DNA from: Thermoguttaceae bacterium
Lineage (GTDB): Bacteria > Planctomycetota > Planctomycetia > Pirellulales > Thermoguttaceae
Length of the DNA stretch: 64,000 bases
Direction: 5' to 3'
NCBI GenBank assembly: GCA_017550965.1
Contig: JAFZNK010000244.1
Location: forward strand, 1-64,000
This document shows positions 1-64,000 of this stretch, in pieces. Positions within the stretch are counted from its first letter, which is position 1. The number at the start of each line of letters is the position of its first letter. The notes under the pieces were generated by a model that was not told where the DNA came from, did not search any database, and was given only the letters and a program-made list of their open reading frames with translations. A program made the translations under genes and the position numbers.

Positions 1-779
1 CGGCGCAGGACGCGTTTGAGCATGCCCAGCAGAAAGTCGACGTTGAGCGAGCGTTCGTGCGCTTCGTCGACGATAATAACCTCGTAGCGATTGAAGAACC
101 GATCCGTCTGCGATTCCGCAAGCAATATCCCGTCGGTCATCAACTTGACGTACGTCGATTCGGACGTCTCGTCGGTGAAGCGGATTTTGTACCCGACGCC
201 CTGTCCCAGGGGAACGCCAAGCTCGTCGGCGACGCGTTGCGCGATCGAGCGCGCCGCGATGCGCCGGGGCTGCGTGTGTCCGATCATTCCACGCGCGCCT
301 AATCCGAGTTCCAGACATATTTTAGGAAGCTGCGTCGATTTGCCGCTTCCCGTCTCCCCGCAAACGACGACGACTTGATTCTCGTCGATCAGCTTTTTGA
401 TTTCGTCTTTTCGTTCGAAGATCGGCAATTCGGGGTCGTAGACGAGTTTGGGAATCGCCGCGCGCCTTTTGGCGACTTTTTCAATCGAGACGTCGCAGTC
501 GAGCAGGAGCTCCCGCGCTCGCTTTTTCCAGTCGAGCGTAGTCTGATCGTCGGTTTTCGTTTCGGCGGAACGTTTTTCGTCGTGTTTCGACTCTTCCGAC
601 TTCTTTTGGGCCGACGTCGCTCCATACTCCTGCCAAAGTCGATTCAATCGATTGCGCAGGGGCTCTTTATCGAACAAAAAGACTTGGTCCAACTTGCGTT
701 GCGCTTGTCGAATCAAGTCGTTGGTCGGAAGAGAAGACGGTCGATTTTTCGAACGGCGACGACGGTCGGAAGACGTCAT
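1..779 (-). CDS. hrpA: HrpA-type DEAH ATP-dependent RNA helicase, N-terminal part (cut by window edge)
   Basis: The frame opens at an ATG at 779 and stays open to the left edge, so only the first 259 residues are present. After about 110 charged residues the helicase core begins: Walker [10 protein letters not shown] at 141-149, then TQPRRIAA, then the DEAH box at 238-241 inside [10 protein letters not shown]. This order and the long basic leader fit HrpA, a family that unwinds RNA in mRNA processing or ribosome rescue. It lies 113 nt downstream of proA on the same strand. The rest of the protein, including the C-terminal domains, is outside the window. Family assignment is firm; the exact substrate is unknown. 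Confidence 0.9.
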
Positions 780-892
780 GCGAACGGTCCTTGCGAGCGT
801 TTGAAATCAAAGAGGAAGGGCGGGAGCGGCCGAAAGAGAGAACGAACGCGCCGCCGAACCGGGAACTTGTCGGCGACGCGTTTTGAGGAGCG

Positions 893-2164
893 TTATTCTC
901 GAATAGCGCCGTCTCCGTAAACGACGTATTTATAACTGGTAAGCTCGTTGACGCCGCACGGACCGCGGACGTGGAACTTGTCGGTGCTGATCCCAATTTC
1001 GGCGCCAAGTCCAAATTGACCGCCGTCGTGGAGCCGCGTGCTCGAATTGACGGTAATCGCCGCGCTGTCGATCGACGTCGTGAATTTCTTAATCGCCGTA
1101 ACGTCGCGCGAAACAATCGCTTCGGTGTGTCCGGAGCTGTGCTCGTTGATATGCTCGATCGCTTCGTCGATCGAGTCGACGACTTTTACGGAGATGATCG
1201 CCGCAAGATATTCGGCGTAGTAGTCGTCTTCGGTCGCGGGCTTGACGTCGACTTCGGGGGAAAGCGCGCGCGTCGCCGCGTCGCCGCGAATTTCGACGCC
1301 CTTGTCCGCAAGCGCTTTGAGCAGACGCGGAATCGCCTCGCGCGCGATATTCGAATGAACGACGAGCGATTCGGCGGTGTTGCACGTGCCCAAACGCTGA
1401 CATTTCGAATTGAGCAGGACCTTTTCGGCGACGTCAAGGTTGGCGAATTCGTCGATATAGACGTGGCAGTTGCCGGCGAAGTGCTTGATTACCGGCATGC
1501 GCGCCTCTTGCGTAACGCGCGTGATGAGCGACGCGCCCCCGCGCGGAATCGCGACGTCGATATATTCCGGCAAATGCAGGAATTCGTCGACGGCGTCGCG
1601 GTCGGTCGTTTCGAGAAGTTGGGCCGCGTGTTCGGGAATTCCGACTTCGCGCGCCGCGTCCGCCAGGACTTTGCCGAGAACGACGTTCGAATGAAACGCC
1701 TCTTTGCCGCCGCGTAGCACGACCGCGTTGCCGCTCTTGACGCAGATGGCCGCCGCGTCGGTCGTTACGTTCGGACGCGATTCGTAGGTGAAGAAGACGA
1801 CGCCGATGGGCGTGCGCACTTTTTGAACTTCCAGCCCGTTGGGTCGGATCGTCGACCCGATCGTCGTTCCAATCGGATCGGGAAACGCCGCGATTTCGCG
1901 AAGCGCTTTGGCCATTTCCGCAAGCGTTTTCTCCGAGAGCGTCAAACGGTCGATCATCGACGCTTTCAAACCGGCGTCGTTAGCGGCCTGAAGGTCCTTG
2001 GCGTTTTCCGCGAGGATTTCGTCTTTTCGTTCGACGAGTTTGTCGGCGCAGACGTTAAGCCATTCGTTTTTCTTCGCGCCCGAGACGGCCGCAAGCGCGC
2101 GCGAGGCTTTTTTCGCCTTTTGCGCGACGTCGAGACAATATTCGTGTAAATTAAATTCGGACAT
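893..2164 (-). CDS. proA: Gamma-glutamyl phosphate reductase (glutamate-5-semialdehyde dehydrogenase)
   Basis: Catalyses the NADPH-dependent reduction of gamma-glutamyl phosphate to glutamate-5-semialdehyde, the second step of proline synthesis, in the cytosol. From the ATG at 2164 the protein is 423 aa, the usual ProA length, and starts MSEFNLHEY. The active-site cysteine lies in RLGTCNTAE at about residue 261, and the ESRPNVT segment of the cofactor domain is present. A GTG at 2197 in the same frame would overlap the stop of the upstream rdgB-like gene (GTGA) and add 11 residues; neither start has a clear Shine-Dalgarno sequence, and 2164 is preferred by family alignment from memory. proB is not adjacent. 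Confidence 0.95.
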   Translation of the reverse strand: MSEFNLHEYCLDVAQKAKKASRALAAVSGAKKNEWLNVCADKLVERKDEILAENAKDLQAANDAGLKASMIDRLTLSEKTLAEMAKALREIAAFPDPIGTTIGSTIRPNGLEVQKVRTPIGVVFFTYESRPNVTTDAAAICVKSGNAVVLRGGKEAFHSNVVLGKVLADAAREVGIPEHAAQLLETTDRDAVDEFLHLPEYIDVAIPRGGASLITRVTQEARMPVIKHFAGNCHVYIDEFANLDVAEKVLLNSKCQRLGTCNTAESLVVHSNIAREAIPRLLKALADKGVEIRGDAATRALSPEVDVKPATEDDYYAEYLAAIISVKVVDSIDEAIEHINEHSSGHTEAIVSRDVTAIKKFTTSIDSAAITVNSSTRLHDGGQFGLGAEIGISTDKFHVRGPCGVNELTSYKYVVYGDGAIRE

Positions 2165-2193
2165 GATATCAACAATAAGCGGTTGCGCCCGAC

Positions 2194-2856
2194 TCACTTT
2201 TGCGAAGAAGTCGAGCGAGTGAATTGTTTTAACGGCAATCTTTTGTCTTTGACTAAGTCAACGAGGTACGGTACGAGTATTTTCGTCGCTTTGGCGCGAT
2301 GACTGATCTGCGCTTTAACTTCCGCGGGAAGCATGCCGAACGTCGTTTCGTAGCCGAGCGGCTGAAACATCGGATCGTACCCGAACCCGCCGGAGCCGAG
2401 CTCCTGAAACAGGATATGGCCGGGGCATATTTCCTCCGCTTCGAACACGACTTCGCCTTCGGAATTGGCGAGAACCATGTGGCACGTATAATGCGCCGTT
2501 CGTTGGTCGAACGGAACCCCTTCGAGCTTTTCGAGCAGAAGCTGATTGTTGCGCTTGTCGTCGCAACGATTGACGCAGGCGAATCTTGCGGAATAGACGC
2601 CGGGCGCGCCGTCGAGGTAGTCGACGCAAATTCCGGAATCTTCCGCAAGGGTCCATTCGCGCAAATGTTTGGCTTGTTCGCACGCCTTTTTGCGCGCGTT
2701 CTGGCCGAACGTCGCGCCGTCTTCCGCGACGTCGATCGCGTCGGGAAATTCGGCGAGCGAGATCATTCGAACGCCGGTCGGCTCGACGATCTTCGCCATT
2801 TCTTTGACTTTGTTTTTATTGCCGGTGGCAAAAACGACATAAGGTTGTTTAGACAT
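2194..2856 (-). CDS. rdgB: RdgB/HAM1 family non-canonical purine NTP pyrophosphatase
   Basis: Hydrolyses ITP, dITP and XTP to the monophosphates and so keeps deaminated purines out of DNA and RNA. The 220-aa protein has the family N-terminal motif ATGNKNKVKEM, the FGQNARKKA and AEDSG segments, GFGYDPMF and the late SHRAKA. The frame is open upstream to 3105, but homology starts at MSKQPYVVFATGNK (2856), so the longer start is rejected. The C-terminal tail after the conserved core is short and serine-rich. Its stop overlaps the alternative proA start, suggesting translation coupling. It is separated from the S46 peptidase gene by 73 nt that contain a hairpin. Confidence 0.93.
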   Translation of the reverse strand: MSKQPYVVFATGNKNKVKEMAKIVEPTGVRMISLAEFPDAIDVAEDGATFGQNARKKACEQAKHLREWTLAEDSGICVDYLDGAPGVYSARFACVNRCDDKRNNQLLLEKLEGVPFDQRTAHYTCHMVLANSEGEVVFEAEEICPGHILFQELGSGGFGYDPMFQPLGYETTFGMLPAEVKAQISHRAKATKILVPYLVDLVKDKRLPLKQFTRSTSSQK

Positions 2857-2890
2857 TGAAAACGCCGTGTGTTCCAAGTTGGAAAAGGAG

Positions 2891-2918
2891 CGCGAACGGC
2901 CTCGATCGACCGTTCGCG
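2891..2918 (-). terminator. Rho-independent terminator after the S46 peptidase gene
   Basis: A perfect 9-bp stem, CGCGAACGG at 2891-2899 with CCGTTCGCG at 2910-2918, sits 11 nt past the S46 stop. Read on the minus strand it is followed by CTCCTTTTCC, a short T-rich tract. It would separate the peptidase transcript from rdgB-proA. Confidence 0.65.
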
Positions 2919-2929
2919 CGAGAATCGCG

Positions 2930-5068
2930 TTACTTGCCGAGTTCGTCGGCGAGTTGCGGGAGCTGATAGACGTCGCGGACGACGTCGCGAATCGCTTGCG
3001 AATGAACGAGCACCGCGCGCATCTGAACGTCTTCAAAGGCGAAGTTGCCGATGAGCGAGTAGACGTTGCCGTCGAAAATAAGCCCGATGATTTCGCCGTT
3101 TGCATTGACCGCCGGGCTGCCCGAGTTGCCGCCGATGATGTCGTTGGTGGAGACGAAGTTCAGGAGCGACTCCTTGGGAGCGCGTCCTTCGGCTTCCGCG
3201 TCGCGCCACGACTGAGCGAGATCGTACGGATCTTCGTAGTTGTGTTCGGCGGCGTGGTCGTAAGCGCCCTGGACGTTGGTCGCGTAGGGATATTGAACCC
3301 CTTCGTCGTTCGGATAGCCGCACGCTTTGCCGTAGGAGAGGCGGAGCGTGAACGTCGCGTCCGGATAGACGTCGGTTCCGTAGACGGCGAAGCGCGCCTT
3401 GGCGATTTTCGTATATTCCTGACGCTTGACTTCTTCGACTCTCTTATTGACGTCGCGCAGGTCGGCGCAAATCGGCTCGATCGCGAGCGCGATTTGGATC
3501 GCGGGGTCGGTCGACGCTTTGAGCGCGTCAAGTCCGCCGTCGAGAAGCGGTTCGACGTATTCTTTGTTATAAACTTGCGATTCTTTGAGAATCTGCAGCG
3601 CGCGCGCTTTGGGAGAAAGTCCGCCGTAAATCAAGTTGAAATCGTCTTGTTTAATCGTAACGTTTCCGAGCGCGCGTCCCCCTTCGACCGGACGCGAGAG
3701 TTCGTAAAGCATGCTGAGCGAATCGCTTAATTTCATCATGACGATATCGTCGTACGCTTCGCCGTATCCGCCGAGGAGTTCGTTTTTGCGCGCCTGAAGT
3801 TCGTCGCCTTTGAAATTGTCTTTGCGTTCTTCTTCGGGCTTGGCCGTTTCGAGCGCGTAGCGAACGATCGCGCGGCCGCGTTTGACGTGCGAGCAGCCGA
3901 AGAACGCTTCGTTGGCTTCGAGCAGGTCGTAAGCGAGGTACAGACCCGACCATTCGTTTACGGCTTTGGCGATATTCTCCCACGGATCGCCCTGTTCGAA
4001 ATCGATCACGCCGCGTTCTTTGGCGAGTTGACGCAGTTCGTTTTCCGCGTCGATTTTCGGTTGCATCAGGTTGGCGGATTGCAGACCCTGCAAAATGCCG
4101 CCCCTGTTTTTACGCGAGTTCTGAATTCCAAACAGATCGGTTCCGATACGGCGCGCGTTTTCGGCGCTCGTCGATTTGAAGATCGTGTACGCGTTTTCGC
4201 GGCGTCGGTATTTTTCCATCATGTGCGGATAGTAGACGTCGCGCTGATATTCCAGGTCGGCGATAGTGTTGTAGCGGTTCGTTCGCGCCGGATGTCCGGA
4301 AACGAGCGTCAGATCGCCGTCCATCGCGCCCTTTTCGCTCCACTTCAAATAGTGTTTCGGGCGATAAGGCTGATCGTTTTCGTAGGCGCGGAAGAAGGTG
4401 ACGTCGAGGTTGTAGCGGGGATACTCGAAATTGTCCGGATCGCCGCCGAAGAACCCGACGCTCTCCTCGGGCGTGAAGACCAGGCGAACGTCGTTGAATT
4501 CCTTGTAGCAGTAGAGGTGATAAAGTCCGCCCTGATAGAGCGTGACGACCGTGCATTTTAAGCCTTTTTCGGCGCTCGCGTCTTTTTCGATCTTCTTAAT
4601 GCATTCGGCGCGGGCGGACGCGGACTCTTCTTCGTTCGTCGCGTTGGCGGACGCCGCTTCCACCTGTTCGGTTACGTCGACGATTTCTTCAAGGCACAGG
4701 AGCTGAAGGCCGGGGCACTTGAGTTCGTCTTCGTATTTTTCCGCTTTAAATCCCTTTTCGACAAGATTGTTCTCTTTTGTGCTCAGGGACGTTACGGTGC
4801 GCAGACCGACGTGGTGGTTCGTCATGATCAGCCCGTTGGAAGACACAAACGACGCGCTTCCGTACGACGCGAATCGCAAACTCGATTTTTGGAGGTTTTC
4901 GAGCAGTTCCGGAGAAAGCTCGACTCCGTATTTTTCCTGAATTTGCTTGAGAGGGGGATTAGAATAGAGCCACATGCCCTCGTCGGCTCGAAGAGCGTTC
5001 GAACCGGCGAACAGCGCGGTTAAAGCGACGAGCGCGACAAGCGCCGCGCAGGCGTGTTGTTTGGTCAT
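2930..5068 (-). CDS. Secreted S46 family dipeptidyl peptidase (DPP7-like)
   Basis: A serine exopeptidase that removes dipeptides from the N-termini of oligopeptides outside the cytoplasmic membrane. The ATG at 5068 is preceded by GAAAGG and gives 712 aa, the usual S46 length, with a signal peptide over about residues 1-28. Catalytic histidine lies in TNHHVG (about 84-86), the aspartate region in DNFEYPRYNLD, and the serine in GNSGSP (about 649). Eighteen residues after the serine the sequence reads FDG; in known enzymes glycine here marks DPP7 (hydrophobic P1) and arginine marks DPP11 (Asp/Glu P1). That predicts DPP7-type specificity. Upstream in-frame ATG at 5089 is less likely because it lacks a ribosome site. 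Confidence 0.93.
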   Translation of the reverse strand: MTKQHACAALVALVALTALFAGSNALRADEGMWLYSNPPLKQIQEKYGVELSPELLENLQKSSLRFASYGSASFVSSNGLIMTNHHVGLRTVTSLSTKENNLVEKGFKAEKYEDELKCPGLQLLCLEEIVDVTEQVEAASANATNEEESASARAECIKKIEKDASAEKGLKCTVVTLYQGGLYHLYCYKEFNDVRLVFTPEESVGFFGGDPDNFEYPRYNLDVTFFRAYENDQPYRPKHYLKWSEKGAMDGDLTLVSGHPARTNRYNTIADLEYQRDVYYPHMMEKYRRRENAYTIFKSTSAENARRIGTDLFGIQNSRKNRGGILQGLQSANLMQPKIDAENELRQLAKERGVIDFEQGDPWENIAKAVNEWSGLYLAYDLLEANEAFFGCSHVKRGRAIVRYALETAKPEEERKDNFKGDELQARKNELLGGYGEAYDDIVMMKLSDSLSMLYELSRPVEGGRALGNVTIKQDDFNLIYGGLSPKARALQILKESQVYNKEYVEPLLDGGLDALKASTDPAIQIALAIEPICADLRDVNKRVEEVKRQEYTKIAKARFAVYGTDVYPDATFTLRLSYGKACGYPNDEGVQYPYATNVQGAYDHAAEHNYEDPYDLAQSWRDAEAEGRAPKESLLNFVSTNDIIGGNSGSPAVNANGEIIGLIFDGNVYSLIGNFAFEDVQMRAVLVHSQAIRDVVRDVYQLPQLADELGK

Positions 5069-5174
5069 ATTAAAGCCTTTCGCAATCACGATAAGTCTTG
5101 ACTGTGGTTAAGTCGCGCCGCCTGTATCGAAACCGATTCGACGGCAAACGGCGCCGACAATCAAAATTCTACGG

Positions 5175-8100
5175 TTAAATTTGCTCGAGTAAATCGGGTT
5201 TTTTCGAATAAACGAGCGTTTCTTCCACGCTCGACGCGTCGACGGCGCGGCACGTCGCAATAAGTCGCTCGATCAATTCCTCGAGTTCCGCGCGCCACTG
5301 GAGCGGCGAACAGTCTTTCGGCTCGAGCGGAACAAACTCTTCCAGAAGGAGAATCAGGCGAAGCAGGTGTCTGAAAACGACGCCTTCCTGTTTTTGTAAA
5401 TTCTTCGACAGAATATACTTGTTGAAATCTCCCTTGAAATCGTCGACGATTTCGCCCGCCGCCCATACGGGCGTTATGCGCGTCGACACGCCCGGATACT
5501 GGTAGTTGAACAGTCGGCGGAGTTTTTCCGCGAAACAGATCAGGTAGACTTCGGGCTCCTCGTAAAAAACGCCCGAGCGGCGGCGTTCCCAATATTGGCG
5601 CTGTTCCTCCTCGGTGCGGGGAACAAGTTCGTTGAGCGACGCGAGCCCTAATTGCAGAAGCTGTTTGTCGAGCCTCGCTTCGGCGAGCGCGCCGGGGGGC
5701 AGCTCTTTGAATCCCGGAACGCGCAAATGTCTTGCGACCGTCGCCGGCGTTTCCAAAAGGCTCTCAAACGCCTGAATACGCTCCCGACGGTCCGCGAGTC
5801 CAAGTTGTTCGAGAAGGAACGCCCCGTAGATTGGATTGACGCCGCGCAGGCTCGTGAGCGTTTTGAGTTTGGGCGTCGGATACGCTCGCGCCGCCTTATA
5901 CGACGCCGCGAGCTGATCGCGAATCTCTTCGCGCAAGGCGTTGACGTCGAACTTCTTTTCTTCCTGTTCCGGCTCGTCCGGAGCGTCTGAAGATCCTCCG
6001 AACGTAAGCGCCGGTCTTTCGACAGGTTCGGGCTCGCCTTTTTCTTCTTTTGGCTCGTCGGGAATCTCGGAGTTGTTCTCAAACGCCTCGAGATCGAACA
6101 GGTCTCCGCCGCCGAAGAAATCGAATCCTTCGGGAACTTCCATGCCTTCGGGGAGTTTCCACTCGGGCGCGGGCGTCGGTTCGTCGATCCTTGCCTTTTC
6201 GCGCTCGTAAACCGCCGGATCGTATTGTTCGTCGGGCGAAACGTCGTTAAGAATCGAATCGTCGAACAGCCCCGCGCCGAACGGTTGAGAGCGGCGCGCT
6301 TTCTCTTTGAGTTCGCGGCGACGCGCCAGAAGCGCGGCGGTCGCTTCCGCCGTCGGGGGGATTCCGTACGACGCCGGATTGGGCGCAAGCCTGATAAATC
6401 CGCCGCGCCAGAGGGTCAGAAACATTTGGTCGAGCGAACGTTGCGCCGCTTCGAGGCGTTTTTGCCCCATGAGGCGGCGTCCGACGAGCGTTCGGATCGG
6501 CTTGACGTCCGAATTCGCTTCGATCATATGCGCGAGCAGGCGCCAGGGCGTCGGGCCGCGCGACGTCAACTTGCCGGGCGCGCCGTTAATTAGGCAGTTG
6601 AATTGCGCTTCCGACCAATATTGTTCGTTGGTTCTGCGCTTGGGCAGCTTCTTTTTGAGTTTTTTCTTTTCCTCGCGCATTTTGGGGTCTTTGACGTCTT
6701 CGGGGATGGAGTTGTATTTCTCCATTGCGCGCGCGATTTTGACGTCGTCTTCGTGCGCGAGCGCGAAGACGTAGCCCTGGGAGTCGTATTGAGGACGCCC
6801 CGCGCGACCGAACATCTGGTGCGCGGCGCTCGATTCGACGAGTCGTTTGTCCCCCGACGGCCCTTTCAACAACGTCGGCAACACGACCGAGCGCGCCGGA
6901 AGATTAATTCCCGCCGCGAGCGTTTCGGTGCAGACGCAGAATGAAAGAAGTTTCTTCTGAAAGAGCGCTTCGACGATTCGACGGTATTTTGGAAGAATCC
7001 CCGCGTGGTGAACGCCGATTCCGCGAACGAGAAACGTGCGAAGTTTCGGCCCCGCGCCCTGGGACATGTCGTATTGTTTGAGCTCTTCGGAAACAAGACG
7101 CTGGCGCTCGGCGTCGACGACGTTCTTTCCTTTGAGCGTTTCGGCGATCGACCAGCATTCGTCGCGATTAAAGCAAAAGACGAGCGCGGGAATAAGCCGT
7201 TCTTCTTCGGTTCCGACGCACATCGCTTCGAGTTGTTCGGTCAGGAGCCGATCGCCGACCCATTCGTAGACGAGCGGCACTTTTCGTTCGTTCGTCTGGA
7301 CGATATCGAGGCGCCGATTGGCGGTGGCGCGCAGCCACGAGGCGAATTCCGTCGCGTTGCCGACGGTCGCGGAGATGAGAAGCGTTCGGACGTGCGGAGG
7401 GAGGAGACCGAGCGTGAATTCCCAGACGACGCCGCGCTCGGGGTCGGCGAATTGATGGAATTCGTCCATGACGACGACCGACACGTCGTCGAACGAGAAA
7501 TGCGCGTTGGAAATACCGATATTTTCGTCTTCGTCGAAATCTTCCGGATTGACGGGAACGACGGGCAGGACGGGCTTGGGAGGCTCTTTGTCGTCCTGAA
7601 ACGCCGGTTTGTTTTTATCTCGTTCAAGCTCCTGCCACGAGATCGCGACGGAGCGCTTGGCGTTGAGCGACGCGGCGGTGATCGCGGGCTTTTCTTCGGT
7701 CGTCGCGTCGGCGGCGCCGACAAGAGGATTCGACGCGTCGATTGGAGCGTCTTTGCCGGAGAAGCGTTCGAACGCGTCGGACGAGAGCAGACGATTGAAG
7801 AGAATTTCCGCAACGACGACGAGAATTTTAGCGTCGACGTTTTCGCGCCGGTTGCCGGTGATCAGCCCGACGTCGGAGCGATCAAATCCCCAGCGTTCGA
7901 CCGTGCGTTGAAGCTCGGCGTATTTTTGTTCGGTCAGCGCGATGAGCGGGGTGGTGTAGTAGGCGCGTTTGCCGGTTTTAAGCGCCTCGTAGAGCCCGGC
8001 CTCGGCGATAAGCGTCTTGCCCATGCCGGTCGGCGCGCAGACGAGAACGCCCTGGTCCGATTCAAACCATTTGAGAATCGCCTGTTCCTGGAACGGGTAG

Positions 8101-8192
8101 GGTTCGTAAGGAAGTTGGTCGAGGTATTCGATCGCGAGCTCTTCGCGCGATATTGCGTCCTCTTGAGAAAAGGAGTCGTCGTTCGATTGCAT
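5175..8192 (-). CDS. Ski2-like DEAD/DEAH superfamily 2 RNA/DNA helicase
   Basis: A 1005-aa superfamily 2 helicase. The start at 8192 has GGCAGG upstream; an in-frame ATG at 8252 adds 20 residues without homology. Walker A is APTGMGKT (53-60), motif II is DEFH (243-246), followed by SAT, then HHAGILPKYRRIVEALF and QMFGRAGRP (motif VI), the arrangement of Ski2/Hel308-like enzymes. About 90 residues rich in Pro, Asp, Glu and Lys are inserted before motif II. The C-terminal third holds an acidic proline-rich linker and a helical domain ending near a region with KNLQKQEGVVFRHLLRL, reminiscent of the DSHCT domain of Ski2/Mtr4 proteins. The substrate is not evident from context. Confidence 0.88.
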   Translation of the reverse strand: MQSNDDSFSQEDAISREELAIEYLDQLPYEPYPFQEQAILKWFESDQGVLVCAPTGMGKTLIAEAGLYEALKTGKRAYYTTPLIALTEQKYAELQRTVERWGFDRSDVGLITGNRRENVDAKILVVVAEILFNRLLSSDAFERFSGKDAPIDASNPLVGAADATTEEKPAITAASLNAKRSVAISWQELERDKNKPAFQDDKEPPKPVLPVVPVNPEDFDEDENIGISNAHFSFDDVSVVVMDEFHQFADPERGVVWEFTLGLLPPHVRTLLISATVGNATEFASWLRATANRRLDIVQTNERKVPLVYEWVGDRLLTEQLEAMCVGTEEERLIPALVFCFNRDECWSIAETLKGKNVVDAERQRLVSEELKQYDMSQGAGPKLRTFLVRGIGVHHAGILPKYRRIVEALFQKKLLSFCVCTETLAAGINLPARSVVLPTLLKGPSGDKRLVESSAAHQMFGRAGRPQYDSQGYVFALAHEDDVKIARAMEKYNSIPEDVKDPKMREEKKKLKKKLPKRRTNEQYWSEAQFNCLINGAPGKLTSRGPTPWRLLAHMIEANSDVKPIRTLVGRRLMGQKRLEAAQRSLDQMFLTLWRGGFIRLAPNPASYGIPPTAEATAALLARRRELKEKARRSQPFGAGLFDDSILNDVSPDEQYDPAVYEREKARIDEPTPAPEWKLPEGMEVPEGFDFFGGGDLFDLEAFENNSEIPDEPKEEKGEPEPVERPALTFGGSSDAPDEPEQEEKKFDVNALREEIRDQLAASYKAARAYPTPKLKTLTSLRGVNPIYGAFLLEQLGLADRRERIQAFESLLETPATVARHLRVPGFKELPPGALAEARLDKQLLQLGLASLNELVPRTEEEQRQYWERRRSGVFYEEPEVYLICFAEKLRRLFNYQYPGVSTRITPVWAAGEIVDDFKGDFNKYILSKNLQKQEGVVFRHLLRLILLLEEFVPLEPKDCSPLQWRAELEELIERLIATCRAVDASSVEETLVYSKKPDLLEQI

Positions 8193-8333
8193 GGTCGACC
8201 TGCCGGTTGAAAAAACGCTCTTGTGATTTTTGCCGTCCGTTGGTTTTAACAAGTCGAACAGACCGAAAAATCAGGAGCCCGCAGACCTAAAAAAACTCCC
8301 CTTTATCTTATCTTTTACCGCGTCCCCGTCAAG

Positions 8334-8353
8334 CCGGGGATGTAAATCCCCGG
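8334..8353. repeat. REP-like palindrome CCGGGGAT/ATCCCCGG
   Basis: An 8-bp perfect stem (8334-8341 with 8346-8353) within the context AAGCC-stem-GGA followed by TGGCG. The same architecture, AAGCCGTGGATnnnnATCCACGGA, recurs in the clusters at 8634-8813 and 15135-15433, so it looks like one member of a family of dispersed palindromes. Confidence 0.6.
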
Positions 8354-8512
8354 ATGGCGACGTTTAACGCTACGGTCCGACTGCGGACTCGGCTCTCCGC
8401 GCTTTGCGCGAGACGCTTGCCGTTAATCAACGCCATGCCAGACCGCACGACTCTCAAACAACGCAACGCATTGACTTCAGTTCGCAAGCCGCCTTCTAAA
8501 GGACGAAGGGGC

Positions 8513-8624
8513 CTTGTGCCCCGTAGTCCGGCGGCGGGTTGTACAATATCAACCGTCAACACAGTATTCTTGTGCCCCGTAGTCCGGCGGCGGGTAGTGC
8601 AATATCAACCGTCAACACAGTATT
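8513..8624. repeat. Tandem duplication of a 56-bp non-coding unit
   Basis: Unit 1 is 8513-8568 and unit 2 is 8569-8624; they differ at two positions. The unit contains GTAGTCCGGCGGCGGG and ATATCAACCGTCAAC. A third, more diverged copy lies in inverted orientation at 15157-15212 on the other side of the hsd operon. Only two copies without spacers, so this is not CRISPR. Confidence 0.9.
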
Positions 8625-8633
8625 CCTCAACAA

Positions 8634-8813
8634 GGCGACGCCCAAACGCACGATTCCCAAATCAACGCGACGCTAAACCGCAACCCCATCCGTGGATTGA
8701 CGTCCACGGCTTGTGGCGACGCCAAATCGCACGATTCCCAAATCAACGCGACGCCCAACCGCAACCCCATCCGTGGATTGACGTCCACGGCTTGTGGCGA
8801 CGCCAAACCGCAA
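8634..8813. repeat. Tandem 81-bp repeats with internal palindrome (2.2 copies)
   Basis: Copy 1 is 8634-8714, copy 2 is 8715-8795, and a third truncated copy follows to about 8813. Each has CACGATTCCCAAATCAACGC and the palindrome TCCGTGGATTGACGTCCACGG. Related units occur in reverse orientation at 15304-15433. There is no convincing gene in the 8253-8840 interval; frames that cross it are products of the repeats. Confidence 0.9.
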
Positions 8814-8840
8814 AGGTGGTTGCGACTGTCCCGACGTCGT

Positions 8841-10190
8841 TTACTCGGCGCTTTTCAGTAGCTCCAACGCGCTTTCTTCCGTCGGGTCGTTGGTTCCCAA
8901 TTCGCCGCGAAACGCTTTTTCTAGAATTGATTTCTTAATGGCGTCGATTTGTTCAACGACCGTTTTGGCCTTGTCGACCGCCTCTTCCATGCGGGAGAAA
9001 AGACTTTCTATTTGTGAAACGATTCGCTTTTGTTCCGATAAAGGAGGAAGGGGAAAAAGAAGCGGATAGATTGTTTTTCCGGAAACAACGGGTTGCGCTG
9101 TAGAATTATTAGTTTTTCCTAGATTCATATATCTAAGGATGTGAACCAGATAGCCTCTTTCTATACAAATCTTAGGGTATGATGTAATGAATGCGTTATC
9201 TGTAATCCACGCTTCTTTTTCCGTAACATAAACACTTCCACAATAAAAACCTACACGTCCGATTACAACAGTCTCTTCATGTATGAAACTTTCATTATGA
9301 TAGCCTGTTATTCCATTCCCTCCATAAACAGGGATATCCCCTCCTTGCATCTTCGAAGAAGTTAGTCCATTCCCTGATGAAATGGAAATGATATTTCCCA
9401 ATCGAACCCACTTCCACCCTTCCGGAATCTCAAACGGAATCTCGTCTTCTTTAATCTCAGGCAAAGCCTTTTCTTTTTTAATCTTACCTTCTTTAACGAG
9501 TCGTTGTTTTTCCTTTTGTATCTCGCGAAAGAGTTCTTCCCCCGTTCTTTCTTCGGGGCGTTGTTTGACGAGGCGTCCCGTAAAAGCCTTATGCAAAATC
9601 GCCGATTTCCAGAGTTCAAATCCGTCGATTACTTCCTGAGCTTTGGCGCGCGCTTGGTCAAGGCGGGAAAAAAGACTTTCGATTAGCGAGACGATTCGCG
9701 CCTGTTCTGTAATGGGCGGAAGAGGGATGTTATAACCTGTAAAATTTCCTATCTTTATATAGTTTGTGGCTGAACCATATTGTTTGTCGGCGTTGTAGCT
9801 TCTCCAAAATGCGAGCATATGATAATATACGTATTTCAATAATGTCGAGGGACTTATAGCTTGAAGAACGTAAGTTCGTTGATATGCTTCAAATTTCCCA
9901 TTAAAATACGAAACTTGACCAACGTTTGCCCCGTTTCCCGGTACGATTAGGCTCTCTCCTTCAAAAGAATAATCGTCGCATGAAATTGGTTCAGACGCGC
10001 ATGTAAAAAAGGTATATTGGCCATTTACGCTACCATAATTTGCATCTTTTTTACCTGTAACTACGGACACATTTTCCGTTAGTTTTTTCCAAACCCAGTT
10101 TTCTGGAATCGAATACGGATGTTCCTCTGTTGGAACGTCCGACTGTTCAAAATCAAACAGCGTCTTCTGCTCCTTTTTCGCCTTGCCCAC
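8841..10190 (-). CDS. hsdS: Type I restriction-modification specificity subunit HsdS
   Basis: Recognises the bipartite DNA target for the type I complex (R2M2S). The 449-aa protein has two target-recognition halves, each starting with an IPE(N/G)W-type segment and each followed by a helical conserved spacer: PPITEQARIVSLIESLFSRL in the first half and a similar PPLSEQKRIVSQIESLFSRM in the second. The GTG start at 10190 follows a GGGGGGAA ribosome site and lies 2 nt after the hsdM stop. The TRDs are AT-richer than the surrounding genes, as is common for exchanged specificity domains. The target sequence cannot be read from the protein. Confidence 0.95.
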   Translation of the reverse strand: MGKAKKEQKTLFDFEQSDVPTEEHPYSIPENWVWKKLTENVSVVTGKKDANYGSVNGQYTFFTCASEPISCDDYSFEGESLIVPGNGANVGQVSYFNGKFEAYQRTYVLQAISPSTLLKYVYYHMLAFWRSYNADKQYGSATNYIKIGNFTGYNIPLPPITEQARIVSLIESLFSRLDQARAKAQEVIDGFELWKSAILHKAFTGRLVKQRPEERTGEELFREIQKEKQRLVKEGKIKKEKALPEIKEDEIPFEIPEGWKWVRLGNIISISSGNGLTSSKMQGGDIPVYGGNGITGYHNESFIHEETVVIGRVGFYCGSVYVTEKEAWITDNAFITSYPKICIERGYLVHILRYMNLGKTNNSTAQPVVSGKTIYPLLFPLPPLSEQKRIVSQIESLFSRMEEAVDKAKTVVEQIDAIKKSILEKAFRGELGTNDPTEESALELLKSAE

Positions 10191-10192
10191 GA

Positions 10193-11623
10193 TCAGTTCC
10201 CCCCTTCAATCTTTTTGAGATCGTCGACGACGCTTTTGAGAAGGTCGAGCGCTTCTTCCAGTTGCGCGACGGCGTCTTCGCCAGACTCGACGGGATCGGG
10301 AAGTTCTTCGTAATCGACGAGCGATTCGTCGCGAATGAGCCCGAGATCGAGAGAATCCCCTTTTTCGGCGATTTGTTCGCGCGTAAAGACCGACCAGCGC
10401 TCGTCGTCGACTTTTCTTCGATCTTTCGCCTGATACGCCGCCTCAAATCCGGCGAAATCTTCGACTTTTAACGGGTTGGTCTTGCCGAAACTCGGCATAT
10501 TCGTTCGCAAATCGTAGAACCAGACTTCGTTCGTGTTTCCCTGATCGTCGACGCCGCGCGTGAAGAACAGGACGTTCGTCTTGACGCCCTGCGCGTAAAA
10601 GATTCCGGTCGGGAGGCGCAAGATTGTATGGAGATTACACTTGTTCATCAAATCGACGCGGATCGCTTTGCCTTCGCCGTCGTCGAAAAGAACGTTGTCG
10701 GGCAATACGACGGCGGCGCGCGCTTTGCCGTTCGGTTTCAACGAGTTGTAAATATGTTGAAGGAAGTTCAATTGCTTATTGCTCGTTTTGTAGGTGAAAC
10801 TACGCAACGCGCGTTCCCCCCCTTTTTTCGTTCCGAACGGAGGATTAGTTAAGACGACGTCGAAATCGGTCAGCGTTTCGCCAAGACTGGATAACGTGTC
10901 GCCTTGCAGTATCTTAGCGTTAATCTTATGAAGCATGGCGTTCATCAGCGCAAGACGATGGGCGTCGGGAACCAGCTCGACTCCCGAAAACGCCTGATTC
11001 AGTTCAAATTCGTAGGTAACGCCTTCCGGAAGATCGAAAAATTTGTCGGTATGTTCGTACACATACCGACTCGCGGCGATCATAAAACCGAACGTTCCGC
11101 AAGCCGGATCGTTGCAACGCTCGCCCGGCTGCGGCGCGATCAATCGCGTCATAACGTCGATGAGAGGACGCGGGGTGAAATATTGTCCGGCTCCCGATTT
11201 CTTTTCGTTCGCGTTTTTTTCGAGCAAGCCTTCGTAAAGGTCGCCCAATCGTTCGTGTTCCTTTGAAAACCATGCGATTTCGTCGATCGACTTAACGATT
11301 TTCGTAAGGTTTTTCGGTTCGTTGATATTGGTGATCGCGCCGGAATAAATGTCGTGAATTAATTCGTCGGAACTCTCGCCCAGTTTCGTCAGGATTTCCT
11401 TATAGAACGTCAATTGATCTAAACCGTCGCGAGCCTTTAAGTTATCCCAGCGGTAGGCTTGTGGAATGCGATCTTCAATACCCTGTTCTTTTGCCAATTT
11501 GAGAAACAGAATGTAAGTGAGTTCCGTCACGTATTGATGATAGGTGATCCCGTCGTCGCGTAAGACGTTGCAAAGGTTCCACAATTTGGAAACGACGTCG
11601 GACAGTTGGTCCTGGTTGGTCAT
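10193..11623 (-). CDS. hsdM: Type I restriction-modification N6-adenine methyltransferase HsdM
   Basis: Transfers a methyl group from SAM to adenine in the HsdS target and protects the host DNA. 476 aa. The N-terminal helical domain is followed by GAGQYFTPR (145-152), the SAM-binding DPACGTFGF (172-180) and the catalytic NPPF (260-263) in VVLTNPPFGTKKGG. The ATG at 11623 overlaps the hsdR stop as ATGA, so the two are translationally coupled. Length and motif spacing are those of intact HsdM proteins. Confidence 0.97.
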   Translation of the reverse strand: MTNQDQLSDVVSKLWNLCNVLRDDGITYHQYVTELTYILFLKLAKEQGIEDRIPQAYRWDNLKARDGLDQLTFYKEILTKLGESSDELIHDIYSGAITNINEPKNLTKIVKSIDEIAWFSKEHERLGDLYEGLLEKNANEKKSGAGQYFTPRPLIDVMTRLIAPQPGERCNDPACGTFGFMIAASRYVYEHTDKFFDLPEGVTYEFELNQAFSGVELVPDAHRLALMNAMLHKINAKILQGDTLSSLGETLTDFDVVLTNPPFGTKKGGERALRSFTYKTSNKQLNFLQHIYNSLKPNGKARAAVVLPDNVLFDDGEGKAIRVDLMNKCNLHTILRLPTGIFYAQGVKTNVLFFTRGVDDQGNTNEVWFYDLRTNMPSFGKTNPLKVEDFAGFEAAYQAKDRRKVDDERWSVFTREQIAEKGDSLDLGLIRDESLVDYEELPDPVESGEDAVAQLEEALDLLKSVVDDLKKIEGGN

Positions 11624-14600
11624 GCCGCGCTCCCTAATTCGTTATATAAGTAGTTGTTGAGTTCGTCGAGAATGTCGCGAAGTCTGTTGTTGAAGAGTTT
11701 GTTGAATTGGTCAAAGCCTCCATGAATTTTGAAGGGTTCTTCTTTAAAATCTTCAGCGCTTAAAACGGTCTCTCTGGTCAAATAATTCTCAAAACTTTTG
11801 AGCCACGCAAGTTGTTCGCTATTGAAGTTGTGTTTTTCTTTAAGAGTCGCGACGGCGCGACTGATTCTTTCACGATGATCAAGCAACGGAGAACCGAGAG
11901 CCGCGTTGCGTATCCAGGTTACAATGTCGGCGGCTATTTGCGCGTTTTCTCCAAACTTAATTCGATTAAGCTTTTCCTGCGTGAAATTTTCTTCTCTGAG
12001 CGCGGCTCGCAGTTCTTTTAACGCTTTTCGCGTAAGGTCTCTCGGACGCGTGCAGACGATATTAATCGCCTCGATTTTCTCGCGATTCTCTCTGATATAA
12101 TTGGCGAACTCTTCAAGATAATCGCCTTTTGCGACGTCTGGACGCGTATGAGAAATCACCTTGTCTTCGGCGTCGACGACGACGACTTCTCTCCCTCTTC
12201 CCTCAAATTCGAGAGAGTCGAGCATCGTTAAGAGCTTTTGAGAATCGAGCAATAATTCTTTCGCTTCTTCGGAAGAACCGTTTTTAACCGTTGCGACAAA
12301 CTCGTCGGGCGTTTGACCGTCGGTTAAGAATTTGAAACGTTCGAGCGTTTCGTCGTCTAATTTGACCTTGACGCGTTGCAACTTGGCGACCAACTGATCG
12401 ACTTGCGCTTTAATTTGTCCTTCGTCGTCGACGCCGAGAAGCCCGTCGACAATTTGTGTGAAAGTCGCCTTAGGGTCGACGACGGCGGGCTTCATCGTAT
12501 TGAAATCTTCAATAGCCTCGTAGGCGCCGACGGCGTCGTAGATTTCAAATCGGTCTTTTTTCAATTTCGGACAAAGGCGCGTGGCGCGTCCGAGCATTTG
12601 TTCAAAAAGAATACGGCTTTTGACGGCTCGCATGAAAACGAGCGTCGTTATTTCGGGAACGTCGATTCCCGTCGTAAGTAAATCGACGGTAACGGCGACG
12701 CTGGGCGCGTCTTCGTTTTTGAATCGACGTATCGCCTGATCGACGACGTCTTTATCTCCGAGTTGTCCGGTAATTTTCAGAATGTAATCCGGGCTTATTC
12801 CTTGTTTTTCATATATTTCGCGCAGAATCATGACGATTGCGTCGGCGTGATCGTCGTCGACGGCAAAGATAAGCGTCTTTCCGTAAATTTTCGGCTTGTC
12901 CGGGCGCAGGTCTTTGGCGATCTCTTCAAGTACGGCCCTGTTAAACGCTTCGACGATAACTCTTCTGTTAAAATCGTCGACTTTAAAATCGAGTTCGTCG
13001 GGAATAAAATCTAAATCCTGAATTTCTCCCGTTTTCTTGTTCAACAAGTAGGCCGCGTCGCCCGGTTTCAATTTAATTCCATTTTTGGAGAGTTCCGTTT
13101 CTATAACGTGCGGTCTGTCGTGGTCGGCGAGAATGCCGTCGAGAACGCCTTGCGTGTAGGCGTATCGATAGACGGGTTCGCCGAAAATTTCGATCGTATG
13201 CGGAGCGGGCGTCGCGGTCAAACCGATCTTATGACAATCGAAATATTCAATAACGGCGCGGTATGCGCTTTGAAAATCCCGCTGATCGCGCGCGAACAAT
13301 TCCGCTTCAGACATTTCTTTGTCGAGAATGTAGCCGCGATGAGCTTCGTCGACGATAATCAGATCGTAATCGGAGACGGAGGGCTTCGTTTCGCCGTCGT
13401 CGTAAAGGACCTTTTTCACCATGCTCTGAACGGTGGCGACGCGAACGCGAGCGACCGAATCAAACTTGGGGTCGTCAATAGGCTTGACGTTGTAAAGTTG
13501 GCAGAGCGTTTGAAAATCTTCCAACTTGGATTCGTTGAAAACGTTATACGCCTGATTGCCCAACGACCGGCGATCGACAAGAAACAGAATGCGCTCGAAA
13601 CGATTTGTTTTCAGAAAACGATAAATCATGGCGAGAGTCGTTCGCGTCTTGCCCGTCCCCGTCGCCATGGCGACAAGCATGTTCTTTTGACCTTTAAAAA
13701 CTGCCTCTTCAACGGCTTTGATCGCGTCGACCTGAAAATAGTAAAGGCCAAGCCCGTTCTTTTCTTTCAGGAAGTCGAAGGAAAGGTTTCGTAATTTGTC
13801 GTCGGCGAGCGCGTCGTCTTGTTTAAGTTTGGCGAGCGCGCCTTTCGGACTAATCCACCCGCGCAACGGCCTCGGCAGGTTTTTCGGGTCGCGCAAATCC
13901 TGGAACCAGATTCCCGATTTTGTTTTAAGCTGTTCGTTAAAAGGGTTGCCGTTTGTCGCAAAAACAAAAGGAACGCTATATTCGCCCCATTGCCCCCAGG
14001 CGTAACGTTGTTCGTCCTCCGGACGTATGCTTCTCGCGTATTCTTTGCATTGCCCGTCAAGAATTGAATAGACGTCGATTGAGGAGTCCTTCGCTTCAAT
14101 AATTCCGACGAGTTTCTCCCCGACAAACAGCGCGTAGTCCGCGCGTCCTTCTTCGCCGTCGGCGTCGAGCGTCGGCCATTCGGCGATAGCAAGATTGCGC
14201 CCTTTTTGCGGTCTGACTCCTTTGGAATAGCGCACGACGTCCGTGTCGGCTTCCCAGCCGACCTGCCGAAGTTGCGCGTCGATTAAAACGCGCGTTTCCG
14301 CTTCAGTTCTCGGGCGTTGACTCGCGCCGCTTTGGATTCTCTTCCTGCGTTCTTCGCGACTGAGTTTCTTAAGCTCCCGAGCGCGTTTGTCGCTTTCGGC
14401 GATCAGTTTTTCGATCTCTTCGTCCGAAAGCTCTTTTGGGTCGGGAAGTTGAATCGGCGCGTTCTCCTCAGACAAAGCGAACGCCTGCTGTTGATAAGCC
14501 TGATCGACGTAGGTTTGATAGAGCCATTGACAGACGTAATGCGTCAACTCAAGACATTTCCGCGCGTCGTCCGCCGTGATCGTCTTTTCTTCGTTGGAAA

Positions 14601-14898
14601 CAAAGTCGGTCGAATGAGCCGCGTCGTTTCTTTTTCGTCGGAGCGAGTGAAGATAAGTCTTGACGTCGCCGTCGATATAGTCGCGGTTGAAAAGCGCGTT
14701 GATTCTGTTGCAATGATCGTTTTTTTCAGGATAAGGGACGTTTTGACTCTTGAAAATAAAGAGCGTGAACGTTTCCGCGATTCTGCCAAGATGATAGAGA
14801 CACGCGGCGGGATCCGACCGGACGTATTTTTCGGCAAGCGCCCCCCAATTCGCCAGATGGGGGAACGAGTCTTGTAAAAAGTCGAAATTGGAGGGCAT
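11620..14898 (-). CDS. hsdR: Type I restriction endonuclease subunit HsdR
   Basis: ATP-dependent motor and nuclease of the type I complex. The ATG at 14898 has GAGGA six bases upstream and gives 1092 aa; an in-frame ATG at 14943 lacks this. The N-terminus holds a helical RHRKRND-like segment (RRKRNDAAH), as in DUF4145-type leaders of HsdR. The nuclease site is D254 in ADYALF with EAK at 268-270. Walker A is ATGTGKT (412-418), the DEAH box is at 517-520, and motif VI is EQMLGRATR. The operon order is R-M-S, all on the minus strand, and all three genes are intact, so the system looks active. Confidence 0.96.
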   Translation of the reverse strand: MPSNFDFLQDSFPHLANWGALAEKYVRSDPAACLYHLGRIAETFTLFIFKSQNVPYPEKNDHCNRINALFNRDYIDGDVKTYLHSLRRKRNDAAHSTDFVSNEEKTITADDARKCLELTHYVCQWLYQTYVDQAYQQQAFALSEENAPIQLPDPKELSDEEIEKLIAESDKRARELKKLSREERRKRIQSGASQRPRTEAETRVLIDAQLRQVGWEADTDVVRYSKGVRPQKGRNLAIAEWPTLDADGEEGRADYALFVGEKLVGIIEAKDSSIDVYSILDGQCKEYARSIRPEDEQRYAWGQWGEYSVPFVFATNGNPFNEQLKTKSGIWFQDLRDPKNLPRPLRGWISPKGALAKLKQDDALADDKLRNLSFDFLKEKNGLGLYYFQVDAIKAVEEAVFKGQKNMLVAMATGTGKTRTTLAMIYRFLKTNRFERILFLVDRRSLGNQAYNVFNESKLEDFQTLCQLYNVKPIDDPKFDSVARVRVATVQSMVKKVLYDDGETKPSVSDYDLIIVDEAHRGYILDKEMSEAELFARDQRDFQSAYRAVIEYFDCHKIGLTATPAPHTIEIFGEPVYRYAYTQGVLDGILADHDRPHVIETELSKNGIKLKPGDAAYLLNKKTGEIQDLDFIPDELDFKVDDFNRRVIVEAFNRAVLEEIAKDLRPDKPKIYGKTLIFAVDDDHADAIVMILREIYEKQGISPDYILKITGQLGDKDVVDQAIRRFKNEDAPSVAVTVDLLTTGIDVPEITTLVFMRAVKSRILFEQMLGRATRLCPKLKKDRFEIYDAVGAYEAIEDFNTMKPAVVDPKATFTQIVDGLLGVDDEGQIKAQVDQLVAKLQRVKVKLDDETLERFKFLTDGQTPDEFVATVKNGSSEEAKELLLDSQKLLTMLDSLEFEGRGREVVVVDAEDKVISHTRPDVAKGDYLEEFANYIRENREKIEAINIVCTRPRDLTRKALKELRAALREENFTQEKLNRIKFGENAQIAADIVTWIRNAALGSPLLDHRERISRAVATLKEKHNFNSEQLAWLKSFENYLTRETVLSAEDFKEEPFKIHGGFDQFNKLFNNRLRDILDELNNYLYNELGSAA

Positions 14899-14936
14899 AG
14901 TCCGTTCCTCGAAGGGCAAACGTCGGAAGATGCTCA

Positions 14937-14962
14937 TGGCCAAAAGGTATAGATTTTGGCCA
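14937..14962. promoter_or_regulatory. Operator-like perfect inverted repeat upstream of hsdR
   Basis: TGGCCAAAA (14937-14945) and TTTTGGCCA (14954-14962) form a perfect 9-bp inverted repeat around an 8-nt centre GGTATAGA, ending 38 nt before the hsdR start. Related sites lie at 15083-15107 and 15026-15047. The spacing and repetition suggest a dimeric repressor or controller protein; no controller gene is present in the operon. Confidence 0.5.
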
Positions 14963-15082
14963 CCCCTAAGAGCGTCTGTTTTACAGAAAAATTAATGAGA
15001 AAAGGAACTTTTTTAACCTCTTTACTAGCCAAAAAGTCTATCTTATGTAAAATTGTAGGAGAGATTTTGTTTAGGTTGCAAA

Positions 15083-15107
15083 TGGCCGAAAGGTATACGT
15101 TTTGGCA
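15083..15107. promoter_or_regulatory. Second operator-like site upstream of hsdR
   Basis: TGGCCGAAA-GGTATACG-TTTTGGCA repeats the layout of the palindrome at 14937-14962 with three mismatches in the arms and the same GGTATA centre. A half-site, TAGCCAAAAAG, lies between them at 15026-15036. Confidence 0.45.
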
Positions 15108-15134
15108 TTTTCTACCATAGCGCGCGAAGGGACT

Positions 15135-15433
15135 TTTTGGCGTCGCGTGATTCTGGAATATTGCGTTCACGGTTGATATCGTACAACCCGCCGCCGGACT
15201 ACGGAGCGCAAGGCTTTTTGGAACCGCCGTTCGTTGACGGCTCCGCGTCCTTTAGAAGGCGGCTTGCGAACTTGAGTTTACGCGTCGCTTTGTTTGAGTG
15301 AATTTGCGTTTTGGCGTCGCGTTGATTCGGGAATCGTGCGTTTTGGCGCCGCCACAAGCCGTGGATGCAAATCCACGGACAGCGTTGCGTTTTGGCGTCG
15401 CGTTGATTTGAGAATCGTGCGTTTTGGCGCCGC
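15135..15433. repeat. Inverted counterpart of the left repeat cluster, right border of the hsd island
   Basis: Contains, in order on the plus strand, a partial 81-type unit (15135-15160), a reverse copy of the 56-bp unit (15157-15212), the segment CCTTTAGAAGGCGGCTTGCG (15249-15268) that also occurs reversed at about 8480-8501, and two reversed 81-type units (15304-15379 and 15380-15433) with the palindrome GCCGTGGATGCAAATCCACGG. The order matches the reverse complement of the left cluster, so hsdRMS sits between imperfect inverted repeats. Confidence 0.8.
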
Positions 15434-15648
15434 GGGCGATCAACGGTCAACGGCGCCGATTTTGCATTACGATAATATCCGGTCGGTCGAGGCTCGCGTC
15501 CGGGGGCTTTTCCGTTCGGCGGTTGTTTCTATAATGGAATCGTCCGCGCAAGAGGGCGCTTCGAAGCGAGATTCTTACGCGAACGCGTCGAAACGCGATC
15601 TTGATTTCGGCGCGCCACGAGCATGACAATTGTGTAAGAGAGTTTGCG

Positions 15649-15978
15649 ATGGCGATTACCTTAACGAAACGCGCCGCTGAAGAAGTCAAAAGAATCATGG
15701 AAGCGCAGCAGCTCGACCCCAAAACGTTCGTAAGAACGGTTATTGTCGGCGGAGGTTGCAGCGGCATGCAGTACACCCTGGGGTTCGACACGGAATTTAA
15801 CCCCGCTATCGACGCAAAATACGAAACGGACGGCGTGTTCGTCGTTTCCGATAAGAAATTTGCGCTCTTTCTCGACGGGACGACGATCGATTTTCTCGAC
15901 ACGCCGACCGCCAAGGGGTTTTCAATCGACAATCCCAAATTCCCCGCGGGAGCGGGCTGCGCCGGTTGCGGGCATTGA
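15649..15978 (+). CDS. HesB/IscA family A-type Fe-S carrier-like protein
   Basis: A small (109 aa) cytosolic protein of the A-type carrier family, which holds and passes on Fe-S clusters. The first conserved cysteine is in GGGCSGMQY. The C-terminal motif reads GCAGCGH, so the last two cysteines are spaced C-A-G-C rather than the usual C-G-C, and the chain ends right after. The start at 15649 begins MAITLTKRAAEEV, where family homology begins; the frame is open 16 codons further upstream. No isc or suf genes are near. Plausible role is iron-sulfur delivery, but the altered motif leaves the ligand set open. Confidence 0.85.
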   Translation: MAITLTKRAAEEVKRIMEAQQLDPKTFVRTVIVGGGCSGMQYTLGFDTEFNPAIDAKYETDGVFVVSDKKFALFLDGTTIDFLDTPTAKGFSIDNPKFPAGAGCAGCGH

Positions 15979-16070
15979 CGCGTTCGGCGCACGCGCGCCG
16001 CGTCGATCGAAGTCGGCATAGAAAGGACGGTCGTTCGCTTCCGGGCGAACGCCGACGTTTGCATTAACAT

Positions 16071-17060
16071 ATGGCGGAAGATTTTTATAAAGTTTTAGGC
16101 GTTTCCAAAACCGCGTCGCAAGACGAAATTCAAAAGGCGTATTTGCAACTTGCGCGGAAGTATCATCCGGATATGAACCCGGACGATCCGGAAGCCGCCA
16201 AGAAAAAATTTCAGGAGGTGCAAAGCGCCTTCGACGTCTTAAAAGACCCCGAAAAAAGGAAACAATACGATCAATTTGGCGAGAACTACGCCAATTTCGG
16301 CGGCGCGAACGGCGCCGGATTCGACTTCAAAGGGTTCTCCGGCGGCGTAAACGTCAATCTCGACGACATCCTGAAAGCTTTTACCGCGGGCGCGGGCGGG
16401 CCGTTTGGCGCCGGCTCCGGCGGACCGTTTGGCGCGGGGGGCGCGGGTTTCGGCGGCGGACCGTTTGGAGCGCGCAGTCGCGGTCGCGCGCGCCGCAAAC
16501 CGACCGGGCCGGAAAAAGGCCCTAATACGACGTCGTCGTTGAAGATTCCGTTTAGAACCTCGATTGTCGGGGGCGTCGTTCCCATTTCGATCCGGGACGT
16601 TCAGTCGGGCAAGATCAAGTCGGTCGACGTCAAAGTGCCCGTCGGTATTGAATCGGGCAAGAAGATCAAATTGCGCGAAATGGGGGATCCAAGTCCTAAC
16701 GGCGGGCCGAACGGCGACTTGATTTTGACGATCGACGTCGAACCGCATCCGTTCTACACGCGCGACGGACTCGATCTTCGCGTTCGCGTCCCGATCACCC
16801 TTAAAGAGGCCGCGCTTGGCGGAAAAGTCGACGTGCCGACCCCGCACGGCGTCGTAAGCGTCAAAGCGCCGGCGGGCACGACGACCGGCTCCAAATTGCG
16901 CGTCAAGGGGTTCGGGGTTCGCCCCGGCAAAGGCGCCGACGGCAATTTGTACGTCGTGTTCGAGGTCGCGCTCCCTCAAACGTGGTCTAAAGAAGACCTG
17001 AAACTTCTGGAAAAAATGAAGCTTGACGGCTCCAATCCGCGCGAAAAGCTCGCGTTCTGA
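16071..17060 (+). CDS. DnaJ-family co-chaperone without zinc finger (CbpA-like)
   Basis: Stimulates the ATPase of DnaK and hands over unfolded substrates. 329 aa. The J domain covers residues 4-70 with the HPD motif in [12 protein letters not shown] Gly/Phe-rich linker follows (about 75-145) with repeated GPFGAG units and then a basic stretch. The two beta-domains of the C-terminal half end in a normal position. There is no CxxCxGxG cluster, so this is the CbpA/type II form rather than DnaJ itself. The gene lies 92 nt after the Fe-S carrier-like gene and 68 nt before rarA, all on the plus strand; no dnaK or grpE is nearby. Confidence 0.92.
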
Positions 17061-17128
17061 GCCGTTGGGCGTCGAAGCGCCGCGCGTTCCCGTCGGTTAT
17101 AAGCGCGCGGCGCGAAAGGAACGTCGAC

Positions 17129-18550
17129 ATGGCCTCTTTATTTGAGCCGGTAGAACGCGCCAATCGGATGAAGGCGCTTCCTCTCGCCGCGAGAATGAGA
17201 CCGCGGCGTCTCTCGGAATTTGTCGGTCAGCGCCATTTTCTCGGCGAAGGGAAGTTGTTGAACCGTCTTCTCAAGGCGGACCGGCTCGGTTCGACGATTT
17301 TTTACGGGCCGCCCGGCGTCGGCAAGACGACGCTCGCGTATTTGCTCGCGAAAGAAAGCCGCGCCGTCTTTCGGCAGCTCAGCGCCGTTTCCGACGGGGT
17401 GAAAACGCTCCGCGAAGTTCTCGAACAGGCGAAAGAACGCCTTTCGACGTCCGGCGCGCGCACCCTTCTGTTCATCGACGAAATCCATCGCTTTAACAAA
17501 TCTCAGCAGGACGTCTTATTGCCCGAGGTGGAGCTTGGCGTCGTCGTTCTCGTCGGCGCGACGACCGAGAATCCTTTCTTTACGATCAACAACGCGTTGC
17601 TGAGTCGAAGCCGCGTCTTTCAATTTGAGCCGCTTGGCGACGACGATATCAAAGAGCTTGTTCGTCGCGCGGCGACCGACCGCGAGCGCGGACTCGGCAT
17701 GTTCGACGTCGAGCTTCAGGAAGACGCGCTCGACGCGCTCGCGGCGATCTGCGACGGAGACGCGCGCCGCGCTCTGTCGACGCTGGAAGTCGCGGTTCTC
17801 TCGTCGCTCGACGCGGACGTCGACGTCTACGGCGGCGCCGATTCTCCCGCTCCTTCTTCCCCAAAAATCGTCTTGACCACAGAGCTCGTCGCCGAGTCGG
17901 CGCAGCGTCGAACCGTTTCGTACGACCGCGACGGGGACGGGCATTACGACACGATCAGCGCGCTCATCAAGAGCGTTCGCGGAAGCGACCCCGACGCGTC
18001 GATCTACTGGCTCGCCAAGATGCTCGAAGGGGGCGAAGACGTTCGGTTTTTAGCGCGAAGACTCGTTATTTTGGCGAGCGAGGACGTCGGAAACGCCGAT
18101 CCGCACGCGCTTCCGCTGGCCGTCGCGTGCGCGACCGCGTGCGAGATGGTCGGGTTGCCCGAATGTCGGCTGAATCTTGCGCAAACGGTTTGCTATTTGG
18201 CGTGCGCTCCGAAATCGAACGCCTCGACTGAAGCGATTTTTGCCGCGATCCACGATATTCGCGACGGAAAGATACTGCCCGTGCCGCGTATTCTTCGCGA
18301 CGCGCATTACAAGGCGTCGGAAGCGCTGGGGCACGTCGGCTATCAGTACGCGCACGACGCGCCGGGCGCGGTCGCCGCCCAGGATTATCTCGGCGTCGAC
18401 AAGGAATACTACGTCCCGACCGATCGCGGCGCGGAGAAGGAGATCGGCGAACGGCTCGAACGCGTCCGCGCGATTCTGCGTCAGGCCAAGGGCGGGCCCG
18501 AAGCGACGCGCGCCGAATGCGTCGAGGGAAAGCGCGTGAACAAAGAGTAG
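17129..18550 (+). CDS. rarA: Replication-associated recombination protein A (MgsA/RarA AAA+ ATPase)
   Basis: A clamp-loader-like AAA+ ATPase that acts at stalled forks. 473 aa, start ATG with AAGGA nine bases upstream. Family N-terminus MRPRRLSEFVGQRH, Walker A GPPGVGKTT, Walker B LLFIDEIHRFNKSQQD, sensor 1 GATTENP, then the arginine-finger region LLSRSRVFQFEPL. The C-terminal half has the RarA tetramerisation signatures RRLVILASEDVGNADP and YLGVDKEYYVPTDRG. A 30-residue Ala/Asp-rich loop sits between the ATPase and C-terminal parts. Assignment is firm. Confidence 0.97.
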   Translation: MASLFEPVERANRMKALPLAARMRPRRLSEFVGQRHFLGEGKLLNRLLKADRLGSTIFYGPPGVGKTTLAYLLAKESRAVFRQLSAVSDGVKTLREVLEQAKERLSTSGARTLLFIDEIHRFNKSQQDVLLPEVELGVVVLVGATTENPFFTINNALLSRSRVFQFEPLGDDDIKELVRRAATDRERGLGMFDVELQEDALDALAAICDGDARRALSTLEVAVLSSLDADVDVYGGADSPAPSSPKIVLTTELVAESAQRRTVSYDRDGDGHYDTISALIKSVRGSDPDASIYWLAKMLEGGEDVRFLARRLVILASEDVGNADPHALPLAVACATACEMVGLPECRLNLAQTVCYLACAPKSNASTEAIFAAIHDIRDGKILPVPRILRDAHYKASEALGHVGYQYAHDAPGAVAAQDYLGVDKEYYVPTDRGAEKEIGERLERVRAILRQAKGGPEATRAECVEGKRVNKE

Positions 18551-18700
18551 GCAAACTCCGAGTAAATTTTCTCTATTTACAGACTCCTTCGTTTCTTTTT
18601 TCTCTTTTACGCGACAATTCGTAATATGCCAAATGTAGGAATTGGCCGGAAACGCGAGGGATAAGATTTTTCGAAAATTGCCAATTTTGCTAGAATTTAA

Positions 18701-18729
18701 TTGACGTCTCAGGCCAGTCGGCTTAAAAT
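18701..18729 (+). promoter_or_regulatory. Sigma70-type promoter for the coiled-coil gene pair
   Basis: TTGACG at 18701-18706, a 17-nt spacer and TAAAAT at 18724-18729. Predicted start about 18736, giving a leader of roughly 150 nt before the gene at 18887. The rest of the 18551-18886 gap shows no gene. Confidence 0.7.
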
Positions 18730-18886
18730 TTAGGATAAGCGTAATAGCGCGTCGACATAGAGGGAGCGTTGTTTTCCCTCGGCGCCGGCGTTCCATATCG
18801 GGCTCTTGAGCGCGTTTGGGTCGGCGCGTTCGCTGTTATTGACGGACTTCTTGACGGACGTCCGGTCGTAGAGGAGAACCTTACAC

Positions 18887-20464
18887 ATGCGTAATGAGCA
18901 GGGCGTCATTATCTCGCTTATCGTGTTTATCGTCTTGACGTTGGCTTTTGGCGTCGGGACGTATTTCGGCGCTAAGGGATACAAAGAGCAGAAGGCGGCT
19001 CTCGAGACGGCGCGTTCCGAATTTAAAAACGCGCAGACGGAACGGGATTCGCTGTCCGCCGATCTTAAGAATTTCAAGTCGAAGTTGGGTTACGGCTTCG
19101 GCTCCGCCAAGGACGTCATCGAAGGGCAGGAAGGCTCGGAAACGCGTAAAGCCGATCCGAACGACGAAAACGGCGCGGCCGTTCACTACAACGGCATGGC
19201 CGACGATCTTGTCAAGGCGTTGGGCGACACGGCGCGCGATCTTTCGTTTAAAGAGGGCGTCGCCAAGTTGACGGCGGAAATCGCCAACGTCAACAAGCAA
19301 ATCGCCGACGCCGTGCATGAGCGCGACGTCAACGTCGCCGACGCGCACGCGCAAATTGGAGATTCCGCCAAGGAAAACGAGCGCTTCGACGCGAGCGTCG
19401 TCAAGCAGATGGACGCCGTCAAAGCGGAACTTGCGACCGCCAGCGAAGACTACTCCAAATTGACCGACGATTTCAACGCGCAAACCAAAGAGTTCGACGT
19501 TCGAAAACGCGAAGCGCGCGAGTCGATCCTCGCGGCTCGCGAAGAATCCGATAAAGAGCGCAAAGCCGCCGACAATTTCGCCGAAATCAACATGGATCTG
19601 AGCCGTCGAATCGACCTGCTCACCAACGCCGATTTTGAAGAAGCCGACGCCGTCGTTATTTCGACGGACCAGGCCGGTCGTTTCGTCCGCCTGAACGTCG
19701 GAACCGCCGACGGAATTCGTCCGCTCACGAAATTCAACGTCTTCCCGAAAACCGCTCTGGAGAAGGGCGGCGTCAAGGCGAAAGCCAGCGTGCAGGTCGT
19801 TCAAACGCTTGAAGAACACGTTTGCCAGGCGCGCATTATCAGCGACGACAACAACAATCCGATCGAGCCCGGCGACGTCGTCTTCACGCCTCTTTGGCGG
19901 CCCGGCGATATCTATCGTTACGCGCTCGACTACCGTCTTGACATTAACGGCGACGGAGTCAGCGATCTTGGCGAAATCTACAACGCGATTCAAATTTCCG
20001 GCGGAGAAGTCGCCGCGTACATCGACGACCAGGGCGTCGTTCACGGCAAAATCACGCCCGACCTGTTCCGTCTGATCGTAACCGACGAACCGATCGACGA
20101 ACGCGTCGCCGCCGCCGGCGACATGTCCGAAGAAGACAAAGCGAAGTTGGTCGACGACCAGGCGTCGTTCGTCAATTCCGCGAAAGAAAACGGCGTTCGC
20201 ACGATGCGTCTGTCCGACCTGCTCGTGCAGTTGGGCTACAAGCGCACCGAAAGTCTCAGTCGATCTCGCGAAGAACTCGCCGCCGGCGAGCGTCAGGCCG
20301 CCGCCTCGAAGACTTCGGTCGGAACCGCGCCCGTCATGCCGGTCTTCACCAGCTCCACCGATGAAATCATTCCCGGAAGCGTCCTTCCTTATTACAAAGA
20401 GGGCGCCGAGGAACAAAAGAGCGGTTCAAACGTCCAATTCCGTAAGAGAACTCCGAAGGAATGA
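18887..20464 (+). CDS. Membrane-anchored coiled-coil protein, paralogue 1 (unknown function)
   Basis: 525 aa, not recognised as a named family. The N-terminus MRNEQGVIISLIV leads into one transmembrane helix (about 7-28), then a long charged coiled coil (about 30-235) and a globular part. That part has TADGIRPLTKFNVF, then TPLWRPGDIYRYALD, then an acidic DINGDGVSDL loop that resembles a calcium-binding EF-type loop, then a segment GGEVAAYIDDQGVVHGK. The C-terminal 70 residues are low complexity. ATG 18887 follows GAGGAG. The next gene is a full-length paralogue in tandem. A cell-envelope role with the globular part outside the membrane is inference. Confidence 0.85.
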   Translation: MRNEQGVIISLIVFIVLTLAFGVGTYFGAKGYKEQKAALETARSEFKNAQTERDSLSADLKNFKSKLGYGFGSAKDVIEGQEGSETRKADPNDENGAAVHYNGMADDLVKALGDTARDLSFKEGVAKLTAEIANVNKQIADAVHERDVNVADAHAQIGDSAKENERFDASVVKQMDAVKAELATASEDYSKLTDDFNAQTKEFDVRKREARESILAAREESDKERKAADNFAEINMDLSRRIDLLTNADFEEADAVVISTDQAGRFVRLNVGTADGIRPLTKFNVFPKTALEKGGVKAKASVQVVQTLEEHVCQARIISDDNNNPIEPGDVVFTPLWRPGDIYRYALDYRLDINGDGVSDLGEIYNAIQISGGEVAAYIDDQGVVHGKITPDLFRLIVTDEPIDERVAAAGDMSEEDKAKLVDDQASFVNSAKENGVRTMRLSDLLVQLGYKRTESLSRSREELAAGERQAAASKTSVGTAPVMPVFTSSTDEIIPGSVLPYYKEGAEEQKSGSNVQFRKRTPKE

Positions 20465-20610
20465 TTTTAGGTTGAACGCGGCGTTCGACGCGTCGCGTTT
20501 TAACGCGTAAACATTAGAAAATTCGTCGTTGGGTCTGATCGCAAATCAGGTTCAAATTTAAATATTCCGGCGGTTTGTCGGGTCGTCAGCCGTCGTCAAG
20601 GAGAATACCT

Positions 20611-22224
20611 ATGCGAAACCAGGGCGTCGCCATTACAAACGTTGTGTTTATGATGCTGGCGTTGTCTACAGGAACCTCGTCTTACTTCCTGGCCAACAAC
20701 GTTTCTGAAAAGAAACAAGAGGTCGCCGCCTTGACCGCCAAAACCGGCGAAATCAAGTCGGAAGTCTCCGGCATGAACTCCGATTTCACCGAGTTGAAGA
20801 AGAAGCTGGGCTACGAAGACGTCGCCGACGCCAAGCAGCTCGACGAAACGATGCGTTCGGACGTCGAAAAAGCGCTGGGAATCGCGGACACGAACACCAC
20901 GTATCGCGACGTCGTCGAGACGTTGAGCTCCAATCTTATTCAGAAGAAAGCGGAGCTTGCGGACGGGTATCAGGCTCAGCTCAACGAAGCCGAACGCGTC
21001 TCCGCTTCGGAAAAGAACAAGACGACCGCTCAAAAAGAGAAGTTCTCCGAGCAGGAAACGACGATCGCCGACGATCATACCAAAGCGATCGACGACGCGG
21101 CCGACACGAAAACTTCGCTCCAAAAGAGCTACGACAGTCAAACGGCCGATCTTAACAAGCTTGTCGCCGACACGCGCGCCGACATTCAGGCGGCGAATCA
21201 AGACGCCGCCGACTTCAAAGAGTCGAAAGATCGTTTTGCCGCGATTAACGAAGAGTTGAGCAAGCGCGTCGACGAACTGTCCAACGCTTCTTACGAACGC
21301 GCCGACGCGCAAATTATTTTCGCCGACCAGGTTCGCAAAGTCGTTCGTCTGAACATCGGCGAACGCGACGGCGTCCGACCGCTCACGACGTTCAACGTCT
21401 TCGCGCCCGACACGCTCGATATGGAAGACGCGATCTCCAAAGGCAGCGTTCAGGTCGTTCGCAACATCGGCGAGCATATGTGCGAAGCGAAGATTCTCGA
21501 AGATCAAATGTCGAATCCCGTTCAGAGCGGCGACCTGGCGTACACGCCTCTGTGGCGGCCCGGCGAAGTCATTCGCTACGCGCTCGACTTCCATCTTGAT
21601 ATCGACGGCGACGGAAGAAGCGATCTCGCCAAGTTGATGATGCTCATTCGTTCCTCCGGAGCCGAAGTCGCCGCGTATATCGACGACGAAGGCGTCGTTC
21701 AGCACGGAGACAAAATCGGGCCCGATATTTATCGCGTCGTCGTTTCCGAAGATTCCGTCTCCGAAATTCTCGAACACGCTTATTCGTACGACGAAGCCAC
21801 CAAAGAGAGAATCGAACAGGACGAGCAGGACTTCTTGAGGAAGTTCCGCGACGCCCGAGTCGAGACGATCTACTTAAAGGACTTCCTGAAGAAGATCGGA
21901 TACAAAGAGACCGCGCTTGTCACCGAGTACGACGACGATTTGCGCGAACGTCACGGCAGAACCGGGGTCGTCGAATTGCAGGAAAGCGGCGTAGGACGTC
22001 AAGTCGTGTCGCCGGGCGTCGTCGCGCCGATCTACCTGGACGACGCCGAAAAAGCTCCGGAATCCTCCGGAACGACCGCTCCGATCTTCTCCGGAGCCAA
22101 AGGCAAGGCGCCCGTCTCGACGGGAATCGTCGCGCCGACGTACGACAAAGGCGCCGACAAAGCGCCCAAGTCCGACGGCGTCAACAGCGATTACTTCTCT
22201 CGTAAGCGCGCCGATAAAGACTGA
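20611..22224 (+). CDS. Membrane-anchored coiled-coil protein, paralogue 2 (unknown function)
   Basis: 537 aa from the ATG at 20611, which follows AAGGAG; the frame is open 12 codons upstream but without a ribosome site. Same plan as its neighbour: MRNQGVAITNVV plus one transmembrane helix, a long coiled coil (about 30-230), then GERDGVRPLTTFNVF, TPLWRPGEVIRYALD, the acidic loop DIDGDGRSDL, and GAEVAAYIDDEGVVQHG. The C-terminus carries repeated GVVAPIY / GIVAPTY-type motifs separated by acidic linkers. The high similarity of the globular part and the divergence of the coil suggest an old tandem duplication with separate partners or lengths. No known function can be given. Confidence 0.85.
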   Translation: MRNQGVAITNVVFMMLALSTGTSSYFLANNVSEKKQEVAALTAKTGEIKSEVSGMNSDFTELKKKLGYEDVADAKQLDETMRSDVEKALGIADTNTTYRDVVETLSSNLIQKKAELADGYQAQLNEAERVSASEKNKTTAQKEKFSEQETTIADDHTKAIDDAADTKTSLQKSYDSQTADLNKLVADTRADIQAANQDAADFKESKDRFAAINEELSKRVDELSNASYERADAQIIFADQVRKVVRLNIGERDGVRPLTTFNVFAPDTLDMEDAISKGSVQVVRNIGEHMCEAKILEDQMSNPVQSGDLAYTPLWRPGEVIRYALDFHLDIDGDGRSDLAKLMMLIRSSGAEVAAYIDDEGVVQHGDKIGPDIYRVVVSEDSVSEILEHAYSYDEATKERIEQDEQDFLRKFRDARVETIYLKDFLKKIGYKETALVTEYDDDLRERHGRTGVVELQESGVGRQVVSPGVVAPIYLDDAEKAPESSGTTAPIFSGAKGKAPVSTGIVAPTYDKGADKAPKSDGVNSDYFSRKRADKD

Positions 22225-22307
22225 GCCGCAGGTCGACGCTTCCTACAGCGGTTGCGTTCTGCTTATGCTCATGTCGCGCATGACGCGACTCCGCGCGAGT
22301 TAAACAC

Positions 22308-22343
22308 AAGCCCGTTTCCCACGTGAAAGAAACGGGCTTTTTT
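22308..22343 (+). terminator. Rho-independent terminator after the coiled-coil pair
   Basis: Perfect 11-bp stem AAGCCCGTTTC (22308-22318) with GAAACGGGCTT (22329-22339) followed by six T. It ends the transcript of the two coiled-coil genes and lies just before uppP. Confidence 0.93.
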
Positions 22344-22395
22344 CTTATGCGCGTCGCCTTACCAAACAAATCCCTTGACAGTGTGAGAAAAAGAT

Positions 22396-23307
22396 ATGGA
22401 TCTTGTTTTGATATTTCGCGTTGTTTTGTTAGCGGTCGTTCAGGGAATCGCCGAATTTCTGCCGATCAGCTCCTCCGGGCACCTGCTTATTTTAGGGCGT
22501 TTCTTCGAGATGCCGGACGTCTTTCTTTTGACGATCCTGCTTCATTTTGGCACGCTGTTTTCCGTCCTGTTTTTCTTCATGTCGGAACTCTCGGAAGTAT
22601 TTCTTCACCGTCAGCGCGCGATCGCGTTGGTGATCGTCGGCACGATTCCCACCGTCTTGATCGCGTTTACGATTCAGAAGTATTTTCCTCAATTTGAATC
22701 GAGCCGGTTGACGGCGGGGATTTGCTTCCTGCTTACGGGGCTTATGCTCGTTACGATTTTGCGCCGATGCAGTCGAACCGAATCCGAAGAATATTACGAA
22801 AAAATCGCGTACGAAGAAGAAGGCGTCGAGCCTCCGGTGATGAAGACGATCGAAAACACGACGTGGTTCGACGCGATCTTTATCGGAATCGCGCAGGGAT
22901 TTGCCGTGTTTCCGGGCCTTTCGCGCAGCGGTTCGACAATTTCCGCCGGCGTGTTGCGTCGGTTGAAGAATCAATGGGCGGCCGAGTTCTCGTTCTATCT
23001 TTCCATCCCGGTTATCGCCGGCGGCGCTATTCTTGAAATTCTAAAACAGTTCAAAGAAGTAGGCAGAGAGAATCTTGCGTCTTTGTTTCAGCTGGACTCC
23101 TATTTTGCGATCTATTTGGGCGGAGCGTTCGTCAGCTTTGTCGTCGGTTACGTCGCGCTCTTCTCGTTAATGCAGATGCTCAAGGCGGGCAAACTCCATT
23201 ATTTCGCGATTTGGCTCTTTTTTGTCGGCGCGGCGACGCTCGCCTGGACCGGCTACGATCACTGGGAACAGATCGTCAGAACGGTCAATTCGTGGCGCGG
23301 GCTGTAA
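22396..23307 (+). CDS. uppP: Undecaprenyl-diphosphatase UppP (BacA family)
   Basis: Dephosphorylates undecaprenyl pyrophosphate to recycle the lipid carrier for peptidoglycan and surface polysaccharides, in the cytoplasmic membrane. 303 aa with many hydrophobic helices. The two family motifs are present: QGIAEFLPISSSGHL near the N-terminus and PGLSRSGSTIS in the middle. The protein is about 30 residues longer than typical because of an acidic loop (EEYYEKIAYEEEG) between helices. ATG 22396 is preceded only by a purine-rich GAGAAAAAG. Its promoter must lie between the terminator at 22308-22343 and the start. Confidence 0.95.
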   Translation: MDLVLIFRVVLLAVVQGIAEFLPISSSGHLLILGRFFEMPDVFLLTILLHFGTLFSVLFFFMSELSEVFLHRQRAIALVIVGTIPTVLIAFTIQKYFPQFESSRLTAGICFLLTGLMLVTILRRCSRTESEEYYEKIAYEEEGVEPPVMKTIENTTWFDAIFIGIAQGFAVFPGLSRSGSTISAGVLRRLKNQWAAEFSFYLSIPVIAGGAILEILKQFKEVGRENLASLFQLDSYFAIYLGGAFVSFVVGYVALFSLMQMLKAGKLHYFAIWLFFVGAATLAWTGYDHWEQIVRTVNSWRGL

Positions 23308-23366
23308 CGCGCTTAAGAAGCGCTTGAACCGGGCTTTGGTTTTTACGAAAAAAGGGCCGTTTACCG

Positions 23367-23394
23367 TTCCAAAAGAACAAAAAGCGATTATAAT
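23367..23394 (+). promoter_or_regulatory. Possible promoter for purD
   Basis: TTCCAA (23367-23372), 16-nt spacer, TATAAT (23389-23394), about 90 nt before the purD start. The -10 is perfect but the -35 is weak. Confidence 0.45.
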
Positions 23395-23491
23395 AAGCGC
23401 ATGCGTCGCGCGGACGTTTCGCGCGAGCTTTTGACAGAAGCGCCGTCGCGAGTTCGGCGGTCGAGCCTCTTGAAATAAAGGCAGGATGATC

Positions 23492-24778
23492 ATGAAGGCG
23501 TTAGTTATTGGAAGCGGCGGTCGCGAGCACGCGTTGGCCTGGAAACTTGGACAAAGTCCGAAAGTCAGCAAGGTGTACGTGGCGCCGGGCAACGCCGGAA
23601 CCGCGCTCGACGCGGAAAACGTTCCAATTTCCGAAAAAGATTTTCCCGCGCTTATTGATTTCTGTAAGAAAAACGACGTCGAACTGGTCGTCGTCGGGCC
23701 GGAAGCGCCCCTTTCCGCCGGCGCGGTCGACGCGTTTGCCAAAGCCGGGATACGCGCTTTTGGACCGAATCAAAAGGCCGCCAGAATCGAAGGCAGCAAA
23801 GTCTTCTGCAAAGAAGTGTTGAACAAGGCGTTTGTTCCAACCGCCGCAGCCAAGGCGTTTGATTCCGCGCAAGACGCTTATCGTTACGTCGACGAGGGAG
23901 ACGAGGGCGGGTTCGTCGTTAAGGCGGACGGTCTGGCGGCGGGCAAAGGCGTCGTCGTCGCGAGTTCCAAAGCCGAGGCGAAAGAAGCGATTAAACAAAT
24001 AGCCGAAGATCGCGCTTTTGGCGACGCGGGGGCGCGGTTTCTCGTCGAGGAGCGGCTTACCGGTCAGGAAGCGAGCGTTCTGGCGATTACCGACGGACAT
24101 ACGATCGTAACCCTCCAGCCCGCGCAAGACCATAAAGCCGCGTACGACGGCGACAAAGGCCCCAACACCGGCGGCATGGGCGCGTATTGCCCCGCTTCGC
24201 TGGTCGACGACGAAAAATTGCACTGGATCGAGGAAAAAGTTCTTCTTCCCACCGTCGTTACGCTCAATCGTTTGGACGCGCAATTTAAAGGCGTTCTTTA
24301 CGCCGGGCTCATGATGACTCCGCAAGGCCCCCGCGTGCTTGAGTACAACGCGCGCTTCGGCGACCCCGAATGTCAGCCGCTTCTCTTCCGGCTCAAGACG
24401 GATCTGGTCGACGTTATTGAAGCGACGATCGACGAACGGCTTTCTGAAATCGAGCCGCTCGTCTGGGACGAACGCCCCGCCGTGTGCGTCGTCATGGCAA
24501 GTCAGGGTTATCCCGGTTCCTATGAAAAAGGTTTTCCGATTTCCGGACTTGAGGAAGCGGCTAAATTGCCCGACGTTAAAGTCTTCCACGCGGGCACGAA
24601 GTTGGTCAATCAGTTCGTCTGCACGAACGGCGGTCGCGTGTTGGACGTGGTCGCGCTCGGCGACACGGTCGCGGACGCGAAACGCAAGGCGTACGAAGCG
24701 GTTGAGAAAATCAGTTGGCAAGGTTCCTGGTATCGAACCGACGTCGCCGACAAAGAGATTAAAGCCGTTCAAAATTAA
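23492..24778 (+). CDS. purD: Phosphoribosylamine-glycine ligase (GAR synthetase)
   Basis: ATP-dependent joining of glycine to 5-phosphoribosylamine, step two of purine synthesis. 428 aa from ATG 23492, which follows AAAGGCAGGA by six bases; an ATG two codons earlier overlaps that site. Starts [19 protein letters not shown], with the ATP-grasp segments [15 protein letters not shown] and the metal-binding [13 protein letters not shown]. The PurD signature [10 protein letters not shown] is present. The gene stands alone rather than in a purine operon; purC is at 50611. Confidence 0.97.
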
Positions 24779-24834
24779 GGAGCGAATCATGCGTCGCGGG
24801 GGCGACTCGCGGCGCGTTCAGGAGCATAGAGGTC

Positions 24835-25608
24835 ATGATCGAAGCGTTAGAAAAAGCCGTCCCGACATGGGATTATCCCGAGTATAAAGGCGAAGAAGTC
24901 GCGCTTTTTATCCCCTGTTTCATCGATCAGTTTTTCCCCGAGGCGGGCGTGGCGACCGTCAAAATTCTGGAAAAACTTGGAATCCCGATCGTCTATCCCG
25001 ACGAGCAAACGTGTTGCGGTCAGCCCGCGTTTAACTCCGGGTACTGGGACGACGCGCGCAAAGTGATGGAACGGTTCGGCAAGGTGTTCGAGAAATACCG
25101 ATGGATCGTAACTCCTTCGTCCGCGTGCGCTTCCATGTGTCGCGTCTTCTATAAGGAAGCGGACGCGAAATCTCCCGCGGTCGCCGTTGGCGCGCGCGTT
25201 TACGAGCTTTCGGAATTTCTCGTCAACGTCTTGAAAAAGACCGACTTCGGCGCTTCTTTTCCGCATAAAGTCTGCATGCATATCGGCTGTCACGGCCGGC
25301 GCGAACTTGGAATCGCCAAAGCGGCGCAAACGTTGCTTGACAACGTTAAAGGGCTCGAATATATTCCGATTCCAAACGTCGAAGAGTGTTGCGGATTCGG
25401 CGGCACGTTCAGCGTCAAAATGCCCGGCACGTCGATCAATATGGGCAAGAAGAAGATCGAGAATATTCGCAAGATCTACAAGCAGGGCGTCGAACATCTT
25501 GTGACGACCGACCTTAGTTGCGCAATGCATTTTGGCGGCATGATGCGTCGCGACCCCGAGCTTAAGAACGTTAAGATCCACTATATCGGCGAGTTGCTCG
25601 TCGATTGA
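24835..25608 (+). CDS. LutA/GlpC-like CCG-domain Fe-S oxidoreductase subunit
   Basis: A 257-aa protein with two cysteine-rich CCG domains: EQTCCGQPAFNSG and CMHIGCHGRR with EECCGFGGTFSVK. Domains of this kind bind a Fe-S cluster or act as the electron-accepting part in lactate utilisation LutA, glycolate oxidase and heterodisulfide reductases. Overall layout is closest to LutA/YkgE. The usual partners LutB and LutC are not adjacent, so the electron partner is unknown. ATG 24835 follows AGAGG. It is 56 nt downstream of purD and is followed by the cyclase gene. Confidence 0.85.
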   Translation: MIEALEKAVPTWDYPEYKGEEVALFIPCFIDQFFPEAGVATVKILEKLGIPIVYPDEQTCCGQPAFNSGYWDDARKVMERFGKVFEKYRWIVTPSSACASMCRVFYKEADAKSPAVAVGARVYELSEFLVNVLKKTDFGASFPHKVCMHIGCHGRRELGIAKAAQTLLDNVKGLEYIPIPNVEECCGFGGTFSVKMPGTSINMGKKKIENIRKIYKQGVEHLVTTDLSCAMHFGGMMRRDPELKNVKIHYIGELLVD

Positions 25609-25649
25609 TCGACGTTTTGACGCGAGCGAGAGACGGGGAGAAGCGATCT

Positions 25650-26546
25650 ATGGTCAAGCGCGTCGATCTTTCGCGTCCGATCGTCGAGGGCATGTCGGTT
25701 TATCCCGGCGATCCGCTCTTTCAAATAGGCGCGTTTGCCGACCATACGGTCGACGGATTTCGCGGATCGAAGTTGACGCTGGGAACTCATTTAGGGACGC
25801 ATATCGACGCGCCGTTCCATTATTTTGTCGACGGGGAAACGCTCGATATGTTCCCCGTCGATTTCTTTTTTGGTCAAGGCGTCGTGATCGACGTAACTTC
25901 TCTTGTCGGCGTGAATTCGGAACGATTCGCGTCCCGCGCGTCCGGGCGTCCCGCCGCGCTGACCGTCGCCGATCTCGAGCCGTTCGCGTCTGTTTTTGAA
26001 TCGGTTCCCTTTGTCTTTTTACGAACCGACTGGTCGATAAAATTTGACGACGTCGACTTTTATACCGATTTTCCGTCTCTTTCGCCGGAATTATGCGACT
26101 GGCTTGTCGGGTTTTCCAACTTGCGCGTATTGGGCCTGGAAACGCCGTCGCTCGTCTCGTTTCCCAACGATTCTCCCGACGATTCCGAGGACGCGTCGAC
26201 GACGCGATCTCCTTTTGACGCGGAACTTGCCGAACTTCTGACGTCGCGGGAGAAGCCCTGGTCGAGCGTCGCGCCCCTTTTCAAAGAGCGCGATTCGCAA
26301 CCTCTTGACGAACGGGAACTTTGCGCCGACGCCGAATGCCATCGTATTCTCTTGGGAAGAACGCCCCCCGTCTTGATTGTGGAGGGGCTTGTTAATCTGG
26401 ACGCGTTGCCGTGTTACTACGTAAAAAACGCTCCGAATCAACGCGTTTCGTTGGATCCGGAGCGAACGTTTGACGTCGCGTGTCTTCCTTTGCCGATCGT
26501 CGGCGTCGACGGCTGTCCCGTCAGAGTCGTCGCGACGCTGAATTAA
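25650..26546 (+). CDS. Cyclase-family metal hydrolase (kynurenine formamidase-like)
   Basis: 298 aa. The metal-binding signature HLGTHIDAPFH (47-57) and the opening DLSRPIVEGMSVYPGDP identify the cyclase/KynB family, metal-dependent amide or ester hydrolases. About 60 residues rich in Asp, Ser and Glu (170-230) are inserted between the two halves, making it longer than the usual 210 aa. ATG 25650 follows GGGGAGAAG; the frame is open to an ATG at 25605 that overlaps the stop of the previous gene, but that start lacks homology. The substrate cannot be deduced. Confidence 0.85.
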   Translation: MVKRVDLSRPIVEGMSVYPGDPLFQIGAFADHTVDGFRGSKLTLGTHLGTHIDAPFHYFVDGETLDMFPVDFFFGQGVVIDVTSLVGVNSERFASRASGRPAALTVADLEPFASVFESVPFVFLRTDWSIKFDDVDFYTDFPSLSPELCDWLVGFSNLRVLGLETPSLVSFPNDSPDDSEDASTTRSPFDAELAELLTSREKPWSSVAPLFKERDSQPLDERELCADAECHRILLGRTPPVLIVEGLVNLDALPCYYVKNAPNQRVSLDPERTFDVACLPLPIVGVDGCPVRVVATLN

Positions 26547-26565
26547 CGAACGAATCGTTGTGCGT

Positions 26566-27036
26566 TCATTTGGAAGCGCTGCCGACAGGCTCCTTAGGCG
26601 CGTCTTTTTGTCGCAGTTGATTCGTCGCGTTTGCGATCCATTTTGCATGCATGCACAGGTGGACGATCATCAGAACGACCATGACGACAGAATCCCAGCA
26701 GTGAACGTCTTTCCAGACGCCCTTGGACATGCCAAGAAGCGAATTGCCGTGTAGCAAGCCCCAAAAGATGCGCGCCTGTCCGACTTGCGCGTTCTTTCCG
26801 TCGTGATTTTGGGGACTTTGTTCGACGCGTTCGCCCTTTCCCTCGTGAGCTCGAGCGTCCGACGAAGGCGTCGGCGCGTCTTTTGCGATCGCTTGCGTTT
26901 GCGGCGGTCCGCCGGGACCGACCATACCCGCCGGGCGAAGCCAGCCCCAAAGAATTACGCCGGTAATCGCCGCGATCGCTAACGTAATGAAAAACAACAG
27001 ATCGACGTAATAGTAGAGTTTCAGTTTGGAGTTCAT
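26566..27036 (-). CDS. Two-helix membrane protein, DUF4405-like, paralogue 1
   Basis: 156 aa. Helix 1 lies at about 12-34 (YYYVDLLFFITLAIAAITG), then a soluble loop rich in Pro, Gly, Gln and charged residues (about 40-90), then ARIFWGLLHGNSLLGMSK, and helix 2 near the C-terminus with DVHCWDSV and IVHLCMHAKW. The arrangement resembles half of a cytochrome b561-like or DUF4405 four-helix protein, in which helix histidines bind heme b. ATG 27036 is preceded by AAGGAA. A paralogue lies 146 nt upstream on the same strand. Heme binding is inference from the histidines. Confidence 0.8.
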   Translation of the reverse strand: MNSKLKLYYYVDLLFFITLAIAAITGVILWGWLRPAGMVGPGGPPQTQAIAKDAPTPSSDARAHEGKGERVEQSPQNHDGKNAQVGQARIFWGLLHGNSLLGMSKGVWKDVHCWDSVVMVVLMIVHLCMHAKWIANATNQLRQKDAPKEPVGSASK

Positions 27037-27182
27037 TTTGAATTCCTTTTTCGAAAGTTTACGAGTTGGCGTCGAACTGTTTTTCGCCGATAGCGTTGTC
27101 GTCGTCAATCGTTTTAGCGTTGTTTTGAAATTTCCCCACGTTTTCCGAACGTTCCGTCTTGCAAAGGCTTGCGAAAGGAAGA

Positions 27183-27938
27183 CTAATCTTCTTCATTGAG
27201 AAGAACCGTCGTTCTGACAAGCCAGCGCGCGTGCATACACAGGTGGACGAACATTAGGACGAACAAAACGACTGAATCCCATCGGTAAACGATCGACCAT
27301 TCGGTTTTTGACAAGCCGAATAACGTGTCGCCGCGCATTAATCCCCAAAAGAGACGCGCTCGTTGGTCTTCTTCGCCCACGTCCGAGCGTTGCGACGTCG
27401 GGACAGGTTGAGGACGCGGCGTATGATCGACGCGCGGGGGCGGGCCCTGAGCGCCGCGATTTCTCGAATCATGATCGCTTTGAGGAGGTTTGCGAACGTC
27501 GCGGTCTACGTCTTGTCGATCCAATTCAGCGTTCTTTCGATTGTTTTGCTCGCGCTCCTGTTCAAGACTCTCTTGAACGTCCTGCGCAAACGTTTGTCCG
27601 TCAAGGGTTTGTCGCTCTCGTTCCGGCGCGCGTCCCTCGGCGTCGATTACTGCCGACTCCCGGTCGTCGTCTTGCCGTTTCGTCGGATCGAAATCCCAGG
27701 GATTCTGGTCGTTACGGTCGCGCGGATCGCGTCTTTCGCGAGGCGGATCGCCTCTTCGATCAGGCGCGCCGGGCGGCGGATCCCCCGGCCTTTCGATGAA
27801 TAATTGCGGCGTTACCGGCCTTGTCTTTTCGGGAGGCGCGAGCCATCCCCAAAGAGCAAGACCTGAAAACCCGGCGATCAACGCCGCAAGAAAAAGCAGG
27901 TAGTCGACGTAATAACGCGATTTCAACTTGGCGTGCAT
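27183..27938 (-). CDS. Two-helix membrane protein, DUF4405-like, paralogue 2 with long charged linker
   Basis: 251 aa, same ends as its downstream neighbour: helix 1 from YYVDYLLFLAALIAGFSGLA, later ARLFWGLMRGDTLFGLSK, and helix 2 with VLMFVHLCMHARW. Between them sits a linker of about 150 residues made of Pro, Asp, Arg, Gln and Asn, likely disordered, that is much longer than in the paralogue. The DVH histidine before helix 2 is absent here (IVYRWDS), while the HLCMH pair is kept. The start at 27938 begins MHAKLKSRY and is preceded by a GAGGG ribosome site. Function unknown. Confidence 0.8.
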   Translation of the reverse strand: MHAKLKSRYYVDYLLFLAALIAGFSGLALWGWLAPPEKTRPVTPQLFIERPGDPPPGAPDRRGDPPRERRDPRDRNDQNPWDFDPTKRQDDDRESAVIDAEGRAPERERQTLDGQTFAQDVQESLEQEREQNNRKNAELDRQDVDRDVRKPPQSDHDSRNRGAQGPPPRVDHTPRPQPVPTSQRSDVGEEDQRARLFWGLMRGDTLFGLSKTEWSIVYRWDSVVLFVLMFVHLCMHARWLVRTTVLLNEED

Positions 27939-28258
27939 TACTAATCCCTCGTTAGTTGTTTTCGCTTGTTTTGTTGATCGTCCATAAGATTATTAACAAC
28001 GCTTGATCGGCAAATGTTCCGCTTTTTTTTCAAAATTCTGAAGGAGTCCGCTCTTCTTTCTCTAACTCAAGAGATAAGGCGATCGGTTCTACATAGTTCA
28101 GATTCAGCCGCTGTGTTCCGACGTGACGGGCCGTTTTTTCGTCGTTGTTTTGCCGACGGCGGTTCCCGTGACGACAGGTTCTTCCGGGAATCTGTCGTCG
28201 CGTCGTCAGTCTGAAAAAAGCGTCGTTTTCAAAAAGACGAAAATGCTTTTCACGTAAG

Positions 28259-28287
28259 TTGACGCCTCTAAAATACGTTCGTATAAT
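28259..28287 (+). promoter_or_regulatory. Strong sigma70-type promoter for the GH18 gene
   Basis: TTGACG (28259-28264), 17-nt spacer, TATAAT (28282-28287). Predicted start near 28294 with a leader of about 97 nt. The remaining part of the 27939-28390 gap shows no supported gene. Confidence 0.85.
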
Positions 28288-28390
28288 ACGATAGTCATCG
28301 TTTATGTTCTTCGATTGCGCGAAGAGCCGTTCGCCTCGCGCCGTTGAGGAATTCAGTCGTCGGAAGCGTTATTTTTAGAGGGGCGTTCCA

Positions 28391-29440
28391 ATGAACAATA
28401 TGTTTAGAACAGGAGAGGGTGTAAGACGCGACGGTTTTATTCTTGTTAAACTCTTCGTCGTTATTGCAATCGTCGGCGTTTTATCTGGCTTGTCTGAACG
28501 CGGATTTGGAGCGGATCAATTTAAAATCGTCGGTTACGCGCCAAATTGGCACGGCGTCGGATATCTGGACAATATTGATTACAGTCAGGTTACGCATCTG
28601 ATTTACGCCTTCGCTATCCCGACGGCCGATGGGAAAATTCGGCCTTTGAACGACGGGGGTTTTATGACGGCGTTGGTTAAGAAAGCCCACGAACACAATG
28701 TGAAAGTCAGTATTGCCATCGGCGGTTGGTCGTATAACGGAAAGCCCCTTGAGTCTACCTTTGCCGCGGCGACCGACACGGACTCCAAATGCAGAACGCT
28801 GGCGGACGCCATGTTGAAAGTAGTGGACGATTACGGTCTGGACGGAATCGACGTGGATTGGGAGTATCCAAGAGCCGACACAAGTCGCCAATATGAGACG
28901 CTGATTAAGTATTTGCGAGAAGGCCTTGACCGGAGAGGAGAAGGGAAGTTCCTTACTTCTGCGGTGGCAGGCTTTACGTCCGCCGGTTATTCCACGACGG
29001 CTCTTGATTGTTTAGATTGTGTCAACGTCATGGCTTACGACGGCGACGGGGGCGCGGGCCATTCTCCGTACAACTATGCCGTCGACAGTACAAACACATG
29101 GAAAAACGTCGGACTTCCAAAAGAGAAGGTTGTTGTTGGCGTTCCGTTTTACGCCAGACCCGCCTGGACGTCCTATGCGGATTTAGTCGCGGCCGATAAA
29201 GAAAACGCTACAAAAGATAAGGCCGAGCATAAAGGCGCGACCGCATATTACAACGGCCTGGAAACAATCGCCCAAAAAACGGAATTTGCCTGCGACGCCG
29301 CAGGCGGCGTCATGATCTGGGAAATGAGTCAGGATTATACGTCGGACAAGAACCTAAGCTTGTTAAACAAAATTTACGAAACAGCGAAGAATAGGCTCGG
29401 CGAGACGAAGATAAAGGGAAGCGATTCGACCAAAAAATGA
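28391..29440 (+). CDS. Secreted GH18 family glycosidase (chitinase/endoglycosidase-like)
   Basis: Hydrolyses beta-1,4 linkages in chitin-like or N-glycan substrates, outside the cytoplasm. 349 aa. The TIM barrel starts at FKIVGYAPNWH (about 44), has the GGW strand and the catalytic DGIDVDWE (151-158), where the last Glu is the acid/base and the Asp before it stabilises the intermediate. The N-terminus RRDGFILVKLFVVIAIVGVL resembles a prepilin-type leader (canonical GFTLVEL) but with Lys at the position of the conserved Glu. It may work as an ordinary signal or anchor. A damaged second copy lies at 31045-31970. The gene is led by a near-consensus promoter. Confidence 0.93.
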   Translation: MNNMFRTGEGVRRDGFILVKLFVVIAIVGVLSGLSERGFGADQFKIVGYAPNWHGVGYLDNIDYSQVTHLIYAFAIPTADGKIRPLNDGGFMTALVKKAHEHNVKVSIAIGGWSYNGKPLESTFAAATDTDSKCRTLADAMLKVVDDYGLDGIDVDWEYPRADTSRQYETLIKYLREGLDRRGEGKFLTSAVAGFTSAGYSTTALDCLDCVNVMAYDGDGGAGHSPYNYAVDSTNTWKNVGLPKEKVVVGVPFYARPAWTSYADLVAADKENATKDKAEHKGATAYYNGLETIAQKTEFACDAAGGVMIWEMSQDYTSDKNLSLLNKIYETAKNRLGETKIKGSDSTKK

Positions 29441-29450
29441 TCTTGCGTCA

Positions 29451-29553
29451 TTGGAGTTGTATCTTTTAAGTAGAGTCGAAAAATCCTAAAATTCTGGTAG
29501 TGGAAGTTCCTTCCAATATTAGGAGTTTTTGTGATGAGTAGATACAACTCCAA
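29451..29553. repeat. 103-bp element with perfect 14-bp terminal inverted repeats
   Basis: TTGGAGTTGTATCT at 29451-29464 and its exact reverse complement AGATACAACTCCAA at 29540-29553. It lies directly downstream of GH18 and upstream of the convergent methyltransferase end. It could be a miniature mobile element, or a long-stem transcript terminator; no clear target duplication is seen. Confidence 0.6.
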
Positions 29554-29667
29554 AAGCTAAAAGGCCAGAAAAGCGCAGTTTTAATGTATCCTAATGCCCG
29601 TCATAACCCTTACTCTCAAAAACGAGATTACTGACCGGAGTAATATAAATTCTAATCAGTAAGGTTT

Positions 29668-30450
29668 TCAAGAATCCATGGGTTTAGTGCAGACTACTTG
29701 TATTTCAGTACACAACGATGGAACAATTCTCCCAATAAAACGATTAAGTTGCCAATACCAACGATAATTTTCTAAGAAAGCTATAATTCCGCCGGATACA
29801 ATACGGAATCCACGCACATGTTCTATTTGTACTCCTGGACAATTTGTCTTGATATCTTTCAAAAAAGTGTATTTACACCAAGCTTGTATATGCCCGCGAA
29901 TCTTTTTAACCTTAAAAATTTTATCTAAAACGGGAACAATATGTTTTCTGGCTAAGTGCAAAGGGGGAATGAACGAAGGCACGCCGAGAATGAGCGTTCC
30001 CCCTGGTTTTAACAAGCGATATATGTCGCGCAAAGTCATTTGAGGATAAAGTAAATGTTCAAGCACTTGTTCACAAATGATAATATCGAAATATTGTTCA
30101 GGAACTTCCAAATGCTTTTCAAGCCCCTCATTAAGATCTAGCGGATATATGATCCAATCGTTGTGGCCATGAATCCTATTTGGATCCTTATTGGGTAAGT
30201 CAATGGCAGAATATCGAATTAACGAAGTGTCATTTTTGATAAAATGTTGAATGTAAAGACGGGATACTCCTGTGTCGACGCCAACATCAAGCAAGTTACA
30301 CGGAGTTTCGGTACTAAATTGTTTTTGAACTAAACTGGCAATATCTTGGGCAAGTTCATAATACCTTGCCTGCCTCAAATAATACTTGCGACTTCCACCT
30401 GGTTCAATATCGAACATCAATTTTGAACAAGATTTTTGATTGGTCTTCAT
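29668..30450 (-). CDS. Class I SAM-dependent methyltransferase
   Basis: 260 aa with the Rossmann fold SAM motif NLLDVGVDTGVS, the post-I acidic residue in YSAIDLP, motif IICEQVLEHLL and LLKPGGTLILGVPS, as in Methyltransf_11/23 enzymes often found in polysaccharide or lipid clusters. The C-terminal third is hydrophobic and basic, which may allow membrane contact. The gene and its flanks are visibly AT-richer than the housekeeping genes, and it sits between the intact and damaged GH18 copies. The acceptor is unknown. Confidence 0.82.
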   Translation of the reverse strand: MKTNQKSCSKLMFDIEPGGSRKYYLRQARYYELAQDIASLVQKQFSTETPCNLLDVGVDTGVSRLYIQHFIKNDTSLIRYSAIDLPNKDPNRIHGHNDWIIYPLDLNEGLEKHLEVPEQYFDIIICEQVLEHLLYPQMTLRDIYRLLKPGGTLILGVPSFIPPLHLARKHIVPVLDKIFKVKKIRGHIQAWCKYTFLKDIKTNCPGVQIEHVRGFRIVSGGIIAFLENYRWYWQLNRFIGRIVPSLCTEIQVVCTKPMDS

Positions 30451-30511
30451 TCCTGTAACTCGCGGCGACTGAATGTGTAAATGATTATCAGTGATTGGTT
30501 TTTTCGGTACG

Positions 30512-30537
30512 GTTCAGCATGAAACGTCATGCTGAAC
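30512..30537. repeat. Perfect 11-bp hairpin
   Basis: GTTCAGCATGA (30512-30522), loop AACG, TCATGCTGAAC (30527-30537). No T tract on either strand. It lies 62 nt upstream of the methyltransferase start. The 30451-31044 gap otherwise shows AT-rich sequence without a supported gene. Confidence 0.55.
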
Positions 30538-31044
30538 GGCATAAGCTCAGCGTTATTCACTCATGGAACTCTCCTGACCTTTTAATCCCCCCCTTTTCAC
30601 AATAGATTCGTTTTCGTAACGGCGGAAACATTTAGAATTAATTGTAGGGGAAAGAGGATACATTGCCTCAAACCTTTGAATATATAAACTCAAACTGTAA
30701 ATGGAGCCATAGCCTCCATTATTGATATTGCGTAAAACGTAAAAAAAGAGTTTCCCTAGAAATTGAGTAAAAATCAACCACGATAATTTACTCCCAGTTT
30801 CCAGGAAATCCCAACGCTAAATGTAAATTGTTTTCCTCAACGGTTCAAGGTCTTTTTCCGACAATTCTCAGAAAAATTTGTAATTAGCGGCAAGATATAC
30901 AATTACCTTTGGCGAATAGTCTTAGCTCTAGCGTGTCTTGAAGAATGAGTCAGTTTGACCAAAACGGCGGCGTTTACAGGCAAATAGCGAACACGCCAAG
31001 CTTTTGAAAAGTTTCTGACGCAAACAGATTGGAATGAACAGACG

Positions 31045-31970
31045 CGTTCAAAATCGTCGGTTACGCGCCGAACTGGTATGGCGTTGGCTATTTGGACAAG
31101 ATTGATTACAATCAGGTTACGCATCTGATTTACGCCTTTGCTATCCCGACCGCAGACGGAACAATCCGGCCTTTAAACGACGGGGGGTTTATGACGGCGC
31201 TGGTTAAGAAAGCTCATGAAAACAATGTGAAAGTCAGTATTGCCCTCGGCGGCTGGTCGTATAATGGAAAGCCCCTTGAGTCAACTTTTGCCGCGGCGAC
31301 CGACACGGACGCCAAATGCAGAACGCTGGCGGACGCCATGTTGAAAGTCGTGGACGATTACGGTCTGGACGGAATCGACGTGGATTGGGAGTATCCAAGA
31401 GCCGACACAAGTCGCCAATACGAGACGCTGATTAAGTATTTGAGAGAAGGTCTTGACCAAAGAGGGGAAGGGAAATTCCTTACTTCTGCGGTAGCGGGCT
31501 TTACAACCGCCGGTTATTCCACGACGGCGCTCGGTTACTTAGACTGGGTCAACGTCATGGCTTACGACGGCGACGGGGGGCGCTGGCCATTCTCCGTACA
31601 ACTACGCCGTCGACAGTACAAACACATGGAAAAACGTCGGCCTTCCTAAGGAAAAGGTCGTTGTTGGCGTTCTGTTTTGCGCCAGACCCGCCTGGACGTC
31701 CTCCGCGGATTTGGTTGCGGCCGATAAAGAAAACGCTACAAAAGATAAAGCCGAGCACAAAGGCGCGACCGCATATTACAACGGTCTGGCGACTGCGCCC
31801 AAAAAACGGAATTTGCCTGTGACGCCGTCGGCGTCATGATCTGGGAAATGAGTCAGGATTATACGTCGGACAAAAACCTGAGCTTGTTAAACAAGATTTA
31901 TGAAACAGCGAAGAATAAACTCGGCGAGACGAAGAAAAAGGGAAGCACGTCGGCAAAAGAGAGGGATTAA
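31045..31970 (+). pseudogene. Frameshifted, N-terminally truncated second GH18 copy
   Basis: From about 31045 (FKIVGYAPNWYGVGY) to the stop at 31968-31970 the sequence is a close copy of the GH18 gene at 28391, including DGIDVDWEYP. The prepilin-like leader is missing and no new signal is visible. A run of six G at 31575-31580, where the intact copy has five, shifts the frame and gives a stop at 31647. A compensating one-base loss occurs near 31790 (GCGACTGCGCCC in place of GAAACAATCGCCC) and an in-frame three-base loss follows. Sequencing error could explain the homopolymer but not all changes together. Confidence 0.88.
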
Positions 31971-32140
31971 CAACGCGATTGTCACGGGGGTTGCGTGCCT
32001 TTCATGCGTAAATTAGCCAAATAGTTCATCGTTCCATTTTAGTTGAGCAATTGGTTCTTTAGGCGGACCGTTAAGAATAAAAATCTTAACGTTTGTCGGC
32101 GTTAGAGATTTTAAGCAAACTGTTAACGGAAGCGATTGGA

Positions 32141-32177
32141 CGGCAGTCACGAACCCTCTCACGGTTCTTGACTGCCG
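32141..32177 (-). terminator. Long hairpin at the end of the glycosyltransferase run
   Basis: CGGCAGTCA-C-GAACC (32141-32155) pairs with GGTTC-T-TGACTGCCG (32163-32177): 14 of 15 positions. It lies 10 nt past the stop of the last glycosyltransferase. There is no strong T tract, so termination is likely but not certain. Confidence 0.5.
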
Positions 32178-32186
32178 ATCTAGCAA

Positions 32187-33080
32187 TTAGAAATCGAATT
32201 GAACGAACCCTTTTTCAGGTCGTACGAACGCTTTGGCATGCTCTATGGCACGGTCGACGCCGTTTTTGCAACGGGATTCTGACTCGAGGGACTCTAAGTA
32301 TGCAGGGGTATTGGGGCGTATTTTCTCGTTCTCGCTTGCTCGCGCTGCTTTTGAATGACGGAAATGGTAAGCCAAGCCGTATTGACTCATTATGAACCGC
32401 GTCGCCCCGTTTAATTCCAAGCGTTGCGCGAACTCGACGTCCTCGGGACCCCACATTTGAAAGAATTCGTTGAAACCGTTGACTGCAATCGCGTCTTCGC
32501 GCCAAAAGGCGAAGTTCGTGCCTTGAATCCCACGCCTAAAATTATCGGAAACTTTTTCGTTTTCTTTCGGTGGTCGTTCTTTAGAGCAGAGACGCGCGAG
32601 CGTTAGGGAACGAATAGCATAGAAACGCCTGTAAATACCTAATGTAAAAGGAGTTATTTTTGCTTCGTCTAACTTCAGAATTTTTTCTTTGAGCCGTTTT
32701 TTGACTTGGACCCGCCGTCCGCCTACGTAGCGTTTTTTTTTCGCGAAATAGAGATGGTCCTCGACAAAATGACGTTCGACAAAACAGTCTCCGTCGAGTT
32801 CTATTAGATAGTCCCCCGAAGCGACCGCGATTGCATTATTGCGCGAACGTGCGAGGCGCCATCCAACGTCCTCTTGCCAAACGCGAATAATTGGAATCGG
32901 AACCTCGCGCTCTTTGCAAAAAGAACGCATGGCCTCGCCCGTTTCCTTGTGAGAACCGTCGTCGGCAACGATAATTTCGTTCGGAAGGCGCGTTTGATTT
33001 AAAAGTGACTTTAGCGCGAATATCAATTCATCCGGCTTGTTGTAAGTAGTTATAATTATGGAAACTCGTTGTGGTTTCAT
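32187..33080 (-). CDS. Family 2 glycosyltransferase
   Basis: 297 aa from the ATG at 33080 (MKPQRVSIIITTYNKP); the frame runs on upstream to 33143 without homology. GT-A fold with IIVADDGS, the nucleotide-sugar binding LIELDGDCF (DxD-like DGD) and a C-terminal galactosyltransferase-like part with NGFNEFFQMWGPEDVEF, where the ED pair is the catalytic region. It is homologous to the two genes at 35867 and 36906 but more diverged. Probably adds a sugar to a surface polysaccharide at the cytoplasmic face of the membrane. The donor and acceptor are unknown. Confidence 0.9.
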   Translation of the reverse strand: MKPQRVSIIITTYNKPDELIFALKSLLNQTRLPNEIIVADDGSHKETGEAMRSFCKEREVPIPIIRVWQEDVGWRLARSRNNAIAVASGDYLIELDGDCFVERHFVEDHLYFAKKKRYVGGRRVQVKKRLKEKILKLDEAKITPFTLGIYRRFYAIRSLTLARLCSKERPPKENEKVSDNFRRGIQGTNFAFWREDAIAVNGFNEFFQMWGPEDVEFAQRLELNGATRFIMSQYGLAYHFRHSKAARASENEKIRPNTPAYLESLESESRCKNGVDRAIEHAKAFVRPEKGFVQFDF

Positions 33081-33167
33081 AGCGGTTTTAATTTGAGATA
33101 AATACCTACGTTTATTATAGTTTGTCGGCGTTGTCAAACACATTTGTATGATTAAGGATCCGATCCG

Positions 33168-34286
33168 CTATGGCGTCGTTTTTCTAAAATACGATTTTTT
33201 GCGAAATGGACGAATTACGTGTTTTTTCCCAAACGCTTCAAGTCTTTTCAACCGGATAAAAATTTCAGAATAAGCGGCGTTAAACGTGCGTTCGAACACG
33301 TTACGTCCATAGAGCCCGAGCCAAAAACTCCTGATTTGGGCGGGTAATGCTCCGCGTTCATAAAACGCCTGCCTTAATTGATTGTCGAGCAGTTCGTCAA
33401 TATGCTCACGCCAAATCGCACGTTCAGATTTCGATAGAGGAGTCTGGAGATTTCGTTGCATATAGGCGAAGATTTCCGCGAGCGGCTCGCACAAAGATTC
33501 TGTATCAGAGAATTGCGTGTAGAAGTCGCGAGTCTTTCGATAGGCGTCGAACGCGTCGACAAATGATCCTAGCATTGCGTTTGTTTTTGGATGGGCTGCC
33601 GATCCAACACGCTGACGATAACGGTATAAATTAGCCTCGAAAAACGCAAATTGTTTACCAACTGCGTAGGCGATGTAATTAACGTATGTGTCTTCACCGT
33701 ATCTAATTCCTTCTGGGAACTTCAACTTGGCGTCAAGCCAAAAGCTACGAAGGTATAAACAAGTCCAGCATCCGTGGAATCCAGACAGATAGACGAATAA
33801 CCGACGGTCGTCTTGCGTCGGCGTATCGTAGTATTCTCGCAATCGTTTGTCGAAAAGCGACCGAGTTTTGGGAAAGCGTTTACAAACGAGTTTTAAATCG
33901 CGTGCATTATAGAATCGAGTGACGTCTGCTTTGTATTTTTCCGCAATTTCGACGGTTCGTCGACACATGTCCGGATCAATACAATCATCGGAATCGACGA
34001 AATGTATATATTTGCCTTTTGCTACCGCTACGCCCGTATTGCGCGCGACCGAAACCCCTTGATTTATTTGGGAAACGACAATGACCCGCGCGTCTTTTTC
34101 GTGATACTCCTCGAGAATATCAGGGGATTTGTCGGTAGAACCGTCGTCGACGCAAATAATCTCGATTTCCTTGAGTGTTTGCGCAATGATGGAATCAAGA
34201 CATTCTCGGAGATAATCAGCGGTGTTGTAGATCGGGACGATTATCGATACGATCGGCTCCTTGATACATTGACTTGTCTCGCTCAT
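33168..34286 (-). CDS. Family 2 glycosyltransferase (EpsH/EpsJ-like)
   Basis: 372 aa. N-terminal GT-A domain with VSIIVPIYNTADYLRECLDS, ICVDDGSTDKS, the NQGVSVARNTG segment and the metal-binding HFVDSDDCID. The C-terminal 150 residues are helical and basic. This is a different subfamily from its neighbours in the cluster, which carry the galactosyltransferase-like C-terminus. ATG 34286 is preceded by AAGAGAG. The 34287-34515 gap upstream has no clear gene. Confidence 0.9.
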   Translation of the reverse strand: MSETSQCIKEPIVSIIVPIYNTADYLRECLDSIIAQTLKEIEIICVDDGSTDKSPDILEEYHEKDARVIVVSQINQGVSVARNTGVAVAKGKYIHFVDSDDCIDPDMCRRTVEIAEKYKADVTRFYNARDLKLVCKRFPKTRSLFDKRLREYYDTPTQDDRRLFVYLSGFHGCWTCLYLRSFWLDAKLKFPEGIRYGEDTYVNYIAYAVGKQFAFFEANLYRYRQRVGSAAHPKTNAMLGSFVDAFDAYRKTRDFYTQFSDTESLCEPLAEIFAYMQRNLQTPLSKSERAIWREHIDELLDNQLRQAFYERGALPAQIRSFWLGLYGRNVFERTFNAAYSEIFIRLKRLEAFGKKHVIRPFRKKSYFRKTTP

Positions 34287-34515
34287 AAAACGCTCTCTTG
34301 TCTCGCTCTTTTTTGGCGTATAGTTGATTTAAATTGAGAGGAATTTTTTTCGGGCTCTTCCCGTTTATATTCCTTCTTCCTTTCCCCTGAAGCTCTTTTT
34401 CGTGACGGCAGGCGTTTATCAAAGAAAAAGAAGATATGCTCACAGTGTTATAATGCGGGAATATTGGTTTTAAAAGGAAGCGTCCAAAGACTCTCTTAAT
34501 TTCTGTAAGCATGCG

Positions 34516-35571
34516 CTATAACGAGGTTTGTTCTTTTTTTACATATTTAAAGGATGTTTTAAGAGATTGACTCAGAACTGAAAAATCCTGATTCATATCG
34601 GCAAAACTCCCGGAGTTAATTTCTTCATATACTTTTTTTGCGTTTTCTACATTTTCACAATAAGCAATGTAGGGAAGCGAAGATATCCATTCGTATGAAC
34701 TCTTAATTTTATGATTGGAGTTGCTAAATACGATGCATGGAGTGTCCGTAATAGCGCAAAAGATCATACAATGCAATCTATCTGTCAGAACAAGTTTAGC
34801 AGACGAAATGTTTTCCCATATTTGCAAGAGTTCTTTTTCCATGGCGACGGGTAGTATCGCATGATTTGTTACAGTGTCGACATCCTCGGTTTTATAGCCC
34901 TTAAAAATGCTTTTTAATCGAGTTACATCTTTTTTCTTAATGCGTTTTTCACGATCTTTACGAAAGCAAAACAATATTTTATCCGACCTTTTTATGTGGT
35001 CGCTGGTTCTCTTTCCTAGTGAAAAGACGATATCGGGAGCCAAATAAACAGTATTCCTTCTGAAATATCTCTTCATCTTCTCATAGGATACTTTCTCACG
35101 AGCGAACATCACCAGGTTTGAATGTTTTGAGAAAAGCTTTGAATTTTTCCTTCGACATAAGAATCCCTTAATTGATCTGGAATAATCTATCGTCTGAGGA
35201 AAAATGATTATTTGATTTTGAGGGAACAATAAAACTGTGATATTTCTCAATAATCGCTGATCAAGATACCTATCTCCTAAATTTCCTCCCCCAACAAGAA
35301 GAATGATATCATTCCGCGATATATTCTTAGATACGTTTTGAAAGTCAGTAAATATTTGGTTTTGATCAAACTCAAGATACGGTATGGAGGGAAACTGTTT
35401 TCTTACATACTCACACATTGCATAAGCAATTGCTTGATCTCCCAGATTATTATAGTCTGGGCTTCCTAAGAAAACGATTCTTCCTTCCGATTTGGCGTAG
35501 CACGGCCGGAATTCTTTAACAATTTTGCGACGCCTTTTAAAATAGTTATAAACTTCTTTAACTCTTGACAT
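34516..35571 (-). CDS. Polysaccharide pyruvyl transferase family protein
   Basis: 351 aa. Transfers a pyruvyl ketal from phosphoenolpyruvate to sugars of exopolysaccharides in known members (CsaB, WcaK). The family features are the N-terminal GSPDYNNLGDQAIAYA, the IILLVGGGNLGD segment, and the C-terminal LVLTDRLHCMIFCAITDTPCIVF. Base composition is clearly AT-richer than the flanking housekeeping genes and Lys codons are common, a sign of recent transfer. It lies between two glycosyltransferase genes on the same strand, so pyruvylation of a surface glycan is likely. Confidence 0.88.
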   Translation of the reverse strand: MSRVKEVYNYFKRRRKIVKEFRPCYAKSEGRIVFLGSPDYNNLGDQAIAYAMCEYVRKQFPSIPYLEFDQNQIFTDFQNVSKNISRNDIILLVGGGNLGDRYLDQRLLRNITVLLFPQNQIIIFPQTIDYSRSIKGFLCRRKNSKLFSKHSNLVMFAREKVSYEKMKRYFRRNTVYLAPDIVFSLGKRTSDHIKRSDKILFCFRKDREKRIKKKDVTRLKSIFKGYKTEDVDTVTNHAILPVAMEKELLQIWENISSAKLVLTDRLHCMIFCAITDTPCIVFSNSNHKIKSSYEWISSLPYIAYCENVENAKKVYEEINSGSFADMNQDFSVLSQSLKTSFKYVKKEQTSL

Positions 35572-35866
35572 TTTTTCTAACTATTCTGATTGGTTCCTCC
35601 GAAATAGTCTTTCCTATTTTTTATCCTTTTTCTTATTTTCTTCAAAAGTGCTGTCTTTCGTGGCAGTGAAAACATTTAGTTTTGTTTGTTAGGGATAAAA
35701 GAAGATACTGCCTTTGTATGCTGAAATTGCTAATCTGTGGCTTTTTTCGGTTTTTTTCAATTCCACATGTTGGTCTTTAAAGAAATACCCCAAAACGCGT
35801 CCTCTCTCTCCAAGGAGGGATATTTTTAAGTTTGGAATGAGGTCTTTCTTTGTTTTTCTAAGTGTT

Positions 35867-36772
35867 TTAGAATAAATATTTCTGATAATATCCATCAACA
35901 ATGATCGGCGTGCGCTTTTGTGAAAGCGCGCGCGTAAGTCCGAGCGAGTCGACGCAGCGCGTCTGACTTTCGTTTACAGACGCCAAGTATTTCGGATTTG
36001 TCGCCGTTAGCTTTTTCTCTTTGCTTACGACGCCGAGATGGTCGTGGCTGAAGTGATAATTGGTCGCGCAATGACGGAGTTTAAATTTTCTGATTCCGCT
36101 CCGTTCTAATCTTGCGCAAAATTCAAGATCCTCCTCGCCATAACAGTTCCATAGTTCATTGAATCCATTAACGCGTATTGCGTCGGCTTTAAAAAACGCC
36201 AAATTGGCGCCAAGAACGCCGTAACGCCATCCAAAAGAGCTTAGTTTTGTTTTAGACCAATAGCTTGACATCATATTCGCGAGCACGAACGAACGCATGA
36301 AGTGAAATTTTTTGCGCATGCTTATATTGAGGTCGAATACATTGATATTGATTCCGCGTGTTTGCAGTATTTGTGGGCGTAAATCTTGATTAAGGTCTAT
36401 GCGTCGACCTGCGTTATATCTTCCTTGACGCGCAAAATAGATATGGTCGTGAATAAACCATTCATCCAAAAAACAGTCTCCGTCGATGAGCGACAAGTAT
36501 TCCGATTCTGCAACCGCGATCGCGTTGTTTCGGGAATGATTGAGCCGGAATCCAAGGTCTTGTTGCCAGACGTGTTTGATTGTTACTGTTGATTTTTTAG
36601 CCGCTTCACGAACGACAGACTCGGTTTTTTCCTCTGAACCATCGTCTGCGACGATGATTTCATAGGGAGCGACTTTTTGTCGAAGCGCCGTTTCCAGAGA
36701 GAGTTCCAATAGCTCTGGTTGGTTATACGTAGTAATGATCAACGCTGTTTTTAGGTTAAGGTTTTTCGACAT
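35867..36772 (-). CDS. Family 2 glycosyltransferase, tandem copy A
   Basis: 301 aa. Starts MSKNLNLKTALIITTYNQP, has EIIVADDGSEE, the HSRNNAIAVAESEYL segment, LIDGDCFLDEWF (DGD metal site) and the C-terminal NGFNELWNCYGEEDLEFCARL with the acidic catalytic pair. It shares the same N-terminal and C-terminal words with the gene at 36906 (for example SQTRCV and GLTRALSQK), while the middle third differs. ATG 36772 has AGGAAA upstream. Sugar specificity probably differs between the two through the variable middle. Confidence 0.92.
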   Translation of the reverse strand: MSKNLNLKTALIITTYNQPELLELSLETALRQKVAPYEIIVADDGSEEKTESVVREAAKKSTVTIKHVWQQDLGFRLNHSRNNAIAVAESEYLSLIDGDCFLDEWFIHDHIYFARQGRYNAGRRIDLNQDLRPQILQTRGININVFDLNISMRKKFHFMRSFVLANMMSSYWSKTKLSSFGWRYGVLGANLAFFKADAIRVNGFNELWNCYGEEDLEFCARLERSGIRKFKLRHCATNYHFSHDHLGVVSKEKKLTATNPKYLASVNESQTRCVDSLGLTRALSQKRTPIIVDGYYQKYLF

Positions 36773-36905
36773 TGGTTTCCTATTCGTATGTGCTGAGAAA
36801 ATATGATTATTCTTCGAGGTAATCGTTAGAAACGAACCGTGGTTTGTTTGTTAGTTATTGACCTCTAGTAAAGTCTCATTTCTGCAATTATATTTAACCT
36901 AGGTC

Positions 36906-37817
36906 TCAGAACTCATATTTTTGGTAACTTTCGTCAACAACAGACGGACGTTTTTTTTGTGAAAGCGCGCGCGTAAGTCCGAAAGTGTTGACGCATCTTG
37001 TTTGAGATTCGTCAAGCGACGCAAGATATTCCAGGCTTGTCGGGGTAGGTTTTTCTTTCTGGCTTTTAACGCCGTGACGGAGGTCGTGTTGGAAGTGATA
37101 GTTCATAGCGTAATGGCGGACCTTGAATCTTCTAACGCCGATCCGTTCTAACCTCGCGCAAAATTCCAGGTCGTTTCCTCCATAAAAACTCATAAATTCG
37201 TTGAACCCGTTGATGTGTTCAGCGTCGGTTCGGAAGAACGCAAGATTCGCGCCCGCGACTCCAGGTTTCCATACTAGCGGTTCAAGCTTTTTTCCCGGTT
37301 TTGGCGAGGTATAGCGCGATTGTAACGTCGCAAGCGCATATGATCGAATTGAATTGAATTTTTTACTTGTTCCTCTCGTGAGGAATTTGATTTTAGCGTT
37401 GCGAGTCAGCAGGATTTTTTCTCGTAATTTTCTCTTGACGTTTACTCTTGTGCCGGCTATGAATCTCCCTTGACGCGCAAATTGCAGGTGGTCGTGAACA
37501 AACCATTCGCCAAGGAAGCAATCTCCGTCGGTCAGAATCAAATACTCCGATTCCGCGACGGCGATTGCGTTATTACGAGAATGGTTTAGCCTAAAACCTT
37601 CGTCGGGCTGCCAAACGTGTTTAATGGGGACGGGTGACTTTTCTGCCGCTTTGCGTATAACTCGTTCGGTTTCTTCGCCCGACCCGTCGTCAGCGACGAT
37701 TATTTCGTTCGGAGCGACTTTCTGACGGAACGCCGTTTCCAGAACAAAGTCCAGAATGTCTGGTTGATTGTACGTCGTGATAATTAACGCTGTTTTGAGC
37801 GGGAGCTTTTTTGACAT
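36906..37817 (-). CDS. Family 2 glycosyltransferase, tandem copy B
   Basis: 303 aa, a tandem paralogue of the gene at 35867. Start MSKKLPLKTALIITTYNQP; EIIVADDGSGEE; HSRNNAIAVAESEYLI; LTDGDCFLGEWF; NGFNEFMSFYGGNDLEFCARL, where the second copy's GEED is GGND here. It is the first gene of the minus-strand run, with a promoter at 37954-37982. No Shine-Dalgarno sequence is seen before the ATG at 37817. Role as for copy A: addition of a sugar to a surface glycan. Confidence 0.92.
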   Translation of the reverse strand: MSKKLPLKTALIITTYNQPDILDFVLETAFRQKVAPNEIIVADDGSGEETERVIRKAAEKSPVPIKHVWQPDEGFRLNHSRNNAIAVAESEYLILTDGDCFLGEWFVHDHLQFARQGRFIAGTRVNVKRKLREKILLTRNAKIKFLTRGTSKKFNSIRSYALATLQSRYTSPKPGKKLEPLVWKPGVAGANLAFFRTDAEHINGFNEFMSFYGGNDLEFCARLERIGVRRFKVRHYAMNYHFQHDLRHGVKSQKEKPTPTSLEYLASLDESQTRCVNTFGLTRALSQKKRPSVVDESYQKYEF

Positions 37818-37953
37818 TTGTGATCGTTATAAACAGTTGTGGCAAAAACGCAAATGATCGCTTTGACGCATTGACGTATGTCGACGTTTTACGCGACCAC
37901 GAGAGACGCAACGGCGATTTCTAACGATAAAATCAAGCCGACTCCTCGTTAAG

Positions 37954-37982
37954 AGCATACCAAACTGCGTGTCGACGGTCAA
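37954..37982 (-). promoter_or_regulatory. Sigma70-type promoter for the glycosyltransferase run
   Basis: On the minus strand TTGACC (37977-37982), 17-nt spacer, TATGCT (37954-37959). Transcription would start near 37947 and run through the glycosyltransferase genes. Confidence 0.7.
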
Positions 37983-38324
37983 CGTTAATCTGAAAGTTTA
38001 GAGAAAATAACCTCGGTTTTGGGGAGATAACGGCTTTTTTGTTAAGAAGCGACGTTGAAAGCGTCAAATTCAACAGTTCGTTTGAATATTTCGCCGTAAA
38101 TCCTGTTATATTGGTTGCCGACCAGGTTGAAACAAACGCCTGCGAATCCCTTACGGCAACTTCATTCCCCGTTTCCCACTTACAAGAACACGTCGACGGC
38201 TGGAAAGCTTCAATATGCGTAAGACGCCGCCTCTTTAAGGCGAGTTTTCTTGCGTTTGCGTTTGCCCGCCCCCTGCGAACGTTCTTTCATTTCGCGGCGG
38301 CGACGTCGAATAGGAGAGAGTTTT

Positions 38325-38945
38325 ATGGCGAAAAGAAATAAAGTTTACGGTTACGCGCGCGTAAGCACCGTGCGTCAAAACGAAGATCGACAAATCCAGG
38401 CGCTTGAGGCGGCGTCGGTTCCTTCGAAAAATATCTTTGTCGACAAACAGTCGGGCAAGGATTTTGAGCGCGAGCAGTATAAGGCTCTTTTAGAACGATT
38501 GCGTCCGAACGACGTGCTCTATGTCAAAAGTATCGATCGACTGGGGCGGAATTATCGGGATATTCTGGTACAATGGCAGACGCTTACCAAAGAAATTGGG
38601 ATCGACGTCGTCGTATTAGATATGCCCTTGCTCGATACCAGACGTTGTAAAGATCTTCTCGGAACCTTCATTAGCGACGTCGTTTTGCAGATTTTATCGT
38701 TCGTCGCCGAAAACGAACGCGAGAATATACGTCAACGCCAACTTGAAGGAATCAAAGCCGCCAAAATGCGAGGGGTAAAGTTCGGTCGTCCCCGACGGGA
38801 ATTGCCCGAGAGATTTCGATTGATCGTCAGACTGTACCATCAGGGATACCTGACGTGCGTCGCCGCCGCAAGAGTTTGCAAAATGCCAATATCGACGTTT
38901 AGAAATTGCGCGGAACGACTTTTTGAGATGAGCGAACGGCACTGA
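38325..38945 (+). CDS. Serine recombinase of the resolvase/invertase family
   Basis: 206 aa from ATG 38325, which follows AGGAGAG; the frame is open upstream to 38250. N-terminal catalytic domain with the nucleophile Ser14 in GYARVSTVRQNEDRQ, then VKSIDRLGRNYRDIL, then the long helix ENERENIRQRQLEGIKAAKM. A short C-terminal helix-turn-helix (CVAAARVCKMPISTF) binds DNA. Such small enzymes resolve or invert DNA at short sites. It stands at the right edge of the polysaccharide island. No matching pair of crossover sites was found by eye in 37818-38324, a gap that otherwise shows no gene. Confidence 0.93.
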   Translation: MAKRNKVYGYARVSTVRQNEDRQIQALEAASVPSKNIFVDKQSGKDFEREQYKALLERLRPNDVLYVKSIDRLGRNYRDILVQWQTLTKEIGIDVVVLDMPLLDTRRCKDLLGTFISDVVLQILSFVAENERENIRQRQLEGIKAAKMRGVKFGRPRRELPERFRLIVRLYHQGYLTCVAAARVCKMPISTFRNCAERLFEMSERH

Positions 38946-39132
38946 CGTTTTGACGATTTGACGGATCAGGCGTTGCAAAAGGGGACTAACGAGTTTGAAG
39001 CGACACAAAAATATGTTACAATTGGGCGTGGTGGCGCCGACTTTGAATTCATTTTGTCGGAGCTTCCGTTACCGCCGCGCTTTGCGGTTTTTTTAACGAC
39101 GGCGGACAAGCGTTTTGTCGCGTGGGGAGATT

Positions 39133-40272
39133 GTGTTGTTGAAGAACGTTTTCATTAGAGTTTTGGCGCTATTCGTTGTTTTGATTGTCGGAGCGTTGCG
39201 CGGCGAATGGGGTTCCGCAGTTTTTTTTGCCGACGAGTCGTCTGACGGTAGTAGGATCGGCGACGCGGCAAGTTCTTTTGACGAAGTTCTAATAACGCCT
39301 CCGACTGAGTCCTGCCACTGTTCTACGCTCGTCTCTCTCCCTGACGGGAATTTATTTGTCGCGTGGTATGGCGGGAGTCGCGAAGGGGCGAAAGACGTTG
39401 AGATTTATTCGTCGACGATCGATAAAAGCGGAAACGCAAGCCCAATTCGTTCGATCCTTAATCGTTCGACTTTAGAGCGTCAAACAGGACGATATATCCG
39501 CAAATTGGGGAATCCCGTTATTTATCGTCAGGGGAATCGACTTTGGCTTTTCGTCGTCAGCGTTTCGTGTGGCGGCTGGTCCGGGTCTTCGCTCAACTAC
39601 GCCTATTCCGACGATTACGGTAAGAGTTGGTCGACGTTTAAACATTTACGGACGAATCCGTTGTTTAATATGGGGACTCTTGTTCGCTGTCCGGCGGTTC
39701 CTCTTCAAGACGGAGGATTTATTCTGCCCGCTTATCGCGAACTCCTGGGGAAATTTAGCGTAGCGATTTGTTTTGATTTCGAAGGGAACATGGTTGGTCG
39801 CGTCAAGATTCCGATTGAAGGCAATCGTAGCTCTATTCAACCTTGCGTTGTTCCTTTGGGAACAGAACGCGCCCTGTCTTTTTCAAGAACTCCCAATCGA
39901 AAAATCGGAGCGAGCGAATCAAACGACGGAGGATTATCTTGGCGCGCTCTTCCTGATTTGCCGTTAGACAACCCCGATTCTAGCGTCGCCGCGTTGAAGA
40001 CGAATCAAGATCAACTTGTCGTCGTGGGCAATCCAAGGGAGGGACGCGGGCGGTTGCTCGTTTGGACGAACGATTCTTTTGAAGAAGGACGGTGGCAGGA
40101 ACGCGTCGAGTTGGAGAACTCGATAGGAGACGAGTTTTCTTATCCGTCCGTCTGTAAAGTTGGCGTAGATTATTACGTTTCGTATACTTATAAACGTCGC
40201 GGTATTAAAATCGTCAACATGTCAAGAAAACTTGATTCCATGGACGTTCAGGACGGCGATTTAAAGAATTAA
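39133..40272 (+). CDS. Secreted sialidase-like (BNR/Asp-box) protein
   Basis: About 379 aa. A hydrophobic N-terminus (about 5-25) acts as signal or anchor. The body has a six-bladed sialidase fold: SLPDGNLFVAWYGGSREG at the N-terminal side, Asp-box motifs SDDYGKSW and SNDGGLSW, and SFSRTPNRKIGASES. This fits the BNR_2 family of exo-alpha-sialidases and related glycosidases. The start is uncertain: GGGGAG at 39124-39129 is followed by GTG 39133, TTG 39136 and TTG 39139 in one frame. It lies right of the recombinase gene and 37 nt before a membrane protein gene. Sialic acid specificity is not proven. Confidence 0.82.
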   Translation: MLLKNVFIRVLALFVVLIVGALRGEWGSAVFFADESSDGSRIGDAASSFDEVLITPPTESCHCSTLVSLPDGNLFVAWYGGSREGAKDVEIYSSTIDKSGNASPIRSILNRSTLERQTGRYIRKLGNPVIYRQGNRLWLFVVSVSCGGWSGSSLNYAYSDDYGKSWSTFKHLRTNPLFNMGTLVRCPAVPLQDGGFILPAYRELLGKFSVAICFDFEGNMVGRVKIPIEGNRSSIQPCVVPLGTERALSFSRTPNRKIGASESNDGGLSWRALPDLPLDNPDSSVAALKTNQDQLVVVGNPREGRGRLLVWTNDSFEEGRWQERVELENSIGDEFSYPSVCKVGVDYYVSYTYKRRGIKIVNMSRKLDSMDVQDGDLKN

Positions 40273-40309
40273 ACGAATCGATCGAAACTCGCTTAGCGTT
40301 GGAGTTAAT

Positions 40310-40909
40310 ATGATATTGGCAACGTTGTTGATTGTCTCGCTTATCGCGGCGCTCTTGGGTTGTTTTTTTCCAAGTCGACGCGTTCGTCTGCTTGTTTTTA
40401 TCGCAGTCGCGGGATTGGCGTTCGCGCGTGTTTCGTCAAAGGGAACGTCGTTTGGAAGTTGGCTGTACGCCGTTTTTGACACGCCCGCCGTTACGACGGT
40501 TTCGCTTGCCTTCTATTACTGGATTTGGAGAAAACGCTCCAAAGAGGAAGGAGAATCGGAGTTTTCGGAAAAAGACGCGTCCAGGAAGATCTCGTCGGCA
40601 AGTCAACGTCGCGTTTGCGGCGCGATAATCCTTTTGACAAGCGTCGTTTTGTGGCTTTCGGAAACGAACGTTATCGCGTTCGATTTCTATCGTTTGGGCT
40701 TTCTTCAACCGATAAGGTTGGGAGTTGTCTGTCTGGCGATTGTTCTGCTAAACGTTCGCCTGTCTTTACTCGCGGTCGTCGCCTATCTGGCGACTGAGTT
40801 TGGTTTGTACGCCAACTTTTTCGATGCGATACTCGATCCTTTTTTAACGGCGTATCTCCTGGTCTACTTCTTCGTTATTGCGGTAAAAAAGCGTCTGCGC
40901 AAAGCGTGA
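40310..40909 (+). CDS. Multi-pass membrane protein of unknown function
   Basis: 199 aa. About six hydrophobic segments: residues 2-18, 27-40, 50-68, 102-116, 130-150 and 170-192, with a charged cytosolic loop (RKRSKEEGESEFSEKD) in the middle and basic ends. ATG 40310 has GGAG five bases upstream and follows the sialidase-like gene by 37 nt, so the two probably form an operon. No family is recognised. Confidence 0.75.
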   Translation: MILATLLIVSLIAALLGCFFPSRRVRLLVFIAVAGLAFARVSSKGTSFGSWLYAVFDTPAVTTVSLAFYYWIWRKRSKEEGESEFSEKDASRKISSASQRRVCGAIILLTSVVLWLSETNVIAFDFYRLGFLQPIRLGVVCLAIVLLNVRLSLLAVVAYLATEFGLYANFFDAILDPFLTAYLLVYFFVIAVKKRLRKA

Positions 40910-40936
40910 GGAAACGTCGAGCGGTTGCGTTGCAGA

Positions 40937-40976
40937 CGTCTGCGCGCGTCGATTTGGTTTCAGAGGCGCGCAGACG
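40937..40976. terminator. Hairpin between convergent transcripts
   Basis: CGTCTGCGCG (40937-40946) pairs with CGCGCAGACG (40967-40976), 20-nt loop. It lies between the plus-strand membrane protein and the minus-strand TPR gene. No T tract, so termination is only likely. Confidence 0.4.
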
Positions 40977-41044
40977 CCAGAGACATATAGGCGGTTCGCG
41001 CCCCGCCGTTCGCGGCTCTTATGTTGCGTTAGCGTGCGAGGCGT

Positions 41045-42505
41045 TTATTCTTCCTCTCTATCCTCTCCAAAGTCGGGTTCGTCGTCGAAATCGTCCAACG
41101 GATTCTTTTCTTCCTGTTTTGAATCGCTTTCGAGCAGGTTTTTTAATTCGAGCGCTGCGGCGCGTTTGGGAAAATTCGACTTTTGCGAGAGCGCGAGTTT
41201 GACAAGCGTGTTCGCGAGCGATTTGTCGCCGCGCACGTTCGCAATTTCCGCCATGTAATAGGCGACGGTCGCGGTCATTTGACCGGACGAGAGCATCGGG
41301 CCGAAGATTTCGTTCGCCTCTTTGGCGTTTCCAGACAGGAACAACGTCCACGCGTAAGTTACGGCCGCTTCGGAATTATCCGGATACGCATGGTAATTCT
41401 TAGCGGCGATCGACTTGGCGCGCGCCAATTTTTCTTTGTTGCTCTGATCAAGCATTGCGAGCGCAAGTCCGTTCGACGCTTCAAAATTCTCGGGGTCGAC
41501 TAACGTCGCGTTGCGGAAATTTTCTTCGGCGAGCGTATATTTCGAGGCGTAAAGCGCGAGCCAGCCGGCGAGCAACCAGCGTTCGAGATCTTTTTCTTCG
41601 TTGTCTTCCGCAAATTGCGCGATGATTTTGGCCGCTTCTTCGATCATATTCCAACGCAAGTAGAGTCGCGCGACTTGGGCGCGCTGGCTCTTGGGCGCGG
41701 CGGCGATCGTTTCCTCATGACTGGCGATTCGCGCTTTTCCTTCGTCGACAAGGTCCTCTTTATCAAGCGACGTCGCGACTTGCAACCAGCCGGGCCAGAG
41801 TTCTTCGTTTAACTTGGCCGCGTCGTCGAACGCTTTTTCGGCTTCGTCGTACTCTTTGAGTTTCATGGAAAGATACCCTAGATTCCAAAACGCTTGCGCG
41901 TTTTCCGGATTGGCGTCGACGATCTTGCGCACGAAATTGCGCGCCTCTTCGTAGCGTCCGCGTCGTTCCGCAAGATTGGCGCGCGCGCTAAGCGCTTCTT
42001 CTTTAAAGTATTCGAGTCGAGTCGTCGTTTCCGGACGATTGTCCTTATAGGCGTCGATTATTTTTTCCGCGCGCTCAATGAGGAGTTGCGCTTCAAGGAA
42101 CCGGCCTTCCTGAACGTCGATTCCGGCAAGTTGCAAATACGCCTCCGGATCGGCGGGGTAGTCTTCAGCAGATTGCTCGAGCGAACGGCGCATTTCAAGG
42201 AAACGGCCCGCATGAGAATGCAGTAGCGCAAGGAGCACTCCCGGCGGATCGGAATCGGGATTCTCGTCGTAGACTTTTTTGAACAAATTGTACGCGCCCT
42301 CGACGTCTCCCTGCGTGTATAAATCGATAGCGGCGAGCGTGTTCGGATTCGCCTGCGCTTCAAGATCCGTCGTTTCGTCGACGGAAGCGGCGGTTTGGTC
42401 GGTTTCGGTCGGAGTTTCTTTTTCTTCGGTTTGGGCTGCTGCGGCGCCGCCGAGGAGAAACGCGCCAAGCGCAAACGCGACGAGTCGTTTGTAAGAACGG
42501 AACAT
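41045..42505 (-). CDS. Secreted tetratricopeptide-repeat protein
   Basis: 486 aa. Signal peptide about 1-24 (LVAFALGAFLLGGAAAAQ), a Thr/Glu/Asp-rich linker, then helical TPR-like repeats from about 55 to 440, for example the units around EGRFLEAQLLIERAEKI, AFWNLGYLSMKLKEYDEAEKAF and NFEASNGLALAMLDQSN. The C-terminus is strongly acidic. TPR proteins hold other proteins; the partner is unknown. The gene is 32 nt downstream of another secreted repeat protein and both follow recQ on the same strand. Confidence 0.85.
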   Translation of the reverse strand: MFRSYKRLVAFALGAFLLGGAAAAQTEEKETPTETDQTAASVDETTDLEAQANPNTLAAIDLYTQGDVEGAYNLFKKVYDENPDSDPPGVLLALLHSHAGRFLEMRRSLEQSAEDYPADPEAYLQLAGIDVQEGRFLEAQLLIERAEKIIDAYKDNRPETTTRLEYFKEEALSARANLAERRGRYEEARNFVRKIVDANPENAQAFWNLGYLSMKLKEYDEAEKAFDDAAKLNEELWPGWLQVATSLDKEDLVDEGKARIASHEETIAAAPKSQRAQVARLYLRWNMIEEAAKIIAQFAEDNEEKDLERWLLAGWLALYASKYTLAEENFRNATLVDPENFEASNGLALAMLDQSNKEKLARAKSIAAKNYHAYPDNSEAAVTYAWTLFLSGNAKEANEIFGPMLSSGQMTATVAYYMAEIANVRGDKSLANTLVKLALSQKSNFPKRAAALELKNLLESDSKQEEKNPLDDFDDEPDFGEDREEE

Positions 42506-42537
42506 ATTGAATCCTTTATTATTTACGATTAAAAGGG

Positions 42538-43764
42538 TTATTTGCTAAAACGCCGAGTCAGATCGGCGCGTATTTTTTGAGCGACGTCCGCCTGTCCCAG
42601 TCGGTCGTAAGCGTCCGCCGCCTGTCTGGTCGCCGCTTCCGCAAGCGCAAATCGGTCGGACGCAAGAGCCGCGACGCGCAGAAACGTTCGCGCCGCCAGG
42701 TCGTCCTGGCCGAGCGATTTTTGACCCAGAGCGACAAGATACTCGGGACCGAGCGTCAATTCGCCGGGCGTCGCTTCAATTGTCTTACTCCAATGCGCGA
42801 CTTCGCGTTCGGTCGGCTTGCGCAGTACGGCGGCGCGCCATAACTGTTCGGTCGCCAGAAGAGAGATCGCGCGGCACGTCTCGACCGCGTCTTCGTCGGC
42901 GTCGTCCGGCGGTTCGAGCGCGACGAGCGCCTGCATGGCGGCGACCGCCTCTTTGGAATGTTGGGACGAATTGAGCAGAATCGACGCGGCGAGAAGTCTG
43001 CCCGTCGGATTGAACGTTCCGGACGGATTGTCTTTTAGCGCAAGCCATTGCGCGGCAGTCGCTTCCGCAACGTTTTTTGAATCGAGAGACGATCCGCGTT
43101 TGAGCGTCGTCTGATTGACCCAGCGCAGCGGCGCCGACGCGAGATAAGGAGAATACGGATCAAGTCGACATAGCAGAAAGAACTCGCTTGCCGCTTCGTC
43201 GTCGCGCCCGAGCGCGGAATACGTTTCGACAATTTTAGCGGTCGCCCATTCTTTTTCGAGTCTTCGTTCAGACGTTTGCCGCGCCGTCTTGAATAATTCA
43301 AGCGCGCGTTCGAATTCGGTTTTCGCTCCCGTTCTCTTGCCCGATTCAAACGCGTCGACGCCCCTTCGGAACTCGTCGGAAACGCTTAGTTCCACGCGTT
43401 CGATCGATCCGAGCGAAAACGTTTTCGGTTCGTTTTGAACGAGCGCGGTCAGGCCGCCGCTTCCGGAAATCGTCGTTACGACGCATGCGAGAGGCGCTTT
43501 TGCGTCCCTGACGTAGAGGACGTCGTTAGGTGCGCCCGACGCGGCGGTTTCGTCTGTCCGAGGCGTAGAATTCCGATTTTGCGTCGGCGTCGCCGGCGTA
43601 AGCGCGGGGCGTTGCGACGCGCCGGCGCGTATGGCGAACGGATCTTTTCCGTTGAGATCGGCGTCGACGCGAACGCGACCCGACGGTTGCGCCCAAACGA
43701 ACGCGGGCGTCAGACCGACGATCGTCGTTAAGAGCGCGAGACATAAAAGGTTTTTCGGCGACAT
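42538..43764 (-). CDS. Secreted helical-repeat (TPR-like) protein
   Basis: 408 aa. Signal peptide about 1-25 (LLCLALLTTIVGLTPAFVWA), a Pro/Thr-rich linker to about 75, a small beta part with VLYVRDAKAPLACVVTTISG and SLGSIERVELSV, then TPR-like helical pairs from about 130 onward (GVDAFESGKRTGAKTEFERA; YSALGRDDEAASEFFLL; ALGQKSLGQDDLAARTFL). No enzyme motif is seen. It sits 34 nt after recQ and 32 nt before the next TPR gene, so it shares a transcript with both. Confidence 0.82.
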   Translation of the reverse strand: MSPKNLLCLALLTTIVGLTPAFVWAQPSGRVRVDADLNGKDPFAIRAGASQRPALTPATPTQNRNSTPRTDETAASGAPNDVLYVRDAKAPLACVVTTISGSGGLTALVQNEPKTFSLGSIERVELSVSDEFRRGVDAFESGKRTGAKTEFERALELFKTARQTSERRLEKEWATAKIVETYSALGRDDEAASEFFLLCRLDPYSPYLASAPLRWVNQTTLKRGSSLDSKNVAEATAAQWLALKDNPSGTFNPTGRLLAASILLNSSQHSKEAVAAMQALVALEPPDDADEDAVETCRAISLLATEQLWRAAVLRKPTEREVAHWSKTIEATPGELTLGPEYLVALGQKSLGQDDLAARTFLRVAALASDRFALAEAATRQAADAYDRLGQADVAQKIRADLTRRFSK

Positions 43765-43798
43765 GGTCGATTGTTTTTCCTGATCGTAAACGGCGTAA

Positions 43799-45700
43799 TC
43801 AATTCTCTTCTAAAAAGCGTTCGATAGCGTCGATAAAATCTTCGCCGTAGTTTTGGAGTTTCCTGACGCCAACGCCCGAGCAGTCAAGGAGTTCTTTGTC
43901 GGTTCGCGGTTTGAGAATCGCCATCTCGACAAGCGACTTGTCGTTGAACACGACGTACGGAGGCACGTTTTCCGCTTTGGCTATTTGAGCGCGAAGGGTT
44001 CGCAACGTTTCGAAAAGCTTTCTGTCTTTCAGGTTTAACGAGTCTTTGAGATTGGACGCGTTTCTCACGGCTTTGGCGCGCGCCTTCTTCGTCGCGCGAT
44101 CCGGTCGTTCGACGATTTCGACGGTTCGACTGCCGCGCATGACCTCCCAGCCGAGCGAAGTGACTTTCGGGACGGGGAATTCTGAATTTGGATCAAGTTC
44201 CGCAATCCCCTGCGTCAAGAGAGCCTGAATCAGATAGCGCCAATATCGTTTCGACTTGTCTTTGCCGACTCCAAACGTCGGAAGCTCGTTATGTCCGAAT
44301 CGTTCGACCTTTTCCGTAAGGGCGCCGACGAGGATATCGGTCAGATGCGTCGCGCCGAAGCGGTTTCCTGTTCGCGCCATCGCCGAAAGAGCTTTTTGCG
44401 CGTCGATTGTCGCGTCGACGCGTTTGCAGGCTCCGACGCAGTAGTCGCATGATCCGCAGCCGTCGGCGTTTTCTTCGTCGACGCTTCCGTCGAGCGAACG
44501 CGGCTTGTACGTTTCGCCGAAATAGCGAAGCAAGTTGACGCGTCGACAGCCGTCCGTTTCGACAAAACGAACCATTTCGTTGAGACGTTGTTCGGCGGCG
44601 GCGCGCGCCGTTTCGTCTTCGTAGTCTTTGAGGAAACTGCGATGGATGGCGACGTCCTGGTAGCCGAACAAAAGCAAACAGCGCGAAGGCGCTCCGTCGC
44701 GTCCGGCCCGGCCCGTCTCCTGGTAGTAACTCTCGACGTCTTTGGGCAAGTCGCCGTGGACGACGAAGCGGACGTTCGACTTGTCGATTCCCATGCCAAA
44801 AGCGATCGTGGCGACGATAATCGGCGTTTCGTCTCGCGCGAATCGATCCTGGACGGCGATTCGATCGGCGTCGGACATGCCCGCGTGATACGCTTCCGCT
44901 TTATAACCGTGTTTGACAAGGGTTTCGGCGGTTTGTTCGACGCTTTTGCGCGTCGATCGATAGACGATCCCCGACTCGCCGGGACATTCTTTGAGGAAAT
45001 CCAAAAGCTGACGTTCGAAGTCGTCTTTGTACTCGATTTGGTAGAACAAATTGGGACGATCGAACGAGGCTTTGACGCGGAAAGGGTTTCGAAGTTTGAG
45101 CGATGAGACGATATCCTCTCCGACTTGTTCCGTAGCCGTCGCGGTGAACGCGGCGACGGGGCAATTGGGGAATTCGTCGACGATTTGGCCGAGTTCAAGG
45201 TAGTCGGAGCGGAAATTATGACCCCACTGGGAAATACAGTGCGCTTCGTCGATCGCAAAGAAACTTACGTTTGCGTTTTGGAGCGTCTCTTTAAATCGCG
45301 CGTTGTTAAATCGCTCGGGGGAGACGTAAAGCAGTTCGAGTCGACCGTGATCGATGTGTTCGGCGATTTCTCGGAATTCCGAACCAGTCGTCGTCGAATT
45401 AATCGTCGCGGCGTTGATTCCGTTGGTAATCGCGGCGTCCACCTGGTCTTTCATCAGAGAAATAAGCGGGCTGACGACGACGCACATTCCTTCGGCGCAC
45501 ACGGCGGGCAACTGATAGCAGAGCGATTTGCCCCCGCCCGTCGGCATGACCGCAAAAACGTCTTCGCCGCGAAGAATCGCGCGAACGATTTCTTCCTGAT
45601 AGGGGCGAAACGACCGAAAACCAAACGTGTCGGCGAGCGTTTGACGCAATCGCGCCCCCGTTTCGTCGACGTCGTCGCGTTTCGTTTCGTTTGCGTTCAT
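43799..45700 (-). CDS. recQ: ATP-dependent DNA helicase RecQ
   Basis: 3'-5' DNA helicase of recombination and fork repair. 633 aa from ATG 45700, which has GGAG upstream; the frame is open to 45763 with a basic tail that lacks homology. Motif 0 is FGFRSFRPYQEEIV, Walker A PTGGGKS (53-59), DEAH (151-154), and motif VI YYQETGRAGRDG. The RQC zinc site includes GCGSCDYC, followed by a winged-helix part and a C-terminal HRDC domain (from about 560, RKLFETLRTLRAQIAK to the end). All expected domains are present. Confidence 0.96.
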   Translation of the reverse strand: MNANETKRDDVDETGARLRQTLADTFGFRSFRPYQEEIVRAILRGEDVFAVMPTGGGKSLCYQLPAVCAEGMCVVVSPLISLMKDQVDAAITNGINAATINSTTTGSEFREIAEHIDHGRLELLYVSPERFNNARFKETLQNANVSFFAIDEAHCISQWGHNFRSDYLELGQIVDEFPNCPVAAFTATATEQVGEDIVSSLKLRNPFRVKASFDRPNLFYQIEYKDDFERQLLDFLKECPGESGIVYRSTRKSVEQTAETLVKHGYKAEAYHAGMSDADRIAVQDRFARDETPIIVATIAFGMGIDKSNVRFVVHGDLPKDVESYYQETGRAGRDGAPSRCLLLFGYQDVAIHRSFLKDYEDETARAAAEQRLNEMVRFVETDGCRRVNLLRYFGETYKPRSLDGSVDEENADGCGSCDYCVGACKRVDATIDAQKALSAMARTGNRFGATHLTDILVGALTEKVERFGHNELPTFGVGKDKSKRYWRYLIQALLTQGIAELDPNSEFPVPKVTSLGWEVMRGSRTVEIVERPDRATKKARAKAVRNASNLKDSLNLKDRKLFETLRTLRAQIAKAENVPPYVVFNDKSLVEMAILKPRTDKELLDCSGVGVRKLQNYGEDFIDAIERFLEEN

Positions 45701-45832
45701 CTTAGTTTTTCTCCGACCGGTAAAAGCGCGGGCGCGTCTCGTTCCGCGCGACCGTTGCGTCAAATATTTCCCTCGCGTTTCATTATATCACGAACGGCGC
45801 GTTAAAAAAGAGCGTTTGCGTTTCGCGACCTC

Positions 45833-45861
45833 TTGACTTTTACAGAGTTTTTACCTATAGT
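45833..45861 (+). promoter_or_regulatory. Sigma70-type promoter for the McsA-like gene
   Basis: TTGACT (45833-45838), 17-nt spacer, TATAGT (45856-45861), about 80 nt before the start codon. It is divergent from recQ. Confidence 0.8.
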
Positions 45862-45941
45862 ATCTTCTGTTATTGACGGCGCGATCTTCAGGAGGGAGAT
45901 CGCTAAAGGGGCGTCGCCCCATTGTTCGCAAAGGACGCGCT

Positions 45942-46505
45942 ATGAAATGCCAAAAGTGCGACAAAGTCGCGACTTTTCATATAACTGAAGTTATCAACGC
46001 TCATCCGGAAGAACTACATCTTTGCGACGAGCACGCGTACGAATATTTGCATCACAACGACGCGAAACATTCGCCGGATCCCAAGTGTCACCCGAAACCC
46101 GAACCTTACGACGGCGAAGGCTACGCTGCCGATCAGGACGAAATCGACGATCTTTCCGCCGAAGAACTTGGTTTGAAAGATTTTACCGAGGAACTCGAAG
46201 CGAGCGACGACGTCTTTTGCAAATGTTGCGAGTTGACGTTCCTCGATTTCAGAAAGACGGGAAAATTCGGTTGCGAAAACGATTACATCGCGTTTAAAGA
46301 GCGAATTGAGCCTCTTTTTCTCAGTATTCACGGGGCTGTCGAGCATGTCGGGAAGAAACCGTCGCGATTTAAAGTCGACAATTCCGGAGCCACGCTTGTG
46401 AGTTTGAGAAATCAACTTGCCGAAGCGATTCGATTTGAGAAATACGAACAGGCTTCCGTCTTGCGCGATAAAATCAACGCTTTGTCGGCGCAGGAAAAAA
46501 GTTGA
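45942..46505 (+). CDS. McsA-like zinc-binding UVR-domain protein
   Basis: 187 aa from ATG 45942, which follows AAAGGA. In Bacillus McsA activates the arginine kinase McsB and the ClpC system. The N-terminus MKCQKCDKVATFHITEV has the first CxxC, followed by LCDEH, a His/Pro/Asp-rich linker, and a second cysteine group FCKCCELTFLDFRKTGKFGC. The C-terminal UVR motif (LRNQLAEAIRFEKYEQASVL) would contact partners such as Clp ATPases. Neither mcsB, ctsR nor clpC is adjacent, so the partner here is unknown. Confidence 0.85.
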   Translation: MKCQKCDKVATFHITEVINAHPEELHLCDEHAYEYLHHNDAKHSPDPKCHPKPEPYDGEGYAADQDEIDDLSAEELGLKDFTEELEASDDVFCKCCELTFLDFRKTGKFGCENDYIAFKERIEPLFLSIHGAVEHVGKKPSRFKVDNSGATLVSLRNQLAEAIRFEKYEQASVLRDKINALSAQEKS

Positions 46506-46540
46506 GAGAAATTTTCTCTTAGTAAGGCTTTGTAGAAAGA

Positions 46541-46585
46541 AAAGTCGAGCCGGACGCGTTTCGAACGATCGTCCGGTTCGACTTT
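46541..46585. terminator. Bidirectional rho-independent terminator
   Basis: AAAGTCGAGCCGGACG (46541-46556) pairs with CGTCCGGTTCGACTTT (46570-46585) with one G-T pair. It stands between the convergent McsA-like gene and the small membrane protein, with T-rich sequence on the minus side. Confidence 0.88.
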
Positions 46586-46591
46586 GTTTCG

Positions 46592-47125
46592 TTAGAATCT
46601 CCGATCGAACTCGATGTGATCGGTTACTCTCCAGACTCCGTCTTGCTCCTGCCTGAGTTCGACGCTGAAGTTGTCGATTCCTGTGAACGGATAGCCGTCG
46701 TGGCCTTTTCCGGCGGCCATTCCTCTAAATGCGACGGTCGCGCGAGGCGGAGACGTCGTTTTATTGATCTCTGTGATTCTTAAGTCGCTTACTTTCGCGC
46801 GTTCGATCGTTACGGAACCCATGCTGTCCTCAAATAATTTTCGAACGAGTACGGAATTTTTCGCGACGTACTGAAGCGCGGCGTCGGAATCGTTGTTTAA
46901 AACGGCGTTTTCCATCGCGTGGATCGTTCGACGAATCGATTTGGAGTCTGTGTCGACAAAAAAGACCAGACAGATTCCCAGGACGATCGTCAGCGCTGCG
47001 GCGACAAGCCCGAAGAGGGCGAACGATCGCTTGCCCGTTCCTTGCGCTATGGCGTAACCGACGACGAACAACGACGTTCCGGTTACAAGCCAGAAAAGAA
47101 GACTTTCTAAAAAAATGTTGGACAT
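46592..47125 (-). CDS. Membrane protein with C-terminal NTF2-like domain, unknown function
   Basis: 177 aa. Two transmembrane helices (about 5-26 and 35-56) and then an extracytoplasmic domain of about 115 residues with the helix RRTIHAMENAVLNNDSDAALQYVA and a four-strand sheet ending in WRVTDHIEF, the pattern of NTF2/SnoaL-like domains. Such domains bind ligands or form dimers. It is 46 nt downstream of the Gfo/Idh/MocA gene on the same strand. No catalytic residues are evident. Confidence 0.75.
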   Translation of the reverse strand: MSNIFLESLLFWLVTGTSLFVVGYAIAQGTGKRSFALFGLVAAALTIVLGICLVFFVDTDSKSIRRTIHAMENAVLNNDSDAALQYVAKNSVLVRKLFEDSMGSVTIERAKVSDLRITEINKTTSPPRATVAFRGMAAGKGHDGYPFTGIDNFSVELRQEQDGVWRVTDHIEFDRRF

Positions 47126-47171
47126 GGAAAAGACTCTTTAAGGAACGAGCTGACGATTAACAAACGATCGA

Positions 47172-48521
47172 TCAAATTTGCGGATGAACCCAGGGAGCGC
47201 GATACTCTCTAACGAGCAACGCGTTCGCTTCGTCGTCGTTTTTGACTTTTCCGGCTTCGGCGTCCCATTCGAGGGATCTTCCAAGTTGTTGCGAAATGTT
47301 GCCTAAGACGCAGCAGATCGTGGAGATAGCGCCTTCTTCAATATCGGAACGCGGTCGGCCGCGATCTTCGATTCTCGCGAGGAAGTCGCGCATATGTTCG
47401 CGGACCGCCGACGCGACGTGCAATTCGATATTCGGTTCGTTTTTATCTTCCGGATACTTTTCATTTTCGTAAAGGACCTCTCCGCTGATCGTTTCGTTCT
47501 GATAATACTTGCGGAAATCGTATCCGAAAACGCTCGCTTTGAGGACGCCGTGCTCGCCGTAGAAGAATCCGCCCCAGGGATGACGTCTTTCCGGAAGATC
47601 CGCCCAGGTGCGGTGGTTCCAAATCACTTCCAGGTCGTCGTATTCAAAGATTACCGTTTGCGTGTCGGTACAGTTGCTCACGCCGCCCTTTTTAATATAT
47701 TGGCCGCCGGACGAAGAGATTCGTTTGGGATATCCCAAGTCGAGCATCCATCTTGCCATGTCGAACATATGCACGCCCATGTCGCCGAGCGTGCCGTTGC
47801 CGTATTCCATACGTTGACGCCAGGAGCGTCTTCTCAAAAACGGATAATAGGGCAACTTAGGCGCGGGGCCGCACCAGAAGTCGTAATCAAACCCTTCGGG
47901 GACTTCGGCAGGCTCCTGATTAAACGCGGGGCCGGGACCTCCGTAATAGCTGAAAATCTCGACCTGACCGACTTTTCCAAGCATGCCGGAATCGATAATT
48001 TTCTCTTTGGCTTCCATCAGGTGCGGCGTGCTTCTGCGTTGCATGCCGACCTGGACGACCGCTTTGTTCTTTCTGGCGGCGGCGAGCATCGCCTGACATT
48101 CGAGAACGTCGACGCCAATCGGTTTTTGAACGTAGACGTCGATTCCCGCTTCGACGGCGGCGATCATCGGAAGCGCATGCCAATGGTCGGGCGTGTCAAT
48201 TAGCACAATATCAAGGTTGTTCTTCGCGATCATTTCGCGGTAGTCGTGGAATTTTTCCGGTTCTTTGCCCGATTTTTGACGCGCCGCGATCATTCTGGCG
48301 GCTTCGTCGAGCGCCTCCTGATCGACGTCGCAGACGGAAACGACTTCGACGTTCGCGACCTGGATGAGACGGAACAAGTCCATTTTCCCATACCAGCCCG
48401 CGCCGATAAGACCGACTCGGTATTGTTTTTCGGAGGAGGATTCGTCGCCAAATACGGCGGGTCCCGCGGCGATAGCCGCCGAGCCCAGCCCGGCGTATTT
48501 CAGGAAGTTGCGGCGTTGCAT
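47172..48521 (-). CDS. Tat-exported Gfo/Idh/MocA family oxidoreductase
   Basis: 449 aa from ATG 48521, preceded by GAAGGA. N-terminal twin-arginine signal RRNFLKYAGLGSAAIAAG, so the folded, cofactor-loaded enzyme is exported. Rossmann motif VGLIGAGWYGKMDL, then VSVCDVD, DTPDHWHA and VQKPIG (the EKP-equivalent), then the C-terminal GFO_IDH_MocA_C-like sheet with GDMGVHMFDMARWML. These enzymes oxidise or epimerise sugars with tightly bound NAD(P). Many planctomycetes have large families of them for glycan breakdown. The substrate is unknown. It is followed by the small membrane protein gene. Confidence 0.9.
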   Translation of the reverse strand: MQRRNFLKYAGLGSAAIAAGPAVFGDESSSEKQYRVGLIGAGWYGKMDLFRLIQVANVEVVSVCDVDQEALDEAARMIAARQKSGKEPEKFHDYREMIAKNNLDIVLIDTPDHWHALPMIAAVEAGIDVYVQKPIGVDVLECQAMLAAARKNKAVVQVGMQRRSTPHLMEAKEKIIDSGMLGKVGQVEIFSYYGGPGPAFNQEPAEVPEGFDYDFWCGPAPKLPYYPFLRRRSWRQRMEYGNGTLGDMGVHMFDMARWMLDLGYPKRISSSGGQYIKKGGVSNCTDTQTVIFEYDDLEVIWNHRTWADLPERRHPWGGFFYGEHGVLKASVFGYDFRKYYQNETISGEVLYENEKYPEDKNEPNIELHVASAVREHMRDFLARIEDRGRPRSDIEEGAISTICCVLGNISQQLGRSLEWDAEAGKVKNDDEANALLVREYRAPWVHPQI

Positions 48522-48724
48522 AGTTTTTTCCTTCGCAATAACGCGCAAATATGCGCGGCGTTATAATAAAGCGATTCCCCGGCGGAAATCGTCGACGCTA
48601 TTCATTGTACGGGAACAAAGCGAGAAGCGCAACAAGAAAGAAAAGATTTTGGACGTTTGTTTTTATCCTGCCGAAACGTCGTCTGGTCGCGACCTCGAGT
48701 TTCGAACGAACCGACGCTAAAGCG

Positions 48725-48754
48725 ACGCGGCGCTCGTGTCGACGAGCGCCGCGT
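48725..48754 (-). terminator. Strong hairpin after the MurE-like gene
   Basis: ACGCGGCGCTCG (48725-48736) and CGAGCGCCGCGT (48743-48754) form a perfect 12-bp stem, 31 nt past the stop of the MurE-like gene. T tract weak (CGCTTTAG). Confidence 0.6.
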
Positions 48755-48785
48755 GGATTTTCAGTTACGACGTTTTCTAGCGGTT

Positions 48786-50324
48786 TTAGTTATACCAAAA
48801 CGTCTCGACGCACGGCTGGTTTTCGTAGAGCCAATGCTTGATAAACTGTCTGTCGGGGACAAATTTCTCATTGATCGCGTCGAGGGTCGAGACGTCCTGA
48901 CCGACGACGAGCACGCAGTCGTCAGGAGAAGCGTGCGACAGAACCCACGTGATCGCTTCTTTTCGGTCTTTGATAACGTGAACGTCCTTAGGCTTTTCGA
49001 ATCCTTTGAGCAAATCGTCAAAAGCTTCGTCCTTTTGCGACTCCAGATGATTGCCGCTCGTAACGATCACGTAGTCGGCGTTTGTCTCCGCAGTTCTCCC
49101 GAGCAGCGGGCGTTTGCTGCGATCGCCGTCGTCGGGCGCGGCAAGGAGACAATAGAGCGAGCCGTGCGTAACGCGACGGAGCGTTTCGAGCGCGGCGGCA
49201 AGCGATTCGGGCGAATTGGCGCGATCAAGGAACACGTCGTACGGCTGACCGCAGTCGATGCGTTCCATTCTTCCGGGAATGTACGAAACGCGTTCGATCC
49301 CCTTGGCGACCGTTTTGAGATCGATTTTCCACGCGATAGCGAGCGCGGCGGCTTCTAAACAGTTGTAAATATGCTCTTTGCCAATGATCATCGTGTGAAT
49401 CGGGCATGCGTCGGCGCCCGCGACGACGTAGAACGTTTGGCCGGAAACGTTTCTTTCGACGGGGGTTCCGGAAACGGAACACGTCGTCGGTTGGATTCCG
49501 ACAGTCAGCGTCGGATGGGTAATGAGGTGCAACGCGGCGTCGGTAACGCGGTCGTCAAGGTTGCAAATCGCCACGCCCGTCTTTTTGAGGTAGTTGAAAA
49601 TCTGCATTTTGACGCGTCGGTACTGATCGACGGTTCTGTGAACGTCCAGATGGTCGCGGCGTAAATTCGTAAGACACACGGCGTCGAATTCAACGCCCGA
49701 GATTCTTTTTTCCGCAATGGCGACGGACGACGTCTCGACAATCGCGCATTGACACCCGATTTCGACCATTCTATCGAGCAACATGGCGAGTTCTTCAGGT
49801 TGAGGCGTCGTTTCCCTGAGAGGTTGCAACTTGGCGCCGTCGTAGACGCCGAGCGATCCGATCAAGCCGACTTTTTGGCCCGCTTCGGCGAGAACGCCGC
49901 CGAGAATGTACGACAGCGACGTTTTGCCCGCCGTTCCGGTAACGGCGATCATTCTCATTTTCCTCGCTGGGAAATCGCAAAACGCCTGACACGCTCGCGC
50001 GTAGACGGAACGGGGATCGTCGACAAAGATCTTTTGGAACGAGGAATCGCTTTCGGCGTATTGCGAATTTTGTTCCTCCGCAAACGCCGATTCCAAAGAG
50101 TTCGGGAGAACGGCGGCGACCGCGCCGTTGGCGGCGGCGATTTTAACGTCTTCCAGGGCGGCGATCGGTTCCGACTTCTTACAGACGTACAGCCCTCCCG
50201 CGAGCGGTTCGTACGCGTCGCAACTGCAAACGGCAATGTTCGCGTTACGGAAAGGGGCGACGTTTTCCCCTTCGAGCAAAACCGAAAGCGAGACTGAAAT
50301 TCCGTTTTTAGGTTGGATCGACAT
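48786..50324 (-). CDS. MurE-like Mur ligase family protein with altered substrate motifs
   Basis: 512 aa from ATG 50324, preceded by AGAGAGGT. ATP-dependent amino acid ligase fold: ATP loop VTGTAGKTS (128-136), TTPQPEELAML, ETSSVAIAEKR, the LTNLRRDHLDVHRT segment and PGRME. In MurE these steps add meso-DAP or lysine to UDP-MurNAc-Ala-Glu. Three usual MurE motifs differ: YAHTP reads DRANSPES, DNPR reads SGNHL (about 423-427), and the late KGHE reads GQDV. The domain order is complete, so the gene is probably expressed. It may be a MurE variant or a ligase for another peptide. It stands outside any dcw cluster. Confidence 0.85.
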   Translation of the reverse strand: MSIQPKNGISVSLSVLLEGENVAPFRNANIAVCSCDAYEPLAGGLYVCKKSEPIAALEDVKIAAANGAVAAVLPNSLESAFAEEQNSQYAESDSSFQKIFVDDPRSVYARACQAFCDFPARKMRMIAVTGTAGKTSLSYILGGVLAEAGQKVGLIGSLGVYDGAKLQPLRETTPQPEELAMLLDRMVEIGCQCAIVETSSVAIAEKRISGVEFDAVCLTNLRRDHLDVHRTVDQYRRVKMQIFNYLKKTGVAICNLDDRVTDAALHLITHPTLTVGIQPTTCSVSGTPVERNVSGQTFYVVAGADACPIHTMIIGKEHIYNCLEAAALAIAWKIDLKTVAKGIERVSYIPGRMERIDCGQPYDVFLDRANSPESLAAALETLRRVTHGSLYCLLAAPDDGDRSKRPLLGRTAETNADYVIVTSGNHLESQKDEAFDDLLKGFEKPKDVHVIKDRKEAITWVLSHASPDDCVLVVGQDVSTLDAINEKFVPDRQFIKHWLYENQPCVETFWYN

Positions 50325-50518
50325 ATAAAAACCTCTCTGGTTTGTTCCGACGGGAGTCGGCAATAATTGCGTTTGCGCGCTTTCTACGCGCGCCTTTGTC
50401 GAAGTATGAGAAAATAACGCGTCGACGTCAAGATTGATTTCGCTGTTTATCGGAAATTTACGTCTCCGCGCTTGCGTTGCGACGACTCTCTCCTTTGCTG
50501 GCGGCGCCCTTCGATATA

Positions 50519-50546
50519 TTGCATGGGAAAAAAAAGAACGTATAAT
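50519..50546 (+). promoter_or_regulatory. Promoter for purC
   Basis: TTGCAT (50519-50524), 16-nt spacer, TATAAT (50541-50546), about 65 nt before the purC start. Confidence 0.65.
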
Positions 50547-50610
50547 ATGGAACGTCGGCGGAACGCGAGCGTTCCGCGTTTATGTTCCCTGAAGTTTAGG
50601 ACGTAGAGAG

Positions 50611-51513
50611 ATGAGTTTTAACGTAGTGTTGCAGACGTCGATTCCCGGCATGACTCCCAAGCGCGGCAAAGTTCGCGACGTTTACGATTTCGGAGACAAA
50701 GTTCTCCTTGTGAGTTCCGACCGGATCAGCGCGTTTGACTGGATTCTTCCGACCGGAGTTCCCGACAAAGGCAAAGTCCTCAATCAGACTGCGGAGTTTT
50801 GGTTCGAGACTCTTGGCGTGCGCAATCACGTTATTACGACTGACGTCGCGAAAATTCCGTTCCCTGAAGGAACCGATTTGTCGATGTTTGAAGGGCGTTC
50901 CGTTTTTTGCGAAAAGACGAAGGTCGTTCCGATCGAATGCGTCGTGCGCGGCTATCTTTCCGGTTCCGGCTGGAAAGAATACCAAAAGTCGCAGACGGTT
51001 TGCGGTTTGAAATTGCCCGCCGGTCTGGTTGAAAGTTCCAAACTTGACGAGCCGATCTTCACGCCCTCGACGAAAGAAGAGACGGGCCACGATCAAAACA
51101 TTTCGTTTGAAGAAACCGCCGAGCGCGTTGGGCTTGACGTCGCTGAAAAGCTTCGTTCCATGTCGCTGGATATTTTCAAACGCGGCAGCGAGTACGCGGC
51201 CAAGCGCGGCATTATCGTCGCCGACACGAAATTTGAATTTGGCGTAACCGCCGACGGCGAACTTATTTTGATCGACGAAGTGTTGACCCCGGATTCCTCG
51301 CGATTCTGGCCCGCCGACCTGTACGAACCCGGCAAAGGACAGCCGTCCTTCGACAAGCAGTTCGTTCGCGACTGGCTCCTGGCGTCCGGATGGGATCGCA
51401 ATTCCACCCCTCCGAACCTTCCGGACGACGTCGTTCTCAAGACGCGCGAGAAGTATCTTGAAGCGTTTGAGCGACTTGCCGATCGCCCGTTGAAATTTAA
51501 GTCGAACCTTTGA
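50611..51513 (+). CDS. purC: Phosphoribosylaminoimidazole-succinocarboxamide synthase (SAICAR synthetase)
   Basis: ATP-dependent addition of aspartate to CAIR in purine synthesis. 300 aa, the longer PurC form. Start KRGKVRDVYDFGDKVLLVSSDRISAFDW is the classic N-terminus (RGKVRDVYD), followed by VRGYLSGSGWKEY, FTPSTKEETGHDQNISF and LIDEVLTPDSSRFWP. ATG 50611 follows TAGAGAG. Together with purD in this window it indicates a full de novo purine route scattered on the chromosome. Confidence 0.97.
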   Translation: MSFNVVLQTSIPGMTPKRGKVRDVYDFGDKVLLVSSDRISAFDWILPTGVPDKGKVLNQTAEFWFETLGVRNHVITTDVAKIPFPEGTDLSMFEGRSVFCEKTKVVPIECVVRGYLSGSGWKEYQKSQTVCGLKLPAGLVESSKLDEPIFTPSTKEETGHDQNISFEETAERVGLDVAEKLRSMSLDIFKRGSEYAAKRGIIVADTKFEFGVTADGELILIDEVLTPDSSRFWPADLYEPGKGQPSFDKQFVRDWLLASGWDRNSTPPNLPDDVVLKTREKYLEAFERLADRPLKFKSNL

Positions 51514-51552
51514 GCGACGCGCCGAAGCGCTATTGGAAACGATTTGGAGACG

Positions 51553-51864
51553 ATGACGACGGCTTTCCTTATTGCGGACGCGGTTCATCCCGGTCGCCAC
51601 GCGTGCGGCGTTTTTGCGACGATCGTCGTCGCGACGGTCGCTTTTTTGATTTTCGCGTTGATTTTCGCCGTTCCCGTTTTGCGCGGCAAGGCGACGAAGC
51701 GACGTTGCGCGTGCGCCGCGTCCGAGGAGGCGTTGCGCGTGTTGGACGAGCGCGAGCGCGCGAAGAAAGAAGCGTCGCGCTATGATCCGGAAACCGTCGA
51801 CGCGAGCGATTTGCCGACGGTTTCTCCCGAGTTGGCGGAATACGAGAGCAAACGCCGCGCGTAG
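51553..51864 (+). CDS. Small single-span membrane protein of unknown function
   Basis: 103 aa from ATG 51553; TTG 51544 in the same frame is possible. One hydrophobic helix (about 18-44, FATIVVATVAFLIFALIFAVPVL), then a cysteine pair CACAA and a helical charged tail with DERERAKKEAS and YESKRRA. It lies between purC and the site-2 protease with short gaps, so it is probably cotranscribed with the protease. Not recognised as a family. Confidence 0.6.
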   Translation: MTTAFLIADAVHPGRHACGVFATIVVATVAFLIFALIFAVPVLRGKATKRRCACAASEEALRVLDERERAKKEASRYDPETVDASDLPTVSPELAEYESKRRA

Positions 51865-51880
51865 ATAATCGGAGGAGTTG

Positions 51881-52867
51881 TTGGACGACCGCGACCTGGA
51901 ACAAGCGAACCGATCGCTCGACTCGATTCGTCGGTCGATCGTCGAAATGAAGGCGATCGAATCGGAACGCGCGACGATCGAGCCCGTTTCGAGCGTAAAA
52001 CGTTCGAAGAGAGCGTCTTGGCGTGATTCCTGGGCGCGGCGGCCCTATTGGCTCGTCCCCCTTTTTTTGTACGTCTCGACATGGCTGACGACGACGTTTG
52101 TCGGCTTTTTGTGTTACGGAAGCGGTTCGTTTGCGTCCGGCCTGCTGTTTTCCGCGCCGTTGATGACGATCTTGACGTGCCACGAACTCGGGCACTTTTT
52201 GCAGAACAAGCGATACGGAATCGACACGACGCTTCCGTATTTCATTCCTTTGCCGATCCCGCCTCTTGGCACGTTTGGCGCGATCATCAAGATGAAAAGC
52301 GCGGTTCCGAGCCTGCGCGCGCTGTTCGACGTCGGCGTTTCCGGACCGCTCGCGGGGCTGGTTTTAACGCTCTTTTTTCTCGTCGTCGGCGTCGCAAACT
52401 CGTCGCTTGTTCCCATGTCGACGGAAACTCCTCCGGAGGGAACGTTAGTTTTTGGCGAACCGCTTATTTTTCAGTGGGTTGCGAAGCTGTTGTTAGGATA
52501 CGATCCTTCGGTTCACTCGTTGTTGATGCATCCGATCGCAGTCGCCGCCTGGGTGGGAATATTGCTCACGACGCTTAACCTTTTTCCCATCGGGCAACTT
52601 GACGGAGGACACGTTTTTTACGCGTTGACGCGCAAATACGCCGCGATTTGTTCGTATGTTCTTTTCGGTTGCGCCGTCCTTGGCGTCGTGTTCTTTCGGC
52701 TTTGGAACTGGAGTTTGCTTTTAATACTGCTGTATTTCTTCGGACTGCGTCATCCCAGGACGATGAGAGACGAACAATCGTTAGGGTGGGGAAGAACGGT
52801 TTTAGGTTGGGCTACGCTCGCCTTTATTGTTATTGGATTTACCGCGCGGCCTCTGTCCGTGCAGTAG
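51881..52867 (+). CDS. Site-2 protease family zinc metallopeptidase (M50)
   Basis: About 328 aa. Cuts membrane-embedded segments of regulators or signal peptides. Zinc motif HELGH in TCHELGHFLQN and the second motif NLFPIGQLDGGHV, with several hydrophobic helices between and after. The soluble N-terminus of about 55 residues is charged. The start is a TTG codon: GGAGG at 51871-51875 favours TTG 51881 over the adjacent TTG 51878. Substrate unknown; no anti-sigma factor gene is adjacent. Confidence 0.92.
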   Translation: MDDRDLEQANRSLDSIRRSIVEMKAIESERATIEPVSSVKRSKRASWRDSWARRPYWLVPLFLYVSTWLTTTFVGFLCYGSGSFASGLLFSAPLMTILTCHELGHFLQNKRYGIDTTLPYFIPLPIPPLGTFGAIIKMKSAVPSLRALFDVGVSGPLAGLVLTLFFLVVGVANSSLVPMSTETPPEGTLVFGEPLIFQWVAKLLLGYDPSVHSLLMHPIAVAAWVGILLTTLNLFPIGQLDGGHVFYALTRKYAAICSYVLFGCAVLGVVFFRLWNWSLLLILLYFFGLRHPRTMRDEQSLGWGRTVLGWATLAFIVIGFTARPLSVQ

Positions 52868-52903
52868 CGGGATATTTCCCATGTTGAAGAGGAAGGGCCC
52901 GAG

Positions 52904-54118
52904 ATGAAGAAGAAAAAAGACGAAACGCAAGTATTACTCGGTCATAAACATTCGTGGACCGATACGGCGGGGCACGCGCATCGCGTCGTGTTTGACGAGA
53001 AAGCGTTGGAGAAACCAAAGACGACGTGGCTTGTGCTGACCGTCGTAACGATCGTCGCTCTTGCCGCGGGCGCGGTCGGCGTGTTTACCGCGCCGCGCCA
53101 CAACGACGCCGTCTCTGCGTTTCACGTCGCGGATTCCGGCCCGACGTTCTCCTTTAAGAACACGATTAAACGCGCGGCGGAAACGCCGTGTTACTCGATC
53201 GCCGCCGGCTGGAACGACGAGTTTTTCGTCGCCGACGCGCGCGGCGTTTCTCTTTACGACGCCGAGGGGAACAAACTTGACGCCTGGCCTAACGAGCCGG
53301 AAGAAACGCCGACCGCCGTCGCGTTTGTTTCCGACGAAAACGCCGCCACAAACGGTTCGTTGCTGGTCGCTTACGGCGATAAAGTCAAATCGTTGCGTTT
53401 CTCCCTCGACAACGTCGTTCCCGGCGAGGGAGAATCGGTGATTTTTACCGCTCAAAACGGCGCTCTTGGCGGCCTGGAGCTTATTTTGACGATTCCCGGC
53501 GCCGATATTCGAGGGCTTGCTTCCTCGTCCGAACGCCTGTTTGTCGCCGATTTCCAGTCGGGCAGGGTGTGGAGATATTCCTGGAAGAAGATCGAATCGC
53601 TCAAACATGAACAAAAGAAGGAAGTCGCCCCCGATTGCGTAATTGGCGATTCGGACGTCGCCGCGGCGTATCCTGGGCTTAAGCCGGCGATTAAAGAGAA
53701 CTTCTCAATTTCCTACTTGCCCGGCGAAAACGAATTGTTCGTCTCAAATTCCGGCCTGTTCCGCGTCGACGCGTTTAACGCGAGCGCCGGGACGGCGCGG
53801 GCGGATCATTCGTGGTCGCGTTCCGGCGAAATCAACGAGCCTTTTACCGGCGCGGCTAATCCGATCGCCGTCGCAGCGTCTCAGGAATGGCTTGCCGTCG
53901 CCGAGACCGGAAAGACTTCCTCGTCCGAGACCGACGAAAAGGCGTCTCCCATCCGTTTCTTTAATTTGAGCGGCGAACCGCTCGGTCGATTGCCGTACGC
54001 CGGACTCGAACGCGCGGAGGAAACGGTCGTTATTGGAATCGCCGTTTCTCCTGATTCCAGACGTATTTACGCGCTCAATTCGAACGGCGACGTCGACGTC
54101 TGGTCGTCGATTCCATAG
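52904..54118 (+). CDS. Membrane-anchored propeller-like (NHL/YVTN-type) protein
   Basis: 404 aa. A His-rich cytosolic N-terminus (GHKHSWTDTAGHAHRV), one transmembrane helix (about 42-64) and an extracytoplasmic beta-rich domain with repeats such as EFFVADARGVSLYDAEGN, GLASSSERLFVADFQSGRVWRY and IAVSPDSRRIYALNSNGDVDVW, the look of NHL or YVTN propellers. It probably binds a protein or ligand. ATG 52904 follows GAAGAGGAAGG. It is 36 nt downstream of the site-2 protease gene and 36 nt before the HAD phosphatase gene. Confidence 0.78.
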   Translation: MKKKKDETQVLLGHKHSWTDTAGHAHRVVFDEKALEKPKTTWLVLTVVTIVALAAGAVGVFTAPRHNDAVSAFHVADSGPTFSFKNTIKRAAETPCYSIAAGWNDEFFVADARGVSLYDAEGNKLDAWPNEPEETPTAVAFVSDENAATNGSLLVAYGDKVKSLRFSLDNVVPGEGESVIFTAQNGALGGLELILTIPGADIRGLASSSERLFVADFQSGRVWRYSWKKIESLKHEQKKEVAPDCVIGDSDVAAAYPGLKPAIKENFSISYLPGENELFVSNSGLFRVDAFNASAGTARADHSWSRSGEINEPFTGAANPIAVAASQEWLAVAETGKTSSSETDEKASPIRFFNLSGEPLGRLPYAGLERAEETVVIGIAVSPDSRRIYALNSNGDVDVWSSIP

Positions 54119-54154
54119 TCCTTAAGCGCGTCCATTTTATCAAGAACGATATTC

Positions 54155-55672
54155 ATGAAGACTTTTTTAACGAAATCCTCCTGTTGGCTTGTCGCTTTGT
54201 TTGCCGTTCTTTTTTCGAACGTCTTCGCGCAAGACGTTCGTTTAGAGCGCGACGACTGGGCTCCCGACGTCAAAAGAGCTCTCAACGATCTTATGACGAC
54301 GTACGGAAAGAGTTCTCCCTCATATGATAAAAACTCTTACGCCGTCTTCGATTTCGACAACACAACCGCGATTTTTGACGTGGAAGAACAACTGATCGTC
54401 TATCAACTTGAGACGATGGCGTTTGCGATCGAGCCGAGCGCGCTCAAAGATATTTTGCTGACCGATTTGTCCAATCCCGACGCCGACCTTTCGAGCTACG
54501 GATATATGAACGGTTCCTACAACGATTTGTTTGACGACATTGTCGGCGCGTATTCCCAATTATGGGACAAATACGGTCCTTTCACGCCAAACGGCGTTCC
54601 TCAAGAAGCGTTTACGGAGCTTCATTCCGATCCGATCTGGCTTGAATTTGCCGCCAAAATGCGTCTCTCCTACGATTTAGTTTGCGACGTCGAAGATAAT
54701 TCGATCGCGTACCCGTGGGTTGTCTATTGGTTCGCCGGAATGAGCGAACACGAAGTGTACGCGATGGCGCGACGCTCCTGCGAGAAATTTGGAGAGGTTG
54801 AGACGAGCAAAATTCTTTGGGAAAGCCCTAAGGAGATCGATTCAAAAGTCGGACAGGTTCGCGTCGAATGGACGTCGGGCGTGAGCGTTTCGGCGAATAT
54901 GAAAGAGTTATGGAAAGCGCTTCAGGCGAACGGAATCGACGTTTGGGTCTGCTCCGCGTCGGCGACCGACGCGATTCTCGCCGCGATCGACGCGTGGGGA
55001 ATGCACGACGACTGCAAAGGCGTCCTGGCGATGACCGTCGCTCTTGACGAACAGGGAAGATATTGCAACGTTTACGATTACGAAACGGGCTTCGGGTATT
55101 ATTCCATGCCCAACGGCGAATGGAAGAAGATGACGCGTCCTGAAAGGACGCAGACCGAAGGCGAGGGAAAAGTCGTCGCGGTCGTCAACGCCGTCGCCCC
55201 GGAATACGGGGGGCAAGGCCCTCTTACGGGGTTCATGGATTCGAGCGGCGATTTCAATTTCTGCACCGAATTTAAGTCGTTGAAATTGGCGGTTTGTTTC
55301 AATCGGGCGACGCGTAAGCCGACGTGCGGTGGGGGACTGATCGCGGAAATAGCTCTCTATGAACGCGACGTTCTCGGTTACGACCTGGCCAAAGCGAACG
55401 CGGCGGGGGACGTCTTGTATCTTTTGCAGGGTCGCGACGAGAATCGGTTCCGTTCGTTCCGACCAAGTTCCGCGACAATGCGAATCGGCGCCGATCAGGA
55501 GACGCTTCTGGCGACCGACGCGAATCGCGCGCAGTTGGAATTGTTCGTTAAGGAAAAGACGACGGTTCGCGACGCGTTGAACGTCTACGCGCTCAAACGC
55601 AAAGCGGAAGACAACGTCTTCGGCGCGCCTTCCGGGTTCCTCAACGAATACTCGGGATACCGTTCGCGTTAA
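54155..55672 (+). CDS. Secreted HAD-superfamily phosphatase-like protein
   Basis: 505 aa. Signal peptide about 1-25 (SSCWLVALFAVLFSNVFAQ). HAD motif I is FDFDNTTAIFD, motif II is WVCSAS, and motif IV is probably GFMDSSGDFNF (DxxxD). A helical cap of about 150 residues lies between motifs I and II (LVYQLETMAF to MARRSCEKFG). The nearest known group is that of exported HAD phosphatases of gut bacteria, length 450-520 aa. It would remove phosphate from an external organic phosphate. Its 3' end is followed by a 261-nt gap with the hydrogenase promoter. Confidence 0.85.
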   Translation: MKTFLTKSSCWLVALFAVLFSNVFAQDVRLERDDWAPDVKRALNDLMTTYGKSSPSYDKNSYAVFDFDNTTAIFDVEEQLIVYQLETMAFAIEPSALKDILLTDLSNPDADLSSYGYMNGSYNDLFDDIVGAYSQLWDKYGPFTPNGVPQEAFTELHSDPIWLEFAAKMRLSYDLVCDVEDNSIAYPWVVYWFAGMSEHEVYAMARRSCEKFGEVETSKILWESPKEIDSKVGQVRVEWTSGVSVSANMKELWKALQANGIDVWVCSASATDAILAAIDAWGMHDDCKGVLAMTVALDEQGRYCNVYDYETGFGYYSMPNGEWKKMTRPERTQTEGEGKVVAVVNAVAPEYGGQGPLTGFMDSSGDFNFCTEFKSLKLAVCFNRATRKPTCGGGLIAEIALYERDVLGYDLAKANAAGDVLYLLQGRDENRFRSFRPSSATMRIGADQETLLATDANRAQLELFVKEKTTVRDALNVYALKRKAEDNVFGAPSGFLNEYSGYRSR

Positions 55673-55785
55673 AAAGAACGCCGTTTTTCTATTTTAAAGT
55701 TAGTCTAAGCTAATCTTTTTTGGTATAAAAAATAATTTTTTATCGAAAAAGGGGCAAAAACGCCCGTGCCTTTTTTCGGCGTTTT

Positions 55786-55794
55786 TGCTATAAT
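55786..55794 (+). promoter_or_regulatory. Extended -10 promoter of the hydrogenase operon
   Basis: TGC-TATAAT (TG at 55786-55787, TATAAT at 55789-55794). No good -35, as usual for extended -10 promoters. Predicted start about 55801, leader about 133 nt. Confidence 0.65.
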
Positions 55795-55818
55795 GAAACC
55801 GAAGCGTCGCGCGCCAAA

Positions 55819-55852
55819 AGGGCGTCGGGACTTTGTCTTCCGGCGACGCCCT
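55819..55852 (+). promoter_or_regulatory. Leader hairpin of the hydrogenase operon
   Basis: AGGGCGTCG (55819-55827) pairs with CGACGCCCT (55844-55852) and the loop is 16 nt. No T tract follows, so it is more likely an mRNA-stabilising or regulatory element than a terminator. Confidence 0.5.
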
Positions 55853-55933
55853 AATTGAAACGCACGACGTTTTTGCTTTTCGTAAGAAGAGCGTGACGCC
55901 TTATCCGTAGTACGAACATCAAGGAAGTTCAAC

Positions 55934-56452
55934 ATGCAGGAGACTCTCGAAGCGACCAAAAAAATGGTCGATTATCTCGCGAAAGTAAACGAAATTTTGG
56001 AGAACAATCAGAACGATCCGTCGCGTTTGATCCCTATTCTTCAGCAGATTCAGGACGTTTATAAGTATCTCTCCAAGGACGTGATCAGCTACGTGGCCAC
56101 CGCGCTTGACGTTCCGGTCGCTCACGTGTACGGCGTGGCGACGTTCTACGCGCACTTTTCTCTCAATCCCAAAGGCAAGCACATTTTCCGCCTTTGCGAC
56201 GGCACCGCCTGTCACGTTAAGAAATCTCACGATCTTCTCGAAACGCTCTATTCCAAGTTGAACCTGAGCGACGAGAAAAGAACGAGCGACGATCTCATGT
56301 TCACCATCGAACTGGTCAGCTGCCTGGGCGCGTGCGGTCTCGCCCCCGTCATGGTCGTCGACGGCGAAGTTCACGGTCAATCGACTCCTAAGATTGCGGA
56401 AGAACTCGTTGACAAAGTTATCGCCGAAGAAGCCGCCGCAAAAGGAGTATGA
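55934..56452 (+). CDS. hndA: NADH-dependent [FeFe] hydrogenase, 2Fe-2S thioredoxin-like subunit (HndA/NuoE-like)
   Basis: Small electron-transfer subunit of the trimeric NADH-linked hydrogenase. 172 aa. A helical N-terminus (IPILQQIQDVYKYLSKDV) and GVATFYAHFSLNPKGKH lead into the cluster ligands: C-x4-C in LCDGTACHVKKS and C-x3-C in VSCLGACGLAPV. The GTACHV and GACGLAP pattern is typical for NuoE-type subunits. ATG 55934 follows AAGGAAG. The stop overlaps the region of the next start. First gene of the operon. Confidence 0.95.
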   Translation: MQETLEATKKMVDYLAKVNEILENNQNDPSRLIPILQQIQDVYKYLSKDVISYVATALDVPVAHVYGVATFYAHFSLNPKGKHIFRLCDGTACHVKKSHDLLETLYSKLNLSDEKRTSDDLMFTIELVSCLGACGLAPVMVVDGEVHGQSTPKIAEELVDKVIAEEAAAKGV

Positions 56453-56454
56453 CA

Positions 56455-58341
56455 ATGAGTTTGATTGATCTTGAAGCTATTGCCGCGTCGTATAACAAGA
56501 GCGTTTCAAAGTTGCATCGCCGCATTATCGTCTGCGGAGGAACCGGCTGTATTTCCAACGGTTCTCTGAAAGTCCTCGACGCGTTGCGCGCTGAAATTGA
56601 AAAGACTGGCGAAAAAGTCGTCCTGGAACTTAAACGAGAAGACGAACCTTCCGACGGCGTTTATATCTCCAAGAGCGGCTGTCAGGGCTTTTGCCAGCAG
56701 GGGCCGTTGGTTCGTATCGAGCCCGAAGGGATTTTCTACTGTCACGTTAAGCCCGAAGACGCGTCCGAAATTATCGAAGCGCTTGGCAAAGGCGAAATCG
56801 TCGAACGCCTGACGTATCTCGATCCTAAGACCAAAGAGCGTTGCAAACACGAAAACGAAGTTCCTTTCTATACAAAACAGACGCGCATCGTTCTCAAAAA
56901 CTGCACGATCGAACCGGAAAACGTCGACGAATATATCGCCAAAGGCGGTTATCAGGGGTTGCGCAAAGCGTTGGCGATGACGCCCGAGGAAGTTTGCCAG
57001 GTCGCGCTTGACTCCGGTCTTCGCGGTCGCGGCGGCGCGGGGTTCCCGACCGGCCTTAAATGGAAATTCACGCTCCCGAATAAGAGCGATAAGAAATACG
57101 TCGTCTGCAACGGCGACGAAGGAGACCCCGGCGCCTTCATGGATCGTTCCGTGATGGAAGGCAATCCGCACTCCGTTCTCGAAGGAATGATGATCGCGGG
57201 CAAGGCGATCGGCGCCGACGAAGGCGTCGTGTACGTCCGCGCCGAATATCCGCTCGCCGTTAAACGCATGCGTCGCGCCGTCGAGGACGCCGAACGCGTC
57301 GGCATTCTTGGCGACGACATTCTTGGAACCGGCTTTAATTTCCATATTCGCATTATGGAAGGCGCCGGCGCGTTTGTATGCGGCGAAGAAACAGCGCTTC
57401 TGGCGTCCGTCGAAGGCAAGCGCGGCATGCCGTCTCCGAGACCTCCGTTCCCCGCTCAAAAAGGTCTTTACGGCAAACCGACCGTTATCAACAACGTCGA
57501 AACGCTCGCGTCCGTTCCGTATATCTTCCGGGAAGGCGCCGAGAAATATAAGGAAATCGGCACGCCGACTTCGGCCGGCGCGAAGACGTTCGCTCTCACC
57601 GGGCATGTTGCGAACACGGGGCTTATCGAGGTTCCGTTCGGCTCGACGTTGCGCGACATCATCTACGATATTGGCGGCGGCGTGTTGAACAACAAGGGCG
57701 AATTGACCGACGAAGACTTCAAAGCGGTGCAAATCGGCGGTCCGTCCGGCGGCTGCCTGACGCCCGAAGTTCTCGATCTGCCTTTGGATTACGACTCCAT
57801 CAAAAAGACGGGCGCGATCGTCGGTTCCGGCGGTCTGGTCGTCATGAACAATCAGACGTGCATGGTTCGCATCGCGCGATTCTTCATGCAATTCACGCAA
57901 AACGAATCGTGCGGCAAGTGCGTTCCGTGTCGCGAAGGCACGAAGCAGATGCTCGCTCTTCTCGACGACATTATCGAGGGACGCGCGACGCTCGAAACGC
58001 TCGACCTTCTCGAAGAAACCGCCAAGGCCGTTCAACTTGGCTCTCTGTGCGCGCTTGGAAAGACGGCGCCAAATCCCGTCCTCTCGACGTTGCGTTATTT
58101 CCGCGACGAGTACGAAGCGCACGTCGTTAAGAAAATCTGTCCGACCGGCGAATGCAAGGCGCTTGCGCGTCCTGAGATCGATCCGGAAAAATGCAAGGGT
58201 TGCGGCATGTGCGCGAAAGGCTGTCCCGTCGGAGCGATTTCCGGCGAGATTAAGAAGCCGCACAAAATCGACGCGGATAAGTGCATTAAGTGCGGCGCTT
58301 GCAAAGCGAAATGCAAATTTGGCGCGGTGAAGGGTCTGTAA
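56455..58341 (+). CDS. hndC: NADH-dependent [FeFe] hydrogenase, flavin/NADH subunit (HndC/NuoF-like)
   Basis: Oxidises NADH with FMN and passes electrons along Fe-S clusters. 628 aa. Domain order: N-terminal 2Fe-2S thioredoxin-like fold (C27, C32, C76, C80), NADH/FMN domain with GRGGAGFPTGLKW (191-203) and NGDEGDPGAFMDRS, SLBB domain, the 4Fe-4S helical part with ESCGKCVPCREG, and two C-terminal 4Fe-4S ferredoxin motifs (CKGCGMCAKGCPVG and CIKCGACKAKCKFG). ATG 56455 lies 8 nt after AGGAG; an ATG at 56449 would be too close to it. This architecture is that of HydB/HndC in bifurcating hydrogenases. HndB is absent here. Confidence 0.95.
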   Translation: MSLIDLEAIAASYNKSVSKLHRRIIVCGGTGCISNGSLKVLDALRAEIEKTGEKVVLELKREDEPSDGVYISKSGCQGFCQQGPLVRIEPEGIFYCHVKPEDASEIIEALGKGEIVERLTYLDPKTKERCKHENEVPFYTKQTRIVLKNCTIEPENVDEYIAKGGYQGLRKALAMTPEEVCQVALDSGLRGRGGAGFPTGLKWKFTLPNKSDKKYVVCNGDEGDPGAFMDRSVMEGNPHSVLEGMMIAGKAIGADEGVVYVRAEYPLAVKRMRRAVEDAERVGILGDDILGTGFNFHIRIMEGAGAFVCGEETALLASVEGKRGMPSPRPPFPAQKGLYGKPTVINNVETLASVPYIFREGAEKYKEIGTPTSAGAKTFALTGHVANTGLIEVPFGSTLRDIIYDIGGGVLNNKGELTDEDFKAVQIGGPSGGCLTPEVLDLPLDYDSIKKTGAIVGSGGLVVMNNQTCMVRIARFFMQFTQNESCGKCVPCREGTKQMLALLDDIIEGRATLETLDLLEETAKAVQLGSLCALGKTAPNPVLSTLRYFRDEYEAHVVKKICPTGECKALARPEIDPEKCKGCGMCAKGCPVGAISGEIKKPHKIDADKCIKCGACKAKCKFGAVKGL

Positions 58342-58360
58342 TCGGAGGGAGGATAGAATA

Positions 58361-60394
58361 ATGTCGGAAAAGAAAATTTTAACGGTCAACGGTCACGAAG
58401 TCGAATTTACCGACGAACGCAACCTGTTGGAAGTCATACGCAAAGCCGGCGTCGAAATCCCGACGTTCTGCTACCATTCCGAGCTGAGCATCTACGGCGC
58501 GTGCCGTCTGTGCCTCGTCGAAGTCGAGGGGACGGGCGGACGTCCGAACATGGTCATGGCGTCGTGCTCGACCGCTCCCGCTCCGGGAATGAAGGTGCGC
58601 ACGGACACGAAAGAAATTCGCGCGATGCGCAAAGTCGCCGTCGAATTGTTGCTCGCCAACCACAATACCGAATGCCCGACGTGCGTTCGTAGCGCCGACT
58701 GTAAATTGCAGGCGGTCGCGCGTCAACTTGGCGTCGAGCAGATTCGCTACAAGAAGCTCGAAAAACTCGCTCCGATCGACTCGAGTTCGCCGTCGATTCA
58801 ACGCGACCCGAACAAGTGCGTTCTTTGCGGCGACTGCGTGCGCGTCTGCGCCGAAGTCCAGGGAATCGGCGCGATTCACTTCGCCAACCGCGGCTCCAAC
58901 GCGAAGGTCGTGCCCGCGTTTGGCGCGGGGCTCGGCGACGTCGAATGCGTTAACTGCGGACAGTGCGCCGCCGTGTGTCCGACCGGCGCGCTCACCCCGA
59001 AACAAGATCGCGACAAGGTCTGGAAGGCCCTTTACGACCCGACCAAAACGGTCGTCGTTCAGATCGCGCCCGCCGTTCGCGTGGCGGTCGGCGAAATGTT
59101 CGGCGCGCAGCCCGGCGAAAACTACGCGGGCAAACTTGTCGCCGCGCTTAAACTCATGGGGTTCAAGCACGTCTACGACACCTGCTTCTCCGCCGATATG
59201 ACGATTTTCGAAGAAGCGACCGAATTCATCGAACGCTATACGAAAAAAGAGAATTTGCCGCTCTTTACGAGCTGCTGCCCCGCGTGGGTCAAATACTGCG
59301 AGACGTACTTCCCGGAGATGCTTCCGAACGTCTCCTCCTGCCGCTCTCCTCAGGCGATGTTCGGTTCTGTCGCCAAGAAAGTTTTGCCCGAACAACTCGG
59401 TTGCAAACGCGAAGATCTTGTCGTCGTGTCGATTATGCCTTGCACGGCCAAGAAATTCGAAGCTCAACTCGACAAATTCAAGGTCGACGGAATTCCGGAG
59501 ACGGATATCGTCATTACGACGAGCGAAATTCAACGCATGATCAGCTCGCTGGGCATCAAGCTCAACGAACTTGAACCGGAAGCGTTCGACATGCCGCTCG
59601 GTTTTTCGACCGGCGCGGGCGTTATCTTCGGGACTTCCGGCGGCGTTATGGAAGCGGCGCTTCGTTACGTCGTCGAAAAGGTTTCCGGCGAAACGCTTAC
59701 GAACGTCGATTTCAAGGCGGTTCGCGGTATGGACAAGGTCAAAGAAGCGACGTTGCAAACACCGGTCGGCGAAGTCAATATCGCCGTCGTTTACGGTCTT
59801 GCGAGCGCTAAGACCTTGATCGAAAAGATCAAGAAGGGCGAAGCGAAATACGATTTCGTCGAAGTCATGGCGTGCCCAGGCGGTTGCATTTCCGGCGGCG
59901 GTCAGCCGATCGGCGCGACCAACGCGATTCGCGCGCGTCGTCAGGCGGGCATGTACGTCGCCGACAAGGCGGCTCAGCTCCAAAAGTCGCAGGACAACTA
60001 CCTCGTTTCCAAGTGCTACGAGGAACACCTTGGCGGCGGTCCAGGCAGCCACGAGGCGCACGAGCTTCTGCACACGACCTATCAGAACCGTAGTCAGGTC
60101 TTTGACGCGAAGATTCCCGCGATGCGCGGAACCGACGCGAAACGCGTTTCGATCACCGTCACCGTCTGCGCGGAAAACAACGCGGAACTTGGCGAAAAGT
60201 ACGTTTCGGACATTTCCGACTACGTCAACGCCAAGGGCTACGTTTCCGCCGTCGACCTGGACGTCGCGTTCTCCGCGATGCATAACGAATGCGTCGTCGT
60301 CGGTTCGCAGTCGGTCGGCGATCTCGCCTGCGATTGCGCGATGAAGAAAATCCAGGCGGCGATCGACGAAGAAGTCGCCGCTATTCGCGCCTGA
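58361..60394 (+). CDS. hndD: [FeFe] hydrogenase catalytic subunit (HndD/HydA-like) with C-terminal extension
   Basis: Reduces protons to H2 at the H-cluster. 677 aa. N-terminal 2Fe-2S ligands C37, C48, C51, C69; His-ligated 4Fe-4S (H101, C105, C108, C114); two 4Fe-4S ferredoxin sets (C153-C163 and C196-C206); H-cluster motifs TSCCPAW (303-309), MPCTAKK (359-365) and EVMACPGGCISGGGQP (501-516). All cysteines needed for activity are present. After the usual end near residue 580 (HELLHTTYQNRS) about 90 further residues follow with C603, C644, C657 and C659. Ribosome site GGAGGGAGGA before ATG 58361. H-cluster maturases are not in the window. Confidence 0.97.
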   Translation: MSEKKILTVNGHEVEFTDERNLLEVIRKAGVEIPTFCYHSELSIYGACRLCLVEVEGTGGRPNMVMASCSTAPAPGMKVRTDTKEIRAMRKVAVELLLANHNTECPTCVRSADCKLQAVARQLGVEQIRYKKLEKLAPIDSSSPSIQRDPNKCVLCGDCVRVCAEVQGIGAIHFANRGSNAKVVPAFGAGLGDVECVNCGQCAAVCPTGALTPKQDRDKVWKALYDPTKTVVVQIAPAVRVAVGEMFGAQPGENYAGKLVAALKLMGFKHVYDTCFSADMTIFEEATEFIERYTKKENLPLFTSCCPAWVKYCETYFPEMLPNVSSCRSPQAMFGSVAKKVLPEQLGCKREDLVVVSIMPCTAKKFEAQLDKFKVDGIPETDIVITTSEIQRMISSLGIKLNELEPEAFDMPLGFSTGAGVIFGTSGGVMEAALRYVVEKVSGETLTNVDFKAVRGMDKVKEATLQTPVGEVNIAVVYGLASAKTLIEKIKKGEAKYDFVEVMACPGGCISGGGQPIGATNAIRARRQAGMYVADKAAQLQKSQDNYLVSKCYEEHLGGGPGSHEAHELLHTTYQNRSQVFDAKIPAMRGTDAKRVSITVTVCAENNAELGEKYVSDISDYVNAKGYVSAVDLDVAFSAMHNECVVVGSQSVGDLACDCAMKKIQAAIDEEVAAIRA

Positions 60395-60439
60395 GCGTAT
60401 TAAAATTCGTCGAGCTTTGGTTTGACGACAAATTAAAAT

Positions 60440-60481
60440 CGCCGAAAGAGTTTTCGCAAAGCTCTTTCGGCGTTTGTTTTT
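60440..60481 (+). terminator. Rho-independent terminator of the hydrogenase operon
   Basis: Perfect 11-bp stem CGCCGAAAGAG (60440-60450) and CTCTTTCGGCG (60462-60472), followed by TTTGTTTTT. Strong end of the hndACD transcript, just before the convergent GH2 gene. Confidence 0.95.
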
Positions 60482-60540
60482 GCAAAACCGCTAAAGAGAC
60501 GTTTCAGGCGACTCGTCGTTTCACGCGGTTCTTTTTTGAG

Positions 60541-63500
60541 TTAGTCTTTTGCGTTCAGCGTTTTTGTCGTTTTCAGCCCTTGATAATCGTAGGCGGCAAA
60601 CCAGCGGCGACTGCCTTCGCCGAGCGAGCGGACCGACAACGTCGCGGTTTCGCCGACGTTAAGCATATTGTTAGGAACCGTTAAATAGAAGACTCCAAAA
60701 AAGTCGGGGCCCGCTTCTTTCACGCGTCCGGGTTCGAATCTCAACACGGTTCCTAAGTTTCCTTTCCACTCGATTTTATCGCCGACTTTGGCGTCTTTTT
60801 GAGGCAGATCAAACTTTACGGCGGGCGTTCCATTAACGGCGAGAACAAACCCTTCCGTTTGCGGCTGACTCCAATATCCGAGCCCGCCGACAAAGGCGAA
60901 AGTCGTCGTTCCCGCGTCGCCAAGTCGCTCGACGGGCCTCGTTTCCCAAACGAGTTCGTTGTTTTTTGACGTCTGGTTGCAGCCGGGGCTAACGACGCTT
61001 TCCTCATAAAGCGTTTTCCAGGGCTGCGCGTCGACCTGGTTCGTCTTGACGAGTTTGCCAAATCCCCAGGTTACGTCCTCGGGCGCTTCGTAGAGGGAGA
61101 TCTTCAACTCGTCGGTTTCCGATTGAAGATCGAATTCAGGACTTGCGACGTAGTCGAGCAGCGAGTCAAGCAACGCGGTCGCTTCCGGGACGTCTTGAGT
61201 TAAATCAAGCGCATAGGACGCAAGGATTTTGCTCTTGCCAAATTTCGTTTGTCCAAGATAAAGGTCGTAAGCGTCGCGACTTTCTCCAACGGCGAGAGGT
61301 TCAAAAGCCGCTCCCAACGGTTTAGAGACGAGGTTGGGCGCTCCGACGCGGATAAGTCGGAACCATAATTCGTCCATGTCTCTGGAATTGGGGAATTGGT
61401 CGAACGCTTTGGAATCGGCGAACGTCGTTCCTACCTGCGTTCCAATAGTCCACCAACCCAGCGAGACGTTGGGCTTTGGGGACGCGGGCGCGATCGCGAA
61501 GACGTCGCGACCCTGAGTCAGGGCGACGTAATACGCGTTTTCGTCGGGCGTGACAATCCAGACGTCGCCGTCGTCGACGCTCGCGTCCGTATCGATTCTT
61601 TTGACGTCGTCGTACTGTTTTTCAAATTGTTCGCACAGTCTGTCGGAAACGGCAAAACCTTTTAACGAACGCTTTTCGCGTTTAGGGAACAGCCAGAAAT
61701 TCCAGTAGTTGGCGACGTCGGTTCCTTCAACGGCGACGTTGAACGTCAACGCGGTCGGTTTGTCGACGGCCTTTTCAGGTATCGCGACTTCGACCGTTCC
61801 GAGCAAACCGGCGTAACCGGCCGGGATTTCCCGAAGTTCCGGTTTTGGCAATTTGCCGCTTGCGATTACGCGGCTGTCTTGTCGCGACGTTAAGCTCCAA
61901 ACGACGTCGTCGGTCGATAGAACGACGTCGTCGTAATTGGATATTCTGATATCCGCGTTGAATTTGTCGCCGTTGACAATAATCGGCGCGGGCAGGTCGG
62001 TTTCCAGAAGAAGCGCGGTCGGACCGTTAAAGAGATAGAAATCGTCGGGCGCGATTCCGTTGGAACGAAGTTCCCAGAACGGATTAAGATATCCTTGCGC
62101 GGAAACGCTGGAACCTTGCGGTATTACGGCGTCGACGAGCGACCAGAAGACGTATCCGTCGCACGCGGGGTCGATCCTCGCGGCTTCCAGACCTTTCTTC
62201 TGATAGATTCCCTGCAGTTTTTCTCCGGCTTTGAGACACGCGTCGCCCCATTTTTCGTCCAGTCCGGATTTTGCGAGTCTGTCTTTCCACGCTTTAACGC
62301 TCACCGGCGAGATTCTTGCGCCCGTAAAGCGAGATTCATATCGCGGATCCGTCTTAATGGTAAGATTGAGATACTCGTGCGCGACAAACGGAACGTCGAG
62401 AGCGTCGTGCGCGCCCGGTTTCCACGGATTGATAATGAACTCGCCGTTTGCTCCGCTGGTCGTGTAGTCCGCGGCGCCGACGTTGTTGCCCGTGCCGCCG
62501 TCTTGATGAAGAACCAGACGGTCGGGATCGTACGTTTTAACCCATTGGTATAGTTCCTTGTCGAGCGGCGATCCAAAATATCCCTCGTTTCCGTAGCAAT
62601 AGGTCGCAAAGGAGACGTTGCGACGGTGCGCGCGGAAAAGCTCGTACATGTCGCGCTTGGGATTAAACGGGAAACCGTCGCAGGCAACGTCGTGATAATA
62701 AGGGAGTTCCGGCTGAAGGAGAATTCCCGTTTCGTCCGCGGCTTCATAGTATTCCGGGAACGGAGTATGCGTGTGGAAACGAACATAGTTGAACCCGGCG
62801 GCTTTGTAGAGGCTCAAGTGTTCGCGGAAACGTTCCCGATCGGCGGGTTCGGTCAAATTGATTTGATCGAGGTTAAATTCGCCGCCCCCCCGGAAGAAGT
62901 ACGGCTTGCCGTTGAGATAGAACTTGTCGCCGACCGCTTTAAGTTCGCGTATGCCAAAACGTTCCGTCCAGCCGTGAATCGCGACTCCCGATTTGTCGAA
63001 AATCGTTACGTCGGCAAGATAGAGCGTCGGGGATTCCGGCGTCCAGAGTTGGCAGTTTGCAACGGGGATTTGAAAGCGGAACGGCTGAGGAAGGCCGTTT
63101 TCGCCGGGAATCAACGCGGCTTCTTTCTTTTGCCTTCCGACGTCGACGCCGTCGGTCGTTTTGACGACGACTTCAATCGAGCCAAGCGCGTCAATTTGAC
63201 GGGGCGAAGCCGAAAACGAAACGCCGTTCGTCTGGACGCCGGCGAGCCAGTCGCGATCGTTTGGCGAAAGTTCGTCGTCGTAAAGAGGATACGTTTTGCC
63301 GTTTTCGTCAAACGCTTTGACGTAGACGCGAACGTCGGCGGATTTTGAGCCGACGTCGCCGCGCGCCCAGACGTCGTCGACGTAGACGTCCGGGGTCGCT
63401 TCCAGTTCCACGTCGCGGAGGATTCCTCCGAAATGCGCGCTGACGACAAGTTCTCCGAGTCGACCTGGAACGTCGTTTCGAACCAGAGCGGTAATCTCGT

Positions 63501-64000
63501 TTTCGCCGTCGAACGTCGCCAGGTCGGTAATTTCGTATTTTCTTGCGCCGCAGTACGCGTCGACGTAAGCGGCGCGCTCGCCGTTAATCCAGAGATACGC
63601 GTTGGCGCTCACGCCGCCGACTTTGAGCCAGATTCGTTTTCCGCGCCATTCTTTTGGAACGTCGAAAGTACGGCGATAGAGCGCTCGTCCCATGTAGACG
63701 TTGTTAAGATTCCATGTTCCGCAATCCCAGGTCGGATCCCAGTTTTTGCCGCGATTGGGCTCGCCGACGCCTTGTGCTTCCCACGCGCCCGGCACGTTGA
63801 TCTTTCGCGCTTTCGACCAATCGTAGTCGAATTTTCCCCAAATACCGCGTCCGACGCTTAGCCGATAGAATTCGGCTTTATCGTTGAGAAATTTCCATTC
63901 CCCCGAAAGAGAAATCGTTTGAGACAACGGGGAACGGACCGCCGGGTTGACGACGGCGAAGGATTCGGGGGAGCCCCAGTCTTTTGCGTCGGAGGCGGAG
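60541..64000 (-). CDS. Glycoside hydrolase family 2 (beta-galactosidase/glucuronidase-like), 5' end outside the window
   Basis: Hydrolyses beta-linked glycans. The frame is open to the right edge with in-frame codons for SASDAKDWGSPESFAVVNP before SLSGEWKF, so the real start is outside; at least 1152 residues. N-terminal sugar-binding jelly roll (GRALYRRTFDVPKEW, VGGVSANAYLWING), immunoglobulin-like domain, then the TIM barrel with NGKPYFFRGGGEFN and FHTHTPFPEYYEAADETG. The acid/base is E448 in YGNEGY (counted from the in-frame TTG at 63927) and the nucleophile is probably E518 in VAHEYLN. About 500 residues of beta-rich accessory domains follow. Substrate unknown; probably exported. Confidence 0.88.
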   Translation of the reverse strand, partial: SASDAKDWGSPESFAVVNPAVRSPLSQTISLSGEWKFLNDKAEFYRLSVGRGIWGKFDYDWSKARKINVPGAWEAQGVGEPNRGKNWDPTWDCGTWNLNNVYMGRALYRRTFDVPKEWRGKRIWLKVGGVSANAYLWINGERAAYVDAYCGARKYEITDLATFDGENEITALVRNDVPGRLGELVVSAHFGGILRDVELEATPDVYVDDVWARGDVGSKSADVRVYVKAFDENGKTYPLYDDELSPNDRDWLAGVQTNGVSFSASPRQIDALGSIEVVVKTTDGVDVGRQKKEAALIPGENGLPQPFRFQIPVANCQLWTPESPTLYLADVTIFDKSGVAIHGWTERFGIRELKAVGDKFYLNGKPYFFRGGGEFNLDQINLTEPADRERFREHLSLYKAAGFNYVRFHTHTPFPEYYEAADETGILLQPELPYYHDVACDGFPFNPKRDMYELFRAHRRNVSFATYCYGNEGYFGSPLDKELYQWVKTYDPDRLVLHQDGGTGNNVGAADYTTSGANGEFIINPWKPGAHDALDVPFVAHEYLNLTIKTDPRYESRFTGARISPVSVKAWKDRLAKSGLDEKWGDACLKAGEKLQGIYQKKGLEAARIDPACDGYVFWSLVDAVIPQGSSVSAQGYLNPFWELRSNGIAPDDFYLFNGPTALLLETDLPAPIIVNGDKFNADIRISNYDDVVLSTDDVVWSLTSRQDSRVIASGKLPKPELREIPAGYAGLLGTVEVAIPEKAVDKPTALTFNVAVEGTDVANYWNFWLFPKREKRSLKGFAVSDRLCEQFEKQYDDVKRIDTDASVDDGDVWIVTPDENAYYVALTQGRDVFAIAPASPKPNVSLGWWTIGTQVGTTFADSKAFDQFPNSRDMDELWFRLIRVGAPNLVSKPLGAAFEPLAVGESRDAYDLYLGQTKFGKSKILASYALDLTQDVPEATALLDSLLDYVASPEFDLQSETDELKISLYEAPEDVTWGFGKLVKTNQVDAQPWKTLYEESVVSPGCNQTSKNNELVWETRPVERLGDAGTTTFAFVGGLGYWSQPQTEGFVLAVNGTPAVKFDLPQKDAKVGDKIEWKGNLGTVLRFEPGRVKEAGPDFFGVFYLTVPNNMLNVGETATLSVRSLGEGSRRWFAAYDYQGLKTTKTLNAKD

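Follow-up and report, generated by a model that had tools for sequence, protein, structure and literature searches.

The window analysed here (the whole stretch of 64,000 nucleotides from a Thermoguttaceae bacterium) carries on its minus strand a reading frame at 48786-50363 (-) that is open over its full length. An ATG at 50324 gives a protein of 512 aa plus a stop, and an alternative TTG start lies at 50363. The protein matches the MurE subfamily model TIGR01085 over the full model with 299.5 bits, above the cut-off of 257.3, and PRK00139 MurE with 307.9 bits; the Pfam matches are the middle and C-terminal Mur domains. An AlphaFold2 model built from 38 sequences reached a mean pLDDT of 91.4 and a pTM of 0.89, and its best structural matches are the MurE proteins of S. 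aureus, M. tuberculosis, and E. coli (Z 37.5-37.9), with approximately 470 residues aligned to true MurE at 22-28% identity. The window protein is a full-length three-domain MurE homologue. The reading frame, the profile scores, and the alignment thus agree with what a sequence-only reading had described at this locus, a complete Mur ligase with an intact ATP loop and catalytic core. The features are as follows, with motifs placed by alignment.

48786-50324 (-): MurE-like protein, 512 aa plus stop (profile matches; AlphaFold2 mean pLDDT 91.4)
49977-50324 (-): N-domain, residues 1-116, UDP-MurNAc signature lost; 12/116 positions invariant in the genus
50181-50228 (-): CSCDAYEPLAGGLYVC, replacing C.(C/S)DSRrv.PGDLFvA of MurE in relatives with wall genes
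49281-49976 (-): central ATPase domain, residues 117-348, under the strongest constraint; 109/232 positions invariant in the genus
49917-49940 (-): P-loop TGTAGKTS
49713-49739 (-): VETSSVAIA, catalytic/Mg Glu kept, His of EVSSH lost
49632-49676 (-): CLTNLRRDHLDVHRT, catalytic His region, kept in 19/20 genus genomes
49596-49619 (-): RRVKMQIF, carbamoylated-Lys position, kept in 19/20 genus genomes
49356-49382 (-): GKEHIYNCL, adenine-site Asn region kept
49254-49280 (-): IPGRMERID, invariant Arg kept
49200-49232 (-): FLDRANSPESL, replacing FVDYAHTPDAL; Asp kept, Tyr and His lost
49035-49067 (-): IVTSGNHLESQ, replacing IVTSDNPRTED; DAP-recognition motif lost
48879-48911 (-): LVVGQDVSTLD, replacing LIAGKGHExxQ

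Motifs, catalytic core, and gene neighbourhood

Aligned to MurE, VDYAHTP has become LDRANSP, TSDNPR has become TSGNHL, and AGKGHE has become VGQDVS. The replacement of DNPR, YAHTP, and KGHE that the sequence-only reading reported therefore stands, with GNHL, RANSP, and GQDVS in their places, and none of the three motifs was found in any of the 20 genomes of the genus. Because these substitutions are fixed across all 20 genomes, they reflect neither sequencing error nor chance. The alignment also revealed losses beyond those three. The His of EVSSH is gone (ETSSV in the window protein), as is the N-domain UDP-sugar signature DSR...GxxxDGH, for which the reference was MurE of Pirellulales relatives that keep wall genes; DAY stands for DSR, and the DGH region is absent. 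The loop itself is kept, with TGTAGKTS for TGTNGKTT, and the catalytic core is complete, comprising the P-loop Lys, the Glu, the DHLD His, the carbamoyl-Lys, the PGR Arg, and the linker Asp, with roles assigned from established knowledge of Mur ligases. This residue set is complete in 19 of the 20 genus genomes, the remaining one (G005 = L050) being without the catalytic His and the carbamoyl-Lys. Since both substrate pockets of a DAP-adding MurE have been dismantled while the ATP core is kept, the normal MurE reaction is unlikely.

The neighbourhood of the gene was not used for inferring function, since the flanking genes are only partly conserved: a Gfo/Idh/MocA gene, purC, and an M50 protease flank the MurE-like gene in some members of the genus but not in others, and the search for an operon partner shared by the whole genus found none. 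In the window, a Gfo/Idh/MocA-family oxidoreductase with a Tat-type signal is encoded at 47172-48548 (-), directly downstream of the MurE-like gene, an arrangement seen in part of the genus. At 46592-47125 (-) lies a gene for a protein of 177 aa whose N-terminus is hydrophobic and which has no Pfam match; six loci conserve it close to the MurE-like gene.

Wall genes, descent, and selection

Whether planctomycetes, and Pirellulales above all, possess peptidoglycan has been disputed for decades. The window genome comprises 4.83 Mb in 344 contigs and is 90% complete; with 19 congeners it makes up a genus set of 20 genomes, all of them MAGs of 65-91% completeness. Our searches for wall genes covered MurA, MurC/D/F, MurG, FtsW/RodA, Ddl, and penicillin-binding transpeptidases. 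Neither MurG, FtsW/RodA, nor a penicillin-binding transpeptidase was found in the 20 genus genomes, MurA searches returned nothing there beyond AroA-level matches, and Ddl searches gave only weak ATP-grasp background. MurC, MurD, and MurF are likewise absent, with at most two Mur_ligase_M proteins per genome across the 20. In wall-less genomes, MurA-like matches reached 42-82 bits, which is the level of AroA, and so were not taken as MurA. Wall-bearing genera of the same family gave matches in identical searches, which shows that the searches work in this lineage, and incompleteness of the MAGs was rejected as the cause of the missing mur genes because 20 congeneric genomes agree. The MurE-like protein is encoded in all 20 (in one frame in 18, and in two overlapping frames in G004 and G011). 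A profile search found no other murE in the window genome or in the rest of the genus, and Mur_ligase_M otherwise matched, in the window genome, a single protein (C148), which is FolC. The MurE-like protein is the sole Mur ligase of this genome besides FolC.

To place the gene, a maximum-likelihood MurE tree was built without the three motif columns. Pirellulales MurE grouped as a single clade apart from other phyla (100*), within which the window genus was nested among wall-less relatives (99*). The inner order is weakly supported, with 25 of 61 forks open, and the number of independent wall losses is consequently uncertain. Judged by this tree, the window gene is a vertical descendant and orthologue of the MurE of wall-bearing Pirellulales, and it changed after the pathway was lost. 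Horizontal acquisition of the gene received no support from the tree.

The sequence-only reading had suggested that this is a second type of MurE, alongside a canonical enzyme, and had named the cyanophycin-synthetase and MurT families for comparison. That a second, specialised MurE or a ligase of cyanophycin-synthetase or MurT type was acquired beside a normal MurE would fit the divergent motifs. However, the canonical murE that was looked for elsewhere in the genome does not appear there or in the genus, and the window protein falls inside the Pirellulales MurE clade. Cyanophycin synthetase, FPGS, and the pseudomurein ligases share the superfamily fold and the ATP core with the window protein but score much lower: the cyanophycin-synthetase model gives 102.8 bits against a cut-off of 850, approximately one-third of what the MurE models give, and MurF gives 89 bits. 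Moreover, the Pfam scan of the 512-aa protein found no ATP-grasp domain, the other half of a cyanophycin synthetase, and the tree assigns the protein to MurE. We give this explanation almost no credence.

Selection on the gene was estimated within the genus. Compared with its relatives there, the MurE-like gene has a dN/dS of 0.09-0.20, with 0.04-0.09 for the control purC, and these ratios indicate clear purifying selection. Invariant positions are concentrated in the central ATPase domain (109/232, 47%), with 44/164 in the C-domain and 12/116 in the N-domain. The C-domain diverges 1.34 times as much as the central domain in the genus, compared with ratios of 1.0 and 0.79 in wall-bearing sets. 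These figures show a shift of constraint away from the amino-acid-binding C-domain and onto the ATPase domain.

Wall-less relatives and retained dcw genes

Among 40 other Pirellulales genomes, FtsW/RodA and a transpeptidase are both missing from 21. These 21 wall-less genomes from outside the genus keep a MurE-like protein in 20 cases, a MurB-like protein in 20, and an FtsQ-like protein in all 21; MurA is found in none, and MurG-level matches and MurF in five each. The state of the motifs follows that of the pathway: DNPR is intact in 17/17 MurE rows from genomes with wall genes versus 0/25 from genomes without them, and both GHE and YAHT are intact in 17/17 versus 1/25. In the 25 rows from wall-less genomes, the P-loop is kept in 24, while the catalytic His is lost in nine and the carbamoyl-Lys in seven. 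With these residues gone from part of the 25 rows, no role shared by all of them can consist in catalysing the MurE reaction. When motif loss was tested against pathway loss with correction for phylogeny, there was one starred independent pair and the test lacked power. As the number of wall losses is poorly supported by the tree, the link between the two rests on few independent events.

Some Pirellulales copies are altered further. The MurE-like protein of G040 (L117:6857-7933) has 358 aa, with the C-terminal domain missing and a broken P-loop (SGAVGQTT), and in that of G058 the P-loop Lys has changed to Arg.

Such cases raise the question of whether the MurE-like gene is a decaying relic, kept by chance en route to becoming a pseudogene. 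Stepwise decay in several Pirellulales (loss of His or Lys, the 358-aa copy of G040, and the Lys-to-Arg change of G058) is in keeping with this, as is the reduction of MurF to its C-domain in a marine/wetland clade. However, a MurE-like gene persists in 20/20 genus and 20/21 other wall-less genomes, while every one of these genomes has lost MurA, PBP, and FtsW. The low dN/dS and the share of invariant positions in the central domain across the genus also argue against decay, and we consider a relic very improbable.

MurE is not the only dcw protein that has been retained. A MurB-like protein occurs in 19/20 genus genomes, with a dN/dS within the genus of 0.15-0.32. In the window genome its gene lies at L086:5275-6177 (-) (G000:C124), adjoining argJ and an NrdR-like gene. 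This copy and 11 other aligned copies from the genus have Arg at the catalytic Ser/Cys position; in several other wall-less Pirellulales, the Cys is kept. An FtsQ-like protein is also present in 19/20 genus genomes, and in the window genome it is a single-pass membrane protein encoded beside a miaA-like gene at L169:528-1496 (-) (G000:C323). Its name is based on gene order (after murB/ddl) and on a POTRA-like motif read by eye; in three wall-less relatives scanned with Pfam, the FtsQ-like family had no match. In most of the wall-less Pirellulales examined, the MurB-like gene is followed by the FtsQ-like gene. In G043 and G048 the three genes (MurE-, MurB-, and FtsQ-like) sit side by side, and in G055 they are close together, as if the intervening genes had been deleted.

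In the marine/wetland clade, the MurE-like gene is followed by a gene for a short protein that corresponds to the MurF C-domain alone, with the ATPase domain absent. It was found at seven loci (L056, L058-L061, L063, and L082; e.g., L061:9264-9815), the copies are 27-74% identical to that of L061, and a profile of the short protein finds the C-terminal part of MurF. A well conserved MurG-like glycosyltransferase is encoded near a degenerate MurE at four loci (L059:7841-9025, L061:from 10004, L069:9943-11238, and L082:9621-10814). MurG-like proteins also occur in G038, G041, G042, and G059, genomes in which no penicillin-binding transpeptidase or FtsW match was found.

The sequence-only reading had proposed a ligase with an altered substrate; that the normal reaction is unlikely supports the proposal in part, but addition of a new residue to a wall precursor does not accord with a genus that lacks the partner enzymes. 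A MurE of new specificity would belong to a modified wall pathway, in which it would attach another residue to a sugar-nucleotide peptide, muramyl or other. The ATP core intact in 19/20 genus genomes, the retained MurB homologue, and the MurG-like gene beside the MurE-like gene in some Pirellulales could all be accommodated by such a pathway. Yet the genus is without MurA, MurC, MurD, MurF, MurG, FtsW, and a transpeptidase, the UDP-sugar signature of the N-domain is lost, and the aligned MurB-like copies of the genus have Arg at the catalytic Cys/Ser. Consequently, we regard a new specificity on a wall precursor as improbable.

A probably repurposed MurE and its possible roles

The reading that we favour, and consider likely, is that the gene encodes the sole, vertically inherited MurE of a Thermoguttaceae lineage without peptidoglycan genes, repurposed after their loss. 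The protein resembles canonical MurE in its fold, its domain order, its P-loop, its catalytic Glu, His, Lys, Arg, and Asp, and its vertical descent, but it differs in being without DNPR, YAHTP, GKGHE, EVSSH, and DSR/DGH and in having no pathway that feeds or drains it. The window protein would still bind ATP-Mg and probably hydrolyse ATP, and in most of the genus activation of a carboxylate by phosphoryl transfer is probably retained. The acceptor and the amine would no longer be UDP-MurNAc-L-Ala-D-Glu and diaminopimelate. The protein probably acts in a non-wall role alongside the MurB-like and FtsQ-like leftovers of dcw. Several wall-less sister lineages no longer have even the catalytic His and Lys, so the role retained there would have to be non-catalytic, as in binding or as a scaffold. 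For the window genus itself, an ATP-dependent ligase or ATPase acting on another substrate and an ATP-bound scaffold appear about equally likely.

More tentatively, wall-less, FtsZ-less Pirellulales may have rebuilt their MurE-, MurB-, and FtsQ-like proteins (in some lineages with the MurG-like protein and the MurF C-domain) into a module that works without peptidoglycan, possibly in division or in growth of the envelope. In this module, MurE would be an ATP-dependent switch, scaffold, or ligase with a non-muramyl substrate. We think this extension rather unlikely. The retained genes offer a testable way into the division of FtsZ-less, apparently wall-less bacteria.

The losses of wall genes in Pirellulales are already known. 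One study describes how dcw genes have disappeared from Pirellulales, Isosphaerales, and Gemmatales, with murA, C, D, F, G, murJ, and ftsW lost and murB kept in Pirellulales (PMC12283558); the same pattern of murA, C, D, F, G, and ftsW loss with murB kept is seen here. In Planctomycetia, murB has been called “very conserved” and murE “semi-conserved” in another study (PMC10632474). The available portions of these two papers do not mention the motif state, single-copy status, selection, or constraint shift of the MurE remnant. In a literature comparison without Mahajan et al. 2020 (cell envelope remodelling in planctomycetes), no description came to light of such a remodelled, selected MurE remnant in planctomycetes, with its motifs erased and its constraint shifted. 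Evidence of DAP and a sacculus has been reported for planctomycetes, including Rhodopirellula baltica (PMC4432640), which sits uneasily with the gene losses in Pirellulales.

A gut planctomycete lineage without a wall pathway thus keeps homologues of MurE, MurB, and FtsQ, with measurable selection on MurE and MurB, and the wall-specific pockets of the retained MurE are erased. The first two will be labelled murE and murB by annotation pipelines, which implies a wall that the other genes of the genome cannot build. Plants provide a precedent for a MurE retained in another role, although most plant MurE homologues keep DNPR or DNPK (PMC12681378). As in plant MurE-like/PAP11, a MurE would have been kept for a new role after most Mur genes were lost, so that the window protein would be a bacterial counterpart of the repurposed MurE in plastids. 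The two differ in that their origins are independent, the plant proteins are longer (~770 aa), and an RNA-polymerase partner is known from the plant protein. The likeness is one of fold, in which PAP11 (8r6s) matches the model of the window protein with a Z of 33.5.
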